From: a methanogenic archaeon mixed culture ISO4-G1
GTDB lineage: Archaea; Thermoplasmatota; Thermoplasmata; Methanomassiliicoccales; Methanomethylophilaceae
Direction of reading: 5' to 3'
Length of the DNA: 64,000 bases
NCBI GenBank assembly: GCA_001563305.1
Contig: CP013703.1
Coordinates: forward strand, 806,001-870,000
The notes under the pieces are model-generated. The model had not been told where the DNA came from, ran no database searches, and worked only from the letters and a program-made list of their open reading frames with translations. The translations under genes and the position numbers were made by a program. Below, one piece after another: positions 1-64,000 of the stretch (the stretch's first letter is position 1; every line of letters starts with the position of its first letter).

Positions 1-533
1 AGGCCAAGCTGGACTTCATGGCCGATTCCGGATTCGAGATAACCATGCCCTCGGGGCTCAGGTTCCCTCCTGCAAGGTACGATCTCATCGAGAACAGGGA
101 GAGGTACGAGAAGCTGGCATATTCCGTATCAGACTACATAGACAGGAACTATCAGCTCGCCGAATCCATAATCGTCTTCAAGGATATCGTCAACAACATC
201 TTCATCAACAAGACCATCGAGGTCAATGAGTCCGGTAAGCTCATGATCATGATGAACAACGGTACGACGCTGCCCTTGAGCAAGCTGTCATCGGGAGAGA
301 CCCAGATCCTCCTCATTTTCTACATGATACTGTTCCATTCGTCCAACGACGGCATAGTCATCGTCGATGAGCCCGAGAACTCCCTCCACGTCTCTTGGCA
401 GCAGACCCTGGGGGATTACTTCAGGGACATCTGCAGGGTGAGGAAGGTCCAGATGCTGGTTGCCACCCATTCGCCCCAGGTCATACACGACAAATGGGAT
501 TTCGCAGAGGAAATGGTGCTGAAGAATGCGTGA
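1..533 (+). CDS. AAA/ABC-type ATPase, 3' part (AriA-like)
   Basis: This is the C-terminal part of an ABC/SMC-like AAA ATPase whose start lies left of the window; the frame is open from base 3. It shows an ABC signature LSSGETQ (about 285-305), a Walker B IVIVDEPENSLH (about 355-390) and a switch-histidine motif VATHSPQ (about 460-480). The Walker A should be upstream. These motifs fit the AAA_15/AAA_21 ATPases found in OLD, RecF-like and PARIS AriA proteins. It ends in TGA and overlaps the next gene by 8 nt, so the two are translationally coupled. The DUF4435 partner favours a PARIS-like defence ATPase. Membership of the ATPase superfamily is sure; the PARIS assignment is inference because the N-terminus cannot be seen. 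Confidence 0.8.
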   Translation, partial: AKLDFMADSGFEITMPSGLRFPPARYDLIENRERYEKLAYSVSDYIDRNYQLAESIIVFKDIVNNIFINKTIEVNESGKLMIMMNNGTTLPLSKLSSGETQILLIFYMILFHSSNDGIVIVDEPENSLHVSWQQTLGDYFRDICRVRKVQMLVATHSPQVIHDKWDFAEEMVLKNA

Positions 534-1401
534 GTACCTTACACCGGACGATATCTGCAACCAGATTTCGATGAACAGGTCCCTCTTCAAAGGGACCATA
601 CTGGTGACAGAGGGTAGCACCGACCAGAGGCTCTACAGCAAGTTTGTGGAACCCAAAGGCGCCAAGATCCTTCCGGCCTACTCGAAGAGCAACGTCATCA
701 ATGTCCTGCGCAAGATGGAATCCCGCCGTGACGGCAAGGTCCTGGGCATCGTGGACAGGGACCTGGACGACCTGAATGGCAAGACTGTCGTGCCCCCGCT
801 GTTCTACACGGACAACAGGGACATGGAGATGATGCTAATCGTCAGCAACGCACTCGACGATGTGCTTATGGAATACGCGGACAGGGACCGCATGGAGCGT
901 TTCTGCAGGGGTTCCAATCACGTCAGGGACGTGATCCTCGATGCCGCATACCCGTTGGGCCTGCTGATGTACGTGTCTCACGTGCGCGGCTACAATTTGA
1001 ACTTCAAAGGTCTGAACTTCCACGATTTCATCGACAGACGCACGCTCAGCACGGATGTGCAGAAGATGGTCCAGGCCGTAATTGAGAACACTCTCGGATG
1101 CGAACTGTCCAAACGCGCGGTCGTAAAGGACCTTCAGAGCCACATGGCGTCGCATCCCGACCACAGAGCCCTGTCACGCGGTCACGATGCCGTGAGCATC
1201 CTCCTGATAGGCCTGAAAGAGGTTTTCGGTTCCTACAACTCCTCGGCACTGAACGAGGGTTCTTTGGGAGGCGCCCTTAGGCTGGCGTTCTCCTTTGACG
1301 ACTTCAGGGAGACGGAGCTCTACTCGGGCACCAAGAAATGGGCGGAGTCCAGAGGGATAAGGCTCTGGAAGGTCAGTCAGCCTGGAAATCCTCGGTCTTG
1401 A
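526..1401 (+). CDS. DUF4435 Toprim-fold protein (AriB-like)
   Basis: A 291-residue protein of the DUF4435 type. Near the N-terminus, VTEGSTDQ (Glu29, Asp33) matches the Toprim glutamate motif, and GIVDRDLDD (Asp77, Asp79, Asp81) matches the DxD metal site. In PARIS systems an AriA ATPase holds a DUF4435 Toprim nuclease (AriB) and releases it on sensing a phage trigger; AriB then cleaves a tRNA. The 8-nt overlap with the upstream ATPase, the gene order and the intact acidic residues fit such a pair. The rest of the protein has no motif I recognise. The gene ends in TGA and overlaps xseB tail to tail by 29 nt. The Toprim call is good; the defence role is inferred from the pair. Confidence 0.75.
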   Translation: MREYLTPDDICNQISMNRSLFKGTILVTEGSTDQRLYSKFVEPKGAKILPAYSKSNVINVLRKMESRRDGKVLGIVDRDLDDLNGKTVVPPLFYTDNRDMEMMLIVSNALDDVLMEYADRDRMERFCRGSNHVRDVILDAAYPLGLLMYVSHVRGYNLNFKGLNFHDFIDRRTLSTDVQKMVQAVIENTLGCELSKRAVVKDLQSHMASHPDHRALSRGHDAVSILLIGLKEVFGSYNSSALNEGSLGGALRLAFSFDDFRETELYSGTKKWAESRGIRLWKVSQPGNPRS

Positions 1402-1615
1402 TGCCTTCCGATGTCTCGATGATCTTCTTGATCCTGCGCTCGCCGTCGTCCAGCAGTTTCTTGCAGTGGTTCCTGAGCAGGACCGCCCTCTCGTAGACCT
1501 CGATGCTCTTGTCGAGATCCAGGCCGCCGTTCTCAAGCTGGTACACCAGGTCCTCCAGTGCCGCTATGCTCTCCTCGAATGTCATCTTCTCGATCTGTTC
1601 TTCCAATTCGCTCAT
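1373..1615 (-). CDS. xseB: Exodeoxyribonuclease VII small subunit
   Basis: An 80-residue, mostly helical protein with the XseB pattern FEESIAALEDLVYQLENG followed by LDKSIEVYERAVLL, the usual length for the family. In exonuclease VII several small subunits form a coiled-coil arm on XseA, and the complex degrades single-stranded DNA to oligonucleotides. Its start codon overlaps the xseA stop in an ATGA arrangement, so the pair is one operon (xseA first). Exonuclease VII is mainly bacterial, which suggests an old transfer into this archaeal lineage. Its 3' end overlaps the convergent DUF4435 gene by 29 nt. Confidence 0.9.
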   Translation of the reverse strand: MSELEEQIEKMTFEESIAALEDLVYQLENGGLDLDKSIEVYERAVLLRNHCKKLLDDGERRIKKIIETSEGIKTEDFQAD

Positions 1616-3009
1616 CTCTTCATCTCCTTGCTCTTGATCTCCGCTTCGGCAGAGCCGTCGCGGAAGTGTATCTTAACGGCATCCCCGGATTCTAGCATGC
1701 CCACTCCGGTCAGCACCTTCCCGTCCGCCGAAGTTATCATTCCGTATCCCCTGTTGAGGACGTTCAGCGGGTTGAGGCCCTCCATGTGCCTCGAATAGGA
1801 TTCCAGTTTGGCGTTGTCCTCCTTCATCACTGTCTGGATGAGTTCATCCGGGCGGTCTATCATCGGTACGAACCTGCTCCTGCAGCCCTCGATCTTCATC
1901 CTCACGTTCATCTTGGCCTGATCGAACAGTGAATCTATATCGCGTCTCATGTCGGCAATATCCTGGAGGGCCCTCTGCGGTTCCAGCCTGAGGTCCAGTT
2001 TCTCGTAGCACGTCCTCATGGACCGTATCTTCTCCTGCAGGAGGTGCTCGGCCGCGGATGAGCGTTCGTCCACACGCATCCTGCACAAGTTCAGGGATTC
2101 GATCTGCTTGGAGGGGTCCAGCTTGGAATCCACAATATCGAAGGAGTGCCTCATGCGGTCGGTGACCGCCCTCATTCCCATGTCTAGGCGCCTCATCAGC
2201 GCGTGCATGTCCGCCTCGATCTCGTTCCTGTCCCTGAGTATTATCGCTGCGGCACCGGTGGGTGTCGGGGCACGCTTGTCGGATACGAAATCTGATATCG
2301 TGAAATCGGTCTCGTGACCCACTGCGGAGACAACTGGCGCCTTGGATTCGTAGATGGCCCTGGCGACGATCTCCTCGTTGAACGGCCACAGGTCCTCGAT
2401 GGAACCTCCTCCGCGGCCAACGATTATGACATCGACGCCGAACCTGTTCAGCAACTTGATCCCGGCGACGATGGTCTGTGCCGCTCCGTCTCCCTGGACC
2501 ATTGCAGGTGCCAGATAGATGTCCGCCGGATAGCGTGAGGCGGATGTGGTTATGATGTCGTGTATGACCGCTCCGCTCTGGGACGTCACCACGCCGATCC
2601 TCTTCGGATAGGCAGGGAGCTGGCGCTTATGTTCCTGGGAGAACAATCCCTCTTCGCCCAGCTTTTTCTTCAGTGCCTCGAATGCCAGATACCTGTCCCC
2701 GAGACCCGATTTCTCCATGGTCTCCACGATGAACTGGTAGGTTCCTCTGGGAACGTACATGCCTATGCTCCCGAAAGCCCTGACCTTCATGTTCTCCTGG
2801 GGCTCGAACTCGACCCTGGAGCGGGCATTGTTGAAAAGGACTGCATGGATCTCGCTCCCCTGGTCCTTCAGAACGAAATAGTATCCGGACGGGTACTTCT
2901 TGAGATTGGATATCTCCGCACCCACCCAGACGTCGTTGACCGAAGGGTTCTTGCTGAACAGGTCCCTGACGCGGGTGTTCAGTTCCGTCACGGATATGAC
3001 TTCGGCCAT
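1612..3009 (-). CDS. xseA: Exodeoxyribonuclease VII large subunit
   Basis: A 465-residue XseA homologue of typical length. Residues 1 to about 100 form the OB-fold DNA-binding domain (start MAEVISVTELNTRVRDLF). The catalytic domain follows with the family motifs VVTSQSGAVIHDI, GRGGGSIEDLWPFNEE and VGHETDFTISDFVSDKRAPT. A long helical region covers about residues 260-400, and a small C-terminal domain ends in MITSADGKVLTGVGML. With XseB it processively digests single-stranded DNA, as in mismatch repair and removal of recombination intermediates. The gene ends in TGA inside an ATGA overlap with xseB. Confidence 0.93.
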   Translation of the reverse strand: MAEVISVTELNTRVRDLFSKNPSVNDVWVGAEISNLKKYPSGYYFVLKDQGSEIHAVLFNNARSRVEFEPQENMKVRAFGSIGMYVPRGTYQFIVETMEKSGLGDRYLAFEALKKKLGEEGLFSQEHKRQLPAYPKRIGVVTSQSGAVIHDIITTSASRYPADIYLAPAMVQGDGAAQTIVAGIKLLNRFGVDVIIVGRGGGSIEDLWPFNEEIVARAIYESKAPVVSAVGHETDFTISDFVSDKRAPTPTGAAAIILRDRNEIEADMHALMRRLDMGMRAVTDRMRHSFDIVDSKLDPSKQIESLNLCRMRVDERSSAAEHLLQEKIRSMRTCYEKLDLRLEPQRALQDIADMRRDIDSLFDQAKMNVRMKIEGCRSRFVPMIDRPDELIQTVMKEDNAKLESYSRHMEGLNPLNVLNRGYGMITSADGKVLTGVGMLESGDAVKIHFRDGSAEAEIKSKEMKR

Positions 3010-3095
3010 GTACCTGTATACGCCGATGACGATAAATCATCTGTGCTCCCGACAGCATTCTGCGTGAATCGATTATCATAGCTGTTCCGAAGGTT

Positions 3096-3105
3096 GGATA
3101 AAAAC
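3096..3105 (+). promoter_or_regulatory. TATA box for the thioesterase gene
   Basis: GGATAAAAAC lies about 35 nt before the ATG at 3135, in the short region divergent from xseA. An archaeal start site about 25 nt downstream would give a leader of only a few bases. Confidence 0.5.
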
Positions 3106-3134
3106 CATTATTATGCACCCGCAGATGTAAGCTT

Positions 3135-3569
3135 ATGGACAAAGCGGAACTTCTCGGCCGCATGACCGAGGACACGAAGCAGTATGCGGACCGTCTGATG
3201 GAGATCTACGAGGCACCCTACGCCCGCCACATGGGCATCGAGATCGACAGCGTCGCGAAGGACGAGGTCGTATGCTCGATGGAGGTGCAGCCGTTCATGA
3301 TCAACAGCATGGGCCGCATCCACGGGGCCGTCATCTACGCCCTGATGGACCATACGTTCGCTGCTATCTCCAACATGACCCAGGATGGTACTGGACAGAG
3401 CATGGAGGTCAAATACTTCAGGCCCGCCAACACCAAGCTCCGCTGCGTCGCAAAGCCTCTCAACATCTCGCGTTCCCTTGCCGTATACGAGGTCAAGGCC
3501 TACTCCGAGGAGGGGAAGCTAATCGCATCAGCCAACTGTACCGCCTTCATACTCAAGAAGATAGAATGA
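3135..3569 (+). CDS. PaaI-type hotdog-fold thioesterase
   Basis: A 144-residue single hotdog-domain protein. The sequence MGRIHGAVIYALMDHTFAAI is the PaaI/YdiI-type active-site stretch (N-gr-HG with a following Asp), and SMEVKYFRPANT is the conserved central strand. Relatives hydrolyse small or aromatic acyl-CoA thioesters, often as multimers in the cytoplasm. The substrate cannot be read from sequence. The stop overlaps the next start (ATGA at 3566-3569), so it is co-transcribed with the zinc-ribbon membrane protein. An aryl-acyl-CoA substrate is conceivable given the phenylacetate-CoA-ligase-like genes near 60 kb, but they are far away. Confidence 0.85.
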   Translation: MDKAELLGRMTEDTKQYADRLMEIYEAPYARHMGIEIDSVAKDEVVCSMEVQPFMINSMGRIHGAVIYALMDHTFAAISNMTQDGTGQSMEVKYFRPANTKLRCVAKPLNISRSLAVYEVKAYSEEGKLIASANCTAFILKKIE

Positions 3570-4516
3570 CACGCTATTGCCCCAAATGCGGAGAACCGGT
3601 CCCTTCGAACTGCATAACCTGTCCGAAGTGCTACGCGAAGATGCCTTCCGAGCCGCCTCAGCAGTACAGGGAGGAGAAGAGGGAGACCAAGCATACCGAT
3701 TCGAACACACTTAGACTCGTCCTCGTCATTGTACCAGCGCTGTTCGGCTTCCTGGGCATCTGGCAGATCTACCGCGACTATCACAGACCGTTCGGCTACT
3801 TCATGCTGCTGTTCGGATTCGTGTTCTTCTGGCTGGGAAACCTTCTGCTGTTCAGTCTGGCCCCTGACATCATCGTGTCGATATTCAAGAACTTCACGGC
3901 CGTCGGCTTCCTGTTCCTGTACATCATAATGTTCCTGATAACGCTGGCGGATTCGGTATTCGATTTCCATATGTCGTTCAGGGCATGATCGGAAGAAACC
4001 TGTCGTCCTGAGCTTCATCATAATAGAAGTGGACATCAGGCACAGGTCAATGGAGGTGCTTCCGGAGACATCCATCGGATTGCCCGGGGTCACGTAGTCG
4101 TAGGCGTCCTTCAGTGAATGACGGTATTCCGGAGGGATCCTGCTGGACAGCGAAGGGAGCAGCGTCAGCTCTCCGTTGAGGTCCCAGGGCTCTACGCATA
4201 GGAACTGCCCGAAAGTGCGGTTGACGTCGAAGGAGGTGCATTCGGTATCCCTGAGCTTGGACAGCAGCTCCTTTACAACGATATCCTCGTCCGGGGCCGC
4301 GTAGAGGGTCTCCGCGGTTATGCCGTAGTTGTCATTCAGATAATCCAACGCATCCTTCCCCAGGTCCATAGGGTCGCAGCCGACGAAGGAGTCGTATATC
4401 GTGTCGTAATCGGTCCCGTCCCTGTGCATCCTGCAGACCGAGACCTCAACGATCTTGTCCATAGGGAAACCCTTGGGTCCCGTGAAGGCCGCTTCGACCA
4501 CATACACGTCGTCCAT
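3500..4516 (-). CDS. Degenerate DEDDh exonuclease-like protein, 3' end unresolved
   Basis: The first ~180 codons (about 3985-4516) are homologous to the DEDDh exonuclease at 12742-13353: compare IYVLDTETTG with VYVVEAAFTG, and KFLYKEPWNLFG with QFLCVEPWDLNG. All catalytic positions are changed: the DxE pair, the middle Asp (to Thr), and the His/Asp of the last motif. It therefore looks like a non-catalytic relative. The homologue ends where this frame reads MMKLRTTGFFRS. Here the frame runs on antisense through the zinc-ribbon gene to a TAG at 3500, so the annotated tail is probably not real protein. A lost stop or a one-base frameshift near 3990 is likely. A TTTAAA box at 4536-4544 supports a leaderless start at 4516. 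Confidence 0.55.
   Translation of the reverse strand: MDDVYVVEAAFTGPKGFPMDKIVEVSVCRMHRDGTDYDTIYDSFVGCDPMDLGKDALDYLNDNYGITAETLYAAPDEDIVVKELLSKLRDTECTSFDVNRTFGQFLCVEPWDLNGELTLLPSLSSRIPPEYRHSLKDAYDYVTPGNPMDVSGSTSIDLCLMSTSIMMKLRTTGFFRSCPERHMEIEYRIRQRYQEHYDVQEQEADGREVLEYRHDDVRGQTEQQKVSQPEEHESEQQHEVAERSVIVAVDLPDAQEAEQRWYNDEDESKCVRIGMLGLPLLLPVLLRRLGRHLRVALRTGYAVRRDRFSAFGAIACHSIFLSMKAVQLADAISFPSSE
3566..3988 (+). CDS. Zinc-ribbon membrane protein
   Basis: A 140-residue protein starting at the ATG that overlaps the thioesterase stop. The N-terminus MTRYCPKCGEPVPSNC...CPKC has two CxxC knuckles making a zinc ribbon. A charged linker follows, then three or four hydrophobic segments (from about residue 50 to the end). 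Architecture resembles the proteins at 26115 and 43905. The function is unknown; such proteins are common in methanogens. A long frame on the other strand covers much of this gene (see the degenerate exonuclease), but the zinc knuckles and coupling support this strand. Ends in TGA. Confidence 0.75.
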   Translation: MTRYCPKCGEPVPSNCITCPKCYAKMPSEPPQQYREEKRETKHTDSNTLRLVLVIVPALFGFLGIWQIYRDYHRPFGYFMLLFGFVFFWLGNLLLFSLAPDIIVSIFKNFTAVGFLFLYIIMFLITLADSVFDFHMSFRA

Positions 4517-4596
4517 GAGGGTGAATCGGCGGGTCGGTTTAAAGGGTTGATGTGTGCCGACCGCGCACATTTATGTCCGTTCTGCTATACCCTTTC

Positions 4597-7236
4597 ATGA
4601 AGTGCGCCAAGAGCATCGATGAGCTTTATGAGGAGGTCTCAGAATTCGATCTCGTCATCACCGTTGATGCGGCTCTGGCCACAGCCCTCAACGCGCGTAT
4701 CGACCGCCCTATCATAGGGTCATTCGCACTCACGCCCAGGCAGATCGCTTCCAAGATAGCATCGCGTGTCATGGACAAGGCCCCCTACAATGAACTTAGG
4801 GTCATCTCATCCGTCTCTGACGAGACCGGGCTGAGCTTCAAGTACGTCCACAGCGAGGTCGAGAACATCCGCGAGATCAGGAAGTACACGATAGACGTCA
4901 GGAAGCACCTTCATTCCGAGGCATCTAAGGCCGTATACGACTCATATGAGAAGATCCCAACGCTGGACAGACTGATGGGCGCCTTCATCCCCGAGGATGA
5001 CCAGTTCTTCAAGGGGAACAAGATCGCGGTCATCGAGGAGGACCTGTTCAACGATCTGGACAAGCATTTCAACCCTATCGGACACGAATCGATCTCTATC
5101 TTCAAGAAGGGCGATTACGAGATCCCCCGCATCTACGAGATCGGTAACGATAGGCAGCTGGCCGAGAACGCCGTAGACATGATATCTGTCGACAACTGCA
5201 CCGATTTCGCCATAGTCCTCAACACATCAAGCCCTATCGCGGATGCCGTGCGCACCGCACTGTACAGGAAGAGGATACCGTTCATCAACTCATTGACCGT
5301 GAGGGACCTCTCTCAGATCAGGGATTACCTTCAGTTCATAACACTGGCCCTTGATTTCGACACCATCCGCGTGAAGCATGTCAAAGAGCTGTTCTCGAAC
5401 TACAACGGGTTCTTCAGGAAGGGCAGGGAGGAGTTTCTCCTCAGCAAGCAGACCGAGAATGACATGCCTGACAGGTGCATGGAACTGTGGAACGTCATGA
5501 AGGACATCCGTAAGATGACCTTCGGGGAGGTCTGCGATGCAATCTGCGACAGGAACGCACGTATCCAGGTCGGGATGACCATCGACGACCTCAAGGTCAG
5601 GGACCAGGTCATAACGAGATACCTCCTGGGCGAGGTCAAGTACGCAGTGGACAACGTCAATGAGCTCAGGCACAGCGAGGAGATTCCCGATGACGAGCGC
5701 AACGGGGTGCTGCTGGTCGACTGCAACAACTCAGTCTACATAGACCGGCCGGTCGTGATCTATCTCGGTCTGGAGCAGGATTGGAACATGCCCGTGGTCG
5801 GCAAACCGTATCTGGATGCCGAGGAGGAGACCGATAAGAACGTGATGAGGCTGACCGCACTTCTCCAGCAGGGGTCGGTCCGCTACTATTTCGTCAACTC
5901 GACCAAAGGCGGGAAACCTGCAAAGCCCAATACACTGTTCAGCCAGATCTACCACAGGCCGATAAAATCGTTCAGGGATATCTGCGACGACATCGTCAAG
6001 GGGCGCTGGCATGAGGAATCCGGACCCATCTCGGTGGAGAAGGAGTCAATAACGGAATTGGATCCAAAGGCATTCACGCGCCCGTTCTCGAAATCATCCT
6101 TTGACGCGTACTACTCCTGCCCCCGCAAGTATCTGTATTCCTCACTGCTCAACACACCTGACGAGAAGAGCACGGAGCTCGGGAACCTCGTTCACGCGTT
6201 CGCGGAGTTCTACGTCTGCTATCCAGAGATTGTGGAGGAGAAGGGGATAGACCATTTCGTCGACCTCGTTTCCGAAAGGTATTCCGGTCTTTCCTCCCCG
6301 CTCTTGGAGACCCTGGACAGAGATCACATAAGATGCGCCATGATCTCCACGGTGGAGTATCTTAAGGCCATAGGTGTGCACGATGTCCCTCTGGACAAGC
6401 CCATCTCCAAAAACAATCCGAATCAGTTCTTCGTTGCCTTCGGGAAGACAATGGGCAGTTCCGTCTGTGAGAACGATATCTATTCGAAGACATACCCGAT
6501 TCACGGCAAGATGGACCTGTACTGGAACGGCGTCATTACGGATTACAAGACAGGTAAGCCCTCCAGCGCCTCCAGTATCGCCGAGGCCATGACATTCGAT
6601 TCCAACGCACAGTATCCTGAGTTCCAGCCGCCGATATACCTGCAGATAATTTCCGAACTGGGCGGTTCCAGGAACAGGTTCAACCAGTTCTATGCCATGG
6701 ACAACGACGTTCCCACGGAGGAAGGCAAGGCCCCTGTGATGTCCAACGTCCGCGTCATGCAACTGGACGACCGTGACCTGAAAGGGTGTCTGAACGACAA
6801 CCCCGCTCTGATTTCTTCTTTGGAGACCGATCTCAGCAAGAATCTGCGCGAACATGCGGCAGAGATAGTCCAGATTATTCACGACATCGGTCAGGATGAC
6901 CCAAGCACATGGGACAAGGACGGGGCCCTCAAGGTTGCAGTCCTATCCTGCGCCGGTCTCAACGACAATGCCACCAACAGGAAGACGGTCGAGGCAGGAT
7001 TGCGCAAGATCGCCGGATATCTAAGATACGACCTGGTCACCGCCGGAGCTGTTATCACAGTACCAAAAACCACCATGGAGCAGACGATGTCGAGGATCAC
7101 GGAGGCATATGAGGAGATGGTCTCCCGCAGGACCACGGATTATCCGCCCGAGCCCAGAGGAGACTGCAAGAGATGCCGTTTCCTCTCCGTCTGCACCAGG
7201 GACCAACTGAATCTGGGAGGTCAGACCGATGAGTGA
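4597..7236 (+). CDS. addB: AddB-like nuclease subunit with Fe-S cluster
   Basis: An 879-residue protein. The N-terminal ~500 residues look like a decayed UvrD-type helicase without a Walker A. The C-terminal part is a PD-(D/E)XK nuclease: GKMDLYW followed by GVITDYKTGK supplies the Asp and the DYK lysine. One cysteine before the nuclease (YYSCPRKY) plus three at the end (CKRCRFLSVC) are the four ligands of the Fe-S cluster of AddB and Cas4. AddAB resects double-strand breaks for recombination and degrades linear DNA. A TTTATG box near 4568 favours a leaderless ATG at 4597; in-frame upstream starts exist at 4552 and 4573. It overlaps addA by 8 nt. Confidence 0.82.
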   Translation: MKCAKSIDELYEEVSEFDLVITVDAALATALNARIDRPIIGSFALTPRQIASKIASRVMDKAPYNELRVISSVSDETGLSFKYVHSEVENIREIRKYTIDVRKHLHSEASKAVYDSYEKIPTLDRLMGAFIPEDDQFFKGNKIAVIEEDLFNDLDKHFNPIGHESISIFKKGDYEIPRIYEIGNDRQLAENAVDMISVDNCTDFAIVLNTSSPIADAVRTALYRKRIPFINSLTVRDLSQIRDYLQFITLALDFDTIRVKHVKELFSNYNGFFRKGREEFLLSKQTENDMPDRCMELWNVMKDIRKMTFGEVCDAICDRNARIQVGMTIDDLKVRDQVITRYLLGEVKYAVDNVNELRHSEEIPDDERNGVLLVDCNNSVYIDRPVVIYLGLEQDWNMPVVGKPYLDAEEETDKNVMRLTALLQQGSVRYYFVNSTKGGKPAKPNTLFSQIYHRPIKSFRDICDDIVKGRWHEESGPISVEKESITELDPKAFTRPFSKSSFDAYYSCPRKYLYSSLLNTPDEKSTELGNLVHAFAEFYVCYPEIVEEKGIDHFVDLVSERYSGLSSPLLETLDRDHIRCAMISTVEYLKAIGVHDVPLDKPISKNNPNQFFVAFGKTMGSSVCENDIYSKTYPIHGKMDLYWNGVITDYKTGKPSSASSIAEAMTFDSNAQYPEFQPPIYLQIISELGGSRNRFNQFYAMDNDVPTEEGKAPVMSNVRVMQLDDRDLKGCLNDNPALISSLETDLSKNLREHAAEIVQIIHDIGQDDPSTWDKDGALKVAVLSCAGLNDNATNRKTVEAGLRKIAGYLRYDLVTAGAVITVPKTTMEQTMSRITEAYEEMVSRRTTDYPPEPRGDCKRCRFLSVCTRDQLNLGGQTDE

Positions 7237-10117
7237 ACTCGATGAGTGCCAGAAGGTCATCCGCGATACGCTAGAGGGGATGATCGTCGTTGACGCCGGA
7301 CCCGGTACCGGCAAGACCCACACCATCGTGCAGCGTTACATCAAGCTGATATCCAAGCCCGACGTCAGTCCAAAGGATGTCCTGCTGCTCACATTCACCA
7401 ACAATGCGGCGGAGGAGATGGAGGACCGTATCAAGGTCCAGATGGCGGCGGCCGGCCTCGAGAGGGATTCGAAGTTCATCCAGGCCAGCACATTCGATGC
7501 TTTCTGCCTCTCCATTGTACTGGATTCACCTGACATGGTCAGTTCGTTCTTCGGGTTCAAGGAGACTCTCACAAGATCCGCCACCCTCGTAGAGAACCGT
7601 TCGTTGAACGTAGATTACTTCAGTCGCTTCCTGGACGGGTTCCTCATACTCAAGGGAGAGGATTACGGCGATGTAGCCACGATAGCCAGCGAGAATCCCG
7701 TCTCGGTCCTGGACCTTATCGAGAACCTGATGTCCCGCGGTCTGATCCCTCTAAAGAACGGATGGTTCGGCAACGGTGCCGACAGGATCCTCAAGGGTGA
7801 CCTGGATAAGCTCAGGGATCTCGTGAACGAGAAGAACCAGGCCGTTGGTGGAAAGCGCTGCGAGATACTTTGTATCCTCTCTGACAAGAAGTATGACGGT
7901 TCCTTCGGTATGCCAGACACTTCCAGGATAACCTTGACCAAACAGGAGCTGGAATCCATCGTGGATCCGGACAGGGAGGAATTGTTCCGCTTCATCCACG
8001 ACGTCTACTACGATTACATCAGGCAGTGCATCTCGGATAACCGCCTGACCTTCGGCATCAACGCGATGCTGGCCTTCACCCTTTTGTACAAGCACAGGTC
8101 CGTCAGGGAGAGGAACTCCTTCCGCTATCTGATGGTGGACGAGTTCCAGGATACCAACGCCAATCAGCTGATGATCTGCCTCATGCTCCTGAAGGAGCCC
8201 AATCTCTGCGTCGTAGGGGATTGGAAACAGGGGATCTACGGATTCAGATACGTCTCCACGGACAACATAGTCCATTTCGAGGAGAAAGTCGTGGAGTGCC
8301 GCAGGTTCCTCAACGACGACGTGGTAAGGATCCCGTTCCACATCCCGGAGGTCATACAGCTGCCTCTGACCGTCAGCCACAGGTCATCCAAGGCCGTCCT
8401 GGACAAGGCATTCCAGGCGATCTGCGTAAGAGGGACCAAGGATGACGACCCACAATAGGGGGCACGCAAGAAGGACGTCATCCTTCTGGAGCAGGGCCGT
8501 GACGACATCGGCGAAGATACTGCCGTGCGCTTCGTCATGTCCGAATCCAAGGAGAAGGAGGTCGATGACGTCGTATCTGCCATCATCGATTACGTCAAGT
8601 CGGGCAACTACGTCGTCCATGACGACAACGGGCCCAGGCCGCTGGGTTACGGGGACATAGCAGTCATCAGCCGCAATACGAGCTTCTGCCGCCTCATCCG
8701 CGATGCCTGCGAACGCAGGAACATCCCGGCATATCTCCAGGGGGATGTGCAGATAATGTGCACCCGCGAAGGGAAGCTGGCACTTGCCTGGTTGAGATAT
8801 GTCAACAACAACCGCGATCCGTGGGCCGTGGTGCCCATCATGGCGGATATGGGCTACTCCCCGGTGGAGATCGAAGCGGTAGTCTCCAGCAAGTTCGCCA
8901 AGGTTCCGGAGGCCATAGTCGGACAGCGCAAGAGCCTCTACCGCAGGAGACGCAGGATAACCGATCTGCTGGCAACGATATTCCAGTTCTACGGTCTGGA
9001 CAACGACATAACGCAGGCTATCATCAACACCATGTCTTCCATACACCGCGGTACCCTCCTGACGATCTCCGATGTCATCAGGATAATGGAGGACGACATC
9101 GAGAACCAGACCGCCTATCCGGTCGAGAACTTCATCGATTCCAAGGCCGTCACCATAATGACCATGCACAAGTCCAAGGGTCTCGAGTTCCCCGCCGTCA
9201 TATGCCCGTTCATCGACCAGAGGGTCATGCCCAGCATGAGAGGCGACTCCGACGTATTCTGCTACTCCGAGGATGCCGGTATCCGCTGCAGGCGGGAGAT
9301 CGCCCGTTACGAGGGCTATTCGAAGATCACCGACGATTGGCGTACCAAGCTCATCCTCGGACTCATCCCCAGGGATTATAGCGAGGAGAGGCGTCTGATG
9401 TTCGTCGCCCTATCCAGGGCCAAACAGTACATCACCGTGATCTCCGGCCCCAAACCGTCCTTTTTCATGACCGACCTCTCCGACGGTGAAACGACGATCC
9501 CGAAGATCGATCTGAGCTCCGACAGGAAGACGAAGGACAACATAGCCAGACCGGTCCTTCCCGGATACTCCAGGAGAATATCCAAGATGGGCGTCCATGA
9601 GATATTGGACTTCACTGACGATGACGGGAAGGGATGCCCTGAGGGCTGCGACGAGATATCAGGAAAAGGCATGGAATACGGTACCGAGGTCCACCGTATC
9701 GCCGAGGACATGTGCAACGGCAAGAAGCCTGACAAGGACTATCCTGAGGTGGAGCAGATACGCAAGGTCCTGGATTCCGTTAAGGATGCTGACATGCTCT
9801 GTCCGGAGATCGAATGCGGTCTTCCCGTTGACGGCACCGAGGTCGTCCTCAGAGGTGTCATCGACCTGCTGGCCCTTTATCCGGATCGTATAGAGATCCA
9901 CGACTACAAGACCGATGTATCGGACCGTTTCGAACCCGAGTATATAATCCAGCTTTCTGTCTATGCCCACGCGGCCATGCGCTTCTACGGACTACCCGTC
10001 AGATGCTTCATAGATTACGTCTCCATGGGCTATTCCAAACCGATCGAAGTGGTAGAAATGGATGAAATCGCCCTAAGAACGCGCGCAAAACTAACTGACA
10101 TTTTTATAGAAAGGTGA
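7229..10117 (+). CDS. addA: AddA-like helicase-nuclease with in-frame UAG
   Basis: A UvrD/AddA helicase read as one 963-codon frame with a TAG at 8456-8458 (codon 410). Before it come Walker A AGPGTGKTHT (Lys29), motif Ia TFTNNAAEEM, Walker B MVDEFQDTNANQ, motif III VGDWKQGIYGFR and motif IV SHRSSKAVLD. After it come motif V TMHKSKGLEFPAV, motif VI RRLMFVALSRAKQ and a C-terminal PD-(D/E)XK nuclease (GVIDLLALYP...IHDYKTD). Both halves are in the same frame, no base is missing, and each lacks essential helicase motifs, so a single protein with UAG read as an amino acid (probably pyrrolysine) is the best reading. The start has a Shine-Dalgarno GGGAGGTCA at 7215-7223. Alternatives are a nonsense pseudogene or two polypeptides. 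Final stop is TGA. Confidence 0.83.
10102..10109 (+). promoter_or_regulatory. TATA box for the P-type ATPase gene
   Basis: TTTTTATA lies 24-28 nt before the ATG at 10130, overlapping the end of addA. The spacing predicts a leaderless or nearly leaderless transcript. Confidence 0.5.
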
Positions 10118-10129
10118 CATGGTCCACGC

Positions 10130-12745
10130 ATGAGAGGTCTGTCTTCGGAGGAGGTGAAGCAGAGGCAGGATGCCGGATTGGTCAATGACGCCAGGGTCAA
10201 GACCAGCAGGACCTATTCCGACATCATCATAAAGAACGTCTTCACCCCGCTGAACATCATTCTGTTCGTGTTGGGTATAACCCTTTTCATACTGGGCAGA
10301 CCTGTCAGCGCAATTTCTGCGACAGGGATAATCACTGTCAACATCCTCATCTCCACCATCCAGGAGATGCGTGCAAAGCGCCGCCTGGATAAAATCACCC
10401 TGCTCACCCGTCCCAAGGTCACCGCCATCCGCGACGGTAATGAGGTCCAGATCGACCAGAGCGAGATAGTCAAGGATGACGTCCTGGTCATCAGAGCTGG
10501 AGAACAGGCCCTGGTGGACGGAAAGATTCTCAAATGCAGGTCATTGGAGATGGATGAATCGCTCCTCACTGGGGAATCGACCACCGTACGTAAGAACCCG
10601 GAGAGCAGCATCCTTTCCGGTTCGGTATGCATCACTGGCGAAGGATACTACACGGTCACGGCATTCGGAGGGGATTCTTATGCGTCTCAGATGCTGAGCA
10701 GCGCCAAGAAGTTCACGTCCAAGAAGACCCCTCTGCAGATGGAGACGAACACCATCACCACCGTTCTCACGATCATAGCATTCGTGTTCCTCTTCCTCAC
10801 GGTCATAGTCGAGCTGATCCGCGGATTCAGCCTGGACTCCATGTCCAGCATCGGTTTCATCCTGGAGACGTTCGTCGTTTGTCTGGACATCATCCCCATC
10901 GCGCTCTTTCTTCTGATCACGCTCACATACATGCTGGCCGCCATTAGGATGTCGGAGACCGGTGTCCTGCTCCAGAGGTTCAACTCGGTCGAATCCATGA
11001 GCCATGTGGACACCGTCTGCATGGACAAGACCGGAACGATCACGACTAATAATCTGCTATTCGAATCGGCGGAGTATCTTATCCCCCAGGAAGAGGCGGA
11101 AACGATGATCAAGCTCTTCGCTACGAACACCGGCAGCCCCAACAAGACCATCCGCGCCCTCGCCGATAACTATGGTGCCCTGGAGGCGGAGCTCATCGAT
11201 GAGATACAGTTCTCATCATCCAGGAAGTACAGTGCCGTCAAGGTCCGCTATCAGGACAAAATCTATACCCTATACTCCGGGGCCTGGAACGTCATCAAGC
11301 CCCATTGCTCCGATCCAGAAAAGGTGGAGGAGATCATCCACAGGGAATCGGACAAGGGATTCAGGACACTGGTCCTTTGCTCCTCCGACGATCTTCCGTT
11401 CACATCCGGTGATGACTTCGTCATCAACCCCCTGAAGCCGCTGTGCATCATATCGATCAGGGACCAGGTCAGGCCCGACTGCAGGGAGACCATAGATGTG
11501 TTCCTCCAGAACGGCATGGACCTCAAGGTCATCTCGGGGGACGATCCAAACACCATCGAGGCCCTCTTCAAGATCGCGGACATCCCGGGAGAGAGGAAGA
11601 TCATCTCAGGTTCCGATCTGGACAACATCCCCGATTCGGAGATGGACGATGTCGTCCTTAACACCAACATCTTCGGAAGGATGAAGCCGGAGAACAAGGA
11701 GAAGGTCATCGAGGTCCTCAAACGCAACAAGAGATACGTTGCCATGATCGGCGACGGTGTAAACGACGTCAAGTCCATCAAGTCCGCACAGGTCGGCATC
11801 GCCCTACATTCGGGCTCTGGGGCCGCCAGAGGAGTTGCGGACATGATCCTCATGGACGATAACTTCGCGGCCCTTCCAAAGGCCCTCGTAGAGGGAAGGA
11901 AGACCACATCCGGTATCAGGGATATCCTAAAGGTGTACCTTTCCAGAAACTTCTCCCTCGCCGTCATGTATCTGGTCATATTCTTCTTCGTCGGGACCAT
12001 ACCGATAATCCCCGCACAGAACCTGTTCTATGTGTTCGTTTCCGTCACTGTCATCGCGTTCTTCCTTACCATATTCGCGATGCCGGACAAGAATGACGAA
12101 CTGATATTGCCGGATGTGCTTCGGTTTGTAATCCCGTCCGCTGTGGTCATCGGAACCCTCGGTATCATCACATATCTTGTTGCTGGCTGGCTCACGATGA
12201 ACGGGTACATAATCATGAATTACTCGTATTTCGAGGGCTTCTATTCCATCCTCGGATACGACAGCGTCGACGATGCGGTCAGATACTGCTTGTTCTGGAG
12301 CGACTTCTACGGCGATGTGAACGGACTCCCCGCGAAGGCAGACGTCGTGAGCAGGAGCTGTATGGTCCTGTTCTGCGCCGTTACCGGTTGTCTCCAGCTT
12401 CTCATCGTTTGCCCGTACTTCAAGTTCCTGTCCACCAACGGCAAGGTCAACAAGAGGAAGCTCCCCATCATACTGGTCGTATTCATATTGTCACTGGTTG
12501 TCCTGATGTACGCTTTCTTCCCCTTCGTAGCAGCCTTGGTTGGAATGGCGATCCCCAGCGCCCTCGGTTTCGTACTGCCTTTGGGCATGACAGCGCTGGC
12601 GTTCATACTGATCCTTTTGTCGGTCAAGATGAACCTCATGAAGAACCTCGTGGAACTGTTCGAGAACTGGTACATCAAGAAGCTTCAGAAGGAATACACC
12701 AAGGGCGATGTGGTCAACGTCGAGAGCAACGACAAGCTGTTTTAA
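10130..12745 (+). CDS. Cation-transporting P-type ATPase
   Basis: An 871-residue P-type ATPase. It has the actuator motif LLTGES, the phosphorylation motif DKTGTIT (Asp after SHVDTVCM), and the hinge motif MIGDGVNDVKS. Membrane segments come in the usual pattern: two before the actuator domain, two before DKTG and about six at the end. There is no N-terminal CxxC metal-binding domain and no CPC motif, so it is not a heavy-metal P1B pump; a P2/P3-like pump for Ca, Mg or another cation is likely. The ion cannot be fixed by eye. It ends in TAA, overlapping the convergent exonuclease gene by 4 nt. Confidence 0.87.
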   Translation: MRGLSSEEVKQRQDAGLVNDARVKTSRTYSDIIIKNVFTPLNIILFVLGITLFILGRPVSAISATGIITVNILISTIQEMRAKRRLDKITLLTRPKVTAIRDGNEVQIDQSEIVKDDVLVIRAGEQALVDGKILKCRSLEMDESLLTGESTTVRKNPESSILSGSVCITGEGYYTVTAFGGDSYASQMLSSAKKFTSKKTPLQMETNTITTVLTIIAFVFLFLTVIVELIRGFSLDSMSSIGFILETFVVCLDIIPIALFLLITLTYMLAAIRMSETGVLLQRFNSVESMSHVDTVCMDKTGTITTNNLLFESAEYLIPQEEAETMIKLFATNTGSPNKTIRALADNYGALEAELIDEIQFSSSRKYSAVKVRYQDKIYTLYSGAWNVIKPHCSDPEKVEEIIHRESDKGFRTLVLCSSDDLPFTSGDDFVINPLKPLCIISIRDQVRPDCRETIDVFLQNGMDLKVISGDDPNTIEALFKIADIPGERKIISGSDLDNIPDSEMDDVVLNTNIFGRMKPENKEKVIEVLKRNKRYVAMIGDGVNDVKSIKSAQVGIALHSGSGAARGVADMILMDDNFAALPKALVEGRKTTSGIRDILKVYLSRNFSLAVMYLVIFFFVGTIPIIPAQNLFYVFVSVTVIAFFLTIFAMPDKNDELILPDVLRFVIPSAVVIGTLGIITYLVAGWLTMNGYIIMNYSYFEGFYSILGYDSVDDAVRYCLFWSDFYGDVNGLPAKADVVSRSCMVLFCAVTGCLQLLIVCPYFKFLSTNGKVNKRKLPIILVVFILSLVVLMYAFFPFVAALVGMAIPSALGFVLPLGMTALAFILILLSVKMNLMKNLVELFENWYIKKLQKEYTKGDVVNVESNDKLF

Positions 12746-13353
12746 GGCCTGTAGTTCCCGTCCCTGAACATCTGGATCATCACGTAGGAGGCCATCCTCG
12801 CATCGGAAAGCGCACGGTGGTCCTGGATACCCTCTATTCCTGCGGGATCCCCGTCGACGATCATCTCGTAGGCCTTGTCGAGCTTAGGATATCTGTATTC
12901 GCGCCCGTAGTACTCGCTGGGAAGCTTGCAGACGTCCTTGGCGGCCAGCATGATGTCGTAGCACTCCTTGAAGGTCCCGAAGAGGTTCCAGGGCTCCTTG
13001 TAGAGGAATTTGCCCATGTCGTAGGCTATGTTGTATGAGGTCACTGCCTTTCCTCTGAGGATGCGTCTGACATCCTCGATGACCTTGATCGCCGGTACTC
13101 CTTCGGAGACCATCTCCAGCGTCATGTCCGTATTCTGGAATATCCAGGCATTGCGGCGATAATCGTCCCACTCGTCCACATCGTATCCTAGGACGGCTGA
13201 ATATGCATCCTCGACGGTGCCCTGGCGGAGGGATACCCTGGTCATACCGATGTCCACCACGACATCCTTCGGTGCACCGAATAAACCGGTGGTCTCGGTA
13301 TCCAGGACATAGATTTCGTCCGGAGGGATATCGTCAAGGGTCGAAAAATTCAT
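12742..13353 (-). CDS. DEDDh 3'-5' exonuclease
   Basis: A 203-residue member of the DnaQ-like exonuclease superfamily. The catalytic set is visible: Asp18 and Glu20 in LDTETTG, the middle Asp in SYNIAYDMG, and the His/Asp pair in QDHRALSDARM. Such stand-alone proteins trim DNA or RNA 3' ends in repair or RNA turnover. It is the intact relative of the degenerate copy at 3500-4516. The gene is convergent with the P-type ATPase and ends in TAA. Confidence 0.82.
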   Translation of the reverse strand: MNFSTLDDIPPDEIYVLDTETTGLFGAPKDVVVDIGMTRVSLRQGTVEDAYSAVLGYDVDEWDDYRRNAWIFQNTDMTLEMVSEGVPAIKVIEDVRRILRGKAVTSYNIAYDMGKFLYKEPWNLFGTFKECYDIMLAAKDVCKLPSEYYGREYRYPKLDKAYEMIVDGDPAGIEGIQDHRALSDARMASYVMIQMFRDGNYRP

Positions 13354-13396
13354 GGGATCACAATAGACCGGCGGTCAATGGCCGCCGGAATGGGTT

Positions 13397-14197
13397 TCAG
13401 GCGAGAACGTCAGTCATCGCGTAGACCTTGCCCTTCTCCTGCTCGACGACCCACTTCGCAGCCAGGACGGCACCTGCGACGAAGACCTCACGGGAATGGG
13501 CCTGGTGACGGATCTCGATCCTCTCGGCGTTGCCGATGAACATTACGGTGTGGTCCCCGACGATGTCCCCTCCCCTGATGGAGTGGATACCGATCTCCTT
13601 TCCGCGGGGACAGACGCCATGGCGTCCGTAGACGAACTCCTTGGCCCCGAGTTCCTCGCTGATGACCTCGGCGGCGGTGAGGGCGGTACCGCTGGGTGCG
13701 TCCTTCTTCTGGTTGTGGTGGGCCTCGACGATCTCTACATCGTAGTCCAGACCGAGGTTCTTTGCGGCCTCCCTGCAGAGCTTGAAGAATATACCCACTC
13801 CGATGGAGTAGTTGGATGAGATCACAGCGGCGACATTGTTCTTCTTGACGGATTCTGTGATCTTCTGCTTCTGTTCCGGAGAAAGTCCGGTGGTTCCGAT
13901 GATGAGGTTGACCCCAGCCATCGCGGCGACAGGTGCGTTCGCTGCGGTCGCAGGTGCAACTGTGAAGTCCAGAAGGACGTCCGTCTCGGTTTCCTTCAGT
14001 ACCTGCATGAGGTCCTTGGGGTCGGAGACGGGTACACCCAGAGGTCCGAGTCCGCAGATCTCCCCGATGTCCTTCCCGACGTTGACGAGATCGAATGCAG
14101 CAGAGACTTTCATCCCCTCGGTCGCGTTGATGCGACGGACGATCATCTGACCCATCTTTCCACATGCCCCTACGAGGGCGGCTCTAACTTCTGCCAT
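13397..14197 (-). CDS. dapB: 4-hydroxy-tetrahydrodipicolinate reductase
   Basis: A 266-residue DapB, the usual length. The N-terminal Rossmann motif is VGACGKMGQM, followed by the cofactor-loop sequence GTTGLSPEQK. The catalytic motif is VEAHHNQKKDAPSGTAL (His-His pair and Lys). It reduces hydroxy-tetrahydrodipicolinate with NAD(P)H in the diaminopimelate route to lysine. No other lysine gene is adjacent. It is divergent from the CDP-alcohol phosphatidyltransferase gene. Ends in TGA. Confidence 0.95.
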   Translation of the reverse strand: MAEVRAALVGACGKMGQMIVRRINATEGMKVSAAFDLVNVGKDIGEICGLGPLGVPVSDPKDLMQVLKETETDVLLDFTVAPATAANAPVAAMAGVNLIIGTTGLSPEQKQKITESVKKNNVAAVISSNYSIGVGIFFKLCREAAKNLGLDYDVEIVEAHHNQKKDAPSGTALTAAEVISEELGAKEFVYGRHGVCPRGKEIGIHSIRGGDIVGDHTVMFIGNAERIEIRHQAHSREVFVAGAVLAAKWVVEQEKGKVYAMTDVLA

Positions 14198-14248
14198 ATC
14201 TAGACCTCTTTTTCCGCTTCGCGGTTACTGTTCGTCAATTCCATCGAA

Positions 14249-14258
14249 CCTATATAAC
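14249..14258 (+). promoter_or_regulatory. TATA box for the phosphatidyltransferase gene
   Basis: CCTATATAAC lies about 26 nt upstream of the GTG at 14280, the spacing expected for a leaderless transcript; this is the main reason for choosing that start. Confidence 0.6.
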
Positions 14259-14279
14259 GGTGCCACCTGCGACCTCCGG

Positions 14280-14924
14280 GTGTCTGGCCCGCATCGACCA
14301 GATACTACCGAGCAACTATTGGCGGATAAGAAGAAATACCGTCCCAACATATGGACTGGTGTGATCAAGGAGCTTCCCTTAATTCTGTCCTGTTCGAGGG
14401 TCGTCATTTCCTTGATACTGCCGTTTGTCGAGGTGTTCTCGGGGATATTCCTTGCGCTTGTGGCAATCGCGGTGCTAACGGATTTCCTAGACGGTAAGAC
14501 CGCCCGCATAATCGGATCCACGGAAAGATACGGTCCTCTCCTGGACAGCATCGCCGACGGTTTCCTCGTGGTCAGCCTCCTCATATGCATCCTGCCAAAC
14601 ATCGCCCTGGAAGACTGGATGGTGTGCTGGATTGCTGCTCTGGCTGTCGCCCGTGTCATAGCCATCGCAGTGGGGACATACAGATTCAAGCAGTTGGCCT
14701 TCCTGCACTCCTATCTCAACAAGGTCACAGGTGCCGTCGTGTACGTGTCACCCTTCCTCATAGTCCTGATAGGGGTGCAGATAACAGTTGTGGTTGCCTG
14801 CATCATTGCCTCCGTTTCTACCATCGAGCATTTCAACTACAACATCAACAGCACTGAATACGATCCGGACACCCCATTCGGTTTCAAGAGGCGCGCCTCA
14901 CCGACGAAGAGACGATTTCAATAA
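14280..14924 (+). CDS. CDP-alcohol phosphatidyltransferase family protein
   Basis: A 214-residue integral membrane protein with the full family signature DFLDGKTAR...G...D...D (about residues 67-92: DFLDG, then GPLLDSIAD). These enzymes move a phosphoalcohol such as glycerol phosphate, serine or inositol phosphate from a CDP-lipid in the membrane. About six hydrophobic segments are present. Which alcohol is used cannot be told; archaetidylglycerol or archaetidylserine synthesis are candidates. The N-terminal ~30 residues are hydrophilic. It starts at GTG behind a well-placed TATA box and ends in TAA. Confidence 0.85.
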   Translation: MSGPHRPDTTEQLLADKKKYRPNIWTGVIKELPLILSCSRVVISLILPFVEVFSGIFLALVAIAVLTDFLDGKTARIIGSTERYGPLLDSIADGFLVVSLLICILPNIALEDWMVCWIAALAVARVIAIAVGTYRFKQLAFLHSYLNKVTGAVVYVSPFLIVLIGVQITVVVACIIASVSTIEHFNYNINSTEYDPDTPFGFKRRASPTKRRFQ

Positions 14925-15019
14925 GGAAGGCCGCATCAATACTCAAATTACCGCTCAGGTGGTCGCAATTCCTTCTAACGGCAGAACTGGGAACGCTACA
15001 GTACATTAAAGAGGACCGA

Positions 15020-15706
15020 TCACTGCTTTCTGAACGGACATCTGTCCCCGATGCATTGCTGATTCGAAGAAAAGCGGGAGCATCTGGCACGGCTTTGGAC
15101 CATCTCGAAGCCCAGATGTTCCTTGCAGAATCTCACCGCGGTATCAATGGCGATATAGGAATCGCGCTTGCAACAGCGCGGACCCCCGATCTCAGCTATC
15201 TTACCGAATATCTCAGAAGTGATCCTATGGGCCAAAGCGAAAGGTTCCCCCTTCATGGGCGTGGATCCGGTTACGATGGCCACGAACATCCCTGCGCTTA
15301 GGCCTGCGCCGCATGCGCCCCAGTATCCGCAGGCTCCACCGGGGACCTTCCTTCCGCGATCCAGCATATCTTTGAGAGCGGTTCCGAGATCGATTTTCCC
15401 TCCTGCGTTGTAATAGGCGGTCAGAAGCGACGCACCCACCATGACGTGGTGCTCCGGACCGTGCATATGGCAGAACGGCTGATCCATCAGCTCTTCCAGG
15501 ATGGAGAGTGGATCCCTGGATGACGATTTCATGCAGATCCCGACGATACTGTCCATCCCAGAGGTGTGGCAGCCATCGCATACGTAATGCCCCCTGATAC
15601 AGCACGCGGAAGACTTGAAAATCCTGTGACAGATGGCGCACTCCATCTCCCTATCAGAGCCGGCATACACCAGCTCAGAACCGCAAATCAGGCAGCCCTT
15701 CTCCAT
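15020..15706 (-). CDS. DUF5714-like cysteine-rich protein
   Basis: A 228-residue soluble protein. The N-terminus has several metal-ligand-like cysteines: CLICGSE, CAICHRIFKSSACC and CDGCHTSG. The middle contains HMHGPEHHVMVGASLLTAYY and the glycine-rich GGACGYWGACGAGLSAGMF, and further cysteines lie near the C-terminus. This layout matches DUF5714-type proteins of anaerobes, sometimes fused to methyltransferases. The biochemical role is unknown; a metal- or Fe-S-dependent activity is plausible. It faces the C_GCAxxG_C_C gene divergently. Ends in TGA. Confidence 0.65.
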   Translation of the reverse strand: MEKGCLICGSELVYAGSDREMECAICHRIFKSSACCIRGHYVCDGCHTSGMDSIVGICMKSSSRDPLSILEELMDQPFCHMHGPEHHVMVGASLLTAYYNAGGKIDLGTALKDMLDRGRKVPGGACGYWGACGAGLSAGMFVAIVTGSTPMKGEPFALAHRITSEIFGKIAEIGGPRCCKRDSYIAIDTAVRFCKEHLGFEMVQSRARCSRFSSNQQCIGDRCPFRKQ

Positions 15707-15806
15707 GTTAGGTCATGTGTGCATTAGAAGATAAAAACCACGCCATTGCTTCGACCAGTCGAAATAGGATATCAGTACCCATCATTTTATAACGTCCATT
15801 CGTTGC

Positions 15807-16274
15807 ATGGCCATGGACCATAGACAGGATGCTCTGGATGCATTCAGTAACAGAATCCACTGCTCGCAGGCCGTTTTGGCTGCATTCTCCCAGGAATGCG
15901 GCATCACCAGGGAACAGGCGCTGAAATTGGGTTCATGCTTCGGCAGCGGCATGAGGAAGGGACAGACATGCGGGGCCTGCACCGGAGCTCTGATGGTCCT
16001 CGGCTTAATGTACGGATTCACCGAGGGTGGCAGCCCAGAAAAGCTCCGGGCCGACAGGGTGAACGACATGATGATGGAACGCTTCGCCAAATCCTGCGGA
16101 TCCTGCCTCTGCAACGATATCCTAGGCTGCGACATATCTACTGCAGATGGTGTGAGATATGCTCTTGACAACCGTCTCTTCACAGAGCTATGTCCGAAGA
16201 TGGTCTCAAACGCCGTGGAGATACTGGAAGGCATCATCGAAGAGATGGAGAATGCTGAGAGCCCATCAATTTGA
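15807..16274 (+). CDS. C_GCAxxG_C_C family redox protein
   Basis: A 155-residue protein with the family pattern: Cys in HCSQAVLAAF, then GSCFGSGMRKGQTCGACTGA, then CGSCLCNDILGCD. The family is widespread in anaerobes and presumed to be redox-active or metal-binding; no reaction is established. A CATTTTATAAC box at about 15783 gives a leaderless start at ATG 15807 or 15813. A short gap separates it from sfsA, which may be co-transcribed. Ends in TGA. Confidence 0.8.
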   Translation: MAMDHRQDALDAFSNRIHCSQAVLAAFSQECGITREQALKLGSCFGSGMRKGQTCGACTGALMVLGLMYGFTEGGSPEKLRADRVNDMMMERFAKSCGSCLCNDILGCDISTADGVRYALDNRLFTELCPKMVSNAVEILEGIIEEMENAESPSI

Positions 16275-16306
16275 TGTGTTGATCTTACCGAAGAAGGAGG
16301 GTTGGA

Positions 16307-16993
16307 ATGAACTACGAACGGATCAAGACGGGAACATTCTTGGAAAGGCCTAACCGTTTCATAGCATACTGCGAGATCGACGGCAAGGTGGAGAAGTGCC
16401 ACGTCAAGAACACTGGAAGATGCAAGGAGATACTCGTACCCGGTGCCAAGGTGGTGCTGTACGATTCCGATAACCCCTCCAGGAAGACACGTTACGACCT
16501 CATAGCCGTCTACAAGGGCCAGATGCTCATCAACATAGATTCTCAGGCCCCCAATGCCGCTTTCAAGGAGTTCATCCCGGTGTCGGGACTTTTCAAAAAC
16601 CCAGTGATCCATCCGGAATACACCCATGGCGATTCACGCTTCGATTTCTACATCGAGGACGGTGTCAGGAAGGTCTTCGCGGAGGTGAAGGGCGTGACCC
16701 TGGAGAGGAACGGGCGCTGCCTTTTCCCCGATGCACCGACAGAAAGGGGCCTGAAACACCTCAAGGGATTGCTGGATGCGAGGAAAGAGGGTTACGAGTC
16801 ATAGATCGTGTTCATAATCCAGATGAAACCGGTGGAATATTTCACTCCCAACCGTGAGATGGATCCGGCTTTCTCTGATGAGCTGAGGAACATCAGGGAT
16901 CAGGGCGTATGCCTGCTGGCCTACGATTGTATCGTGGAACCTGATTCGATGGTGGTGGACGCTTCCGTGGAATGCCGTCTTTACATCATCTGA
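16307..16993 (+). CDS. sfsA: SfsA-family protein with in-frame UAG
   Basis: The frame is 229 codons with a TAG at 16802-16804 (codon 166). Before it: the SfsA N-terminal OB-like domain (FLERPNRFIAYCEIDG, VKNTGRCKEIL) and the nuclease-like core (DFYIED, FAEVKGVTLE, FPDAPTERGLKHLKGL). After it: the standard SfsA C-terminus FIIQMKPVEYFTPNREMDP and GVCLLAYDC. Typical SfsA proteins are about 230 residues, so only read-through gives full length. SfsA was named for sugar fermentation stimulation in E. coli; the fold suggests a nucleic-acid-binding or nuclease role. Start chosen for the Shine-Dalgarno GGAGGG at 16296-16301. Final stop TGA overlaps the convergent gene by 8 nt. Confidence 0.88.
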
Positions 16994-17921
16994 TGAGCGA
17001 ACGGATGTGCTCCTGGGTCTCCTTGGCCGGTGAGGTGGTGTTAACCATGTACACGTCGCATTCGGACAGGTATCTCCTGAAGAATTCCCTGCGGAGTGAG
17101 ATGCTCCTCTCGTCGCGTACGAGCTGGTGAGGATTGCAGAAATCATGAGATTCCAGATAGGACAGGGCCTCGTCGACCTCGAGGGCACGAACCGTCTCAG
17201 GGTCCTGGGGATCCCTCTTGAGGAGGATTATGGTCTGCATGGCAGTCTTGGGTATCACGGATCCCTCTCCCCTGATCCATCTGACGTTTCCGATCCCTCT
17301 GCCCTTGTTGTCGAATCTCACTCCTGTAACCAGGGGCTTGTACTCCTCCCACACGTCGCCGATATCGGCATCTATGTAGCAGTTCTTCTCCGAACCGGAG
17401 ATACGGGGGCGGCCTGATCCGAACTGGACGAAGTACCAGTCATCTGAGATGAGGTGGGAGTTCTCCATCCTAAGAAGGCCCCAGGACTGGGTGGTCTTAC
17501 CGGTTTTGGAAGGGGCGATGAGAGTCACTCCGCGTCCGTCGATGTCTATGGCAGCGCCGTGCACGGAATATACGCCGTGGGACTGTTCCAGGATGTTCCC
17601 TGCCAGACCCAATCCGATGCTCTTGATCCAGCCGTAATAGTCGAAGTTGAACAGGAACATGGTGAATGTTGAGAGGTCGTATTCCGCATGGAGGTCCGTG
17701 TTCGGATCGTTCAGACAGTATATCCTGGCATGTGAGCGGGTGAAATCAGACATGTGATAGAAGTTGTCGGACCACATGTCGATGTGTTCCTTGTTCTCCG
17801 TGAAGAGCTCAACACAGATCCCATCGATGTCCGCCTTCAGGCGGTACAGGTTCATTGCCTTGGTCTTACAGATCAATTCGTCTCTGCGGTCAGGGCCTAT
17901 TGTCACGACATCGTATGCCAT
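16986..17921 (-). CDS. HPr kinase-like P-loop protein
   Basis: A 311-residue protein with a C-terminal HprK-type kinase fold. A P-loop APSKTGKTTQ follows GVYSVHGAAIDIDGRGVTLI, the order seen in HprK and in the PqqD-associated HprK-like proteins. SDDWYF follows as the acidic motif. The N-terminal half has no clear motif. In bacteria such kinases phosphorylate HPr or act near peptide-modification genes; no HPr or PTS gene is visible, so the substrate is unknown. The start at 17921 (MAYDVVTIGPDRR) is favoured over a longer frame that would run into the neighbouring gene's coding end. Ends in TGA. Confidence 0.65.
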   Translation of the reverse strand: MAYDVVTIGPDRRDELICKTKAMNLYRLKADIDGICVELFTENKEHIDMWSDNFYHMSDFTRSHARIYCLNDPNTDLHAEYDLSTFTMFLFNFDYYGWIKSIGLGLAGNILEQSHGVYSVHGAAIDIDGRGVTLIAPSKTGKTTQSWGLLRMENSHLISDDWYFVQFGSGRPRISGSEKNCYIDADIGDVWEEYKPLVTGVRFDNKGRGIGNVRWIRGEGSVIPKTAMQTIILLKRDPQDPETVRALEVDEALSYLESHDFCNPHQLVRDERSISLRREFFRRYLSECDVYMVNTTSPAKETQEHIRSLIR

Positions 17922-17961
17922 TGGATTCGGTACATAATGGGGGAACAAGGAAAAATGGTTT

Positions 17962-17977
17962 GCCCCCAAACGGGGGC
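17962..17977 (-). terminator. Hairpin terminator after the DUF4353 gene
   Basis: GCCCCC-AAAC-GGGGGC forms a perfect 6-bp GC stem 8 nt past the stop at 17986; read on the minus strand it is followed by a T-rich stretch. Confidence 0.55.
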
Positions 17978-17985
17978 TTTGGGTT

Positions 17986-19773
17986 TCAGCTCCTGATGAA
18001 AACACCGTTTCCGTCAAGATCCGATACTGATCCAGTGGCTATGCTGGCACTGGATGAACCGATGTAGAAAGCCACGGCATTGCTCATGGAGGCGGGCAAT
18101 TTGACTGCGGCCATCACGGATCCGTTCACGGATGCGGTGACGACGGTCCCTTTTGATAGACTGCCCATCGATTTCTGGGTCCCGTATGACTTGAACGTGT
18201 TGGAACCTGTGATCTCCTGGGTCATCCCCGACGGGCATATCGCAAGGATGGTCCCGCCTGTGTAGGTGTAGCTGTAGTCGGCATCTATGGCGGAATTTCC
18301 TCCACTGGTGGAGACGACGACCACATCGGTACCGGCGAAGGATATGGAGCTGTAATTGGTGTCCAGACCATCCCCTCCTGCGAATACGTAAAGATATCCG
18401 CCGGAAAGCACTATGCCTCCTCCGATGGCGTTTACACCGTCATCGCTGGATATCAGGGACACCTTTCCACCCGTGATCCTTACGGTCTTCCCTTCGAGGG
18501 CCTCGTAGCTGCCCGTTATGGAGACGGTACCGCCCGATATGGTCAGAATGCCGTCGGCGTGGACTCCGTCATCCTTGCTGTTGAGGGTAACAGTCCCTCC
18601 GGAGACCATTATTGCACCGGTCGCTTTGACACCGGATTCCATCGTCTCATCGCTGTTCGCATGGAGGGCATCGTCATAGGAATCGATGGTTACCGTCCCG
18701 GAAGCTATCGTGATAGCATCGGCTGCCTTGATACCTTTGCAGGAGTAATCCACCTTGTTGCTGTTACCCTCGCTGTCCGGTCCGCCCTGGCTCCAACTGC
18801 CTCCGCCTGGCATCATGCCCCAACCGCCGGGTCCTGAACCTCCGAATGCCTGGGCGCCGGTGACCTTATCGGAATTGGATGAGGCACTGACCCCAGCGAC
18901 TATGTCCACGCTTAGCGATCCAGTGGTTTGCTCTACAACCACATCGAACGCGGCATCGATTCCGTCACAGTATGATCTGATGGTGAGGGATAGGTCTCCG
19001 TCATCCGAATTCAGGGAGACCGTTCCCCTCTGCAGTCCCTTGCTGCTGAGGTCCGTGCTCGAGGTCTTGATCCCGTCTCCGGACGTTGCATTCAGCACTA
19101 TGGTTCCGGAGGTTATCGTGACACTGTCGTTCCCCTTCAGGGCGTTGTCGACGCATGTGACGTACAAGGTCAGATTCTTTACATTCAGATCGTCCTTGGT
19201 ATGGACTCCGTTGTTGTTCTGCGAAACGATGACAAGCTTGCCCTTACCCTTGAAGTCCAGGTCGCAGAGGCTGTAAACGCATGCTGAGATGCCGTCTTCA
19301 TCGACCGCTGAACGGTTGTCGTAGATGTAATTGACGGTGTCCTTCTGAGCGGTGATATCCACTTCGTCACCCGATCCGATGTATATCGGGACGTTATTGG
19401 ACGAAACTATCTCAACACCGCTCAGGACCAGTTCGAACTTGTAATCCCCGGCCTCGATGATGATGGAACCGTTCAGATATCCCGATACCGAGTATTCGGT
19501 GTCCTCAGTGATACCACTGAACGTAATGATCCGCTCGCCATTCGATTCCTTGACCGAATACGCATCGGCTGTGCCTGACACGTATGTTATGGTTAGGGTG
19601 TCAGTGATGGTCACCTTCTCATCCTCCCCTGTGTCGATCTCGGTGTTCTCTATTCTGCTTTCCTGCTCTCCTGTATCTTCCATTCCGTTACCGAAAGGAT
19701 CCAATGCCAATACGGCGACGGCGGATGCTCCCAATATCGCCGCTATCAGAACGGCGATGGTCATGATCTTCAA
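17986..19773 (-). CDS. Secreted DUF4353 carbohydrate-binding-domain protein
   Basis: A 595-residue exported protein. An N-terminal hydrophobic segment (TIAVLIAAILGASAVAVLA) is a signal peptide or anchor. The body is a beta-helix-like series of short repeats (ISGGTVTLNSKDDGVHADG, VTIDSYDDALHANSD and similar) typical of DUF4353 domains, with a Gly/Pro-rich linker near residues 310-340. Such proteins occur beside VTC and DUF4956 genes in gut bacteria and are thought to act at the cell surface. The start is TTG at 19773, set by a strong Shine-Dalgarno GGAGGTG five nt upstream; ATG 19764 is an alternative. It follows the VTC gene in the same operon. Ends in TGA. Confidence 0.8.
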   Translation of the reverse strand: MKIMTIAVLIAAILGASAVAVLALDPFGNGMEDTGEQESRIENTEIDTGEDEKVTITDTLTITYVSGTADAYSVKESNGERIITFSGITEDTEYSVSGYLNGSIIIEAGDYKFELVLSGVEIVSSNNVPIYIGSGDEVDITAQKDTVNYIYDNRSAVDEDGISACVYSLCDLDFKGKGKLVIVSQNNNGVHTKDDLNVKNLTLYVTCVDNALKGNDSVTITSGTIVLNATSGDGIKTSSTDLSSKGLQRGTVSLNSDDGDLSLTIRSYCDGIDAAFDVVVEQTTGSLSVDIVAGVSASSNSDKVTGAQAFGGSGPGGWGMMPGGGSWSQGGPDSEGNSNKVDYSCKGIKAADAITIASGTVTIDSYDDALHANSDETMESGVKATGAIMVSGGTVTLNSKDDGVHADGILTISGGTVSITGSYEALEGKTVRITGGKVSLISSDDGVNAIGGGIVLSGGYLYVFAGGDGLDTNYSSISFAGTDVVVVSTSGGNSAIDADYSYTYTGGTILAICPSGMTQEITGSNTFKSYGTQKSMGSLSKGTVVTASVNGSVMAAVKLPASMSNAVAFYIGSSSASIATGSVSDLDGNGVFIRS

Positions 19774-19797
19774 ATCTTCACCTCCTTTTTGCTGTGT

Positions 19798-20541
19798 TTA
19801 CTGCGCCTCTGCGGGGATCAAAGTGCCCCCGATGGAACCGTAATGCGATCCCAGCACCTGCTGCTTGTATGCGTTCCCGTATTTCGAGAAAGAAGTCTTG
19901 TAGAGCCTGTTGGCGTTGAGGACTTCGTTCAGCCACGACGGATATCCGTAAAGAGTCTTGATCTCCATCAGCCTATAGCCGTCCGGGAGGACGCTCTACC
20001 CATCGACGTCGGAATCGAGTCTAACGTCCTCACGTCTGGCGATGATGTCCGAATCTATGGTTATCCGGAGATCCGTTCCGTCCAGGGACCTGTATGAGTC
20101 CCTTTCGTAACAGACCAGCATCGACGGGGATATCGTAGGGTAGCGCTGCTTGAGGAAGTCTATCTCCCTTCCAATCTGGCAATCGGGGAATGAATAATCC
20201 TCTTGGGAGAACCAGTCCACAGCCTCATGCAGGGGCATGGTGAGGCGTCTCTTGTACACAACCGAGTCGTATTTCTTCTTCAGCTCTACGAATATTTTCG
20301 AGCCGCCATCCGGTTCGCCGTAGCTTCTGAAGCGGAGCTTCTCCTTGTACAGCGGCTTCTCTATGGAACGGCGCACAAGCAGATCGTCATCGGTGTCCAG
20401 ATAGACGTTCCTGATGGAGCTGTGGGCATAGGTGTCCGGCACCATATGCATGTTCAATACTGGAAGTACTTGGCCGAAAGCCTCTTCGTCCAGGAGGTAT
20501 TTCAGCTCGTACCTTTTGAATACGGTCTTGACATCCATCAT
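19798..20541 (-). CDS. VTC-domain polyphosphate polymerase-like protein with in-frame UAG
   Basis: A 248-codon frame with a TAG at 19996-19998 (codon 182). The first part is the VTC catalytic tunnel: FKRYELKYLL, the basic strands KEKLRFRSYG, FVELKKKYDSVVYKRR and the LVCYERDSYRS strand with DLRITIDSD. After the TAG the frame gives YRLMEIKTLYGYPSWL and TSFSKYGNAYKQQV, the expected last VTC strand (E-K) and helix, then TAA at 19798. VTC enzymes polymerise ATP phosphate into polyphosphate in yeast; bacterial homologues sit with DUF4956 and DUF4353 or CotH genes. The start ATG is just past the DUF4956 stop. Reading UAG as an amino acid restores the full domain. Confidence 0.84.
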
Positions 20542-20542
20542 A

Positions 20543-21229
20543 TCACAGCCCGTAACTGTTCTGCTCCTCACGGAGGATGGCAACCTCCAGATTTCCGTTC
20601 CTTATGCGGATCTGGTCGATCAAGTCCTTCTGATCGATCCCAGGCTTGAGAGTGACCTTGTAATCCAATCTGAACATGCTTCCCATGTTCACGGATTTGA
20701 TCCCCACCATCTCCTTCTTCACGGTATAGTCGTCGAGGACGGAATCTATCTGGGAGTTGAAGTCCAGGTCCTCCGGTATCGTGATCTTGATGACCTTGTT
20801 GTTCTCCTTGCCGGCAGAGATCATGTCAGCTCTGCGTGAGTACAGGAGTATGGCTGCACATATGATGAGAGCGAACAATGCGGCATAGGTCACGAACCCC
20901 ATCCCTATCAGCAGTCCGGTGGCCATGGAGAGGAAGATGACCGCTATCTCCTTGGCGGAACCCGGTGCGGAACGGAACCTTACGAAACTGAATGCGCCCG
21001 CAACGGCGATCCCCGCACCGATGTCCCCGCTGACCACCATGATGACGACCGATACGATAGCTGGTATCAGTCCTATCGTCATCGCGAATCCTGTGCTGTG
21101 TTCGTTCTTGTATGCGTATACGGCGGAAATGCCGAACCCGATCAGCAGGGCCGAGCCTACACTGATCAGGAACTCCACCGGGCCCATGGAGCCCAATGTC
21201 TCGAAGATGCTTGCGAATATGTCAAACAC
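20543..21229 (-). CDS. DUF4956 membrane protein
   Basis: A 228-residue protein with four hydrophobic segments in the first ~130 residues (for example LIGFGISAVYAY, GFAMTIGLIPAIVSVVIMVV) and the motif AFSFVRFRSAPGSAKEI between them, characteristic of DUF4956. The C-terminal ~90 residues are a soluble domain resembling the ligand domain of MgtC-like proteins. It starts at GTG and is the first gene of an operon with the VTC and DUF4353 genes. Its role is probably to work with the VTC enzyme in the membrane, but no activity is established. Ends in TGA. Confidence 0.82.
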   Translation of the reverse strand: MFDIFASIFETLGSMGPVEFLISVGSALLIGFGISAVYAYKNEHSTGFAMTIGLIPAIVSVVIMVVSGDIGAGIAVAGAFSFVRFRSAPGSAKEIAVIFLSMATGLLIGMGFVTYAALFALIICAAILLYSRRADMISAGKENNKVIKITIPEDLDFNSQIDSVLDDYTVKKEMVGIKSVNMGSMFRLDYKVTLKPGIDQKDLIDQIRIRNGNLEVAILREEQNSYGL

Positions 21230-21390
21230 GGATATCCGCCTCCGTGTCGTCTTTATTGTTTACTAGCCTTCTAGTTAGCGACCCTATTGTCATTTTGATT
21301 ACCTTGTTGGATTCTTATGAGTGTGAAGTTTGACGCGAAGCGTCCTGAGAATGCTCATTGCATCCTCGATTTCAGAAGAGCGTGGTACGC

Positions 21391-22044
21391 TCACAGATCC
21401 AACTGTATGTGCAGTAGAAGGGCTGGTGCACTAACGGGTTTAGAATAGGACGGTAGTTGTATGAAGAGGTCCAGAGGAATGGCATCCTCGGGAACATCCT
21501 GCTCGGTCTCCTCGACGTATACAGGGTCCGAATCGGATACCTCCTCATCGGTACTGATTCCGCTGGCACGAGTATCGATCGCACTCACGCAGTTAATTGT
21601 GCGGAGGGCGGAAAGATAATCCGACAGCTTTTTGGACAGTATCTATGCGACATCCTCCATTTCCATCTCTGCCGCATAATCGATGACGTCCTGGACGAAT
21701 CCGGGGTCGTAATTGGATATGTCATCCTCGATCATGACGGGTATCATACGATCCATCTCTTCGGGAGTTGCATCGTGGTTGTAGCGTGGAGGCAGCGGTT
21801 CTGGTCCTGGTCCGAAGCGGTCCATCGGCGGTACCATGCGTTCGGTCCTGAACATATCATCGGGACCGTGCATCGGAGGAGCCGGCGCATTGGGCGCATG
21901 CACGGATGGCCCACCCATGTCTGGGATGCGAGGATCCATCGGTTCAGCTGAAAGCTCATCGTCATCGCTGAAATACGCCCCCGCAACGATTACGGCGGCG
22001 ATCGAGGCCAGAACGGCCATTGCCATGACGGTCTTTCTCAGCAT
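21391..22044 (-). CDS. Exported Pro/Asp-rich protein with in-frame UAG
   Basis: A 218-codon frame with a TAG at 21643-21645 (codon 134). The N-terminus TVMAMAVLASIAAVIVAGAYF is a signal peptide or anchor, followed by a Pro/Met-rich stretch (APNAPAPPMHGPDD) and an acidic helix. After the TAG 83 more codons continue to TGA: a basic amphipathic helix (ILSKKLSDYLSALRT) and an acidic segment (TDEEVSDSDPVYVEETEQD). I recognise no family. The second part cannot be confirmed by homology here; its acidic, low-complexity character matches the first part. A TATA-like ATTTTAATAC at 22068-22077 precedes the start. The first 133 codons are likely real; the read-through extension is less sure. Confidence 0.65.
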
Positions 22045-22107
22045 TGATCTTTCGGAGATTTAAGTAGTATTAAAATTGATTCATGAATCAATCAATTCTA
22101 TCGAAAA

Positions 22108-22896
22108 TCAGCGAAGAATTGTTCTGCGCTGATATCTCGGGACCGAACGCCTGTATTTCAGACGGGGATGTCCGATGATGAACACGGCAAAGGCCTGCAG
22201 CCCTTGGGAAATCTCCGGGAAGAAGGACATGAATCTTTCGGGATCGTTCTCGCTGGCCTGAAGGATCCATCTTGAATGGAATCCGCCCAGGCCCATGGTG
22301 GTAGACATGAGATCGATCTGCTCCATCGATATGACGGCATCGATGGGGAACCTTGCAAATGAGATTATCAGTTGCCTGCCTTCCCAGGTGAAGGGGTTGT
22401 TCTTACCTTCAGATCCGCTTTCGACATACTCCACGAACTGCTTGAGACGCGGGTGCTCGTCCACATGGTCTTTCAGTATCGAGGCGCATAGCCTCATGAA
22501 GTCATCGAATTCTTCATCGATGACGACGAATTCGACACTCTGGGAGTTCTCCGCGGTCGGAGCGTACATGGCCGATGAGACCAGGCTCTGAATCTCATCC
22601 TTGGTACATTTCCTATCGAACCACCTGCAGCTGCGCCTGTGGCGGAAAAGGGTCTGCAATTCATCCGCTGTTATGGATGGAACGGATTCTTCCGGAACGA
22701 AATCAGGGAATTCACGGAGGCGTATGGCGGATTTTGGACAGATCGCCATGCAATGTCCGCATCTGAAGCACGAATAACGGGATTCGATCTCATGGGGGCG
22801 CTTATCATCTCCCATCTGGATGTGTCCTCTGATACATACCTGGGTGCATCTGCCGCATCCGATGCAGCTGTCTGAGATGATCAACTCTTCGTTCAT
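22108..22896 (-). CDS. Nitroreductase with N-terminal 2[4Fe-4S] domain
   Basis: A 262-residue fusion. Residues 1 to ~65 hold two ferredoxin clusters (CIGCGRCTQVC and CFRCGHCMAICP). The rest is a nitroreductase-fold flavoprotein starting at LFRHRRSCRWFDRK and containing YAPTAENSQSVEF, the FMN-binding stretch, and MGLGGFHSRWI. Anaerobes use this architecture for ferredoxin-linked reduction of nitro, quinone or related compounds; the substrate is unknown. TTTAAA at about 22929-22934 is the likely TATA box. It is divergent from the flavodoxin-like gene, which could be a redox partner. Ends in TGA. Confidence 0.85.
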   Translation of the reverse strand: MNEELIISDSCIGCGRCTQVCIRGHIQMGDDKRPHEIESRYSCFRCGHCMAICPKSAIRLREFPDFVPEESVPSITADELQTLFRHRRSCRWFDRKCTKDEIQSLVSSAMYAPTAENSQSVEFVVIDEEFDDFMRLCASILKDHVDEHPRLKQFVEYVESGSEGKNNPFTWEGRQLIISFARFPIDAVISMEQIDLMSTTMGLGGFHSRWILQASENDPERFMSFFPEISQGLQAFAVFIIGHPRLKYRRSVPRYQRRTILR

Positions 22897-23015
22897 TAGA
22901 ATCCACTGTGCCAGTCCGTTATCGACGTTTAAAGATTATCCTGTTGCGACAAATAATAATATAAAAATTGGCATACACCAAGCATTCGATTTCGTTTCGA
23001 AACGGATGTGATGGG

Positions 23016-23423
23016 ATGGCAAAAGCACTGATATTCGCTACAAATTTCATGACCAAGGGCAACATACCCGTGGCCAAGTACATATCGAAGACAGCTAAGA
23101 CGGACCTCTTCAACCTGAAGGACCTCATGAGGCTCAACCTCGATGCATACGACACGATCATTTTCGGCACTGCAAACAACTCCGGCAGCGCCGACAAGCT
23201 CGTCTACGAGTTCATCCAGAACAACAAGGATGTCCTGTCTAGAAAGAAGCTGTACCTGTACGTCCTCCTCTCCAAGGTCGATGACAGGACCGAGGATCAG
23301 GTCAAACTGATCGCGGATTCCCTCGGCGTTCCCGACGTGGTATGCTTCAACAAGAAGTCAGAGGACATGAACGCGGAAGGATTCCCCTCGGCCGTCGACG
23401 ACTTCATAGCCCAGCTCGGATGA
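23016..23423 (+). CDS. Flavodoxin-domain protein
   Basis: A 135-residue protein with a flavodoxin-like alternating alpha/beta pattern: ALIFATNFMTKGNIPVAKYI at the start (phosphate-binding-loop position), then YDTIIFGTANNSGSADK (the second flavin loop), then LYLYVLLSKVDD. It is probably an FMN-binding electron carrier or an oxidoreductase related to protoporphyrinogen oxidase HemG. The ATG at 23016 is preferred because the core strand starts right after it. A TATA box AATATAAAA sits near 22959. A 4-nt gap separates it from the DUF1294 gene. Ends in TGA. Confidence 0.7.
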   Translation: MAKALIFATNFMTKGNIPVAKYISKTAKTDLFNLKDLMRLNLDAYDTIIFGTANNSGSADKLVYEFIQNNKDVLSRKKLYLYVLLSKVDDRTEDQVKLIADSLGVPDVVCFNKKSEDMNAEGFPSAVDDFIAQLG

Positions 23424-23427
23424 TACA

Positions 23428-23727
23428 ATGAACTACGTTCTCATAGGACTGATAATCTACATCATACTCAACATAATCGCATTCGCCTCCTACGTTTGGG
23501 ACAAGCACAAGGCCAAGAACGACCAGTGGAGGACCAGGGAATCCACCCTCATCCTCCTCGCCCTGTTCGGACCCTTCGGTGCGACGGCTGGAATGCTGGC
23601 TGTAAGGCACAAGACCCAGAAGATCAAGTTCAAGCTCGTCTACATCTTCCTAGTACTGCACATCATCGCGATCGCGTACCTGGTCTACAAGGGATACATC
23701 TCCCTCGACGGCCTTCTGAGCTTCTGA
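23428..23727 (+). CDS. DUF1294 membrane protein
   Basis: A 99-residue protein with about three hydrophobic segments. The stretch AFASYVWDKHKAKNDQWRTR and GATAGMLAVRHKTQKIKF are the diagnostic DUF1294 features. The family is small, widespread and uncharacterised. It follows the flavodoxin-like gene by four bases and is probably co-transcribed. Ends in TGA, close to the convergent taw1. Confidence 0.82.
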   Translation: MNYVLIGLIIYIILNIIAFASYVWDKHKAKNDQWRTRESTLILLALFGPFGATAGMLAVRHKTQKIKFKLVYIFLVLHIIAIAYLVYKGYISLDGLLSF

Positions 23728-23744
23728 AAACCATTCACGGAGGA

Positions 23745-24671
23745 TCAAGGACGGACGATGGTGTCCTGTCCCGGGTGGCCCAGCAGGACCACCCTGCTGT
23801 CCTCCCTCTTCCTTATTATCTCCATACCGACCTTGGAACCCAACTGTTCTGCGAAATCGGTGATCTCCTGGAATGACGGCATGCAGTCCATGGAAAGACG
23901 CTGTCTGGACCCTCCCACGAAGACGTAACCCTTAGGTTCGATCAGCTCCGGATCAGCGATTTTATCGAGGCGTGCGTAGTCGTCTATCCAGCCCAGGTTA
24001 TGGCCTTTGACCAGCGTATGTCTGATCACGGTACCGGTCTCGAGACTGGGCATCAGTTCGAGCGTCTCCATGAGCTTCTGCCATCCGTCCCTTATCTTCG
24101 GACGGCAGACCTTCCTGTAGATCTCCTCGTTGGGGGCGGCCACGGTCACGTATATCTTGGTCGGAAGGTGCTCCAACTCTCTGATCCTGTCCGGATAGGT
24201 GCCGTTGGTAACTAGGAATGTTGTCATCCCTCTGGAATGGCATTCCTTGATGAAATCCGAAAGATACGGGTAAGTTATGGGTTCTCCGGCAAGGGAGATC
24301 GCCACTTGGTTGGGATTCATGGCCTCCTTGAACCTATCCGGGTCGCACCTCGGGTCACCCTTGAATCCCTGTATGAGCTTGCGCTGCTCCTCGATGAGGG
24401 CATCCAGCATCTCCTTGGGCTCGGCCCAGTCGGTGACCTCGAAATCATTGTTCTGCACCCTCCAGCAGAAAGAACATAGGTGGCTGCATTCGTTGATTGC
24501 TGGAGTCATCTGCAGGCATCTGTGGCTCTGTATGCCGTAGAAGTCCTGTTTGTAACAGTGCCTCTCGTGGAGCATGCTCTCCTTCATCCAATGGCACAGC
24601 TTGACGGCGGCATGGTCCTTGTAGATCCTGTACTGCTGCTTGATCAGTAGATTGCGGTAGTCCTCGTCCAT
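23745..24671 (-). CDS. taw1: 4-demethylwyosine synthase (Taw1/TYW1-like)
   Basis: A 308-residue radical SAM enzyme. The cluster motif is CSHLCSFCWR (Cx3Cx2C), followed by ISLAGEPITYPYL (the GEP SAM motif) and FLVTNGT. The TYW1-specific N-terminus YRIYKDHAAVKLCHW and RHCYKQDFYGI carries the cysteines of the second cluster. It condenses pyruvate carbons onto N1-methylguanosine-37 of tRNA-Phe to make the tricyclic wyosine base. It lies 9 nt after rfcL on the same strand. Ends in TGA. Confidence 0.93.
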   Translation of the reverse strand: MDEDYRNLLIKQQYRIYKDHAAVKLCHWMKESMLHERHCYKQDFYGIQSHRCLQMTPAINECSHLCSFCWRVQNNDFEVTDWAEPKEMLDALIEEQRKLIQGFKGDPRCDPDRFKEAMNPNQVAISLAGEPITYPYLSDFIKECHSRGMTTFLVTNGTYPDRIRELEHLPTKIYVTVAAPNEEIYRKVCRPKIRDGWQKLMETLELMPSLETGTVIRHTLVKGHNLGWIDDYARLDKIADPELIEPKGYVFVGGSRQRLSMDCMPSFQEITDFAEQLGSKVGMEIIRKREDSRVVLLGHPGQDTIVRP

Positions 24672-24680
24672 AGGGGCACC

Positions 24681-26114
24681 TCAGAACTCGAACAGGGTGG
24701 CCTGTCCCTTCTTGCGTTCCTCGGCCGCAGGAGGGGCCTCCTTGGCCTCTTTCTTGACGGATGGTGCCGGGGCAGGTTCAGCGGGCTTATTGGCCGTTCT
24801 GGGGGTCGGAACGGGCTCGGATTCGATTGCTGAATATACTGCCTTGACCTCCTTAGAATCAGGTTTCTTGTCGAGCAGGAAACCAAGCTCCTCGGGCTCC
24901 AGGTCAAGGGCCTTCGTGATCTGGACCCTCAGATCCGGATCGTTGGCAACTAGGTGCTTGACGTAAGGGAGCACATCCAGGTCCACACGGCGCGTCGACG
25001 TGTGCAGGAAAATGGCGAGCTTCAGGTCGACCGATTTCCTTATGGCACGTACGCTCTTGCTCCTGGACATCTTGCTAAGATATGACGGGAAGTGCAGGCG
25101 GTCGTGGGAATAACGGTTGGACATGCGGGCGGTGTTCACCCCCGCGGAGAGCGTGTCCCCGGCATAGGACCAAAATCCGTAGTACTGGCGCCTGCTGACG
25201 CGACCAAGGAAGATGTCCGCCCTGGAGAGCTTCTCGTAACCTCTGACCAAGTCTCCCTTGTCCAGATATTCGTACGGAAGGTTCTCGTCGACCCACAGCT
25301 CCATCTCGTTGGGGTCGGTATCAGTGTCCATCATGACCCTCCTGGCCTTCATGGCGTCCTGGGAACGGAAGATGGCCGACATCAATGTGTACATGTCGTT
25401 TCTCTTGTCCCGTGCGGAGAGGTCGTTGGCCATGTCTGCCGTGACATGGGTCTGCCCTAGGCACAGGGATTCGAGATTGCGGACGGCTGCACGCATATCC
25501 CCGCTGGCCTTCTCGGCAACTATGCCCATGACCTCCGGATCGTAGGTGATGCCTTCGTTATCAGCTATACGTGCCAGTGCCTTGGCGATGGATGGCGCTT
25601 TGGGCCTCTGGAATGTGACCTGTAGCGTGTCTGTCTTCGCCGCACTGCACTTGCGCGAAAGCTCGTAGTAGTCGTTGACTATGAGTATGACGGGCTGGAG
25701 CGTCTCCTTGATGAGCTTTGTGATCATAGGAATTGCTCCCCTATCAGCATTTCCGAAGAAGTTGTCGGCCTCGTCGAGGATGATCAGCTTGCGCTGTCCT
25801 TTTGAAGAGTCCAGATAAGAGCCGCCCTCCGAGAATGTGTTGAAACGGGATCCTCTCAGTGCGATGTTCTCGATGGCATCTCCGGTACGCTGGTCGGAAG
25901 CGTTCATCTCCACCGGTGTCCAACCCATATCATTTGCCAATGCGAGGGCTGATGTGGTCTTCCCTATACCGGGGGTACCGATGAGCACTATCGCCCTTTT
26001 CTCGGGGATGCCGTCGACCCATGACTGGGCCCACTGCCTGAGCGTGTTGACCGCACCGGGGTTGCCGATGACGTCATCCAGCGACTGGGGCCTGTACTTC
26101 TCCGTCCAGTCCAT
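24681..26114 (-). CDS. rfcL: Replication factor C large subunit
   Basis: A 477-residue archaeal RfcL. The N-terminal AAA+ module has Walker A IGTPGIGKTTSA and Walker B LIILDEADN; sensor and collar domains follow. The low-complexity Pro/Ala/Lys region ends in a PIP box QATLFEF at the very C-terminus, which docks on PCNA. With RfcS it loads the sliding clamp at primer ends. It is followed by taw1 and preceded directly by a zinc-ribbon gene on the same strand. Ends in TGA. Confidence 0.96.
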   Translation of the reverse strand: MDWTEKYRPQSLDDVIGNPGAVNTLRQWAQSWVDGIPEKRAIVLIGTPGIGKTTSALALANDMGWTPVEMNASDQRTGDAIENIALRGSRFNTFSEGGSYLDSSKGQRKLIILDEADNFFGNADRGAIPMITKLIKETLQPVILIVNDYYELSRKCSAAKTDTLQVTFQRPKAPSIAKALARIADNEGITYDPEVMGIVAEKASGDMRAAVRNLESLCLGQTHVTADMANDLSARDKRNDMYTLMSAIFRSQDAMKARRVMMDTDTDPNEMELWVDENLPYEYLDKGDLVRGYEKLSRADIFLGRVSRRQYYGFWSYAGDTLSAGVNTARMSNRYSHDRLHFPSYLSKMSRSKSVRAIRKSVDLKLAIFLHTSTRRVDLDVLPYVKHLVANDPDLRVQITKALDLEPEELGFLLDKKPDSKEVKAVYSAIESEPVPTPRTANKPAEPAPAPSVKKEAKEAPPAAEERKKGQATLFEF

Positions 26115-26609
26115 TCAGGCACCTCTCGTCTGTATAGCATTCAACACATCCTGGATCGAGAAGATGAAGATTATCAGCTGCAGTACCAGGTGTATGATCC
26201 TGGTGGTATCCTGGGCAAGGAACGAGGGTGCCAGATAGAACAGTAGTACGGTCAGGCACAGATACGTGAAGGCTCTGGACCACCTCTTCAGCACTATCTG
26301 CCCCAATCCGAATACATTTATGAATCCGGGAATGACTGCCAGCAGGATCGCGAGAATGTCCGTATTGGTCATCTTCCTGCGGTACGGCCTGACCGGTTGG
26401 ACGGCATGGCTCTCGATCTTGTAGCCGCAGTAGGGGCAGAATGCGCTGTTGGCGGGCATCGCTTCCCCGCAGTTGAGACAATATTCAGTCACGAGGAGAT
26501 TGCCGTTGTCGTCGACATTGAGGGCATCCTTGGCCCAGCGTCCGCAGGCATAGCAGAAATCGCTGTCCTCCGGAATCTCGGAACCGCAACCAAGGCATAC
26601 ACGTTTCAT
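26115..26609 (-). CDS. Double zinc-ribbon membrane protein
   Basis: A 164-residue protein. Two zinc ribbons occupy the N-terminal half (CLGCGSEIPEDSDFCYACG and YCLNCGEAMPANSAFCPYCG). Two or three hydrophobic segments follow (ILAILLAVIPGFINVFGLG, TYLCLTVLLFYLAPSFL). The start at 26609 overlaps the ABC ATPase stop (ATGA), so it is coupled to that gene, and its stop directly abuts rfcL. The similar genes at 3566 and 43905 share the ribbon-plus-membrane plan. Function unknown. Confidence 0.78.
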   Translation of the reverse strand: MKRVCLGCGSEIPEDSDFCYACGRWAKDALNVDDNGNLLVTEYCLNCGEAMPANSAFCPYCGYKIESHAVQPVRPYRRKMTNTDILAILLAVIPGFINVFGLGQIVLKRWSRAFTYLCLTVLLFYLAPSFLAQDTTRIIHLVLQLIIFIFSIQDVLNAIQTRGA

Positions 26610-27409
26610 TCGGCCGTACCTCCTAGGAGCATCTGATAGCATCCGTTATCTTCCACGACCTTAATACTTTCTCCGTAAAGTTCGGACATGGTGCCATCGG
26701 TCAGTATCTGGGACTTGCTCCCGTCGGCCAATATGCGTCCGTCCCTTACTGCGATGACACGGGTCACCGATGAGGGGATGTCGGACAGGTCATGGGTTAT
26801 CATCACGATGCTCACGCCGTTCTTGGCCAGGATGTCGAAAATCTGGCGGAACTTGGATTTCATCACTATGTCCAGGCCGGTCATGGGCTCGTCCAGGACG
26901 AGCAGTTCAGGATTGTGGACGAGTGCACGAGCTATGAGGGCCCTCCTCATCTCCCCCAGCGAAAGGTCGGCTATGGGGCGGTCCATCAGTTCAGATATGC
27001 CCATCCCCTCGGCCGATTTTAGTGCTATGGCCCTCATCTCCTCGGTGACGACAGTGTGCCTGAAAACATCCAGACTGCAAAAGAATCCGCTGCAAATTAC
27101 CTTCGAGACGGTGGTCTCGGGCTCGAAGCTGTTCTGCAGGTCCATGGAGACTATTCCCATCCTCCTGCGGAGGTCGAATATGTCCCATCTATCCTTTCCG
27201 AATATCCTCATCACAGCGGGATCGTCCTCGTCGTAGAACGGCAGGACGTCACCCGTCAACAGTCTCACTATGGTGGTCTTACCGGCCCCGTTAGGTCCTA
27301 TAAGTGCCACATTCTCGTTTGGAAAAATGTCAAGGTCCACGGAAGTGAGTATGTGCTTCCCGCCTCTTACGACGGACACATTCCTCAGTTCCAGGACCTT
27401 AGACTCCAT
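26606..27409 (-). CDS. ABC transporter ATP-binding protein
   Basis: A 267-residue ABC ATPase with Walker A GPNGAGKTT, a slightly unusual signature LSLGEMRR, Walker B LLVLDEPMTGLD and the switch His in MITHDLSDIP. It resembles YvrA/ModF-type ATPases involved in metal or cofactor uptake. No permease gene is adjacent; the next gene is the double zinc-ribbon membrane protein, coupled by ATGA. The protein may pair with a distant permease or have a regulatory role. Ends in TGA. Confidence 0.85.
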   Translation of the reverse strand: MESKVLELRNVSVVRGGKHILTSVDLDIFPNENVALIGPNGAGKTTIVRLLTGDVLPFYDEDDPAVMRIFGKDRWDIFDLRRRMGIVSMDLQNSFEPETTVSKVICSGFFCSLDVFRHTVVTEEMRAIALKSAEGMGISELMDRPIADLSLGEMRRALIARALVHNPELLVLDEPMTGLDIVMKSKFRQIFDILAKNGVSIVMITHDLSDIPSSVTRVIAVRDGRILADGSKSQILTDGTMSELYGESIKVVEDNGCYQMLLGGTAE

Positions 27410-27443
27410 AACCCTTCATCGATGAAGAGATACTTAGCCTGTT

Positions 27444-27728
27444 TTATTCGGACTTGAGCAACCTGTCGAGCTCGTTGATGATCTTGGCCGCTTCCATCCC
27501 CTTGGATGTGAGCTTGATCATCATGGAGCGGAGGTTGCTGTCGTACTTCTGGGTCAACAACCCCATGGCCTCGAGGCGGTCTAACTTCTGCGGAATCCTT
27601 GGATTCGACGAGACGTTCTCGTAGATCTCTATCTTCCTGCATTCTCCGTTCATCGAAAGGAACATCATGATGGAGAGCAGATGTTTCTCTTCGAACCCTT
27701 CCGCTCCTTTAGCCTTCTCATCAGTCAT
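27444..27728 (-). CDS. Winged-helix transcriptional regulator
   Basis: A 94-residue winged-helix protein with KIEIYENVSSNPRIPQKLDRL as the recognition region and GLLTQKYDSNLRSMMIKLTSKG as the wing. It is closely related in plan to the protein at 58607 (ELYKSVSSNPRMPVKLQML), so the two belong to one small family. It overlaps the symporter stop by 8 nt and is the last gene of the symporter operon, so it probably controls that operon. A palindrome overlapping the expected start site at 29516-29534 is a candidate binding site. Ends in TAA. Confidence 0.75.
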   Translation of the reverse strand: MTDEKAKGAEGFEEKHLLSIMMFLSMNGECRKIEIYENVSSNPRIPQKLDRLEAMGLLTQKYDSNLRSMMIKLTSKGMEAAKIINELDRLLKSE

Positions 27729-29373
27729 GGGAATCTATACCGGTGCAGGTTTTCATAGTATTTAGTTGTCTTTTCTTGACTAATATTGTTACTATCATCG
27801 CGATTATCGACAGCGGCAGTGCGATTATCAGAGGATCGAGGAATGCGATCGTGGTCCCGGGGAACAGCACATTGTTTCCGGTAATCATCGAGCAGATGGG
27901 CAGGAATATGCTGGTCCCTGCGTTCAGGAAGAGTGCCGAGAACATGTAGGCTATGGAACCCACGGCGATGCTGGCAACTGCGGCCGAGCGGTTGGGGTTC
28001 TTGGAGTAGAGCGAATGGAAGTATGCCGGCAGCAGCGCGGCAGCGGTGACCCCCATGAAGACGGATGTGGCCTTCGCGATGATCTCCTTCGGCATGAAGT
28101 AACAGTATACGACAACCAATAGCATGAAGACGACGATGAAAGCCCTGTTGAGGCTGAGTGACTGTGCGTCGGTGTTGTTGGTGCCCTTCCTCTTGATGAC
28201 AGAGTACAGATCGTATCCTCCGGCGACACCGATGGTGTGCATAAGGGCGCTGATGGTGGATATAGAGGCGCAGATGAGGGAGAGCAGGAACAGGGAGATG
28301 AAGACCTCTCCGAAGGTTATTCCCTTGAAGACCTCGAGGATGTACTGGGGGATGATGAAATCGGTTCCCAGTCCGAGGGACGAGATGTACTGGAATGAGG
28401 TCATGCCGTATTCGTTGTTGAAGAACACGTTGGTGAGGGGCCCGATGGTGTATGCGGCCCCTACAACGACCATGATGAACACGGATCCGATGAGCAGGGA
28501 TTTGTCCAGGTCCCTGTCGGATTTGGCTGACATGTACCTGACCACAAGCTGGGGCTGCGTGAGGGCACCGATACCGACACCCATGATGAAGGTGGTGACG
28601 ACCGTCATCCACTCTCTTGAACCGAATTCGGAAACAGATGTCCAGCCGTTGAAACCGTCGGCCACGCCGATCTCGGAGATCGTCTCCCAAACGGGGTGGT
28701 TCCAAAGATCCACCAGTCCTTCGTTGGCAGCTGTGACACCGCCGAGGACGGACCAGGTTACGAGAAGGATGACCACCATTCCGGCGAACATGATGAACGC
28801 CTGGAACGCATCGTTGTACATGACGGCGATGATACCGCCGTATACGACGTAGACGGCGACGATGAGCGAGAGCGCGATGAGGATGAGGTTGTAATCTAGA
28901 CCAGTGATGACCGCCAGCGAGTTGACTCCTCCCTTGAGGACGGCCGCAGCGTAGATGGGCATCATGATGAGGATGAGCACCGCTGTGAACACCCTGATAC
29001 CGCTGGATTTGTACACCTTACCGAGAAAGTCCGCGAATGTAGCGGCACCAAGCTTCCTTCCGATCCTCCTGGTCCTCCTTCCGAAGATGATGAAAGCGAC
29101 GATGAGTCCGGCGAACAGGTTCAGGAAGCAGAGCCACATGAGGCTCATTCCGTGGACCGCGGCCTGACCTCCGAAACCGATGACGGCGGAAGCGCTCAGG
29201 AAGGTCGCACCGTAGGACAGCGCGATAATCAGAGGGCTGGTCTTGTTACGGCCCAGAAGGAACTCGTCGTTATTCTTGGTGTTCTTGTATCCGAACCATC
29301 CGAGAAGCAGGGTTATGACGACGAAGATGGCGGTCATGACCCCGAATATCACGAGATCGATTCCTTCAGTCAT
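27721..29373 (-). CDS. Sodium:solute symporter (SSS family)
   Basis: A 550-residue SSS-family transporter with about 13 hydrophobic segments. The characteristic stretches are NNDEFLLGRNKTSPLIIALS, AVYVVYGGIIAVMYNDAFQA and LTQPQLVVRYMSAKSDRDL. The family imports organic acids, amino acids or other solutes with sodium. The substrate cannot be read directly; shared regulation with a phenylacetate-CoA ligase suggests a carboxylate. It overlaps the accessory microprotein gene by 8 nt upstream and the winged-helix gene by 8 nt downstream. Ends in TGA. Confidence 0.9.
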   Translation of the reverse strand: MTEGIDLVIFGVMTAIFVVITLLLGWFGYKNTKNNDEFLLGRNKTSPLIIALSYGATFLSASAVIGFGGQAAVHGMSLMWLCFLNLFAGLIVAFIIFGRRTRRIGRKLGAATFADFLGKVYKSSGIRVFTAVLILIMMPIYAAAVLKGGVNSLAVITGLDYNLILIALSLIVAVYVVYGGIIAVMYNDAFQAFIMFAGMVVILLVTWSVLGGVTAANEGLVDLWNHPVWETISEIGVADGFNGWTSVSEFGSREWMTVVTTFIMGVGIGALTQPQLVVRYMSAKSDRDLDKSLLIGSVFIMVVVGAAYTIGPLTNVFFNNEYGMTSFQYISSLGLGTDFIIPQYILEVFKGITFGEVFISLFLLSLICASISTISALMHTIGVAGGYDLYSVIKRKGTNNTDAQSLSLNRAFIVVFMLLVVVYCYFMPKEIIAKATSVFMGVTAAALLPAYFHSLYSKNPNRSAAVASIAVGSIAYMFSALFLNAGTSIFLPICSMITGNNVLFPGTTIAFLDPLIIALPLSIIAMIVTILVKKRQLNTMKTCTGIDSHD

Positions 29374-29497
29374 CGGAATCTTCCTCCTCTTCGGGGGCCC
29401 CCTTCTTGAGGCTGTAGTATACGCAGAACACTACACTCAGTATGCATCCTGCATACGCAGCTATAATCCAGGGGTCTTCCAGTCCTAAGATACTCAT
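29366..29497 (-). CDS. Symporter small accessory protein
   Basis: A 43-residue protein: a short N-terminus (MSILGLEDPW), one membrane segment (IIAAYAGCILSVVFCVYY), then a charged tail KKGAPEEEEDSDD. Small single-span proteins of this kind, acidic at the end, are encoded directly before SSS symporters in many archaea and anaerobes and are thought to assist the transporter. The 8-nt overlap with the symporter start and the promoter and palindrome in front of it make it the first gene of the operon. Ends in TGA. Confidence 0.8.
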   Translation of the reverse strand: MSILGLEDPWIIAAYAGCILSVVFCVYYSLKKGAPEEEEDSDD

Positions 29498-29804
29498 GTC
29501 GAATCACCAATGTTGCGTGCTAACACATAGCACGGTAATCAAGTGTATGTCAGGGACCTATATAAAATTGAGGTGAATCGATCCATAAGAAATCCTGGGC
29601 TTTATGCTTCACGACCCTTGTTGGCGATCGTTGGTTTGACCGAATCCGTTATTCATTCTGGTAGGGGTTTATGTCCACTACAGATTGGAATTACACAGTT
29701 CAGCACATTTGGAAAGATTAATGACTCTCATCCAAATAGTTCTCAAAATTCGACATATCACTATCAAGTTTAATGTACTATGTGTTAATAGCATGTCTTG
29801 AAGG
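29498..29804. other. Intergenic region with two opposite promoters
   Basis: This 307-nt A+T-rich gap holds the promoter and operator of the symporter operon on its left side. On the right it holds the upstream region of the MBG surface protein, with a partial copy of the same operator at 29775-29787. The frame at 29543-29773 has no coding character. I see nothing else. Confidence 0.5.
29516..29534. promoter_or_regulatory. Palindromic operator of the symporter operon
   Basis: CGTGCTA-ACACA-TAGCACG is a perfect inverted repeat with 7-bp arms. A minus-strand TATA box (TTTATATAGG, about 29556-29567) lies some 37 bp away, so the palindrome covers the expected transcription start. A nearly identical palindrome stands at the same distance from the TATA box of the ligase gene at 60274-60290. 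The likely binder is the winged-helix protein of this operon or its relative at 58607. Confidence 0.7.
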
Positions 29805-32800
29805 GTGCATAGTGTGAACACGGGCGGTTCAATAATTGTGGCCATAATCATCGTCTTACTTGCCGTTCCTTTCGGGATTCTAGTATACGACGAATTCCTT
29901 GGTAATGATGCTTCAGAGGACATTTATGGGATTGGCCCGGCCCCCGATCTGACTTACAACGGTACCTTGCAGGAGCTGGTCACAAAGAAGACTGATGAGG
30001 GTATTGCCTATTACAGCCTGGACGGCACGAACTTCACCACTTCCGTACCGACGATGACCGATGCCGGGGAATACACCGTATGGTGTAAGGTCGAAGATGA
30101 TGGCAGAACGGTCTACGACGAGGTGGTCACAGCCAAGATTCAGTATGCCCCAGTCACCGTCAGGGTGAACGATTGTCAGAAGCTCCACGGGGAACCGGAT
30201 CCCGTTTTCACCGCTACCGTGGACGGTACGTTAGGTACGGATACAGTCCAGTACACGATCGTCAGGGAACAGGGCGAGGACTGCGGGGGCTATGTCATCA
30301 GCGCTTCAGGGGAAGCTATCCAGGGCAATTACAGGCTCGCTTTCGAAGATGGATATCTGGTGATCTTCAACGAGATCATCACCGTAACGGCCAACGATGC
30401 CTCCAAGATCTACGGGTCCGCCGACCCCGTATTCACCGCCACAGTCAACGGGAATGCCGACATCAGCTACACGGTCACGCGTGAATCGGGTGAAGAGCTA
30501 GGTGCATACAAGATCCATGTTACCGGAGAGAGGATCCAGGGGAACTACATCGTCGAGTTCGAATCAGGTATCTTCAACATCATGGCCTCATCGGCCTCGT
30601 GGTCGGTGGAACCGGAGTCCCAATCGTGCGTCTTCGACGGTTGGGAGAAGGAATTGGTCGTTCCCGGGACTGTTACTGACGGTATTGCATACTACAGACT
30701 TTCTACTGGAAACTATTCCAATGAGATCCCGACCGCCAAGGAACCCGGGACCTACAAAATATTCTGTAAGGTCGCCGGAGGGGACGGTATCGCCGACTCT
30801 GCTGAGATCGTCCTGACATCCGTAATCGAAGAGTATGTCTGGGACGGTACAGAGACCAAAGAGCCAAGGTCTGTGGGCGGGGATTACATAATCAACCTCC
30901 CGTCCGAATTGGCGTGGATTTCCAAATACAACTTCGCCAACGGAGGATTCAGCGGCGATACGTTAGTGATCGGGCATGACATCGATCTAAAGGGTTACGA
31001 ATGGACTCCGATCGGATCCGTTGCATCCGCCACAAACTGTCCGTTCAAGGGAACGCTCGAAGGCGATGGTCACAAGATCGTTAATCTGACCATCACATCC
31101 GGTATGGACTATGTCGGTCTGTTCGGCTACATGAGCGGAGGGCACATCGAGAATCTAACCGTCGATACGGTATCCATCTCAGGTTCCCAACATGTCGGTT
31201 CCATAGCTGGATTCCTCAATTCCACGGCAAATAGACTTGTGGTCACCCATGCGGATCTGGACGGTAACAGGTACATCGGTTCCATAGCAGGATACCAGAC
31301 AAAGAAGATATCCGATTCAGAAGCTTCGTATGTCAACCTCCTGTGCACCAGGGCCACGTTATCCACACCATATTCTCTGAGCGATATGGGAAACGATGTG
31401 GGCGGGATCTCCGGAATGTGCAATTCGGACATAGATAACTGCACGGTATCGCATCTGACCACCATCGGATACAGGAATGTCGGAGGTATCGCCGGAAACA
31501 TCCAGGAGAACACAATCACGGTGAAGGTATCTAACTGCGACCTCAGCAGAGTCACTTTGATGGCCGATCTGAACGGCGGCAACGCCGGTATCCTAGTCGG
31601 AAGGGCCTCCGAGAGCACCCTGTTCATAGGCAATACCAATTCGTATACCAGCATCAGTTACATCTCAACTTCCACCGAATCGGGGGAGGAGGACAGCGGA
31701 GCCGGTCCTATCACAACACCTCCGAACTATCTCAGCGGCGTCTACGATAAGATAGTCGTCGAGAACAGCAACGTGACCTTCTACAAGGATTCCGTAGCAA
31801 CGGTACTGGAAGATATGCACCAGATCATACTGGACGGCGTGACGATCAATGCGGCACCGTACACCCCCGCTATCGAAATCATGCCCGATGCCTGGCTGAC
31901 GATAGTTGTCAAGAACAATGTGGAACTCGTAGGCGGAAAGGACGCGGATGCAATCAGAGTCCATGAAGGCGGAGAGGTGATCCTCACGGGCGGAGGGACC
32001 CTGACCGTGACCGGTAACGACGGTTGCGAATACGGAAACAACGTGCATTATCAGACCGCAGGCATGGAAGCCTACCTCAATACGGGCGGAAGCGGTATCG
32101 GAAATGCCGGAAGCAACACCGGATCGATAAGGATAACCAATCTCGCCCAGATCTATGCCGGCGGATACGGGCTGCGTGCCTACGGAATCGGCGGCGACAA
32201 TGGCAGTGTGCTCATCACCAACTCTGTGGTGAAGGAGGCCCGCGGAGGATTCCCGGAGACCGAATTCCTTGTCAGTGGCTACGGGAACGAGGAGGCCGAG
32301 GGATCGCCGGCGATCGGAGGGATCAAGGTCGTGATCGACAGCTCCATAGTGGAATCTGCCATCGGAGGCAGCAAATCGGCCGGAATCGGTGCAAGGTTCT
32401 GGCAAGGCGCTGACATAACCATCTCCAACTCCAGTCTCCTCAATGTAGTCGGTGGGAACGGATCTGCAGGAATCGGCGGAAGCCACCCTGAAAGGGTCGA
32501 TTCTGCCACGGTCCTTAGCATTTTCATCGAGAACTCGAACGTGAATGCCGTGGGTGGTTACTATGCCGCGGGTATTGGAAGCGGATATGACAGGAAATGC
32601 GGACAAAATGGCTGGATCGACCTCACCATCGTCATCACCTCCTATTCCGACATCACCGCTACCGGGGGCCTTTATGCGGCAGGGATCGGAACCGGATACC
32701 ACGCAGGCATACTGAAGGGGAAGATAGACAACACCGTGACCCTCCATGTGACCGAGGGCACGGATGTCAAGAACGGCGCAACATACTCCCATCATGCCCA

Positions 32801-32936
32801 GGGTGTCGGATACGGTGTGGTCGACTACAACAGAGAGGCCGCTTCCCTGATGGACGGCGGGGTAATGGTCACACCTGCCTTCACCGTGAGCGGTACGCCC
32901 ATCACCAACCCGTTCGATCCAGCCAGATGGTCATGA
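29805..32936 (+). CDS. Large MBG-domain surface protein
   Basis: A 1043-residue exported protein. The N-terminal IIVAIIIVLLAVPFGILVY is a membrane anchor or signal. Two MBG-type domains follow (QKLHGEPDPVFTATVDG and SKIYGSADPVFTATVNG), then GLUG-like segments (FKGTLEGDGHKIVNLTI, DYVGLFGYMSGG), then a long beta-helix with repeated GIGSG/AGIGG turns. No C-terminal anchor is evident. Such proteins act as adhesins or surface-layer components. The start is GTG at 29805 or 29814. Composition is richer in Thr/Ser/Gly than the neighbours, as usual for surface proteins. Ends in TGA. Confidence 0.85.
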   Translation: MHSVNTGGSIIVAIIIVLLAVPFGILVYDEFLGNDASEDIYGIGPAPDLTYNGTLQELVTKKTDEGIAYYSLDGTNFTTSVPTMTDAGEYTVWCKVEDDGRTVYDEVVTAKIQYAPVTVRVNDCQKLHGEPDPVFTATVDGTLGTDTVQYTIVREQGEDCGGYVISASGEAIQGNYRLAFEDGYLVIFNEIITVTANDASKIYGSADPVFTATVNGNADISYTVTRESGEELGAYKIHVTGERIQGNYIVEFESGIFNIMASSASWSVEPESQSCVFDGWEKELVVPGTVTDGIAYYRLSTGNYSNEIPTAKEPGTYKIFCKVAGGDGIADSAEIVLTSVIEEYVWDGTETKEPRSVGGDYIINLPSELAWISKYNFANGGFSGDTLVIGHDIDLKGYEWTPIGSVASATNCPFKGTLEGDGHKIVNLTITSGMDYVGLFGYMSGGHIENLTVDTVSISGSQHVGSIAGFLNSTANRLVVTHADLDGNRYIGSIAGYQTKKISDSEASYVNLLCTRATLSTPYSLSDMGNDVGGISGMCNSDIDNCTVSHLTTIGYRNVGGIAGNIQENTITVKVSNCDLSRVTLMADLNGGNAGILVGRASESTLFIGNTNSYTSISYISTSTESGEEDSGAGPITTPPNYLSGVYDKIVVENSNVTFYKDSVATVLEDMHQIILDGVTINAAPYTPAIEIMPDAWLTIVVKNNVELVGGKDADAIRVHEGGEVILTGGGTLTVTGNDGCEYGNNVHYQTAGMEAYLNTGGSGIGNAGSNTGSIRITNLAQIYAGGYGLRAYGIGGDNGSVLITNSVVKEARGGFPETEFLVSGYGNEEAEGSPAIGGIKVVIDSSIVESAIGGSKSAGIGARFWQGADITISNSSLLNVVGGNGSAGIGGSHPERVDSATVLSIFIENSNVNAVGGYYAAGIGSGYDRKCGQNGWIDLTIVITSYSDITATGGLYAAGIGTGYHAGILKGKIDNTVTLHVTEGTDVKNGATYSHHAQGVGYGVVDYNREAASLMDGGVMVTPAFTVSGTPITNPFDPARWS

Positions 32937-33054
32937 ATTCATCAGGCATCATCGACGATGGTTGCTCCCTATTGAAGAGACACTCCGAGGAACAAATCAC
33001 AGAACCGGTTCCATTTGTGGGAAGTTATTTCTATTACGTTTCAGAATAACCTTC

Positions 33055-33363
33055 TGTCTGGCTAGACCGGGGTGCTTGGCGTGCCCTATACCCGAAATCG
33101 TCAATACGCGGGGGTGACAGCAGCGGGCGGTCCCGCTGAAAGACACTAGCCCACTGAACAACTATGAAATCTTGTCCTGCAGAGTCGGAGTTTGTGACGG
33201 GAACGACCGGAGGGTCGTTTTCCACACATTAATCGGGGAAACCGGGTCAGGTCCTGACGGGAGCAGCCTCACTTCGAACCACTGACGTTTGCGGGATCGC
33301 AGGGTTGAGGCGTGACGTGGTTAACTGGTGTCCGGAGGAGAGAACAACCGCTGTGGCCAGACA
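33055..33363 (+). ncRNA. ffs: Signal recognition particle RNA (7S)
   Basis: The region has the archaeal SRP RNA layout, about 309 nt. Helix 1 is closed by TGTCTGGC (33055-33062) and GCCAGACA (33356-33363). The SRP54-binding helix 8 is clear in GGGTCAGGTCCTGACGGGAGCAGCC (33245-33269, GTCAGG and GGAGCAGCC being the key parts). The Alu domain is at the 5' end (CTAGACCGGGGTGCTTGGCG). It scaffolds SRP19 and SRP54 for targeting of membrane and exported proteins. A T-rich TTATTT near 33026 is the likely TATA box. The convergent gene stops 2 nt after the RNA 3' end. Confidence 0.88.
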
Positions 33364-33364
33364 C

Positions 33365-34339
33365 TCATCTTACTTTTACACCGGTTATGATGTCCTTGGA
33401 GAAATCGAAAAGGACCTCGGTATCCTGGCCGTCTGTTATCTTAAGCTGCCTGGTGCCGTCTACCTTTCCTACGACAGATCCGGTGCATCCGACCTGGGAG
33501 AAGATGTCGATGATCTCCTGGGAATGTTTCGGGTCACACGAGAAGACGAACGCGCATCCGTAATAGGTCTTCGCCCAGTGCACATCGTCCACCCCCTCGG
33601 GGATGGGAATCTTGGTGACATCCACGATACCGCCCTTGGCGGAGGATTCGAGCATCATACCGAGTGTACCGACATGGCCGGGGTTGCTCATATCCTTGCA
33701 AGCATGTGCCAGATGCTTCTTGGCCACTGTGCACACCGCATCCATCTGGGCCTGTACCAATTCGTCAGACTTCATGGACGTCGAATCGTAGGTATAGGGG
33801 ACGGATTCGGGGAACCTGCCGTCCAGGTCGATGACGAAGACGATGTCGTCGCCTTCCTGTGCTGAACTGCTCAGAAGGACGTCACCCTTGGCCACGCAAC
33901 CGATGATGGATATGTCGATGGCGCTGTAATGGCAGTCGGGATGCGTGTGCCCGCCCACCAGGGGGACGTTGAATTTCCTGACACCTTCCTGAAGACCTTT
34001 GATGAGTTCCTCTCCCAGCTGTCCGTTGTTCATGGACATGACATCGACCATGGCGAGAGGCCTCCCGCCCATGGCGGCTATGTCGTTGACATTCACGAGA
34101 ACAGCATAGTAGCCTGCGAGGAACGGGTCAGCCCTGAGGAGGGATTCCATGATCCCGTCAGTGGCGAAGAGGACGTAGCGGTCGCCGCAGTGTATCGCGG
34201 CGGCGTCCTCGCCCTCGGCCGCGAAGACCTGCGAGAAACCCTGAGTAGGAAACATGTCGACGACCCTGTGGATGTCGTTCTTCCTGGTGACCCCGGGGTA
34301 GGTCCTGATGGCCTTGGCCATTGTTCTGATGTCGGTCAT
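33365..34339 (-). CDS. Methanogenesis marker 2-like AIR synthase-related protein
   Basis: A 324-residue protein of the PurM/SelD-like (AIR synthase) fold: GEDAAAIHCGDRYVLFATDG near the start, VLVNVNDIAAMGGRPLAMVDV as the central motif, VPLVGGHTHPD, and SNPGHVGTLGMMLESSAKGG in the C-terminal domain. This pattern matches the methanogenesis marker 2 protein found across methanogens, whose reaction is not established; the fold suggests ATP-dependent activation. It lies 4 nt after corA. Its stop abuts the SRP RNA. Ends in TGA. Confidence 0.82.
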   Translation of the reverse strand: MTDIRTMAKAIRTYPGVTRKNDIHRVVDMFPTQGFSQVFAAEGEDAAAIHCGDRYVLFATDGIMESLLRADPFLAGYYAVLVNVNDIAAMGGRPLAMVDVMSMNNGQLGEELIKGLQEGVRKFNVPLVGGHTHPDCHYSAIDISIIGCVAKGDVLLSSSAQEGDDIVFVIDLDGRFPESVPYTYDSTSMKSDELVQAQMDAVCTVAKKHLAHACKDMSNPGHVGTLGMMLESSAKGGIVDVTKIPIPEGVDDVHWAKTYYGCAFVFSCDPKHSQEIIDIFSQVGCTGSVVGKVDGTRQLKITDGQDTEVLFDFSKDIITGVKVR

Positions 34340-34343
34340 CTTA

Positions 34344-35297
34344 TCAGCGCCATAATCCTCTCTTGCGCAGGATCACCACGGATATTATGCACAGGATGAT
34401 CATCAGTGCCAGCAGAATGATGTATGTGTACTCGTAACCTCCGCCGGGAAGTTCCACGTTCATTCCATAGAAGCTCGCGATCATCGTCGGTATGGAGATG
34501 ATCAGGGTGATGGAAGTCAGGAACTTCATGACGTTCGAAAGGGAGTTGTTCAGGTCCGCCTCGACCAGCTGCCTGGTACCCTTGATGATCTGCGAGTAGG
34601 TCGTGGTCATCTCCAGGGCCTGCTGGGTCTCGACGATGACATCGTCGATGAGCTCCTTGTCCTCCGAATTGGAGATGAGACGGGGCTGCCTGCTGATCCT
34701 GTCGATGATCGAAGCGTTCACAGAAAGACTGGTCTTGAAGTAGACCAGGTTGGACTCCAGCTCGTGGAGCTCGAAGAGGTCCTCCCTCTTGGTGGCCTTG
34801 CGGATCGACTCCTCGATCGCGTTGCGCTTGACCTCGATATATTTCAGGTCTGACTGATAGTTGATGGCGATCCTGAAGAGAATCTGGAGCAGGAAACGTG
34901 TACGGTTCTCGACGTTGATAGTGTTGATGTTCTTGTTCATCGTCGAGAGGATATTGGATACCGCGAACAGGGGCTGCAGGCAGACAGTCACGATGGCCTT
35001 GTCCGTCATGGTGATCGAGATGGGGTATGTGGTGAACTCCTCGTGTCCGTTCCTCCACTCCCTGGTAGGGGCGTCTACCAGCACGATGGTGTATTTGCTG
35101 GACATCTCCGTCCTGGAACCCTCCTCGTCATCCAGAGCGGCCGTGAGGGCCTCGCGGTCGATGTCGAGGAAGTGCTGGACCTGATCGATCTCATCGACGG
35201 TCGGATTGACCATATTGATCCAGACGTTCTCCTTTATCTCTTCCGTCCTCGTGAGCTTTCCGTTAACCATCGCAAAGATATCGATCATTCTTGTCAC
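34344..35297 (-). CDS. corA: CorA-family magnesium transporter
   Basis: A 317-residue CorA-type channel. The long N-terminal cytoplasmic domain is mostly helical. The two C-terminal membrane helices flank YGMN in ASFYGMNVELPGGG, replacing the usual GMN loop context exactly as expected. The C-terminus ILRKRGLWR is the typical basic tail. It conducts Mg2+ (or Co2+/Ni2+) as a pentamer. It sits between a site-2 protease and the marker-2-like gene on the same strand. Ends in TGA. Confidence 0.93.
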   Translation of the reverse strand: MTRMIDIFAMVNGKLTRTEEIKENVWINMVNPTVDEIDQVQHFLDIDREALTAALDDEEGSRTEMSSKYTIVLVDAPTREWRNGHEEFTTYPISITMTDKAIVTVCLQPLFAVSNILSTMNKNINTINVENRTRFLLQILFRIAINYQSDLKYIEVKRNAIEESIRKATKREDLFELHELESNLVYFKTSLSVNASIIDRISRQPRLISNSEDKELIDDVIVETQQALEMTTTYSQIIKGTRQLVEADLNNSLSNVMKFLTSITLIISIPTMIASFYGMNVELPGGGYEYTYIILLALMIILCIISVVILRKRGLWR

Positions 35298-35307
35298 CTC
35301 TTTCCAA

Positions 35308-36939
35308 TCATATCACTACGGCCATTATCACCAGGATGAACATGACCAGTGTCACCGTCGAGATGCTGCTGGAGATGTTCTGTGACATCTGCTTGCGCTT
35401 CTCACCGTCCCTGATGCCTAGCCTTTCTAGCAGCCAATTGATGCCTCCCTCAAATAAAAAGCCTCCATCGAACGGGTAGGCGGGAAGGGCATTGGATATC
35501 GCCAGGAGGAGATCCAACCAGAAGATCCAATAGAGGGACTTGAGGATCACCCATGTCATATCACCGTTGGGGGCGTCGTACCACCAGGTGATGGAATCCG
35601 GGATAGGATCCATTCCGTTGAACGGACCGGAAAGGTACGACAGGATGCCCTGCACGTAGCTGAAGGGCGTGGTGCATCCGTAGAACGGGTCAAGGGACCT
35701 GTCCAGCATTATGGAAGGTGTCGTGAACGTGAATCCTGAGTCCGTGACTGCTAGACCGAGGTATCCTTGGGAACCGGAGGATGTCAGTGTGACCTCTTCA
35801 TGTGTCACCGGTGCAGGGACGACCAGATCGGTGGCGATGGCCACGGTCTCGATGACCGCACGGTCCCCCGGCTTGGTCTCGCTCATGGTCTTCATGAAGT
35901 CGTAGCTGGAAGCGATATCATAAACGGTCACCTGCTCGGAAGCATCGATGATGGTGATCGACACGATGTACGTGAGCGGCTCTATGCCGATGCTGGATGC
36001 CGGACTGTTGTTAGTGACACGTTTGATTAGCGCACCCATCTGCATGGATCCAGAGTCGTGCGTTACGCCCCCTTCAGTGACGTATTGCAGGTTGTATAGA
36101 TTCAACGGCGACACCTGGGTGCCGTCTGTGCAGACGAACGATGTGGCCTTGTTGAACGTGACTGCTCTGATGGCCTTGTATTCGGCTTCGTCCTGGAGCT
36201 TGATGCCAGTGATGAGGGATGATGTGGGTATCTCCGAATCGAAGGCCGGCGACTTGTCGTCTATGTAGTATATGCCGGGCTTGTCGTTCAGATCGGTGCC
36301 TTCGCTGTCCAAGGCGGGAGATATCCCTCCTGCGATGAAGAGCAGCAACAGGAACGCGATCACGGCGACGAATGTGTTGATCGTTATTCCAGCGGAATAG
36401 ATGTCCATCTGCGGCCTGCGGTCCAGTTTGGCCAGCTCCTGCTCGTTGGGTTCGCAGAAGGCCCCCAGGGGGACCACGCCGTAGAGCAGTCCTGTTGCAT
36501 CGACCTTGCAGTCGTTCGCTCTGGACTGGATACCGTGTCCCATCTCGTGGACGACCATTGCGATGAACAGCGCCAGGATACCGTATGTCAATGGAAGCAT
36601 CGGGTTGAAACCCGGGATTGCCAGAGCATACTGTATGCCCATTCCTCCCTGTCCGATCCTGGCCGGCAGGTTGATCAGTGACAGGACCAGCATGTACATC
36701 ATCATGAAGAACAGCAGTGCGGAAGTGAGCTTGGAGATGAACCCGAATACTCTCCAGAACCTCTTGTATCTGCCCAGCTTGTCCATCATCCTGATCCCGA
36801 GCTGGGTCTTGATGAGGATAGCAGGGCCGTATTTGACGAGATGGAATCTGGCGGCAGCCTCCGGCTTTCTCCATGTCCATACCCAGATCGGGATATAGAC
36901 GATGCATAGGAGAATCATGACCAGTGTCGCCGTGTCCAT
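35308..36939 (-). CDS. Site-2 protease family (M50) membrane metalloprotease
   Basis: A 543-residue polytopic protein. The zinc motif is HEMGH (in MVVHEMGHGIQ), and the third ligand is in NALPAYPFDGG near the C-terminus. Between them lies a PDZ-like region of about 250 residues (NNSPASSIGIEPLTYIVSI). Hydrophobic segments at both ends form the membrane core. Members cleave transmembrane segments of regulators or signal peptides. The partner is unknown. A TATA box TTATTTATA lies near 36973-36983. Ends in TGA. Confidence 0.9.
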   Translation of the reverse strand: MDTATLVMILLCIVYIPIWVWTWRKPEAAARFHLVKYGPAILIKTQLGIRMMDKLGRYKRFWRVFGFISKLTSALLFFMMMYMLVLSLINLPARIGQGGMGIQYALAIPGFNPMLPLTYGILALFIAMVVHEMGHGIQSRANDCKVDATGLLYGVVPLGAFCEPNEQELAKLDRRPQMDIYSAGITINTFVAVIAFLLLLFIAGGISPALDSEGTDLNDKPGIYYIDDKSPAFDSEIPTSSLITGIKLQDEAEYKAIRAVTFNKATSFVCTDGTQVSPLNLYNLQYVTEGGVTHDSGSMQMGALIKRVTNNSPASSIGIEPLTYIVSITIIDASEQVTVYDIASSYDFMKTMSETKPGDRAVIETVAIATDLVVPAPVTHEEVTLTSSGSQGYLGLAVTDSGFTFTTPSIMLDRSLDPFYGCTTPFSYVQGILSYLSGPFNGMDPIPDSITWWYDAPNGDMTWVILKSLYWIFWLDLLLAISNALPAYPFDGGFLFEGGINWLLERLGIRDGEKRKQMSQNISSSISTVTLVMFILVIMAVVI

Positions 36940-36998
36940 AACGTCGCCTCTTTCGTCAGCAATGCCCTAATCCTATAAATAAAAAGTTAAGGCGCTCT

Positions 36999-37634
36999 TT
37001 AGTTGGTCGAAATGATGCGTTTCGCCCAGGAGAGCTTCCTCTTCTTGATATCCGGATCGGAGCCGTCCTTGGGCATCGGATTGTCGTAATCGAAACCCAG
37101 CAGCCTTATGTCCCTTACGCCGAAATGTCTTGCGAAGCAGTAAGCACGGTCGCCGTCGGTGAACCCGCCGTAGTTGAACACCGTCAGCTCAGGTGTGGAT
37201 TGGGTGGTCAGTACCACCGGGCCCTTGAACAACGGAGCATAACGCATGATAAGGTCCGAATTGTCGCCGTGGGCGTGGATGAACGTAAATGCGCCTTTGG
37301 AGCTTGCATCCATCTGCGGACCGATGTCGCCGTCGAGATCGGTGAATACGATGTCAGGCATCAATCCGCAAGCCATGCATCTGCCGACCGCAGAGCCCGC
37401 GGCGATGATTGTCCCAGATGCCCCTTTCGTCTGTATATCCGATTCGAGGCACGGGGCCGCTCCGCATATGGTCACGGGTTCCCTGAGCAGCTCTGCTGCC
37501 TCGTCCCCCATGCGGAGGTCGGAGTTCAAAGTGACCGCCTTGAGGATGCGTACGGAGTTCTCGTCATCTTCCCTGGAATAGCCCATGTCGGAGAGTATCT
37601 GCTCGTAGATAGGTTCCCAGCTGGGGAAATCCAT
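36999..37634 (-). CDS. mptE: MptE-like 6-hydroxymethylpterin pyrophosphokinase
   Basis: A 211-residue DUF115 protein. Motifs VTICGAAPCLESDI, IIAAGSAVGRCMACGLMPDI and VFTDLDGDIG match archaeal MptE, which transfers pyrophosphate from ATP to 6-hydroxymethyl-7,8-dihydropterin on the way to tetrahydromethanopterin. The C-terminus has FGVRDIRLLGFDYD, also conserved. It follows the DUF373 gene by 4 nt. Ends in TAA. The pathway role fits a methanogen, although members of this order use methanopterin differently from other methanogens. Confidence 0.85.
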   Translation of the reverse strand: MDFPSWEPIYEQILSDMGYSREDDENSVRILKAVTLNSDLRMGDEAAELLREPVTICGAAPCLESDIQTKGASGTIIAAGSAVGRCMACGLMPDIVFTDLDGDIGPQMDASSKGAFTFIHAHGDNSDLIMRYAPLFKGPVVLTTQSTPELTVFNYGGFTDGDRAYCFARHFGVRDIRLLGFDYDNPMPKDGSDPDIKKRKLSWAKRIISTN

Positions 37635-37638
37635 GGGA

Positions 37639-38748
37639 TCACTCCGTGACAGGATTTGATGACCTGTAGAACTTCTTGATGTAGTTGGCCAGGAAGGAGA
37701 TCATGATTCCCAGAAGTATCTCGATGATTCCTATGACGCCATCCTTCCCGGGTGCTACATAGTACAGCACCAGGTCTATGATACCGAGGACCATCAGTCC
37801 GAAGCTGCCTATGCTGAAGCAGTCGAAAAGATTGCTCAGGCGGATAGTGGAGGCTTCCTGGACCTCGTCGAGGATAATTCCCAGTATGTAGGTCAGGATG
37901 GCGAATACGACTGGCCATATCATAAGGGAGATGTAGGACACCACAGCCACCATGAAGTTGGGGTAATAGGTGTCAGCAGCTTCGTAGTAGCATACGATCG
38001 CACTGACGAAAAGGATACCGAATGCCAAGGCTGACATGACCATCCTGGTGCTCCTTCCGAGGATCCTGTCCTTGAACCATGCCCTGTACCTTTTGATCAT
38101 GTCGCCGAAACTGTACGCATACATCAGGAGTATCAGACCCACAAGGAGCAGTACAAAATCCCTCGTGGTGGCCGGGATCATGGTCACGTCGTTGTACATC
38201 AGAATCATGACCAGATCGGGGATCAGCATGCACAGAGCGACAAGGAAGATTATGGCTCCCAGAGGGGCGATGAACCTCCTCCTCTTGGTAGGCTCGTTGA
38301 GCATCTTGGTAAGGATGTAGAACGAGCTCTCGATGTTGGGGGCCTGCTTGACGTAGACCTTCCTGACCGAATCGACGTGTGACCTGGAGGAGATGATAGG
38401 ATAGATGTACTCATCCTCCGCACCGTCTCCGACGAGTACCACGTTGTCCGGATTGAAATGATCCAGGACCTCCTCCAGCTGGCTGACCAGAGCAAGATCC
38501 GATTTGTGCCCGACCTTCTCGTCGCCGCAGATGAGTGCCACGTTAGCGTCGACACCCTCCTCCTGGAGATCCAGGCATGTGCTGATCGCAGCATACAGTG
38601 CGTTGAGGTCGGAATCCTCCGGATCGGCGATACCGAGAGAATTTGCAGCGGCCAAACAGTTCTCTACACCTATGACAGGAGTCGATACGCAACCTTTGAC
38701 GCCGAAATCGTCATCCCTGTCTACAGCGAGGACCAGAGTCCGCTTCAT
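37639..38748 (-). CDS. DUF373 family membrane protein
   Basis: A 369-residue protein. The N-terminal soluble domain starts LVLAVDRDDDFGVKG and contains NVALICGDEKVGHKSDLAL and NVVLVGDGAEDEYIYPII, the DUF373 core. Six or so hydrophobic segments follow. The family is archaeal and uncharacterised. It is transcribed with mptE (4-nt gap) and diverges from the metallo-beta-lactamase-fold gene. Ends in TGA. Confidence 0.83.
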   Translation of the reverse strand: MKRTLVLAVDRDDDFGVKGCVSTPVIGVENCLAAANSLGIADPEDSDLNALYAAISTCLDLQEEGVDANVALICGDEKVGHKSDLALVSQLEEVLDHFNPDNVVLVGDGAEDEYIYPIISSRSHVDSVRKVYVKQAPNIESSFYILTKMLNEPTKRRRFIAPLGAIIFLVALCMLIPDLVMILMYNDVTMIPATTRDFVLLLVGLILLMYAYSFGDMIKRYRAWFKDRILGRSTRMVMSALAFGILFVSAIVCYYEAADTYYPNFMVAVVSYISLMIWPVVFAILTYILGIILDEVQEASTIRLSNLFDCFSIGSFGLMVLGIIDLVLYYVAPGKDGVIGIIEILLGIMISFLANYIKKFYRSSNPVTE

Positions 38749-38769
38749 AAGACCTTAATCGATAAACGT

Positions 38770-38779
38770 CTATAAAAAG
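38770..38779 (+). promoter_or_regulatory. TATA box for the metallo-hydrolase gene
   Basis: CTATAAAAAG precedes the ATG at 38837 by about 60 nt, leaving a leader of roughly 38 nt; it is the best promoter signal in the divergent gap. Confidence 0.5.
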
Positions 38780-38836
38780 GACCAATTCGGATGTTCGACA
38801 AAACTGTTTTTCTATTCAGCCGTCAATCCAGTGCTC

Positions 38837-39481
38837 ATGTGGATAAAGTGGCACGGGCACTCGTGTTTCGAATTCTCGAACGAGACGGTCTCTATAGTGG
38901 TAGATCCCCACGACGGGCGTTCCATCGGACTCAAGACACCTAAAGCGATCGCCGATGTGGTCCTGATGACGCACGACCACTACGACCACAACGCAAGCCG
39001 CGTCATCAAGGGCGATCATGAAGACCTCAAGTTCTTCACCGGTAGGACGGAGCTCAAGGGAGGGATCGTCCTTGACGGCTACATGTCATGGCACGATCAT
39101 TCCCAGGGCGACGAGAGGGGTGCCAACACCATCTACAAGTTCACCATGGACGGCATATCGATCTGCCATTGCGGCGACATCGGATGCATCCCTTCACAGG
39201 ATGTCATCGACCAGATCCACGGCGTGGATTTCCTCTTCATCCCGGTGGGAGAGGTGTACACGATGGAGCTCCCCGAGATCAAGAAGTTCATCGAGCTCGT
39301 CAATCCGAATATCATCGTCCCCATGCATTACATGGTAGGCGGATTATCATTCAGACTATCCACACTTGACAAGTTCCTCGACATCATCCCCGACAACGTG
39401 GTGGATTTCATCGGCAACGAGCTTGAGATCAGCAAGTCCGAACTGCCTGAAGCGAAAGAATGCTGGGTCTTCGACCACTGA
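38837..39481 (+). CDS. UlaG-like metallo-beta-lactamase-fold hydrolase
   Basis: A 214-residue metal-dependent hydrolase: WHGHSCFEF at the start, the metal motif MTHDHYDHN (HxHxDH), SICHCGDIGC for the next ligands and VPMHYMVGG for the last His. This is the UPF0173/UlaG-like group; the substrate is unknown. ATG 38837 is preferred to the GTG six bases earlier. Its stop directly abuts the convergent eIF6 gene. Ends in TGA. Confidence 0.85.
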   Translation: MWIKWHGHSCFEFSNETVSIVVDPHDGRSIGLKTPKAIADVVLMTHDHYDHNASRVIKGDHEDLKFFTGRTELKGGIVLDGYMSWHDHSQGDERGANTIYKFTMDGISICHCGDIGCIPSQDVIDQIHGVDFLFIPVGEVYTMELPEIKKFIELVNPNIIVPMHYMVGGLSFRLSTLDKFLDIIPDNVVDFIGNELEISKSELPEAKECWVFDH

Positions 39482-40141
39482 TCAGTAGAGGGCGAGGCCT
39501 TCCTCGATCTTCCCCATCTCGATGGGCGTCGTCTCGTCGCCGATAAGGGCACCCTTCGAGTTGGCAAGGATGCCGGCTCCAAGGACGCGTGCTCCGTGGT
39601 TCACGGTCGTCCTGATGGCCTCTACCTTCAGGACGTCCTGTATGAGCTTGACATCATCCTCGGATGCGTCGATGTGGCACACGCAGCCCTTGTTGGTCGC
39701 GCGGCACAGGGAACCGACCGTGTTGATCCCCGCGATGGACGACTGGACGCACTCCACTCCGAGGGCGTCCGAAATTGACTTAACGGTCTCTTTCGGATAG
39801 TCGGGATTGAGTATCGCACCGTGGTCGTTGGCAAGGATGTTGTTCCCTGCCGCATTGAGCGGATCGTCCACCGCCACGCAGGGGATATATTTCTCGATCT
39901 CCGAGATCTCCCTGGGGTCAGATAAACCTGAGACGACCGCTCCGTTAGAATTCATGACGACGAGTGACCCGACCACGAATGATCCGGCCACCGTCATCAA
40001 ATGCGTTTCTACCTGAAGTGCTTCCTCCAGAGCCTTTACGAACTCCGGGGCAGCATCCGCGGCGATGAATGAGACATTCTCGTTGGCGACGGCGAACACG
40101 CCGATGTTGGGGTTGCCTGCGTAGCGGGAATATCTCATCAT
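39482..40141 (-). CDS. eif6: Translation initiation factor aIF6
   Basis: A 219-residue eIF6 with the five-fold pseudosymmetric repeat pattern: GNPNIGVFAVANENVSFI, then repeated GSLVVMNSNGAVVS, NNILANDHGAIL, GSLCRATNKGCVCH and AGILANSKGALIG. It binds the large ribosomal subunit and blocks early joining of the small subunit. It is the last gene of the S19e-PDCD5-L39e-L31e-eIF6 operon. The frame also allows a GTG at 40150 overlapping the L31e stop; the ATG at 40141 gives the usual start. Ends in TGA. Confidence 0.95.
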   Translation of the reverse strand: MMRYSRYAGNPNIGVFAVANENVSFIAADAAPEFVKALEEALQVETHLMTVAGSFVVGSLVVMNSNGAVVSGLSDPREISEIEKYIPCVAVDDPLNAAGNNILANDHGAILNPDYPKETVKSISDALGVECVQSSIAGINTVGSLCRATNKGCVCHIDASEDDVKLIQDVLKVEAIRTTVNHGARVLGAGILANSKGALIGDETTPIEMGKIEEGLALY

Positions 40142-40146
40142 CTTAA

Positions 40147-40419
40147 TCACTCTGCGAGTGAGACCTCAACGAGGCCGTCGTCGAACTTGACCGCCTTGAC
40201 GGTGATCTTGTTCGGGGGGTTGCGGATACCGTTGGACCAGATCTTCTCGTTGACGCTAGCGTCGATCCAGATCTGCTCGTCCTCGGCCTTCATGTGCCTG
40301 GCGATGTTCTCCCTGAGCTCCTTGATAGCGCGGTTTGCCCTGCGTGTGCGGGGAGCCTGCTTTGTCTTCCTCAGGGGAACGACGATTGTCCTCTCGATTT
40401 CGTCTGCCATGCTAATCAC
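40147..40419 (-). CDS. rpl31e: Ribosomal protein L31e
   Basis: A 90-residue L31e: [20 protein letters not shown] and the conserved [18 protein letters not shown]. It is part of the large subunit near the exit tunnel. Its start overlaps the L39e stop by 4 nt. Ends in TGA. Confidence 0.96.
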
Positions 40420-40571
40420 TCCTTAATCTTGCTCATGCGCCATGACCTTCTCTTGGGATGGCGGAGGAACTGCCTGCTGGTCCTCATCATGACCCATGCG
40501 GGGACACGGCGGTTCTCTTTGACCTTCTTGTTCAGCCTGGTCTTCATTGCGGGGGCCTTAGTACTTGACAT
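40416..40571 (-). CDS. rpl39e: Ribosomal protein L39e
   Basis: A 51-residue L39e, highly basic, with the family stretch [20 protein letters not shown] and the ending [11 protein letters not shown]. It lines the exit tunnel of the large subunit. The true start is the ATG at 40571, just after the PDCD5 stop. It overlaps L31e by 4 nt. Ends in TGA. Confidence 0.96.
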
Positions 40572-40573
40572 GA

Positions 40574-40903
40574 TTATCTCCTCTCTATGGTGATCTCCCT
40601 CTTCTTGGGGGTGATCTGCCCAAGGATTTGTCTCAGCATCCCGTCGTCGACGGGTACGGGGATCCTTCCGCTCTGGGCTAGCTGGATCAACTGCATCTCG
40701 ATCTGCTGTCCCATCTGGGGGTTGGCGAGCTTGATGTTGTTGAGCCTGTCCCTGGCCTCGGGGGTCAGGATCTGCCTCATAGCGTTCTGAAGCTGCATCT
40801 CCAGCTGTTGCTGCTTCTGCTCCTCCGCCTGCTGCTGTGCAGCCTGCTGCTGGAGCTCCTGCATACGTTTCTGCCTCAATGCCTCTAATTCCGGATCGTC
40901 CAT
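40574..40903 (-). CDS. PDCD5-family DNA-binding protein
   Basis: A 109-residue protein with an N-terminal Gln/Glu-rich helix ([20 protein letters not shown]) and the PDCD5 core [20 protein letters not shown]. The archaeal members bind DNA non-specifically in vitro; the cellular role is unclear. The gene conserves the usual S19e-PDCD5-L39e order. Ends in TAA. Confidence 0.93.
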
Positions 40904-40918
40904 AGCTGAAACCTCCTC

Positions 40919-41347
40919 TCAGGCCTTCATCTCGTCGTAGACCTCTTTCGCAGTGTTGTCCAGAAGGGACTGACCTGCAGGGCTGATTGCGCGGCCCTCC
41001 TTGTCCTTGGAAACCAAATATCCGGCGGCCTCGAGCTGCATCAGGCATTTCCTTGCGATGTTGCGGCTTCCCTTGACTGCCTTGTTCGGCATTGCTCCCC
41101 TGTCAGCGTAACCACCGTACTCGGCGGCCAGCTTAGAGGATCCCATCGGTCCTTTGACGTACAGCTTCCTCATGATGGAGGCGGCGCGTGTGTACCACCA
41201 GTCATCCTGGGAAGGGGCTCTCTCTGTGTGCCTACCGGTCTTCACAAACTCTGCCCAGTCAGGGGGGACGATCTTGTCGTTCTCCTTGAGCTTCTGGGCC
41301 GTCTTGAGAATGAGCTGCTCGGCAGGAACATCGTAGACGGTTACCAT
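40919..41347 (-). CDS. rps19e: Ribosomal protein S19e
   Basis: A 142-residue S19e: [20 protein letters not shown] at the start, then [38 protein letters not shown] and the helix ending [13 protein letters not shown]. It is needed for small-subunit assembly. It is the first gene of a five-gene operon. The start has a Shine-Dalgarno GAGGT a few bases before the ATG. Ends in TGA. Confidence 0.96.
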
Positions 41348-41407
41348 TTCATTACCTCGCTAATGTCCACAGGGTGGACCTAACTGGAACTCTGGTATAG
41401 TGGAGTT

Positions 41408-41417
41408 GTATATAAGC
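41408..41417 (-). promoter_or_regulatory. TATA box for the S19e operon
   Basis: Read on the minus strand, GCTTATATAC lies about 65 nt before the S19e start, giving a leader of roughly 40 nt that includes the Shine-Dalgarno. Confidence 0.6.
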
Positions 41418-41612
41418 ATTGCTAAAACAATACATGATTGACAATAGTCTTTCGTGCTCCGCACGTTCGGCGATGCCCCCGTACGGCCTGAGGATGAAAC
41501 ATCCTCCACGGTGGAATCCATAACGCAGACTCCAATATCCGTGATTAGTGTGATTACGAGGAGATATTTAAAACGTATCTACTTTAACTGACCATCAAAC
41601 CGCCCCTATTAA

Positions 41613-41621
41613 TTATTATAA
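41613..41621 (+). promoter_or_regulatory. TATA box for the membrane-protein operon
   Basis: TTATTATAA lies 22-26 nt before the ATG at 41639, as expected for a leaderless transcript. Confidence 0.55.
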
Positions 41622-41638
41622 GCACTTTCGAAGGCATA

Positions 41639-42475
41639 ATGTCAAAGAAAAAAGCCGTCACATCTGATGCCGGTCTTATGCTGGATAACTATCCTCCCTT
41701 CAATCAGGAGGAGGATTCCCCCACAGGATTCGGCGCCAATGCCAAGAGATCCCTCTCCCGTCTGTTCTGCGGAAGGGGCATGCTCGGATTAATCGGATGC
41801 GTCATATCCGTCTTCGTTTGGGGATTCATCGTCCAGATACTAGAGGACAGGTTCTCGGCTATGGGGCTCGGGCTCCCGTTGCTGTCGTTCCTTGTCCTGT
41901 CGGTCCCCGTGTGGACTGTGACCAGCGCAGGAAAGATGTCGACCCTGAAGGGAGAGAAATCGGACATCAAGACCATAGGGGGCCTCCTGGGTTCCTTCGT
42001 CGGAGCGGTGATAGGCGTGGCCATATCGATGGCCGCCATCGTTGCCGCCATCGTGGCTTGCGCTTACCTGTTCAAGGGGACGCTGTACATGGACATGCAG
42101 TACACCCTGTACGTCGCCATAGCCTACGGTGCGATGGCCTGTGCGCTCTGCCACTTCATGAACTTCGTCACCGCACGTTCGTCCTTCGCCACACTGATGA
42201 TACTGTACTTCATGATCCCCGGACTGATGTTCCTTCTCGGACCCATCATGAACGTGATGACCATGGATCTCATGACCTCGGTGGTGCCCGTGATGGATAT
42301 GGTCGACATGCCCGGAGCGGGAGGGTTCGGAGGAATGACTCTGCTCATCATACTTTCCTTAGTCAAGGCCGTCCCGGAATTCACGGCACCTTGGCTCTCA
42401 TCAATCGTTCTCTGCATCGGCTGGACCATGATGTTCCTGGCCCTTGCAGCCCTCAAAGTACCAAGGAGTGAGTGA
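41639..42475 (+). CDS. Yip1-like membrane protein
   Basis: A 278-residue protein. A soluble N-terminus of ~55 residues is followed by five or six hydrophobic segments (for example LLGSFVGAVIGVAISMAAIV and ATLMILYFMIPGLMFLLGPI). The pattern resembles Yip1-domain membrane proteins, but I cannot confirm the family by eye. A TATA box about 24 nt upstream suggests a leaderless start. It overlaps or abuts the downstream surface-protein start, so the two are one operon. Ends in TGA. Confidence 0.65.
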   Translation: MSKKKAVTSDAGLMLDNYPPFNQEEDSPTGFGANAKRSLSRLFCGRGMLGLIGCVISVFVWGFIVQILEDRFSAMGLGLPLLSFLVLSVPVWTVTSAGKMSTLKGEKSDIKTIGGLLGSFVGAVIGVAISMAAIVAAIVACAYLFKGTLYMDMQYTLYVAIAYGAMACALCHFMNFVTARSSFATLMILYFMIPGLMFLLGPIMNVMTMDLMTSVVPVMDMVDMPGAGGFGGMTLLIILSLVKAVPEFTAPWLSSIVLCIGWTMMFLALAALKVPRSE

Positions 42476-42476
42476 A

Positions 42477-43802
42477 GTGGATTCAAAGAAGATTATTGCA
42501 ACCTTGGCCGTGCTGGCCATGCTTTGCGTCCCCATCAGTTTCGTGGCCGAGGCCGATGCGAGCGATGACCCGCTCGAGGAGATCGACCTTAGCGAATTTG
42601 ACCTCAGCGAACTGATGAACCTGGACCCAGGCAACATCGTGAATGCGTTGATCAACCTTCACAACGAAGGCTTCGTGCTCGAATTCACCGAGGACAGCGA
42701 TGCCAACATCCAGAAGGTAGAGAATGTGTTCAAGGACCTTGTCAAGATCGTCGCCAATGTGGATCCTGAGGAGATTGACAATTGGGATATCGACGACGAC
42801 ACTATCAGGAAGGCCGCCGGTACGATATCGAGTGGAATGGCCACTTCGTTCCTCGCACTGGATCTTGAGGAGGACGAGGAAACATCAAGCGCAGAGATCG
42901 GTCCCGGATGCCTGAAGCTGGCGGCCACGATACCTGACGCATTGATGCTGATGCTTACTGGTGACGAGACGCATTTCAGCGGCGGCAACAATCTCGGTGA
43001 GCTCGGTCTCATGGTCGATGTCTCCCTGAAGGACAATGTGACGATAGATTCCGACTCCGACCATCTCTACAATTACATCGTAGCGAACTTGTTCGGGAAC
43101 GAGTCGCTGAAGGAGATCCTGACCAAGGTCATCGCGGTGAACAACATAGATAACATGTTGGGTGCGGATATGGATGTATATGAGGGCGCGGAATACGCTC
43201 AGAAGACCTCCATAAAGTTCTCAATGTACATGTACGTTGACATCGATACCAACTACAAGAACACCGATTCTTTCAGCCAGCAGGACTTCTACTTCAACGT
43301 CAAGATCGGCGGACAGATGAAAGGGGACATGAGTGTCGAGATGACCAAGATCTCCGGAGAAGGCCCGGAGAACATCAGCACATCGCTCTCCTTCAACAAA
43401 CTGGAGGCAGAGCTCGGTGTAGGATACTCCAACAACGGCCTTGTACCTCTCGGAATCCAGATCAACAAGATTGGTCTGAGTGCTGGATACAAGCTCAAGG
43501 TGGACGACAAGGTCAACATCGATGAGCCGATCGTTCTCGGGACCATCGCCAAGGCAGTTTCCGGACTCAAGATCCCGTATCTTGACTCGGTCACCCTCTC
43601 GCTGCCTGATATCCAGACCGAGACGGCCGCCAAGTACGAGTATAAGGAGACCGATTCGACAAGATCCGAATTGATGATGGAGATCATCGAGGATACGAAG
43701 TCCGAAGTTGCTTCCGAGTACGCCGTTATCCCGTTCTACGCAGGCGGGGTCACCGCAGTGATCGGAATCCTCGGTCTTGCAGTGGCTGCCAGAAGGCAGT
43801 GA
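42477..43802 (+). CDS. Exported surface-anchored protein
   Basis: A 441-residue protein of unknown family. It has an N-terminal signal peptide (SKKIIATLAVLAMLCVPISF then AEADA), a long acidic extracellular region with no motif I know, and a C-terminal membrane span AVIGILGLAVAARRQ ending in Arg residues that would anchor it with a short cytoplasmic tail. The GTG at 42477 (or 42468) directly follows the upstream stop, so it is translationally linked. Its partner upstream is a polytopic membrane protein; a membrane complex is possible. Ends in TGA. Confidence 0.72.
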   Translation: MDSKKIIATLAVLAMLCVPISFVAEADASDDPLEEIDLSEFDLSELMNLDPGNIVNALINLHNEGFVLEFTEDSDANIQKVENVFKDLVKIVANVDPEEIDNWDIDDDTIRKAAGTISSGMATSFLALDLEEDEETSSAEIGPGCLKLAATIPDALMLMLTGDETHFSGGNNLGELGLMVDVSLKDNVTIDSDSDHLYNYIVANLFGNESLKEILTKVIAVNNIDNMLGADMDVYEGAEYAQKTSIKFSMYMYVDIDTNYKNTDSFSQQDFYFNVKIGGQMKGDMSVEMTKISGEGPENISTSLSFNKLEAELGVGYSNNGLVPLGIQINKIGLSAGYKLKVDDKVNIDEPIVLGTIAKAVSGLKIPYLDSVTLSLPDIQTETAAKYEYKETDSTRSELMMEIIEDTKSEVASEYAVIPFYAGGVTAVIGILGLAVAARRQ

Positions 43803-43818
43803 ACCTAACAAATCATTT

Positions 43819-43838
43819 CCCCGGTGGGGACACCGGGG
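43819..43838 (+). terminator. Hairpin terminator of the surface-protein operon
   Basis: CCCCGGTG-GGGA-CACCGGGG is a perfect 8-bp stem 17 nt after the stop, followed by ATCTTTTC. Confidence 0.65.
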
Positions 43839-43874
43839 CCATCTTTTCAACAATCCCGTCGCACAGATAGTAGG

Positions 43875-43883
43875 TTTTAAACG
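43875..43883 (+). promoter_or_regulatory. TATA box for the zinc-ribbon gene
   Basis: TTTTAAACG lies about 26 nt before the ATG at 43905, suggesting a leaderless transcript. Confidence 0.5.
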
Positions 43884-43904
43884 CAATATGGCATACGCCA
43901 ACCT

Positions 43905-44471
43905 ATGAGCAACGACATCAAGTTCTGCTACAAATGCGGAGCTAACATCCCTGAGGGTTCTGCCTTCTGCCCTGAGTGCGGGAGCAGACTGGACGGTAGC
44001 GAGGATACGCGTACGGAGTTCACGGCGAGACCTGTCAGGGCCGATGCGCTGGGACCCCTGCCGATACTCATCAAGATCTACATGTTCATTGCACCGATCC
44101 TCGCCATCCTCGTGATCCTCACGTGCCTTTCCGCAAAGGCCATCATCGACATGCTCCAGGCATACGTCGACAGCGGGATGATCCCTCAGGAGTACTACGA
44201 TATGCTTAAGGCGGCTCTGGCGATGTACGTCCCCGTCTACTGCGCGATAGTGTCCATCGTCCTGTTCGTGAGCGCCCTTTTGGCACGCAAGGCCTCGAAA
44301 TGCGTTGACGAGCTCAAGGACTGGAACAGTGCAGTCACCTACTGTGCTGCGGCATCCGCCGTCCTCCTGTTGGCAGTCTGGTTCGATATCTTTACATTCG
44401 GGTTCCTGGCGGTTGCTGGATTCCTGATGACATATCTGCTATACTCGCACAAGCAGGACTTCTCCAGCTGA
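43905..44471 (+). CDS. Zinc-ribbon membrane protein
   Basis: A 188-residue protein with one zinc ribbon at the N-terminus (FCYKCGANIPEGSAFCPECG) and four hydrophobic segments (IYMFIAPILAILVILTCL, YVPVYCAIVSIVLFVSALLA and two near the end). It shares the ribbon-plus-membrane plan of the proteins at 3566 and 26115. Function unknown. It precedes ubiX by 4 nt. Ends in TGA. Confidence 0.8.
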   Translation: MSNDIKFCYKCGANIPEGSAFCPECGSRLDGSEDTRTEFTARPVRADALGPLPILIKIYMFIAPILAILVILTCLSAKAIIDMLQAYVDSGMIPQEYYDMLKAALAMYVPVYCAIVSIVLFVSALLARKASKCVDELKDWNSAVTYCAAASAVLLLAVWFDIFTFGFLAVAGFLMTYLLYSHKQDFSS

Positions 44472-44475
44472 TCCC

Positions 44476-45018
44476 ATGAGATACGTCGTAGCAATCACGG
44501 GCGCTTCTGGCTCCATCTACGGGGTCAGGCTCCTTGAGGAGCTCAAGGGAGAGAAGATCCTAGTGATGTCCTCCACGGCAAAGGAGATCCTCAAGGCGGA
44601 GACGGACTATTCGCTGGAATACGTCTACTCCCTTGCTGACCAGGTCTTCGAGGATGACCAGATGTTCGCCTCGATCGCCTCCGGAAGCTACAGCTACGAT
44701 GCCATGTTCGTCGTCCCGTGCAGCGAATCGTCGCTGGCCAAATTCTCCTACGGCATAGGTGACACGCTCATATCACGTGCCGTTATGGTCTGCCTCAAGG
44801 AGGGGCGGAAGCTTATCCTTATCCCTAGGGAGTCCCCGAAGAGCGCCATAATGCTCGAGAACGAACTGAGACTGGCCAGGATGGGCGTGTGCATGCTGGA
44901 TGCCAATCCAGGATTCTATCCCAAACCCGGTTCCGTCAAGGATCTCGTGGATATAATAGTGGGAAGATGTTTGGACCAGGTCGGCCAGGAGCACGACCTG
45001 TATAAGAGATGGGCCTGA
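44476..45018 (+). CDS. ubiX: UbiX-family flavin prenyltransferase
   Basis: A 180-residue UbiX. The flavin-binding N-terminus is VVAITGASGSIYGVRLLEEL; the conserved serine-rich stretch is VVPCSESSLAKFSYGIGDTL; the C-terminus has RLARMGVCMLDANPGFY. It prenylates FMN to make the cofactor of UbiD-type decarboxylases. No ubiD is nearby. Its stop lies inside a terminator hairpin facing leuS. Ends in TGA. Confidence 0.92.
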   Translation: MRYVVAITGASGSIYGVRLLEELKGEKILVMSSTAKEILKAETDYSLEYVYSLADQVFEDDQMFASIASGSYSYDAMFVVPCSESSLAKFSYGIGDTLISRAVMVCLKEGRKLILIPRESPKSAIMLENELRLARMGVCMLDANPGFYPKPGSVKDLVDIIVGRCLDQVGQEHDLYKRWA

Positions 45019-45023
45019 GGCCC
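45011..45023. terminator. Bidirectional hairpin between ubiX and leuS
   Basis: GGGCC-TGA-GGCCC encloses the ubiX stop codon and is followed on the plus strand by CCTTTTCT. The stem lies 7 nt past the leuS stop on the minus strand. Confidence 0.45.
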
Positions 45024-45029
45024 CTTTTC

Positions 45030-47930
45030 TCATTCCAGATAGATTGCGGGCCTACCGGGGATGGCCGCCTTGGCCTTTCCCTGCGGGTCATAAATTCCTT
45101 CCTCGTCGCAGTCGTAGACCTCGACGGGGACCCCGTTCTCCTCGGCAAGGAACGATGCCACGGATTTGAAAAGCGAAGCCTCGTCTGTCTCGACGACAGG
45201 GAGCTTCTGCTCCACGGTGGACCTGGCGAAGTCGACGGCGACCTTCTGGGCGAATGAGGAGACGGCCTTTCCGTTCTTCCTCAGGTCCTCGTTGGCCATG
45301 CAGGCCTTGGTGAGGTCTGGGATGGTTAGCTTTCCGTCTTTCAGCATGTCCAATGCCATGCGCATGACATCCTTCTTCCATGCGGACGAGGTGTACAGCA
45401 CGATCTTCTTGACATCGATTCCTGCGATCTTCCTGATCTCGGTGATGTCGCCCATGACGTCCCTGAGGAGGTTCTCGGCATATTCTGCCGAAGCGGATAC
45501 CTTCGACATGTCAGGCTCGGGCATCTGTCCTGCCGATACGAGACCTTCGAATCCTGCCTGGGACCAGAGTTCCTCGGCCGTGTGGGGCGTTACAGGCATC
45601 ATGCACTGGATCCAGATGCGCAGGGCCTCGAGGATCGTGTCCTTGTTCTTCCCGCCGCGCCTGTTGTACCACTTCATGTCGTTGAACATGTCGAAGTAGA
45701 CGATGGTGGTCATGGCCCTGAGGTCGTTCTTGTCCATTGCGTTCCTGATGCCGATGATGTTGCTGTTGAACCTTGAAAGCAGCCAGGCGTCGATCTCCAT
45801 GGCCGGCGAATCGGATTCTGAATTGATGAGGTCCTGAACGGCCATCATGATCCTGTCGACCCTCTGGCGGTATGTGAGGACTGTGTCCTCGTCCCATTCG
45901 ACATCAACGAACATGGATGCGACGTTTGCGTAGTAGAGCCTCATGGCGTCGACACCGAACTTGGATGCCGCACCGGGGATGGGCTGCGCACCTCCCTTGG
46001 ACTTGGAGATCTTCGTGGCCTCTCCCTTGTTGTCCTTCTTACCGGTGATGTACCAATTGACGGTGATTCCCTTGGGCCACATCTCCGGCGGGAGGATGGC
46101 CACATGGTTCATCAGGAAGGCCGGGAAGTGGACGGTCATGTGCTCCTTACCTCCGAGGTTGAGGTCCAGGGGGTACCAGTAGAGCACATCTTTCCTGATC
46201 GTATCCAAGAGGTCCTTCGGGATTCCGGTGGAGTCGGACACCTGTCCGACATCACCCTTACCGAGGATGACGTAGTCGAAGAACTGCTCGGTCATCTGCT
46301 CGGGCAGAATCTTCTTCTCGTTGGCATAGATTGAGATGATGTAGTAGACTGGATAGAGTGTGGAATCCGAGATGGCCTCGATGATCCACTTGTCATCGTA
46401 GGGGAACTTAGTTCCGAGCCAGTTACCGAGCCTGACGCAGGCCCTCTCCCTGAACCAGTCCAGTACGCCATACACATTGTCGCTCCACTCCGGAGGGTTG
46501 AGCTCCATGTCCTTGCAGTGGTCCTTCGTCATCTGCGTGTACTTGGGGTCGGCGTAGTTGATGAACCACTGGTCGTCGATCCTCTTGATGTGGACGCGTG
46601 CTCCGCACCTGCAGACGACCTCCTCGGTAAGATCATGGAAGGTATCGGCTTCCCCACTGGCGATCATGGCCTGCTTCATCTTCTCCTGGGCCTCCTGGAC
46701 GCGGAGTCCTGCGAACTCACCGCAGATCTCCTTCATCTTTCCGGTATGGAAACCGTCCTTGTAGACGATGTGCTTGGCATCCAGCAGCTTGGGGTCGCCG
46801 GGCTCCTTGATTCCGAGCTTGTCGATGATGTCCTTTGCTGGGAAATCGCCGTATCCCTTCATCTCGATGATGGATATCGGAACGGCCTTGTCCAGGATGT
46901 CCTGCGAAAGACCGTATTCGGTGATGATCGCGGGATTCTTCTTGATGGCTTCGAGTGAGATCCAGTCATCTGGAGCGTCCGACGGGACGGATGTGACCAG
47001 TCCCGTTCCGACGTCGGGGTTCACGAAGGTTGCCGGGAATACAGGGATCTCGCGGTGGATCATGGGTGCTTCGCACATCCATCCGACCATGTCCTTTCCG
47101 GACACGGAACCGACGACCTCGATACCGTCCTTCTGAAGCTGGAGCTTCTCGGCCGCCTGGGGGGATACGATCCATGTCTCGCCTTTGTAAGTGATCTTCT
47201 TGTATTCCGTCTCGGGGTCCACCCAGAAGCAGACCTGTCCATAGACTGTCTCTGGCCTGAGCGTTGCGGCGATGAGGAACTCGTTGCCGTGCTTGAACTT
47301 CAGGAGGGTGTACTCCTGTGTCTCGGCCTTCCCTCCCTTCGAGATGTCGGTCTCCGAAGCATCCACGGCCACGGGGCCGCAGTTGGGGCAGACCGGAGCA
47401 TAATAGGGTTTCTGGATGAGCATGCCGGCATCGTGGAGCTTCCTGAACTGCCAGTCGATGAATTTGGAGTAATCGGGGTAGAGCGTACAGGTGAATCTAC
47501 GCCAGTCGGACAGGAATCCGAACTTGCGCCAGTACTCGTTCTGGTAGACCTGGTTGAAGAACTCTATGACTGAAAGGGGATCCTTCATCTTCGCGAGGTC
47601 CGCATCCGTGCAGCCGTTCCTCTTGAGGTAGTCGATGGTGTTCTCATCGCCCCTGGAGATCTTCCTGAAGAGGCTGATCCCACCGTTTCCGGTGGCGTGG
47701 GTTCCGACAGGGAACAGGACGTTGTATCCTGTCATACGCTTGTATCTGGTGATGGCGTCAAGATAGGTGTATCCTCTAAGATGTCCGACGTGAAGGTATC
47801 CCGTCACCCCCGGATAGGCGAAGATCGCCATGTATTTGGGTTTGGAATCATCCCTGTCCGACTTGTCCAGACCTGCCTCTGTCCAGCGTGTCTGCCACTT
47901 CTTCTCCATCGCTCCATAATCGTATGCCAT
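45030..47930 (-). CDS. leuS: Leucyl-tRNA synthetase, archaeal type
   Basis: A 966-residue LeuRS of archaeal/eukaryotic type. The class I signature HVGH is in GYLHVGHLRGYTYLDAITRY; KMSKS appears as KISKSKGG. A long editing domain lies between, and the C-terminal anticodon and archaeal extension (VPVEVYDCDEEGIYDPQGKA) is complete. It charges tRNA-Leu; one such tRNA lies at 51937. A minus-strand AGTATAATA at about 47974-47983 is the likely TATA box. Ends in TGA. Confidence 0.97.
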   Translation of the reverse strand: MAYDYGAMEKKWQTRWTEAGLDKSDRDDSKPKYMAIFAYPGVTGYLHVGHLRGYTYLDAITRYKRMTGYNVLFPVGTHATGNGGISLFRKISRGDENTIDYLKRNGCTDADLAKMKDPLSVIEFFNQVYQNEYWRKFGFLSDWRRFTCTLYPDYSKFIDWQFRKLHDAGMLIQKPYYAPVCPNCGPVAVDASETDISKGGKAETQEYTLLKFKHGNEFLIAATLRPETVYGQVCFWVDPETEYKKITYKGETWIVSPQAAEKLQLQKDGIEVVGSVSGKDMVGWMCEAPMIHREIPVFPATFVNPDVGTGLVTSVPSDAPDDWISLEAIKKNPAIITEYGLSQDILDKAVPISIIEMKGYGDFPAKDIIDKLGIKEPGDPKLLDAKHIVYKDGFHTGKMKEICGEFAGLRVQEAQEKMKQAMIASGEADTFHDLTEEVVCRCGARVHIKRIDDQWFINYADPKYTQMTKDHCKDMELNPPEWSDNVYGVLDWFRERACVRLGNWLGTKFPYDDKWIIEAISDSTLYPVYYIISIYANEKKILPEQMTEQFFDYVILGKGDVGQVSDSTGIPKDLLDTIRKDVLYWYPLDLNLGGKEHMTVHFPAFLMNHVAILPPEMWPKGITVNWYITGKKDNKGEATKISKSKGGAQPIPGAASKFGVDAMRLYYANVASMFVDVEWDEDTVLTYRQRVDRIMMAVQDLINSESDSPAMEIDAWLLSRFNSNIIGIRNAMDKNDLRAMTTIVYFDMFNDMKWYNRRGGKNKDTILEALRIWIQCMMPVTPHTAEELWSQAGFEGLVSAGQMPEPDMSKVSASAEYAENLLRDVMGDITEIRKIAGIDVKKIVLYTSSAWKKDVMRMALDMLKDGKLTIPDLTKACMANEDLRKNGKAVSSFAQKVAVDFARSTVEQKLPVVETDEASLFKSVASFLAEENGVPVEVYDCDEEGIYDPQGKAKAAIPGRPAIYLE

Positions 47931-48020
47931 TCGAATCCCCGTTCGATTGATAGTGCTGGGAATAAGGAGACGCTTATTATACTTTGTTTATTATTATAGA
48001 GCTGAACAGACCGGATGAGG

Positions 48021-48088
48021 GTCGGACGGAAGACGTTGTGTCCGACCGAAAATGCTCATCCGTCGGACGATGTCCTCTTTTGTCCGAC
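48021..48088. promoter_or_regulatory. Array of four GTCGGAC/GTCCGAC operator elements
   Basis: GTCGGAC at 48021-48027 and 48062-48068, and its reverse complement GTCCGAC at 48040-48046 and 48082-48088, form two inverted pairs (spacers 12 and 13 nt) repeated 41-42 nt apart. The last copy touches the TATA box ACATATATATA at 48088-48098. The layout is that of a repressor or activator binding four half-sites on one DNA face, most likely the RHH protein encoded next. Confidence 0.7.
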
Positions 48089-48099
48089 ACATATATATA
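48089..48099 (+). promoter_or_regulatory. TATA box for the RHH-ftsZ operon
   Basis: CATATATATAC directly follows the operator array. The start site would be near 48120, leaving a leader of about 60 nt before the RHH gene. Confidence 0.6.
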
Positions 48100-48180
48100 C
48101 ATTGTAAGACTTAGTCCTACTTGCAGTCAAAGAAGGGATGGGACTCTACGGAAACTGCAACAAAAGGACGGATGAGAAAA

Positions 48181-48540
48181 ATGACGGACGACGGAACAAA
48201 GGTCACGATTAGGATGGGACCTGAGGAAATCCAGGCAATGGAGGACTTCATGGCTGATCATGACATCGGTAACAGGTCCGATTTCATCCGTGACGCAATA
48301 AAGGGCTACATCGCCGCCGTAAAGGCGGGGCAGCCCCAGAATGCGGAGGGCGGGATCTTCGTCCGCCTTAGCGACGTACAGCTGGAAACACTCGATTCCC
48401 TCGTGCAGACCGGTATCACCGTGTCGGCCGAGGAGTTCATCAGGAAGTGCCTTCTTGAGAGGATAGTCCCCAAGACGGTCGAGGATGAGTCGATCGAGAA
48501 TGCCTTCAGGGCAGCACAGATGAAGGCCGCGTACAAGTGA
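48181..48540 (+). CDS. Tandem ribbon-helix-helix regulator (CdrS-like)
   Basis: A 119-residue protein. The first RHH domain is KVTIRMGPEEIQAMEDFM with helix NRSDFIRDAIKGYIAAV. A second RHH-like unit follows (GGIFVRLSDVQLETLDSLV, then SAEEFIRKCLLERIV), so one chain may form a whole RHH dimer. Its place directly upstream of an ftsZ-family gene matches the archaeal CdrS cell-division regulators described next to ftsZ2 in haloarchaea. ATG 48172 and an upstream frame to 48121 are alternative starts. Inverted repeats upstream suggest autoregulation. Ends in TGA. Confidence 0.82.
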   Translation: MTDDGTKVTIRMGPEEIQAMEDFMADHDIGNRSDFIRDAIKGYIAAVKAGQPQNAEGGIFVRLSDVQLETLDSLVQTGITVSAEEFIRKCLLERIVPKTVEDESIENAFRAAQMKAAYK

Positions 48541-48568
48541 AGACCTGAAAGGGATGGGATGAAGCATT

Positions 48569-48603
48569 ATCCGGTGGATGGGATGGCCTAAGGCCAGCCG
48601 GAT
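48569..48603 (+). promoter_or_regulatory. Nested hairpin in the RHH-ftsZ gap
   Basis: ATCCGG (48569-48574) pairs with CCGGAT (48598-48603), enclosing a second stem TGGCC-TAA-GGCCA (48584-48596). It lies between the two genes with no T-run behind it, so a leader structure or processing site is likelier than a terminator. Confidence 0.45.
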
Positions 48604-48645
48604 CATGCTGTTGGAAACCGTTTAACAAACAAGGGGATGCACACA

Positions 48646-49317
48646 ATGGTGTACGAAAGTGAAATCAGGCACAAGGTTGCCATCGTCGGGGTCGGCGGAG
48701 CCGGCTGCAACGTGGTCAGCGCGCTCAAGGGAACGTGCTCCATGGACACGATAGCGATCAATACCGACAAGGATGCCCTCAAGAAGGCATCGGCAGATGT
48801 GAAGCTCTACATCTGCAAAGGAGTCCTCCACGGCGAAGGAGCCGCAGGACAGACCGCAATGGGAAAGAAGTGCGCTGAGATCCACATCGACGAGATCAAG
48901 CAGGCCCTCTCCGGCTACGACAAGGTATTCGTGGTCGCAGGACTGGGCGGCGGAACCGGCACCGGTGCGGCGCCCGCTGTTATCGAAGCGGCGCAGTCCC
49001 AGAACATCATGACATTCGCAATTGCCATCAAGCCCTTCTTCTTCGAGGGAAGCAGGGTGGAGGTGGCAAAGAAGGGCTACGGAGACATCAGGAAGGTCTG
49101 CCCCCTGTCCATAGCGATCGACAACGACATGGTCGTATCGAAGCTGTCGGACATGACCATGGACGAGGCCTTCGCAGAGGTCAACTCCGCCATCATGGCC
49201 CATATCGACGCATGCATCGCAAACTACGGCGTCAACGAGGACGACACCGTCACCAACGACGACGGATTCGACTCGTTCCTTGAATCATCTCCAATATGCG
49301 CTTTCACCAGCGCATGA
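48646..49317 (+). CDS. Truncated FtsZ/tubulin-like GTPase
   Basis: A 223-residue protein with only the GTP-binding half of FtsZ. IVGVGGAGCNVVSALKG is the G-box, and VVAGLGGGTGTGAAPAVIEA is the tubulin signature GGGTGTG; the nucleotide contact IDNDMV is present. It stops by TGA about where helix H7 ends. The whole C-terminal domain is missing, including the T7 loop (NxDxxD) that completes the GTPase site of the next subunit. A strong terminator follows, so it is not a clear truncation by frameshift. ATG 48646 is favoured for spacing from AAGGGG at 48631; ATG 48637 is possible. It may cap or regulate filaments of a full FtsZ. Confidence 0.82.
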   Translation: MVYESEIRHKVAIVGVGGAGCNVVSALKGTCSMDTIAINTDKDALKKASADVKLYICKGVLHGEGAAGQTAMGKKCAEIHIDEIKQALSGYDKVFVVAGLGGGTGTGAAPAVIEAAQSQNIMTFAIAIKPFFFEGSRVEVAKKGYGDIRKVCPLSIAIDNDMVVSKLSDMTMDEAFAEVNSAIMAHIDACIANYGVNEDDTVTNDDGFDSFLESSPICAFTSA

Positions 49318-49332
49318 GGATTTTCCCCCTAT

Positions 49333-49352
49333 GGGTGGCCCCCCAGCCACCC
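49333..49352 (+). terminator. Terminator after the FtsZ-like gene
   Basis: GGGTGGC and GCCACCC form a 7-bp stem with a C-rich loop, followed by TCTTTTCTTC. Confidence 0.7.
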
Positions 49353-49423
49353 TCTTTTCTTCTATCTAAATCTTAACGATTCTACATTATCTGGCTGTTA
49401 AGTCAGGATTCAAAAGGAATGTG

Positions 49424-49441
49424 AGAGGGGATGACCCCTCT
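49424..49441 (-). terminator. Terminator after iorB
   Basis: AGAGGGG-ATGA-CCCCTCT is a perfect 7-bp stem beginning 9 nt past the iorB stop; on the minus strand it is followed by CACATTCCTTTT. Confidence 0.6.
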
Positions 49442-49449
49442 GAATGGTT

Positions 49450-50037
49450 TCACTGGATAGCTGCGTAACCCATCTCGAATGCTTTGGCATTGAGGTCCTT
49501 GAACTTCTCCGGGACCTGTTCCATCAGGTTCTTGAGAAGGACATCCTTCGGGATGGGGAATCCCTTCATCGCCGCCACGGCACCGATCATCACCGCATTC
49601 GCCGCAACGGCCTTTCCAGCCTCGATGGCGATCTTGGTGGCATCGATGGTGTGAAGGTTGCTGTTAACGGCCAGGACGGCGTCCGTAAGGTCCTTTATGG
49701 CGGGATATTCCTCGAATCCTGCGGCTACCATCGAAGGGAGCACGGGGTCGAGGTTCATGAGGATCAACGTGTCCTTGTTCCCGAGGGGCAGGTTCCTGCA
49801 GGTCTCCGCGGGCTCGAATCCCATGATGAGGTCGGCGGAACCGTTGGCCTCCAGGGGACTTATGACATCGTCACCGAAACGGAGCGTGGAGAGGACGCTT
49901 CCTCCCCTCTGTGCCATTCCGTGGACCTCGCTCATGGCTACCTTGTAGCCCATCTCCATGGCGGCGTTGCCGAGAACCATGGATGCGAGGAGGACACCCT
50001 GTCCTCCGACTCCTACGATCTGGACTGTGTACTTCAT
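49450..50037 (-). CDS. iorB: Indolepyruvate:ferredoxin oxidoreductase, beta subunit
   Basis: A 195-residue gamma/beta-type subunit: QIVGVGGQGVLLASMVLG at the start, MSEVHGMAQRGGSVLSTLRF and MIGAVAAMKGFPIP. With IorA it makes the thiamine-diphosphate enzyme that oxidatively decarboxylates aryl pyruvates to aryl-acetyl-CoA with ferredoxin, and can run in reverse. The start is the ATG at 50037, overlapping the iorA stop (ATGA). A terminator follows. Ends in TGA. Confidence 0.93.
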   Translation of the reverse strand: MKYTVQIVGVGGQGVLLASMVLGNAAMEMGYKVAMSEVHGMAQRGGSVLSTLRFGDDVISPLEANGSADLIMGFEPAETCRNLPLGNKDTLILMNLDPVLPSMVAAGFEEYPAIKDLTDAVLAVNSNLHTIDATKIAIEAGKAVAANAVMIGAVAAMKGFPIPKDVLLKNLMEQVPEKFKDLNAKAFEMGYAAIQ

Positions 50038-51848
50038 TGTCTCACCTCGATGGCCTTGGTGGGACATACATTGGCGCACATGCCGCACCCGATGCACTGC
50101 GTCGGGTCCGTGGAGATGACGCCCTCCTTCTTGAACAGTGCCGGACAGGCGATGGTCCTTACACAGTTGTAGCATTTGACGCACTTGTCCTGGTCGACGG
50201 TGACCTCCCTTATGACGAGCTGCTTCTGCTTCTTGAGCTCCAGAGGGCAGGGGCACTTGGAGATGACGACGGCTACACCGTCGAAATCCAGAGCTTCCTT
50301 CATGGTCTGGGTCGCGGCCTTGACGTCGTAGGGGTTGATCTGCCTGACGAACTTGACTCCGACGCCCTCGACCAGCTTCTTGATGTCTATGGCCTCGGTG
50401 GACACCCCTCCGAAATCCCTTCCGGTTCCCGGATTGGGCTGATGTCCGGTCATGGCAGTGGTCCTGTTGTCCAGGACGACTATGACTACCTTGTGGTTGT
50501 TGAACAGGGCATTGATCATCGGGGGGATACCAGCGTGGAAGAACGTGGAATCTCCCATGAAGGCTATGGCCTTCTGGTCGGTCGACTGTGCGAATCCTCC
50601 TGCGGCTCCGGCTCCTCCGCCCATACAGATGATGAAATCGGCGGCCTTGAACGGAGGCTGCACTCCGAGGGTGTAGCATCCGATATCAGAGCAGTAGATT
50701 ACGTCCTCAGTGCCAGCTGCCTTCTTGGCGGCAGCGAACATCCCCCTGTGGGGACATCCGGCACACAGTGTCGGAGGCCTGCTTGGGAGAGGTACGGTCA
50801 CCTTCGCCAGAGGCTCCTCGAACTTCTGGACCTCGACGAGGTCCTTGATACCGTTGAGCGTATCAGGGGAGAACTCCCACTCCCTCGGCAGGTGTCCCGA
50901 CCTCTTACCGTATACGGGAACGCCGAGCGAATTCTGGGCGCAGATCCTAAGGACCTGGTCCTCAAGGAAGGGCTCCAGCTCCTCGACGACGATGACGAAC
51001 TTCTTGCCCTTGACGAACTCGGCGATCTTCCTCTCTGGAAGCGGGTTGGTGAATCCTATCTTGAGTATGGATGCTCCCTTCACGAACTCGCGGACATATG
51101 TGTATGAGACACCTGAGGTGATGATACCGATGTCTCCGGATCCCTCGATGAAATTGAATCTGGATTTCTCGGAGAGCTCCTGTGCCTTCTTGTAGAGGTC
51201 AAGCAGCCTGACCCTGTTCTGTTTTGCATAAGCGGGGATGTTCACGAACCTGGCGACATCCCTGTCGAAGTGTCCGACGGTCTTGGGATCCGCCTTCTTT
51301 CCAAGCTCCACGACACCGCGGGCATGGTTGACCCTGGTGGTGGTCCTGAAGATCAGGGGCAGCGTGAGCTCCTCCGATACGGCGTAGGCCTCGGGGATCA
51401 TGTCCTTTGCCTCCTGAGGCGTGGACGGCTCCATCATGGGGAGCAGTGCCAAAGTGGAATAGTAACGGTTGTCCTGCTCGTTCTGGGAACTGTGACACGA
51501 AGGGTCGTCGGCGGACATGATAAGCATGCCTCCCCTTACACCCGCATAGGCGAGCGTCATCATGGGATCGGCGGCGACGTTGAGTCCGACGTGCTTCATG
51601 AACACGAACGACCTGACACCCGAGGATGCGGCCGCAGCGGACACCTCCATGGCGACCTTCTCGTTCGTGGAGAACTCGAAGTACATGCCTGCATCCGCGG
51701 AGATCTTCTCCAGGATGTTTCCGACTTCAGACGACGGAGTGCCGGGATATGTGGATGCGAATCCGGTACCGGCCTCGATAAGACCTCTGGTTATGGCCTC
51801 GTTCCCTAGGAGGAGCTGCTTTCCTCCCTCAGCTAATAGATTTGGCAT
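50034..51848 (-). CDS. iorA: Indolepyruvate:ferredoxin oxidoreductase, alpha subunit
   Basis: A 604-residue IorA. The N-terminal pyruvate-domain contains GTGFASTYPGTPSSEVGN and MKHVGLNVAADP; the thiamine-diphosphate site is GDSTFFHAG...NHKVVIVVLDN. Two 4Fe-4S clusters lie at the C-terminus (CVKCYNCVRTIACP and CIGCGMCANVCP). It works with IorB, 4-nt overlap. In methanogens the enzyme can carboxylate aryl-acetyl-CoA to make aromatic amino acids. TATA box TTTATTATG at about 51885 on the minus strand. Ends in TGA. Confidence 0.95.
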   Translation of the reverse strand: MPNLLAEGGKQLLLGNEAITRGLIEAGTGFASTYPGTPSSEVGNILEKISADAGMYFEFSTNEKVAMEVSAAAASSGVRSFVFMKHVGLNVAADPMMTLAYAGVRGGMLIMSADDPSCHSSQNEQDNRYYSTLALLPMMEPSTPQEAKDMIPEAYAVSEELTLPLIFRTTTRVNHARGVVELGKKADPKTVGHFDRDVARFVNIPAYAKQNRVRLLDLYKKAQELSEKSRFNFIEGSGDIGIITSGVSYTYVREFVKGASILKIGFTNPLPERKIAEFVKGKKFVIVVEELEPFLEDQVLRICAQNSLGVPVYGKRSGHLPREWEFSPDTLNGIKDLVEVQKFEEPLAKVTVPLPSRPPTLCAGCPHRGMFAAAKKAAGTEDVIYCSDIGCYTLGVQPPFKAADFIICMGGGAGAAGGFAQSTDQKAIAFMGDSTFFHAGIPPMINALFNNHKVVIVVLDNRTTAMTGHQPNPGTGRDFGGVSTEAIDIKKLVEGVGVKFVRQINPYDVKAATQTMKEALDFDGVAVVISKCPCPLELKKQKQLVIREVTVDQDKCVKCYNCVRTIACPALFKKEGVISTDPTQCIGCGMCANVCPTKAIEVRQ

Positions 51849-51936
51849 AGGAGCACCTTACTGCCAACGCTATCTGCTATCTGCATAATAAAAGGATGGC
51901 AATCTATATGTGGCTGGAAAAGATAATCGGGTCGGA

Positions 51937-52020
51937 GCGAGGGTTGCCGAGCTAGGTCAAAGACGCAGGACTTAGGATCCTGTCCTTAGTGGTTCAAGGG
52001 TTCGAATCCCTTCCCTCGCA
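51937..52020 (+). tRNA. tRNA-Leu (anticodon UAG)
   Basis: The acceptor GCGAGGG pairs with CCCTCGC, discriminator A at 52020, and CCA is not encoded. The anticodon stem CAGGA-TCCTG encloses loop CTTAGGA, so the anticodon is TAG (reads CUA). TTCGAAT is the T-loop. A long variable arm (TCCTTAGTGGTTC region) marks a class II tRNA, consistent with leucine. A TATA-like ATCTATATG sits about 30 nt upstream. Note that the anticodon letters TAG read leucine CUA codons, unrelated to the stop codon UAG. Confidence 0.95.
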
Positions 52021-52046
52021 CCTCCTGTCTAACTCGGCTTTTGACA

Positions 52047-52571
52047 TCAGGATGCGAATCCTGAGTGCGATTTCTCGAACCTGTGGATGATATCAACGAC
52101 CTCTTCCCTGGTAGGTGCGCCCTGCATATAGAGGCAGTCATACCAGTATCCATCGGATTTGGCCCTGAATCTCGGATCGTTACATCCGTTGCGGATGTAG
52201 AAATTGATCCTTCTCATACGCATATCAATATTGTCCGCCTTCGGTTCCAGCGATTCGACCAACAGGAATATCTTCTTTCCCTGATGGAAGGAGCGGAACG
52301 CGTCCAATATCTTCTTACCATATCCTTTGCCACGCACTGACGGCATAGTGGCGAAATAACCCAGGTAAACCATGTCATTGTGGACATATTCATAGGTGAA
52401 TCCTACAAAGACATCTCCGTCAAAGTACTCTCTTATGGTAGCACCATTGACCATTGCCCTTTCCAGATTCTTCTCCGGAATCCTCTCGAAGTGCGGGAAT
52501 GCACAGTTGTAGAGGCTCCTTACTTCATCGCTTATCTTTCCGACTTTCACTGACTTTAGTTTCATACCCAT
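52047..52571 (-). CDS. GNAT-family acetyltransferase
   Basis: A 174-residue protein with the GNAT acetyl-CoA loop FATMPSVRGKGYGKKILDAF and a following strand KKIFLLVESL. The C-terminal RRINFYIRNG and DGYWYDCLYMQG fit small-molecule acetyltransferases; the substrate is unknown. The starts at 52571 and 52565 (MGMKLKSVKV) fit the fold; the longer frame to 52631 has no support. Ends in TGA. Confidence 0.82.
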   Translation of the reverse strand: MGMKLKSVKVGKISDEVRSLYNCAFPHFERIPEKNLERAMVNGATIREYFDGDVFVGFTYEYVHNDMVYLGYFATMPSVRGKGYGKKILDAFRSFHQGKKIFLLVESLEPKADNIDMRMRRINFYIRNGCNDPRFRAKSDGYWYDCLYMQGAPTREEVVDIIHRFEKSHSGFAS

Positions 52572-53007
52572 ATCCCAGCTTTGGTGCTGATCTCTTTGTT
52601 TACCCTTGTTGATGTACGGAGATCGATGCAATCAGCCACTATCGGTTCGCACATCGGGCGTTGGCGTTTACGGTCGATTGACCTGATGTACAGTAGAAGA
52701 ATGCGGTTAATCGGCATCAGCGCGTACGATGATGCGTAACCTAGCGAATGGCATCTTGCCTTTCGCCCTCGAAAGGATTGTTTTCCGAAGTTAGGGTTCC
52801 GACCCTTAAGACAGAATAACAACGCAGACCTTACTTCAAGGTCTTGCTTACATTCCCAAGTACAATAGCACATTGATTGGAATCTATATAATGATTACTT
52901 AAAAGCAGTTTGGAAAAACTTATAAAAAGAATGTGAAAAAATGTATATTAACATTCAATTTATGATAAAGATTTATCCCCGCCTGAGAACGGCGGGGAAG
53001 TATAGTT
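52572..53007. other. A+T-rich intergenic region
   Basis: This 436-nt gap lies between the GNAT gene and carB. It holds an isolated 7-bp hairpin AGACCTT-ACTTC-AAGGTCT (52826-52844), a minus-strand TATA-like CATTATATAGA near 52885, and the carB terminator at 52977-52997. A minus-strand frame at 52562-52873 has unusual Arg/Cys-rich composition and looks non-coding. The long distance from that TATA box to the GNAT start could mean a small RNA, but I recognise none. Confidence 0.45.
52977..52997 (-). terminator. Terminator after carB
   Basis: CCCCGCC-TGAGAAC-GGCGGGG is a 7-bp GC stem 10 nt beyond the carB stop; on the minus strand ATAAATCTTTATC follows. Confidence 0.6.
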
Positions 53008-56000
53008 TCAGTTCACGAGCCTGTGGAACTCGGTGAGGCTCCTGACGCCGGTCTTGCCTTCCCTGGCCACCTTGATGGCGCCGACGGTCATGGCGGCACC
53101 CTGTATGGTGGTGACGATGGGGATCTGCAGCTCGACGGCCAGTCTCCTCATGGAAGCTCCGTCCCTGATGGCACCGGACTTCTGTACGGGAGTGTTGATG
53201 ATCATCTGGATCTTGCCCTCCCTCATGGCGCTCATGGCGTTGGGGGCCATGTTCTCGCTGACCTTGTACAGCGTAGCAACCGGCACACCGTGGTCGATGA
53301 GGTACTTGGCGGTACCCGTGGTGGCGTAGATGGTGAATCCCATCTCGTCGAGCTCCTTGGCCATGGGCAGGATCTTCTCCTTGTCGTTGTCGTTGACGGT
53401 GATGTAGACTCCGCCGGACTCGACAGGGTAGTTGCATCCTGCCGCGACCTGTGCCTTGTAACATGCGGCATAGAAGTTCTCGTCGATTCCCATGACCTCT
53501 CCGGTGGACTTCATCTCGGGTGTGAGGATGGTGTCGACACCGGGCAGTTTGAGGAACGGGAAGACGACCTCCTTGACAGCGTAGTGGTCCAGCTGCTTGT
53601 AGCCGGTCAGTCCGAAGTCCTTGAGCTTCTTTCCGAGCATGATCTTGGTGGCGATCTTGGCCATCTGGATGCCTGTGGCCTTCGAGATGAAGGGAACGGT
53701 CCTGGATGCCCTGGGGTTGGCCTCGATCATGTAGATCTCGTCGCCCTTGACCGCGAGCTGGAGATTCATGAGACCCTTGATATGCAGTGCGATGGCGACC
53801 CTCTTGGTGATGTCCAGGATCCTGTCGACGATGTCCTTTCCGATGACCCTCGGAGGCATGACCATGGTGGCGTCTCCGGAGTGGCATCCGGCGTACTCGA
53901 CGTGCTCCAGGATTCCTCCCACATACACGTCCTCTCCGTCGGACACGCAGTCGACATCGATCTCGATGGCGTCCGTGAGGTACTTGTCGATGAGGATCGG
54001 GTGGTTCCTGGAGACCTTTACGGCGCTCTCGACGTATGTCTTCAAGTCCTCTACCGAGTAGACGATCTCCATCGCCCTTCCTCCGAGGACGTACGAGGGC
54101 CTGACGATGACCGGATATCCGATGTCGCCGGCGATCTGCTTGGCCTCCTCGAAGGAGTAACCGGTTCCGGATGCGGGCTGCTTGATCTTCAAGTCGTCCA
54201 TGAGCTTGGAGAACCTGCGCCTGTCCTCTGCGACATCCATGTCGTCAGGGGTGGTTCCGAGGATCTTGGTCTTGGTACCCTTGAGTGCCTTCTCCAGGTC
54301 GACCGCAAGGTTGACCGAGGTCTGTCCTCCGTACTGGCAGATGACACCGTCGGCATCCTCCGCCTCGATTACGTTCAAGACATCGCTGAGGGCGAGGGGC
54401 TCGAAGTACAGCCTGTCCGACATGTCGAAGTCGGTGGAGACGGTCTCGGGGTTGTTGTTGACGATGACCGCATCCACTCCCTCCTCCTGAAGGGCCATGA
54501 CTCCGTGGACGCAGCAGTAGTCGAACTCGATTCCCTGTCCGATCCTGATGGGTCCGCCTCCGACGATGACCACCTTCTTCTTGTCCTTGACCTGGATGGC
54601 CTCGGAGTGCTTGGCATAAGTGGAGTAGAAGTAGGGTGCCTTGGCATCGAACTCCCCTGCGCAAGTGTCGACCATCTTGTAGACGGGGATGATTCCCTGC
54701 TTCTTCCTCATGTCGCGGATGTCCATGGAGTCCTTGCCTGCGAGCTCTCCGATGGCCTCGTCGGAGAATCCCATCTCCTTGGCTTCCTTGAGCAGCTCGG
54801 GCGTGAGTCCGGCCTTGATCCTGTACTCCATCCTGATGATGTTCTGGAGCTTCCTGATGAAGAACACGTCCCAGTGGGTGAGCTCTGCGATCTTATCCGG
54901 GGTCCAGCCTCTCCTGAGGGCCTCTCCCATGACGAAGATGCGCTGGTCGGTGGCGTTCTTGAGCAGGTCCTCGATGTCCTTGTCCAGGACATCGAACCTG
55001 TCCAGTCCGTTGACCCCGATCTCGAGGGACCTCAGACCCTTCAGCAGGGCCTCCTCGAAGGTCCTTCCGATGGCCATCGTCTCTCCCGTGGATTTCATCT
55101 GGGTTCCGAGGTGCCTGTCCACCGTGCGGAACTTGTCGAAGGGCCACCTGGCGATCTTGAGAACCACGTAGTCGACCGACGGCTCGAAAGCCGACATGGT
55201 CGTACCGGTGACCTTGTTGGGGATCTCGTCCAAGGTGTATCCCAGACCGATCTTCATCGATACCCTTGCGATGGGATATCCTGTTGCCTTGGATGCCAGA
55301 GCTGATGAACGGGACACACGGGGGTTGACCTCGATGAGCCTGTAATCCCCGTTCTCGGGGTTGAATGCGAACTGGACGTTACATCCTCCCTCGATGTTGA
55401 GCTCCCTCATGACCTTGAGTGTGGCGTTCCTGAGCTTCTCGACGTGCTTCTCCGAGAGTGTCAGGATGGGGGCGCAGACGATGCTCTCCCCTGTGTGGAT
55501 TCCCATGGGGTCGATGTTCTCCATGTTACAGATGATGATGCAGCTGTCGTTGGAATCCCTCATGACCTCGAACTCGATCTCCTTCCATCCGAGGACGGAC
55601 TCCTCGATGAGGACCTGGTGGATACGGGAGTATGCCAGTCCGTGGGCGGTGATCTCCTTCAGCTCCTCCTCGTCGTAGGCGATTCCTCCGCCGGTTCCTC
55701 CGAGGGTGAAAGCTGGCCTTACGAGCACGGGGTACCTTCCGATCATGTTGGCGGCCGCGATGGCCTCCTCTATGGTGTTGACACTTGCGGATTTGGGGAC
55801 GGGCTCACCGATCTTCATCATCGCCTCCTTGAACAGTTCCCTATCCTCGGACTTGGCGATCGCATCTGGCTGTGTCCCGATGAGGTGGCAGTGGAGCCTG
55901 TCAAGGGTCCCGTTCTCGGCGAGTTCGGAACAGATGTTCAGTCCGGTCTGTCCTCCCATTCCGGAGACGACACCGTCGACTCCCTCCTTCTCGATGATCT

Positions 56001-56220
56001 TTGCAACTGTCTCTGCGTTGAGAGGCTCGATGTAGACCGCATCCGCGGTCTCCGTGTCGGTCTGGATGGTGGCAGGGTTGGAGTTGACCAGGACGGTCTT
56101 GTAACCCTCCTCCCTCAGGGCACGGCAGGCCTGCGTTCCTGAGAAGTCGAACTCGGCGGCCTGACCGATGACGATGGGTCCTGAACCTATGACCAGGACC
56201 TTCTTGTAATCCTTTCTCAT
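53008..56220 (-). CDS. carB: Carbamoyl phosphate synthase large subunit
   Basis: A 1070-residue CarB of full length. Two ATP-grasp halves are present: KVLVIGSGPIVIGQAAEFDF and VVIVGGGPIRIGQGIEFDY mark the two N-terminal modules, with PAFTLGGTGGGIAYDEEEL and PSYVLGGRAMEIVYS as the two phosphate loops. The C-terminal allosteric MGS-like domain is complete. It makes carbamoyl phosphate for pyrimidines and arginine from bicarbonate, ATP and ammonia. It overlaps carA by 4 nt. Ends in TGA. Confidence 0.97.
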   Translation of the reverse strand: MRKDYKKVLVIGSGPIVIGQAAEFDFSGTQACRALREEGYKTVLVNSNPATIQTDTETADAVYIEPLNAETVAKIIEKEGVDGVVSGMGGQTGLNICSELAENGTLDRLHCHLIGTQPDAIAKSEDRELFKEAMMKIGEPVPKSASVNTIEEAIAAANMIGRYPVLVRPAFTLGGTGGGIAYDEEELKEITAHGLAYSRIHQVLIEESVLGWKEIEFEVMRDSNDSCIIICNMENIDPMGIHTGESIVCAPILTLSEKHVEKLRNATLKVMRELNIEGGCNVQFAFNPENGDYRLIEVNPRVSRSSALASKATGYPIARVSMKIGLGYTLDEIPNKVTGTTMSAFEPSVDYVVLKIARWPFDKFRTVDRHLGTQMKSTGETMAIGRTFEEALLKGLRSLEIGVNGLDRFDVLDKDIEDLLKNATDQRIFVMGEALRRGWTPDKIAELTHWDVFFIRKLQNIIRMEYRIKAGLTPELLKEAKEMGFSDEAIGELAGKDSMDIRDMRKKQGIIPVYKMVDTCAGEFDAKAPYFYSTYAKHSEAIQVKDKKKVVIVGGGPIRIGQGIEFDYCCVHGVMALQEEGVDAVIVNNNPETVSTDFDMSDRLYFEPLALSDVLNVIEAEDADGVICQYGGQTSVNLAVDLEKALKGTKTKILGTTPDDMDVAEDRRRFSKLMDDLKIKQPASGTGYSFEEAKQIAGDIGYPVIVRPSYVLGGRAMEIVYSVEDLKTYVESAVKVSRNHPILIDKYLTDAIEIDVDCVSDGEDVYVGGILEHVEYAGCHSGDATMVMPPRVIGKDIVDRILDITKRVAIALHIKGLMNLQLAVKGDEIYMIEANPRASRTVPFISKATGIQMAKIATKIMLGKKLKDFGLTGYKQLDHYAVKEVVFPFLKLPGVDTILTPEMKSTGEVMGIDENFYAACYKAQVAAGCNYPVESGGVYITVNDNDKEKILPMAKELDEMGFTIYATTGTAKYLIDHGVPVATLYKVSENMAPNAMSAMREGKIQMIINTPVQKSGAIRDGASMRRLAVELQIPIVTTIQGAAMTVGAIKVAREGKTGVRSLTEFHRLVN

Positions 56221-57293
56221 TGGGACACCCCCTTAATGACAGCGAGGAAGTCGTCGAAGAGGAACACCGTGTCGTCTGGACCTGGCTTCCCCTCCGGGTG
56301 GTACTCGTATCCGAAGATCGGGTACATCTTGTGCTTGAATCCCTCGATGACGTTGTCATTGAGGTTGGTCTGGGTCACCTCGAGTCCTGCAGCGTCGATG
56401 GATTCGGGATCGATGCAGAAGTCCTGTGACTGTGCGGTCATGCAGATCTGACCTTTGATCTTGACCGGCTGGTTGCAGCCGTGGTGGCCGAACTTCATGG
56501 GAAGGATCTTCGCGCCGCTTGCGAGGGCTACGATGTCGCACCCCAGGGCGATTCCCATGATCGGCATCTTTCCAAAGAGGGCCTTGACGGTATCCACGGT
56601 CTCCTTGAGCTCGTCGGAGCACGGGTTCCCGGGTCCGCTCGAGACTATGAGTCCCTTGGCGCCGGTGGCGAGGATATCCTCGGGTTTGGCGTTGTAAGGG
56701 AACCTGATGACGTTGAACCTGTCCGCGAGGACCTCGTAGAGCCCCATCCTGGTACCGCAGTCGATGACTGCGACGCAGACGTCCTTGTGGTTGTTGATCT
56801 TCTTGACGTCCTTGGGGGATACGCCGGAGACGGAGGTGTCGATGTCGATCCTCTTGAGTTCGGCGACGACGTTGTCGATATCTGCCCCTTTCCTCACGAT
56901 CTTTCCCTTCATGGAACCGTTCTTGCGGATCTTCAGGGTGAGCTCGCGGGTGTCGACGCCTGTGAGTCCGACCGCACCCTTCTCGGCCATGAAATCGGCG
57001 AGGAGTCCGCCGTGGTAGTACGGCGAGGGCTCGGTGCAGAGCTCCTTGATCACAAGACCGTTGGCATGGATCTTGTCGGATTGGTTGAATTCATCAGCAA
57101 TTCCGTAGTTTCCCACCAACGGGTAGGTCAGTACAATGATCTGCCCTTTGGATGCGGGATCCGTCAGAGTCTCCTGATATCCGTCGACTCCACCAGTTGA
57201 AAACACTACTTCCCCAGCTTTTTCGATGTTGGCACCGAAGAGCTGTCCATCAAATATGGTCCCGTCTTCAAGGACCAAGTAGCCTTCTGTCAT
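56217..57293 (-). CDS. carA: Carbamoyl phosphate synthase small subunit lacking the catalytic Cys
   Basis: A 358-residue CarA. The N-terminal domain (EDGTIFDGQLFGA, LTYPLVGNYGI) and the glutaminase fold (SSGPGNP, KFGHHGCNQPV, EYHPEGKPGPDD) are conserved. The nucleophile motif, normally GICLGHQ, reads MGIALGCDIVAL: the catalytic cysteine position is Ala249 and the following His and Gln are Cys and Asp. The His and Glu of the triad (HPE) remain. A working glutaminase is therefore unlikely, and the enzyme may use free ammonia. A minus-strand TATA box at 57318-57327 suggests a leaderless start at ATG 57293; a GTG at 57308 is the alternative. Ends in TGA. Confidence 0.93.
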   Translation of the reverse strand: MTEGYLVLEDGTIFDGQLFGANIEKAGEVVFSTGGVDGYQETLTDPASKGQIIVLTYPLVGNYGIADEFNQSDKIHANGLVIKELCTEPSPYYHGGLLADFMAEKGAVGLTGVDTRELTLKIRKNGSMKGKIVRKGADIDNVVAELKRIDIDTSVSGVSPKDVKKINNHKDVCVAVIDCGTRMGLYEVLADRFNVIRFPYNAKPEDILATGAKGLIVSSGPGNPCSDELKETVDTVKALFGKMPIMGIALGCDIVALASGAKILPMKFGHHGCNQPVKIKGQICMTAQSQDFCIDPESIDAAGLEVTQTNLNDNVIEGFKHKMYPIFGYEYHPEGKPGPDDTVFLFDDFLAVIKGVSQ

Positions 57294-57317
57294 CGAATAA
57301 CAGTTCACCGAAGTACG

Positions 57318-57327
57318 GTATATAATT
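57318..57327 (-). promoter_or_regulatory. TATA box for carAB
   Basis: Read on the minus strand, AATTATATAC lies about 27 nt from the ATG at 57293. Confidence 0.6.
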
Positions 57328-57408
57328 CCTTGTTCATCGCATTTACATACTATTTTTTGAGATGTCGGTTTTCAGACATATTAGGTATAACTGACAAAAT
57401 CGACACTA

Positions 57409-57417
57409 TTCTATAAG
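57409..57417 (+). promoter_or_regulatory. TATA box for pelA
   Basis: TTCTATAAG lies 20-28 nt before the ATG at 57437, so the transcript is probably leaderless. Confidence 0.55.
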
Positions 57418-57436
57418 TCTAAAACATCCCCTGTTC

Positions 57437-58474
57437 ATGCGCGTTCTGGGAGAGGATTTCTCATCAGGGGATGTGAGGCTCCAGGTCGAATCCGAGGAAG
57501 ACCTCTGGCATCTCTTCAATGTGATAGAGGCAGGCGACCTTGTCACAGCATCCACGACCAGACGCGAGGAGAAGTCGGCAGACAAGATCCGTGCCGAGAA
57601 GATGGAGAAGAAGAGGATGACGCTGGGCATCCGCATCGAGAAGATCGACTTCTCCGACGAGGACCTGAGGCTGAAGCTCCTGGGAACCATCGAGACCGGA
57701 CCACAGGACATAGGACAGCACCATACACTGATATTCGAGAACGGTGACAACCTCACACTCCACAAGGACAGATGGAGGACCACACAGATCGAGCGTATAA
57801 GGAGAGCCGTCACCGATTCCAAGAAACCGCGTATTATATTCGTGTCCCTGGACCAGGACGAGGCGACGATAGCCGTTCTGCGGCAGTTCGGGCTGAAGGA
57901 GATTACCACCATACGCTCGGGCAGGTCCGGGAAACAGTACGAGGAGAAACCTTCGGTGGACGGCTACCACGGGGAGATCTATTCGAAGCTCAAGCTCATC
58001 CTGGAGCCCAATATGCCGATAGTCCTTCTGGGGCCCGGGTTCGAGAAGGAGGACCTGGCAGAGGACCTGAAGAAGATAGACCCCAATGCGTTCGGGAAGC
58101 TCTACGTGTACCACACTGGACAATCCGGGATGGTCGGCATCAACGAACTGATGAAGGCCGGCATGGGGGCGGACATCCTCAGGGAATCGTCCGTCGGAGC
58201 GGAAATCGAGGCTGTGGAGCAGCTCATGACGGAGATAGCGAAGGACGGACTGGGCACATACGGTCCGGAGGAGGTCCGCAACGCCGCCATGTCCGGGGCG
58301 GTGGATAAACTGCTCATCCTGGACTCCAAGGTCCGCGAGAACGACCTGGACGACATCGTGCGCGCGGTCGAATCCCAGAAAGGCTCGATCATCATAGTGT
58401 CGAGTCAGCACGACGGCGGCAAGGAGTTGCAGGCCCTGGGCGGTCTCGGAGCACTCCTCCGCTACAAGATGTGA
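57437..58474 (+). CDS. pelA: mRNA surveillance protein Pelota
   Basis: A 345-residue archaeal Pelota. The N-terminal Sm-like domain contains ESEEDLWHLFNVIEAGDLV and RREEKSADKIRAEK; the central and C-terminal eRF1-like domains follow (YEEKPSVDGYHGEIYSKLKL, ILDSKVRENDLDDIVRAVES, GGLGALLRYKM). As expected it lacks the GGQ of release factors. It rescues stalled ribosomes with aEF1A. This matters here because UAG appears to be read as sense. Ends in TGA. Confidence 0.95.
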   Translation: MRVLGEDFSSGDVRLQVESEEDLWHLFNVIEAGDLVTASTTRREEKSADKIRAEKMEKKRMTLGIRIEKIDFSDEDLRLKLLGTIETGPQDIGQHHTLIFENGDNLTLHKDRWRTTQIERIRRAVTDSKKPRIIFVSLDQDEATIAVLRQFGLKEITTIRSGRSGKQYEEKPSVDGYHGEIYSKLKLILEPNMPIVLLGPGFEKEDLAEDLKKIDPNAFGKLYVYHTGQSGMVGINELMKAGMGADILRESSVGAEIEAVEQLMTEIAKDGLGTYGPEEVRNAAMSGAVDKLLILDSKVRENDLDDIVRAVESQKGSIIIVSSQHDGGKELQALGGLGALLRYKM

Positions 58475-58576
58475 GCCCATCTGGCTCGATCATCCCTTTC
58501 CTTGTTTCATAAGATAATTGAAGATTCGGCGTGTAAACACCGTTATCATCTCAAAGGCTAGAGAGCGGCTCATCGC

Positions 58577-58585
58577 ATTATAAAC
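58577..58585 (+). promoter_or_regulatory. TATA box for the winged-helix gene
   Basis: CATTATAAA lies 22-30 nt before the ATG at 58607, suggesting a leaderless transcript. Confidence 0.5.
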
Positions 58586-58606
58586 TGGGATAGTCTGTAT
58601 GTAATC

Positions 58607-58951
58607 ATGAATGTCGATTTGGCGATTAATTCGATACTCAGTGAGAAGAACGTTGCGAGCATCCTCGTGTACCTGTATGTCTTCGGACCCAAGACAAGGA
58701 GCGAGCTGTACAAGAGCGTGTCATCGAACCCCCGCATGCCTGTGAAGCTGCAGATGCTGTCCGACTACGGACTGATCAAGGAGGGCGACAAGAACTACGG
58801 GATGGTGAAGACCGTGGAACTCAGCGATATCGGAAAGAAGTACGCCGGTTACCTGTGCGACATGGAGAAGCTTCTGGGCGGCAGCCTGGAGGCTTACAAG
58901 TGGAACATCATCAGGACGAACGTCCAGAAGTCTGGGATCCACATCAAGTGA
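58607..58951 (+). CDS. Winged-helix transcriptional regulator
   Basis: A 114-residue winged-helix protein with recognition region ELYKSVSSNPRMPVKLQML and wing GLIKEGDKNYGMVKTVELS. It is a relative of the regulator at 27444. It is convergent with the phenylacetate-CoA-ligase-like gene, the stops being 2 nt apart. Since a palindrome overlapping that ligase promoter also stands before the symporter operon, this protein or its relative is a candidate regulator of both. Ends in TGA. Confidence 0.75.
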   Translation: MNVDLAINSILSEKNVASILVYLYVFGPKTRSELYKSVSSNPRMPVKLQMLSDYGLIKEGDKNYGMVKTVELSDIGKKYAGYLCDMEKLLGGSLEAYKWNIIRTNVQKSGIHIK

Positions 58952-58953
58952 CT

Positions 58954-60255
58954 TCACTCGTAGCTGCGCTTGTCGGTGACGTGCACGGCCTTGCCCTCGA
59001 ACCTCGGCAGGGAACCCGGGAGGCAGAGCTTGACCTCAGCCTTGATGTTCAGTACGTCCTTGAGGCGCCTGGAGAGTTCGGATGACATCCTGTTCAGCTC
59101 CACCATGTCCTCGGTGAGGGACTCCTCGGTCAATTCGACCTCGACGAGCATGTTGTCCATGTAGTTCTCGTTGGTGAGCGTGAGGTGGTAGAACGGAGAG
59201 AGCCACGGGATCTCACCTATGACGCTCTCGATCTGACTGGGGAACACGTTGACTCCGCGGACAACGAGCATGTCGTCGGTCCTTCCGGAGATCCTCATGA
59301 GCCTAGGGTGCGTCCTTCCGCACTTGCATGGGGTCCAATCGATGGCCGAGATGTCACCGATCTTGTATCTAATGAGGGGGAAGGCCTCCTTCTGGAGCAT
59401 GGTGATGACGATCGCCCCCCTCTCTCCCTCCTTGCAGGGCTGGTCGTTCTCGTCGAGGATCTCGACGTAGGCCAGATCTGCCCAGAGGTGGAGTCCGTTC
59501 TGCTCCACGCACTCGAGGAACATGGGGCCGTAGAACTCGCTGGCCCCGTAACAGTTGTAGGTCTTGATACCGGTACGCTCCTCAAGCTTCTTCCTCATGC
59601 TCTCGGACCAGGGCTCGCCTCCGGCGATACCCTTGCGGACCTTGGTGTCCTTCCTGATGTCGACACCCAACTGGTCGCAGACATCCGCGATGTGGAAGTA
59701 GTAGGAGGGGGTTCCCGCCAGAGCGGTCACCGGGAGGTCCTGCATTAGCTGGATCTGCCTGCTGGTATTGCCGGTGCTGATGGGGAGGACGGTTGCACCG
59801 ATCCTCTCTGCACCGTAATGCACTCCGAGGCCTCCGGTGAAGAGACCGTATCCATGCATGTTCTGGAGCATGTCCTTCTTGGTCATCCCGAACGAGGTCA
59901 TACCCCTTGCGAGCGCCTCGGTCCAGTTGTCGAGGTCCTTCTTGGTGTATCCGACGACGGTTGGCTTTCCTGTGGTACCGGAGGACACGTGGATCCTGAC
60001 GAGGTCGTCATAGGGGACGACGAAGAGCTTATCTGGATAGTTGTCACGGAGGTCAGTCTTCTTCATGAAGGGGACTCTTCTGAAATCCTCGAAACTGTTG
60101 ATGTCCTCGGGTTTGACCCCTGCGTCATCCATCCTCTTCCTGAAGAATTCGGACTTTCCGTACATCTCCTTGACCTTCTCCTTAAGGAGGCGGAGCTGCA
60201 TCTTCTCGAGTTCCTCGCGGGGCATCGTTTCAAGTTCTTCGTTCCAGAAAGCCAT
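58954..60255 (-). CDS. Phenylacetate-CoA ligase-like enzyme (copy 1)
   Basis: A 433-residue adenylate-forming enzyme of the PaaK group. The P-loop is HVSSGTTGKPTVVGYT; further motifs are YGLFTGGLGVHYGAE, NCYGASEFYGPMFLEC and SGRTDDMLVVRGVNVFPSQI. It activates an aryl acid such as phenylacetate or indoleacetate to the CoA thioester with ATP. The start at 60255 (MAFWNEELE) matches copy 2 (MFWNPKIE). Its promoter carries the palindrome shared with the symporter operon. Ends in TGA. Confidence 0.9.
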   Translation of the reverse strand: MAFWNEELETMPREELEKMQLRLLKEKVKEMYGKSEFFRKRMDDAGVKPEDINSFEDFRRVPFMKKTDLRDNYPDKLFVVPYDDLVRIHVSSGTTGKPTVVGYTKKDLDNWTEALARGMTSFGMTKKDMLQNMHGYGLFTGGLGVHYGAERIGATVLPISTGNTSRQIQLMQDLPVTALAGTPSYYFHIADVCDQLGVDIRKDTKVRKGIAGGEPWSESMRKKLEERTGIKTYNCYGASEFYGPMFLECVEQNGLHLWADLAYVEILDENDQPCKEGERGAIVITMLQKEAFPLIRYKIGDISAIDWTPCKCGRTHPRLMRISGRTDDMLVVRGVNVFPSQIESVIGEIPWLSPFYHLTLTNENYMDNMLVEVELTEESLTEDMVELNRMSSELSRRLKDVLNIKAEVKLCLPGSLPRFEGKAVHVTDKRSYE

Positions 60256-60273
60256 TTCGAACACCAATGATGT

Positions 60274-60290
60274 GTGCTATCACATAGCAC
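60274..60290. promoter_or_regulatory. Palindromic operator of the ligase gene
   Basis: GTGCTA-TCACA-TAGCAC, arms identical to the symporter palindrome at 29517-29533, with one spacer base changed. The TATA box lies about 36 bp away on the minus strand, as in the symporter promoter, placing the palindrome over the start site. CACCAATG flanks both copies. Confidence 0.7.
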
Positions 60291-60312
60291 GGTTATTTCG
60301 TATATCTTGAAG

Positions 60313-60323
60313 CGCTATAAAAA
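60313..60323 (-). promoter_or_regulatory. TATA box for ligase copy 1
   Basis: Read on the minus strand, CTTTTTATAGC lies about 60 nt before the ATG at 60255, with the start site expected inside the palindrome. Confidence 0.55.
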
Positions 60324-60359
60324 GGGTTGTTAACGCGCGTGAATATGATAAGGGAAAAA

Positions 60360-60376
60360 GGGGTCGGGATGACCCC
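60360..60376 (-). terminator. Terminator after the EF-Tu-like gene
   Basis: GGGGTC-GGGAT-GACCCC is a 6-bp stem 11 nt past the stop; on the minus strand it is followed by CTTTTTCCC. Confidence 0.7.
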
Positions 60377-60386
60377 TGTATGATCC

Positions 60387-61349
60387 TCAAGGAAGGACGA
60401 CAGAACCGGCGACCCTGAGCTTGCCGCCCTCTAGGTACATGATGATTGCCTTGTCACCGGGCTTGTGGATCATGTCGTCGTCGAGCTCGAATGTAACGTT
60501 GGCAGACCTGAAGTCATCGCCGTTGTCCACGGATGTGATCCTGCAGGGTACCATCTGCATCCAGTGGCCGATGTGGACGACCATGCCCTCCTTGAGAGGG
60601 GATGACCAGAACTTAACAAGGGAAACCTTCCCGGACACGGAGCGGCTCATCTTCACGGACGGGTCGGTGGTGACCACGAATCCCCTGTCCAGCTCATCCG
60701 ACTCGATACCCCTGAGGGCGAGACCGACATGGTCCCCCTTGATACCGTCTGCGGCATCGATATCGTGCTTCTGGATGGACTTAAGGATGACCTCCTTCTT
60801 GGTGGGGAAGACGGTCATCTTGTCGTGGACCTTGAAATATCCGTCGATGACAGATCCGAGGACGACGGTCCCGACACCTTTGACGTTGAAATGGCTGTCC
60901 ACGGGACAGGAACCACAGGTACCAGCGCCAGCCTCCTTGGACTGGGCCTTGGCCATGCCTATGAGCTCCTCCCTGAGCTTGATGGGGTCGTCCTCGCGGT
61001 ACTCGTAGTGCTCCAGTGCCGTTCCGGACAGGAGCGGTGCCAGCTGTTCGGGCTGGATGTAGTTCTGGAGTACGACGAATCCCTTGTCGAGTCCGAGGGA
61101 GTCCGCCATGACGATGGTCTCGCCGAGGAATGAATCGATCTTGTCCACGACGAGAATCGCGAACTCGGACATCGCGACAGAGTAGAACAACGAGGAGAGC
61201 TTCTCCGGGAACTTGGAGGGCTCTATGAGCGTGAACGAGTCGTGCCCGTCCTTGTACTCGTAGAAGGTCATGTCGGTGACAGTGCCCTTCTTCCCGATCT
61301 TCCCTGCGTAGTCCTTTGCACCCAGTACTGCGATGTTGAGGTTTCCCAT
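60387..61349 (-). CDS. EF-Tu-like protein with degenerate GTPase domain
   Basis: A 320-residue protein related to EF-Tu/aEF1A/SelB. The N-terminal region has the fold of a G domain but altered motifs: VLGAKDYAGKIG stands where GxxxxGK(S/T) is expected, and LVVDKIDSFLG and VVLQNYIQP replace DxxG and NKxD. Domain 2 is clear (VDSHFNVKGVGTVVLGSVID, KVHDKMTVFP, GLALRGIESDELDRG) and a domain-3-like barrel ends the protein. It may bind ribosome or aminoacyl-tRNA without normal GTP hydrolysis. Such proteins are annotated in many methanogens without known function. It is 4 nt after the ACT gene. Ends in TGA. Confidence 0.75.
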   Translation of the reverse strand: MGNLNIAVLGAKDYAGKIGKKGTVTDMTFYEYKDGHDSFTLIEPSKFPEKLSSLFYSVAMSEFAILVVDKIDSFLGETIVMADSLGLDKGFVVLQNYIQPEQLAPLLSGTALEHYEYREDDPIKLREELIGMAKAQSKEAGAGTCGSCPVDSHFNVKGVGTVVLGSVIDGYFKVHDKMTVFPTKKEVILKSIQKHDIDAADGIKGDHVGLALRGIESDELDRGFVVTTDPSVKMSRSVSGKVSLVKFWSSPLKEGMVVHIGHWMQMVPCRITSVDNGDDFRSANVTFELDDDMIHKPGDKAIIMYLEGGKLRVAGSVVLP

Positions 61350-61353
61350 TTGA

Positions 61354-61776
61354 TCAAATCTCCGAATCGGACACCAGCCTGATCTTCTCCGCGGCGATGA
61401 CGCTCACGGCCTTCTCGGGGTCGTCGACCCTTATGAAGAAGATCGCCTTGTCCTTGTAGGAATAGGCGTATCCGTATTCGATGTTTATATTTGCCTTTCC
61501 GAGGGCGTCCGCAGCCTGGAAGAGAGCACCGGGCGTATCCTCGAGATAGACTCCGATGACATCCGTCTTCTTGACGATGATGCCTTTCTGCTTCAGGGCA
61601 TCATAGGAAGCATCGGGGTCGTCGACGATGGTCCTGAGGATACCGAACTCCGTGGATTCGGCGAGATTGAATGCCCTCATGTTGACCTTGCATTCCTTGA
61701 GGACGGAAGATATGTAAGCGAGACGTCCGGGCTCGTTGTTGACGAATATCGATAGCTGCGTGATTATGTTGGACAT
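61354..61776 (-). CDS. Tandem ACT-domain protein
   Basis: A 140-residue protein made of two ACT domains (LSIFVNNEPGRLAYISSVLK and VIGVYLEDTPGALFQAADAL). ACT pairs bind amino acids and often accompany indolepyruvate oxidoreductase and phenylacetate-CoA ligase genes. The start directly follows the ligase copy 2 stop. A role as a sensor of aromatic amino acids is inferred. Ends in TGA. Confidence 0.87.
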   Translation of the reverse strand: MSNIITQLSIFVNNEPGRLAYISSVLKECKVNMRAFNLAESTEFGILRTIVDDPDASYDALKQKGIIVKKTDVIGVYLEDTPGALFQAADALGKANINIEYGYAYSYKDKAIFFIRVDDPEKAVSVIAAEKIRLVSDSEI

Positions 61777-63075
61777 TCAGATCACCCTGTTGTCAATTAC
61801 CCTCTTGGCCTTCCCTTCGAACCTGGGCAGCTCTCCGGGCTCCTTGAGCTCCACTGTGACAGCGATATTGAGGTATTTCTTTAAAGCCGATTCGATGCGG
61901 CGCTTGAGGCTGAGCATCTCCTCCATGTTGTCGCTGAAGGCCTCCGGCTTGATCTCGATCTGGATCGTGAGGTTGTCGAGTGCCCCCTCCCTTGTCACGT
62001 AGATCATGTACTGGTCACCGACCTCGGGGATCTGCATGAGGGTGTACTCGATCTGACTGGGGAATACGTTGATTCCGCGGACGATGAGCATATCGTCCGA
62101 CCTTCCGGTGATCCTTGCGATCCTGGGCGAGGTCCTTCCGCAGGGACACGGCGAATAGTCGATGGATGTGATGTCCTTGATGCGGTACCTGATGAGGGGG
62201 AATGCCTGCTTCTTTAGCATGGTGACGACGAGCTCTCCCCTGGATCCCTCGGGGAGGACCTCCTCCGTATCGGGGTCGATGACCTCGACGTACATGATGT
62301 CGGCAGGGATGTGGATACCGTTGTGGCACGGACAGTCCGTGAACATCGGTCCCGCCTGCTCGGAGGTACCATAGATGTCGAATGTCTCGATTCCGGTTGC
62401 ATCCTCGATCTTCTTCTTCATTGACTCCGACCAGGGCTCCGCTCCGAGGAACGCAAGCCTGACCTTGGTGTCCTTCCTGAAGTCCACGCCCATCTTCTTG
62501 GCGACATCGATTAGATGAATGAAGTACGAAGGCGTGCATGCGATGGCGGTCACACCGAGATCCATCATCAGCTCGATCTGCCTCTCGGAGTTGCCTGTGC
62601 TGGCAGGGAGGACGGTGGCTCCGACCTTCTCTCCTCCGTAGTGGAGACCGAGACCTCCTGTGAACAGTCCGTATCCGTAACAGACCTGAAGGGTATCGTC
62701 CGGACCGAGTCCGGCGGATGTGAGCGATCTTGCGAGGGCGTCGCTCCAGTACTCCAGGTCATCCCTGGTGTATCCTACGAGGGTCGGCTTTCCGGTGGTT
62801 CCGGAGGATACATGATACCTGACGATCTGGTTGTTAGGTACGTTGAACATCTTGGTCGGGTAGTTGTCGCGGAGATCCTGCTTGTACATGAATGGGAGCT
62901 TAGAGATGTCCTCTATGCACTTGATATCCTCGGGCTTGACCCCCTTGGAATCCATCCTCTCGCGGTAGAACTGGTTGGTCTCGTATAGTCTCGTGACCTG
63001 CTCTTTCAGTTCCTCATACTGGATCTTCTTCAGTTCGTCCAGCGGCATGCATTCAATCTTCGGGTTCCAGAACAT
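61777..63075 (-). CDS. Phenylacetate-CoA ligase-like enzyme (copy 2)
   Basis: A 432-residue paralogue of copy 1: P-loop HVSSGTTGKPTLVGYT, YGLFTGGLGLHYGGE, DIYGTSEQAGPMFTDC, CPCGRTSPRIARITGRSDDM and a C-terminal ACT-like regulatory-domain pattern. It also activates an aryl acid to its CoA ester. The ATG at 63075 (MFWNPKIECM) is preferred; a 22-residue N-terminal extension has no support. It is first in an operon with the ACT and EF-Tu-like genes. TATA box ATTATAATAT-like on the minus strand at 63121-63130. No palindrome of the shared type is present. Ends in TGA. Confidence 0.9.
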   Translation of the reverse strand: MFWNPKIECMPLDELKKIQYEELKEQVTRLYETNQFYRERMDSKGVKPEDIKCIEDISKLPFMYKQDLRDNYPTKMFNVPNNQIVRYHVSSGTTGKPTLVGYTRDDLEYWSDALARSLTSAGLGPDDTLQVCYGYGLFTGGLGLHYGGEKVGATVLPASTGNSERQIELMMDLGVTAIACTPSYFIHLIDVAKKMGVDFRKDTKVRLAFLGAEPWSESMKKKIEDATGIETFDIYGTSEQAGPMFTDCPCHNGIHIPADIMYVEVIDPDTEEVLPEGSRGELVVTMLKKQAFPLIRYRIKDITSIDYSPCPCGRTSPRIARITGRSDDMLIVRGINVFPSQIEYTLMQIPEVGDQYMIYVTREGALDNLTIQIEIKPEAFSDNMEEMLSLKRRIESALKKYLNIAVTVELKEPGELPRFEGKAKRVIDNRVI

Positions 63076-63120
63076 AGTATTCCCAACCTTCGTCCTATTG
63101 ACACACCGACTATCTAACGA

Positions 63121-63130
63121 TATATTATAA
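63121..63130 (-). promoter_or_regulatory. TATA box for ligase copy 2
   Basis: Read on the minus strand, TTATAATATA lies about 50 nt before the ATG at 63075. Confidence 0.5.
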
Positions 63131-63314
63131 GTACTGCTCAAAAGAAGGTAAATTGGTAGGTGGTTACGAAATTCGTAAACAATGATAGCAATGACTCCTA
63201 ACTCGGGAATGACCTACCTTCTGTTCACAGTAAAGCATTAATAATTTAGCTTTAACCTAAATTCAAAGGCTTCCGATACGTTACGATTAACAACACTCAG
63301 CATAATGTCCCGTC

Positions 63315-63944
63315 GTGAACAGCGTCTCCGAGGAATTGGGAATCTTCATCGACGGCGTAGGCTCGATGATCACAGATGTGGAGAACCATATAGCCACCAG
63401 GCAGAACGATTTCCGTTCCATGTGCTTCTACAACATCCACAACCGCGGAGTCCTCACAAGGGAGATAGTCACGCTTCTGGACAAGTCGGTCAGACCGTTC
63501 CAGGATGGTGATGCGGAGGACCAGGAGACAGAGAGAATCATCGTCGTGACCAGGGGGCTGTTCACCGATACCATGTCATCTATTGAGAAGGCCGCCAAGG
63601 ACTGCCTCCCGGCCTATTGGATGAACGATATCAAGGACAAGGCCCTGGAGAAGAACACCTACCTCTACCTGAGGAACATAATCGCCGCCTCCGCCGAGAA
63701 GGGCCTGGTGTCCAAGGAGGAGCACAGGGATTGGGAGCTACTGTTCCTGATGAGGAATCTGGTACTCCACAACAACTCCGTCGCGGACCGCTCGATGATA
63801 TTCGAGATGGACGACCTGAAGATCTCGATGCGCCCAGACAGGATGATGAAGGGTCCCACCGTAACATTCGTCAAGCTCTCCGAGAAGGCCGTAGAACTGT
63901 TCTATAACTGGCTGAAAGCCGTGAACGAGGCCTACAGGAGATGA
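63315..63944 (+). CDS. Hypothetical protein
   Basis: A 209-residue soluble, mainly helical protein that I do not recognise. Notable stretches are MITDVENHIATRQNDFRSMC, VTRGLFTDTMSSIEKAAKD and WELLFLMRNLVLHNNSVADR; the last resembles the RNxxxH-type loop of HEPN-like domains, but this is only an impression. It starts at GTG (63315) and overlaps the next gene by 4 nt (ATGA), so the two are coupled. Ends in TGA. Confidence 0.65.
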   Translation: MNSVSEELGIFIDGVGSMITDVENHIATRQNDFRSMCFYNIHNRGVLTREIVTLLDKSVRPFQDGDAEDQETERIIVVTRGLFTDTMSSIEKAAKDCLPAYWMNDIKDKALEKNTYLYLRNIIAASAEKGLVSKEEHRDWELLFLMRNLVLHNNSVADRSMIFEMDDLKISMRPDRMMKGPTVTFVKLSEKAVELFYNWLKAVNEAYRR

Positions 63945-64000
63945 AGCAGGAAGACCTTTGGAACGAACTCTATTCCCGCAACTCCGTCCAATGGAGAGGG
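63941..64000 (+). CDS. 5' part of a gene, possibly a methyltransferase
   Basis: A frame starts at the ATG overlapping the upstream stop and runs out of the window after 20 codons (MKQEDLWNELYS, then NSVQWRG). The start resembles class I SAM-dependent methyltransferases, but too little is visible to be sure. Confidence 0.5.
   Translation, partial: MKQEDLWNELYSRNSVQWRG

Follow-up and report, generated by a model that had tools for sequence, protein, structure and literature searches.

The genome of ISO4-G1, a sheep-rumen member of the Methanomassiliicoccales (PMC4824259), contains a helicase gene interrupted by an in-frame TAG, and the question is whether the gene ends at that codon or is translated through it. 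The window analyzed here is a stretch of 64,000 nucleotides of that genome, and its features are collected in the table. The reading frame runs from an ATG at 7229 to a TGA at 10117. It encodes 962 residues if the TAG, which is codon 410, is read. Taken as a stop, the TAG at 8456–8458 would leave a product of 409 amino acids from the same ATG.

Features of the window discussed in the text, in window coordinates
Feature	Coordinates	Strand	Evidence
AddB-like partner, C-terminal PDDEXK nuclease and Cys cluster	4573..7236	+	PF12705 5.2e-13; stop overlaps AddA start (7229)
962-aa AddA-like helicase of the UvrD family with a C-terminal PDDEXK nuclease; a single TAG in frame	7229..10117	+	Pfam, relatives, fold matches
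In-frame TAG, codon 410, pyrrolysine inferred	8456..8458	+	TAG column in L009, L010, L014; tRNA-Pyl and pylS/B/C/D in genome
GTG, possible restart in the sequence-only reading; most likely an internal Val codon	8525..8527	+	Start not conserved
SfsA protein, in-frame TAG 16802-16804 (codon 166)	16307..16993	+	PF03749 spans TAG
VTC-domain protein (polyphosphate polymerase-like), in-frame TAG 19996-19998 (codon 182)	19798..20541	-	PF09359 spans TAG
Conserved unknown protein, in-frame TAG 21643-21645 (codon 134)	21391..22044	-	Homologues align across TAG

The protein resembles the AddA subunit of AddAB. Its best fold matches are the AddA chains 4cei_A and 4ceh_A of that complex (E 1.2e-33), and the nearest proteins by sequence are PcrA, UvrD, AddA and RecB. 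Motifs I–VI of the SF1 UvrD helicases and a C-terminal PDDEXK nuclease are found in one chain, as in bacterial AddA and RecB (AddAB PDB 4cei, 4ceh and 3u44; RecBCD). The top fold matches and an adjoining AddB-like gene are likewise in keeping with the bacterial systems. That AddB-like gene lies directly upstream, overlapping the start of AddA, and encodes both a nuclease domain and a Cys cluster, the latter with the motif CKRCRFLSVC as read in the sequence. The longest possible start of this ORF is at 4552, and 4573 is used here. The six relatives that were checked (L009–L014) likewise have an AddB-like gene upstream of AddA, and another is beside a paralogue in ISO4-G1 itself (L038). The window protein differs from bacterial AddA and RecB in being shorter, only about 15% identical, and far under the curated AddA cut-offs, with 135.7 bits against the 707.65 required by TIGR02785 and 94 against the 860.75 of TIGR02784. 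It belongs instead to a separate archaeal branch, together with relatives from haloarchaea that are 29–33% identical and have no stop at the place of the TAG. Membership of the curated AddA family therefore failed by score, and we call the protein AddA-like rather than AddA; the shorter name, where we use it, fits in the sense of an AddA/RecB-like protein beside an AddB-like partner. Matches from PADLOC (GajB and others) were rejected as generic UvrD-helicase similarity. The product would carry out AddAB-type processing of DNA ends together with the adjoining AddB-like subunit.

The TAG divides the recognizable parts of this protein. Residues 1–409 contain helicase motifs I (GPGTGKT), II (DEFQD), III (GDWKQ) and IV (HRSS), and residues 411–962 contain motif V (TMHKSKGLEF), motif VI (EERRLMFVALSRA) and the nuclease motifs (GVIDLL...DYKTD...QLSVY). 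The Pfam matches split in the same way, with PF00580 only before the TAG and PF13361, PF13538 and the PDDEXK nuclease only after it. A sequence-only reading of the window had placed the TAG at codon 410 between motifs IV and V and had held that all the motifs occur together only in a 962-residue product; both statements are borne out by the extent of the frame, the motif positions and the Pfam split. Its further claim, that one frame is maintained on both sides of the TAG, also stands. Downstream of the TAG, 552 codons are open with a strong coding score (186), and relatives without the stop align to the frame over its full length. These observations, together with the recurrence of the TAG column in three other genomes, exclude a chance frame.

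That recurrence emerged from the comparison with close relatives that the same reading had proposed as a check of codon 410. A search of 120 genomes of Methanomassiliicoccales for AddA returned long matches across most of the family. In the genus sample of 31 genomes, a near-full-length AddA is present in 27, and it contains a TAG in 4 of the 27, at the same alignment column every time. The four genes are the window's own (L008) and L009, L010 and L014, whose proteins are 58–64% identical to the window protein; L009 and L010 are closely related and count as one lineage. The other orthologues have a variety of sense residues in the column, namely E, V, S, R, A, P, G, H, Y, K, T and L. Homology is maintained in one frame on both sides of the UAG, as expected of a pyrrolysine-containing protein. 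On the AddA tree, L012, which has GTG (Val) in the column, falls among the TAG bearers, and the distribution of TAG needs two changes, which may be two gains or else a gain and a loss. A single clade of TAG bearers was not recovered, L012 being inside, and holding them as a clade gave a p-AU of 0.046. The column is in a variable linker about 25 residues after helicase motif IV, and in the AlphaFold model residue 410 belongs to a stretch of low confidence (382–431, pLDDT <50) between a helix and a strand. Since the site is in a variable linker, a pyrrolysine there is probably dispensable chemically, a residue that the protein tolerates and not one that takes part in catalysis.

The part of the gene beyond the TAG is under coding constraint in species that themselves carry the TAG. 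Between L009 and L010, the 550 codons after the TAG differ with pN of 0.023 and pS of 0.228, for a dN/dS of 0.09, which indicates that the sequence downstream of the stop continues to serve as protein. The same two genes are almost identical before the TAG, where pS is 0.026 as opposed to 0.228 after it. This contrast hints at a tract of recombination covering the first half of AddA.

One arrangement in which both parts would be used is a split gene, with translation stopping at UAG 410 and restarting at GTG 8525 or nearby, so that motifs I–IV would be on one subunit and motifs V–VI and the nuclease on another. The frame does offer an in-frame GTG at 8525 and an ATG at 8537, 23 and 27 codons past the TAG, and the sequence-only reading had named the GTG as a possible point of restart. 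However, neither is a conserved start. In L009 and L010, where the TAG is codon 411, the first ATG, GTG or TTG in frame after it comes 62 codons later, at codon 473, and L014 has no in-frame start at the place of GTG 8525. The 22 codons between the TAG and that GTG also align as protein with TAG-free relatives. The lack of a conserved start and the conservation of this stretch as protein make a split gene unlikely, and a cut between motifs IV and V, in domain 2A, would be expected to disrupt a folded domain. Altogether, we regard the split gene as highly improbable.

What would be needed to read the codon is present in the genome. Searches of ISO4-G1 found PylS (1.2e-78) and PylD (1.7e-57), and the genes for pyrrolysine are clustered at about 657–662 kb of the genome, where a tRNA-Pyl with a CUA anticodon is just upstream of pylS and is followed by pylB-, pylC- and pylD-like ORFs. 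The tRNA, its synthetase and the biosynthetic pathway are thus all encoded. A Pyl operon and 25 pyrrolysine-containing proteins, nine of them methyltransferases, have been reported for this organism (PMC4824259). PylD was matched in all 20 family genomes tested, in 19 of them over the cut-off. The genome also has an intact aRF1, so some termination at codon 410 is to be expected. Within the window, a protein at 57437–58474 (+) has eRF1 domains 1 and 3 and a weak, partial-length match to the aRF1 model; it is probably Pelota, the ribosome-rescue factor. No PYLIS-like structured element was found downstream of the AddA UAG, where the fold z-score is −0.82, and no Rfam match beyond chance was found around the TAG (8200–8800).

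We consider it very probable that the locus encodes one intact AddA-like helicase/nuclease and that pyrrolysine is inserted at UAG 410 by ribosomes using the usual tRNA-Pyl(CUA)/PylS pair, which would compete with aRF1 without the help of a dedicated cis element. In this lineage, UAG would have turned into one more sense codon, little used but otherwise unremarkable, and a point mutation at a tolerated linker, for instance GAG to TAG, could then persist. Recoding within a single AddA frame was the central proposal of the sequence-only reading, and it is supported by the conservation, the selection downstream and the complete Pyl system. We infer the insertion and its efficiency at 410, and the identity of the inserted residue is taken from the tRNA alone.

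If UAG is an ordinary codon in this lineage, it should not be confined to AddA. A simple gene call on the 64-kb window was used for stop counts, and the raw usage is 51 TGA, 7 TAA and 4 TAG. From triplet counts, 21% of stops would be expected to be TAG, and finding at most 1 in 59 has a p of about 1e-5. All four TAG-ended ORFs of the window continue past the TAG in homologues, and judged by these alignments, no recognized gene of the window terminates at TAG. In SfsA, the match to PF03749 is 3.3e-41 for the whole frame and 2.4e-11 for the portion past the TAG. For the VTC-domain protein, the corresponding values for PF09359 are 6.7e-39 and 2.1e-6, and relatives have H, N, K, R, S or M in the TAG column. 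The conserved unknown protein has no Pfam match; homologues at six loci in five congeners can be aligned through its TAG and have Glu or Asp in the column.

Further TAGs occur in AddA genes themselves. ISO4-G1 has a second AddB–AddA operon (L038, genome 711001–722000), in which AddA2, at 5111–8068 of the locus, is about 42% identical to the window AddA and contains two TAGs. These are codons 679 and 753 of the aligned AddA2, positions other than that of the window AddA TAG. The L014 AddA has a second in-frame TAG at codon 913, beside the QLSVY nuclease motif, in a column where almost all relatives have Ala and the others Gly. With four window ORFs behaving alike and two TAGs in AddA2, the predicted UAG recoding is not special to AddA.

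The presence of TAGs in both AddA paralogues of ISO4-G1, and the retention of one at the same column in divergent species, might be taken to mean that UAG 410 is a selected switch tying AddAB levels to the supply of methylamine and pyrrolysine, the 409-residue product being a genuine second form. The TAG is, however, absent from most congeners and replaced by Val in L012, inside the group. The other TAGs are at unrelated places (679, 753 and 913), unrelated genes behave alike, and the RNA around codon 410 has neither structure nor an Rfam match beyond chance. The scattered positions of the TAGs do not support a regulatory role, and we give such a switch very little credence. The broader proposition, that both AddA-type helicases need UAG decoding and that double-strand-end processing is coupled to pyrrolysine supply as a selected control and not as a neutral consequence, we likewise consider improbable. 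A pseudogene or sequencing error, suggested by a lone in-frame stop in an otherwise intact gene, is very unlikely to the point of being hardly credible, because the TAG column is shared with three other genomes, with varied sense residues in the remaining relatives, and because of the purifying selection downstream, the three more TAG-spanning genes in the window and an assembly published from 454, MiSeq and Sanger reads (PMC4824259).

Decoding of UAG 410 by tRNA-Pyl would be the same process by which UAG is read in the methylamine methyltransferases MtmB, MtbB and MttB of the same genomes, although in those enzymes pyrrolysine is catalytic and conserved, whereas the AddA position is variable. 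Kivenson et al., in Science in 2025, are said to have described archaea in which all TAG codons are read as pyrrolysine. The window is likewise without a recognized TAG terminator, its TAG-ended ORFs being interrupted by apparent internal sense codons, but the loci covered here are this single 64-kb window and a handful of others. Among non-methyltransferase proteins of the Methanomassiliicoccales, published work reports 16 putative pyrrolysine proteins in 'Ca. M. alvus', for example Cas1 and MtxX, in a genome where TAG makes up only 1.6% of stops (PMC4153887), and 46 amber-containing genes in ISO4-H5 (PMC5011839). Such proteins belong to the same order and have in common with the AddA case an in-frame TAG in an otherwise normal gene, TAG-free homologues, the Pyl machinery and rare TAG terminators. 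AddA is not among the proteins named in the accessible text of PMC4153887, PMC5011839 and PMC4824259, and its TAG column is shown here to recur in several species. It may already be among the 25 pyrrolysine proteins of ISO4-G1, whose list is not printed in PMC4824259. No pyrrolysine in AddA, and no pyrrolysine-containing AddAB, was found in the literature searched.

The predicted reading of the AddA UAG almost certainly extends the known use of pyrrolysine in the Methanomassiliicoccales to a DNA-repair enzyme, with no new mechanism. Such an enzyme would join the methylamine enzymes as an evolutionarily supported carrier of pyrrolysine. It follows logically that full-length AddA would require UAG decoding, which would give the dependence of DNA repair on UAG decoding that the sequence-only reading had predicted. 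Loss of pyrrolysine synthesis should then harm a large number of proteins, the two AddAB-like complexes among them. Gene calls that stop at TAG split real genes in this lineage, as they do for four of the four TAG-ended ORFs in the window.

The TAG of SfsA is at a different kind of site from that of AddA. Almost all relatives have Tyr in its column, and one other genome (G098, locus L127) again has TAG. Pyrrolysine would there replace a conserved Tyr, and SfsA is for that reason a stronger candidate than AddA 410 for an effect on function.
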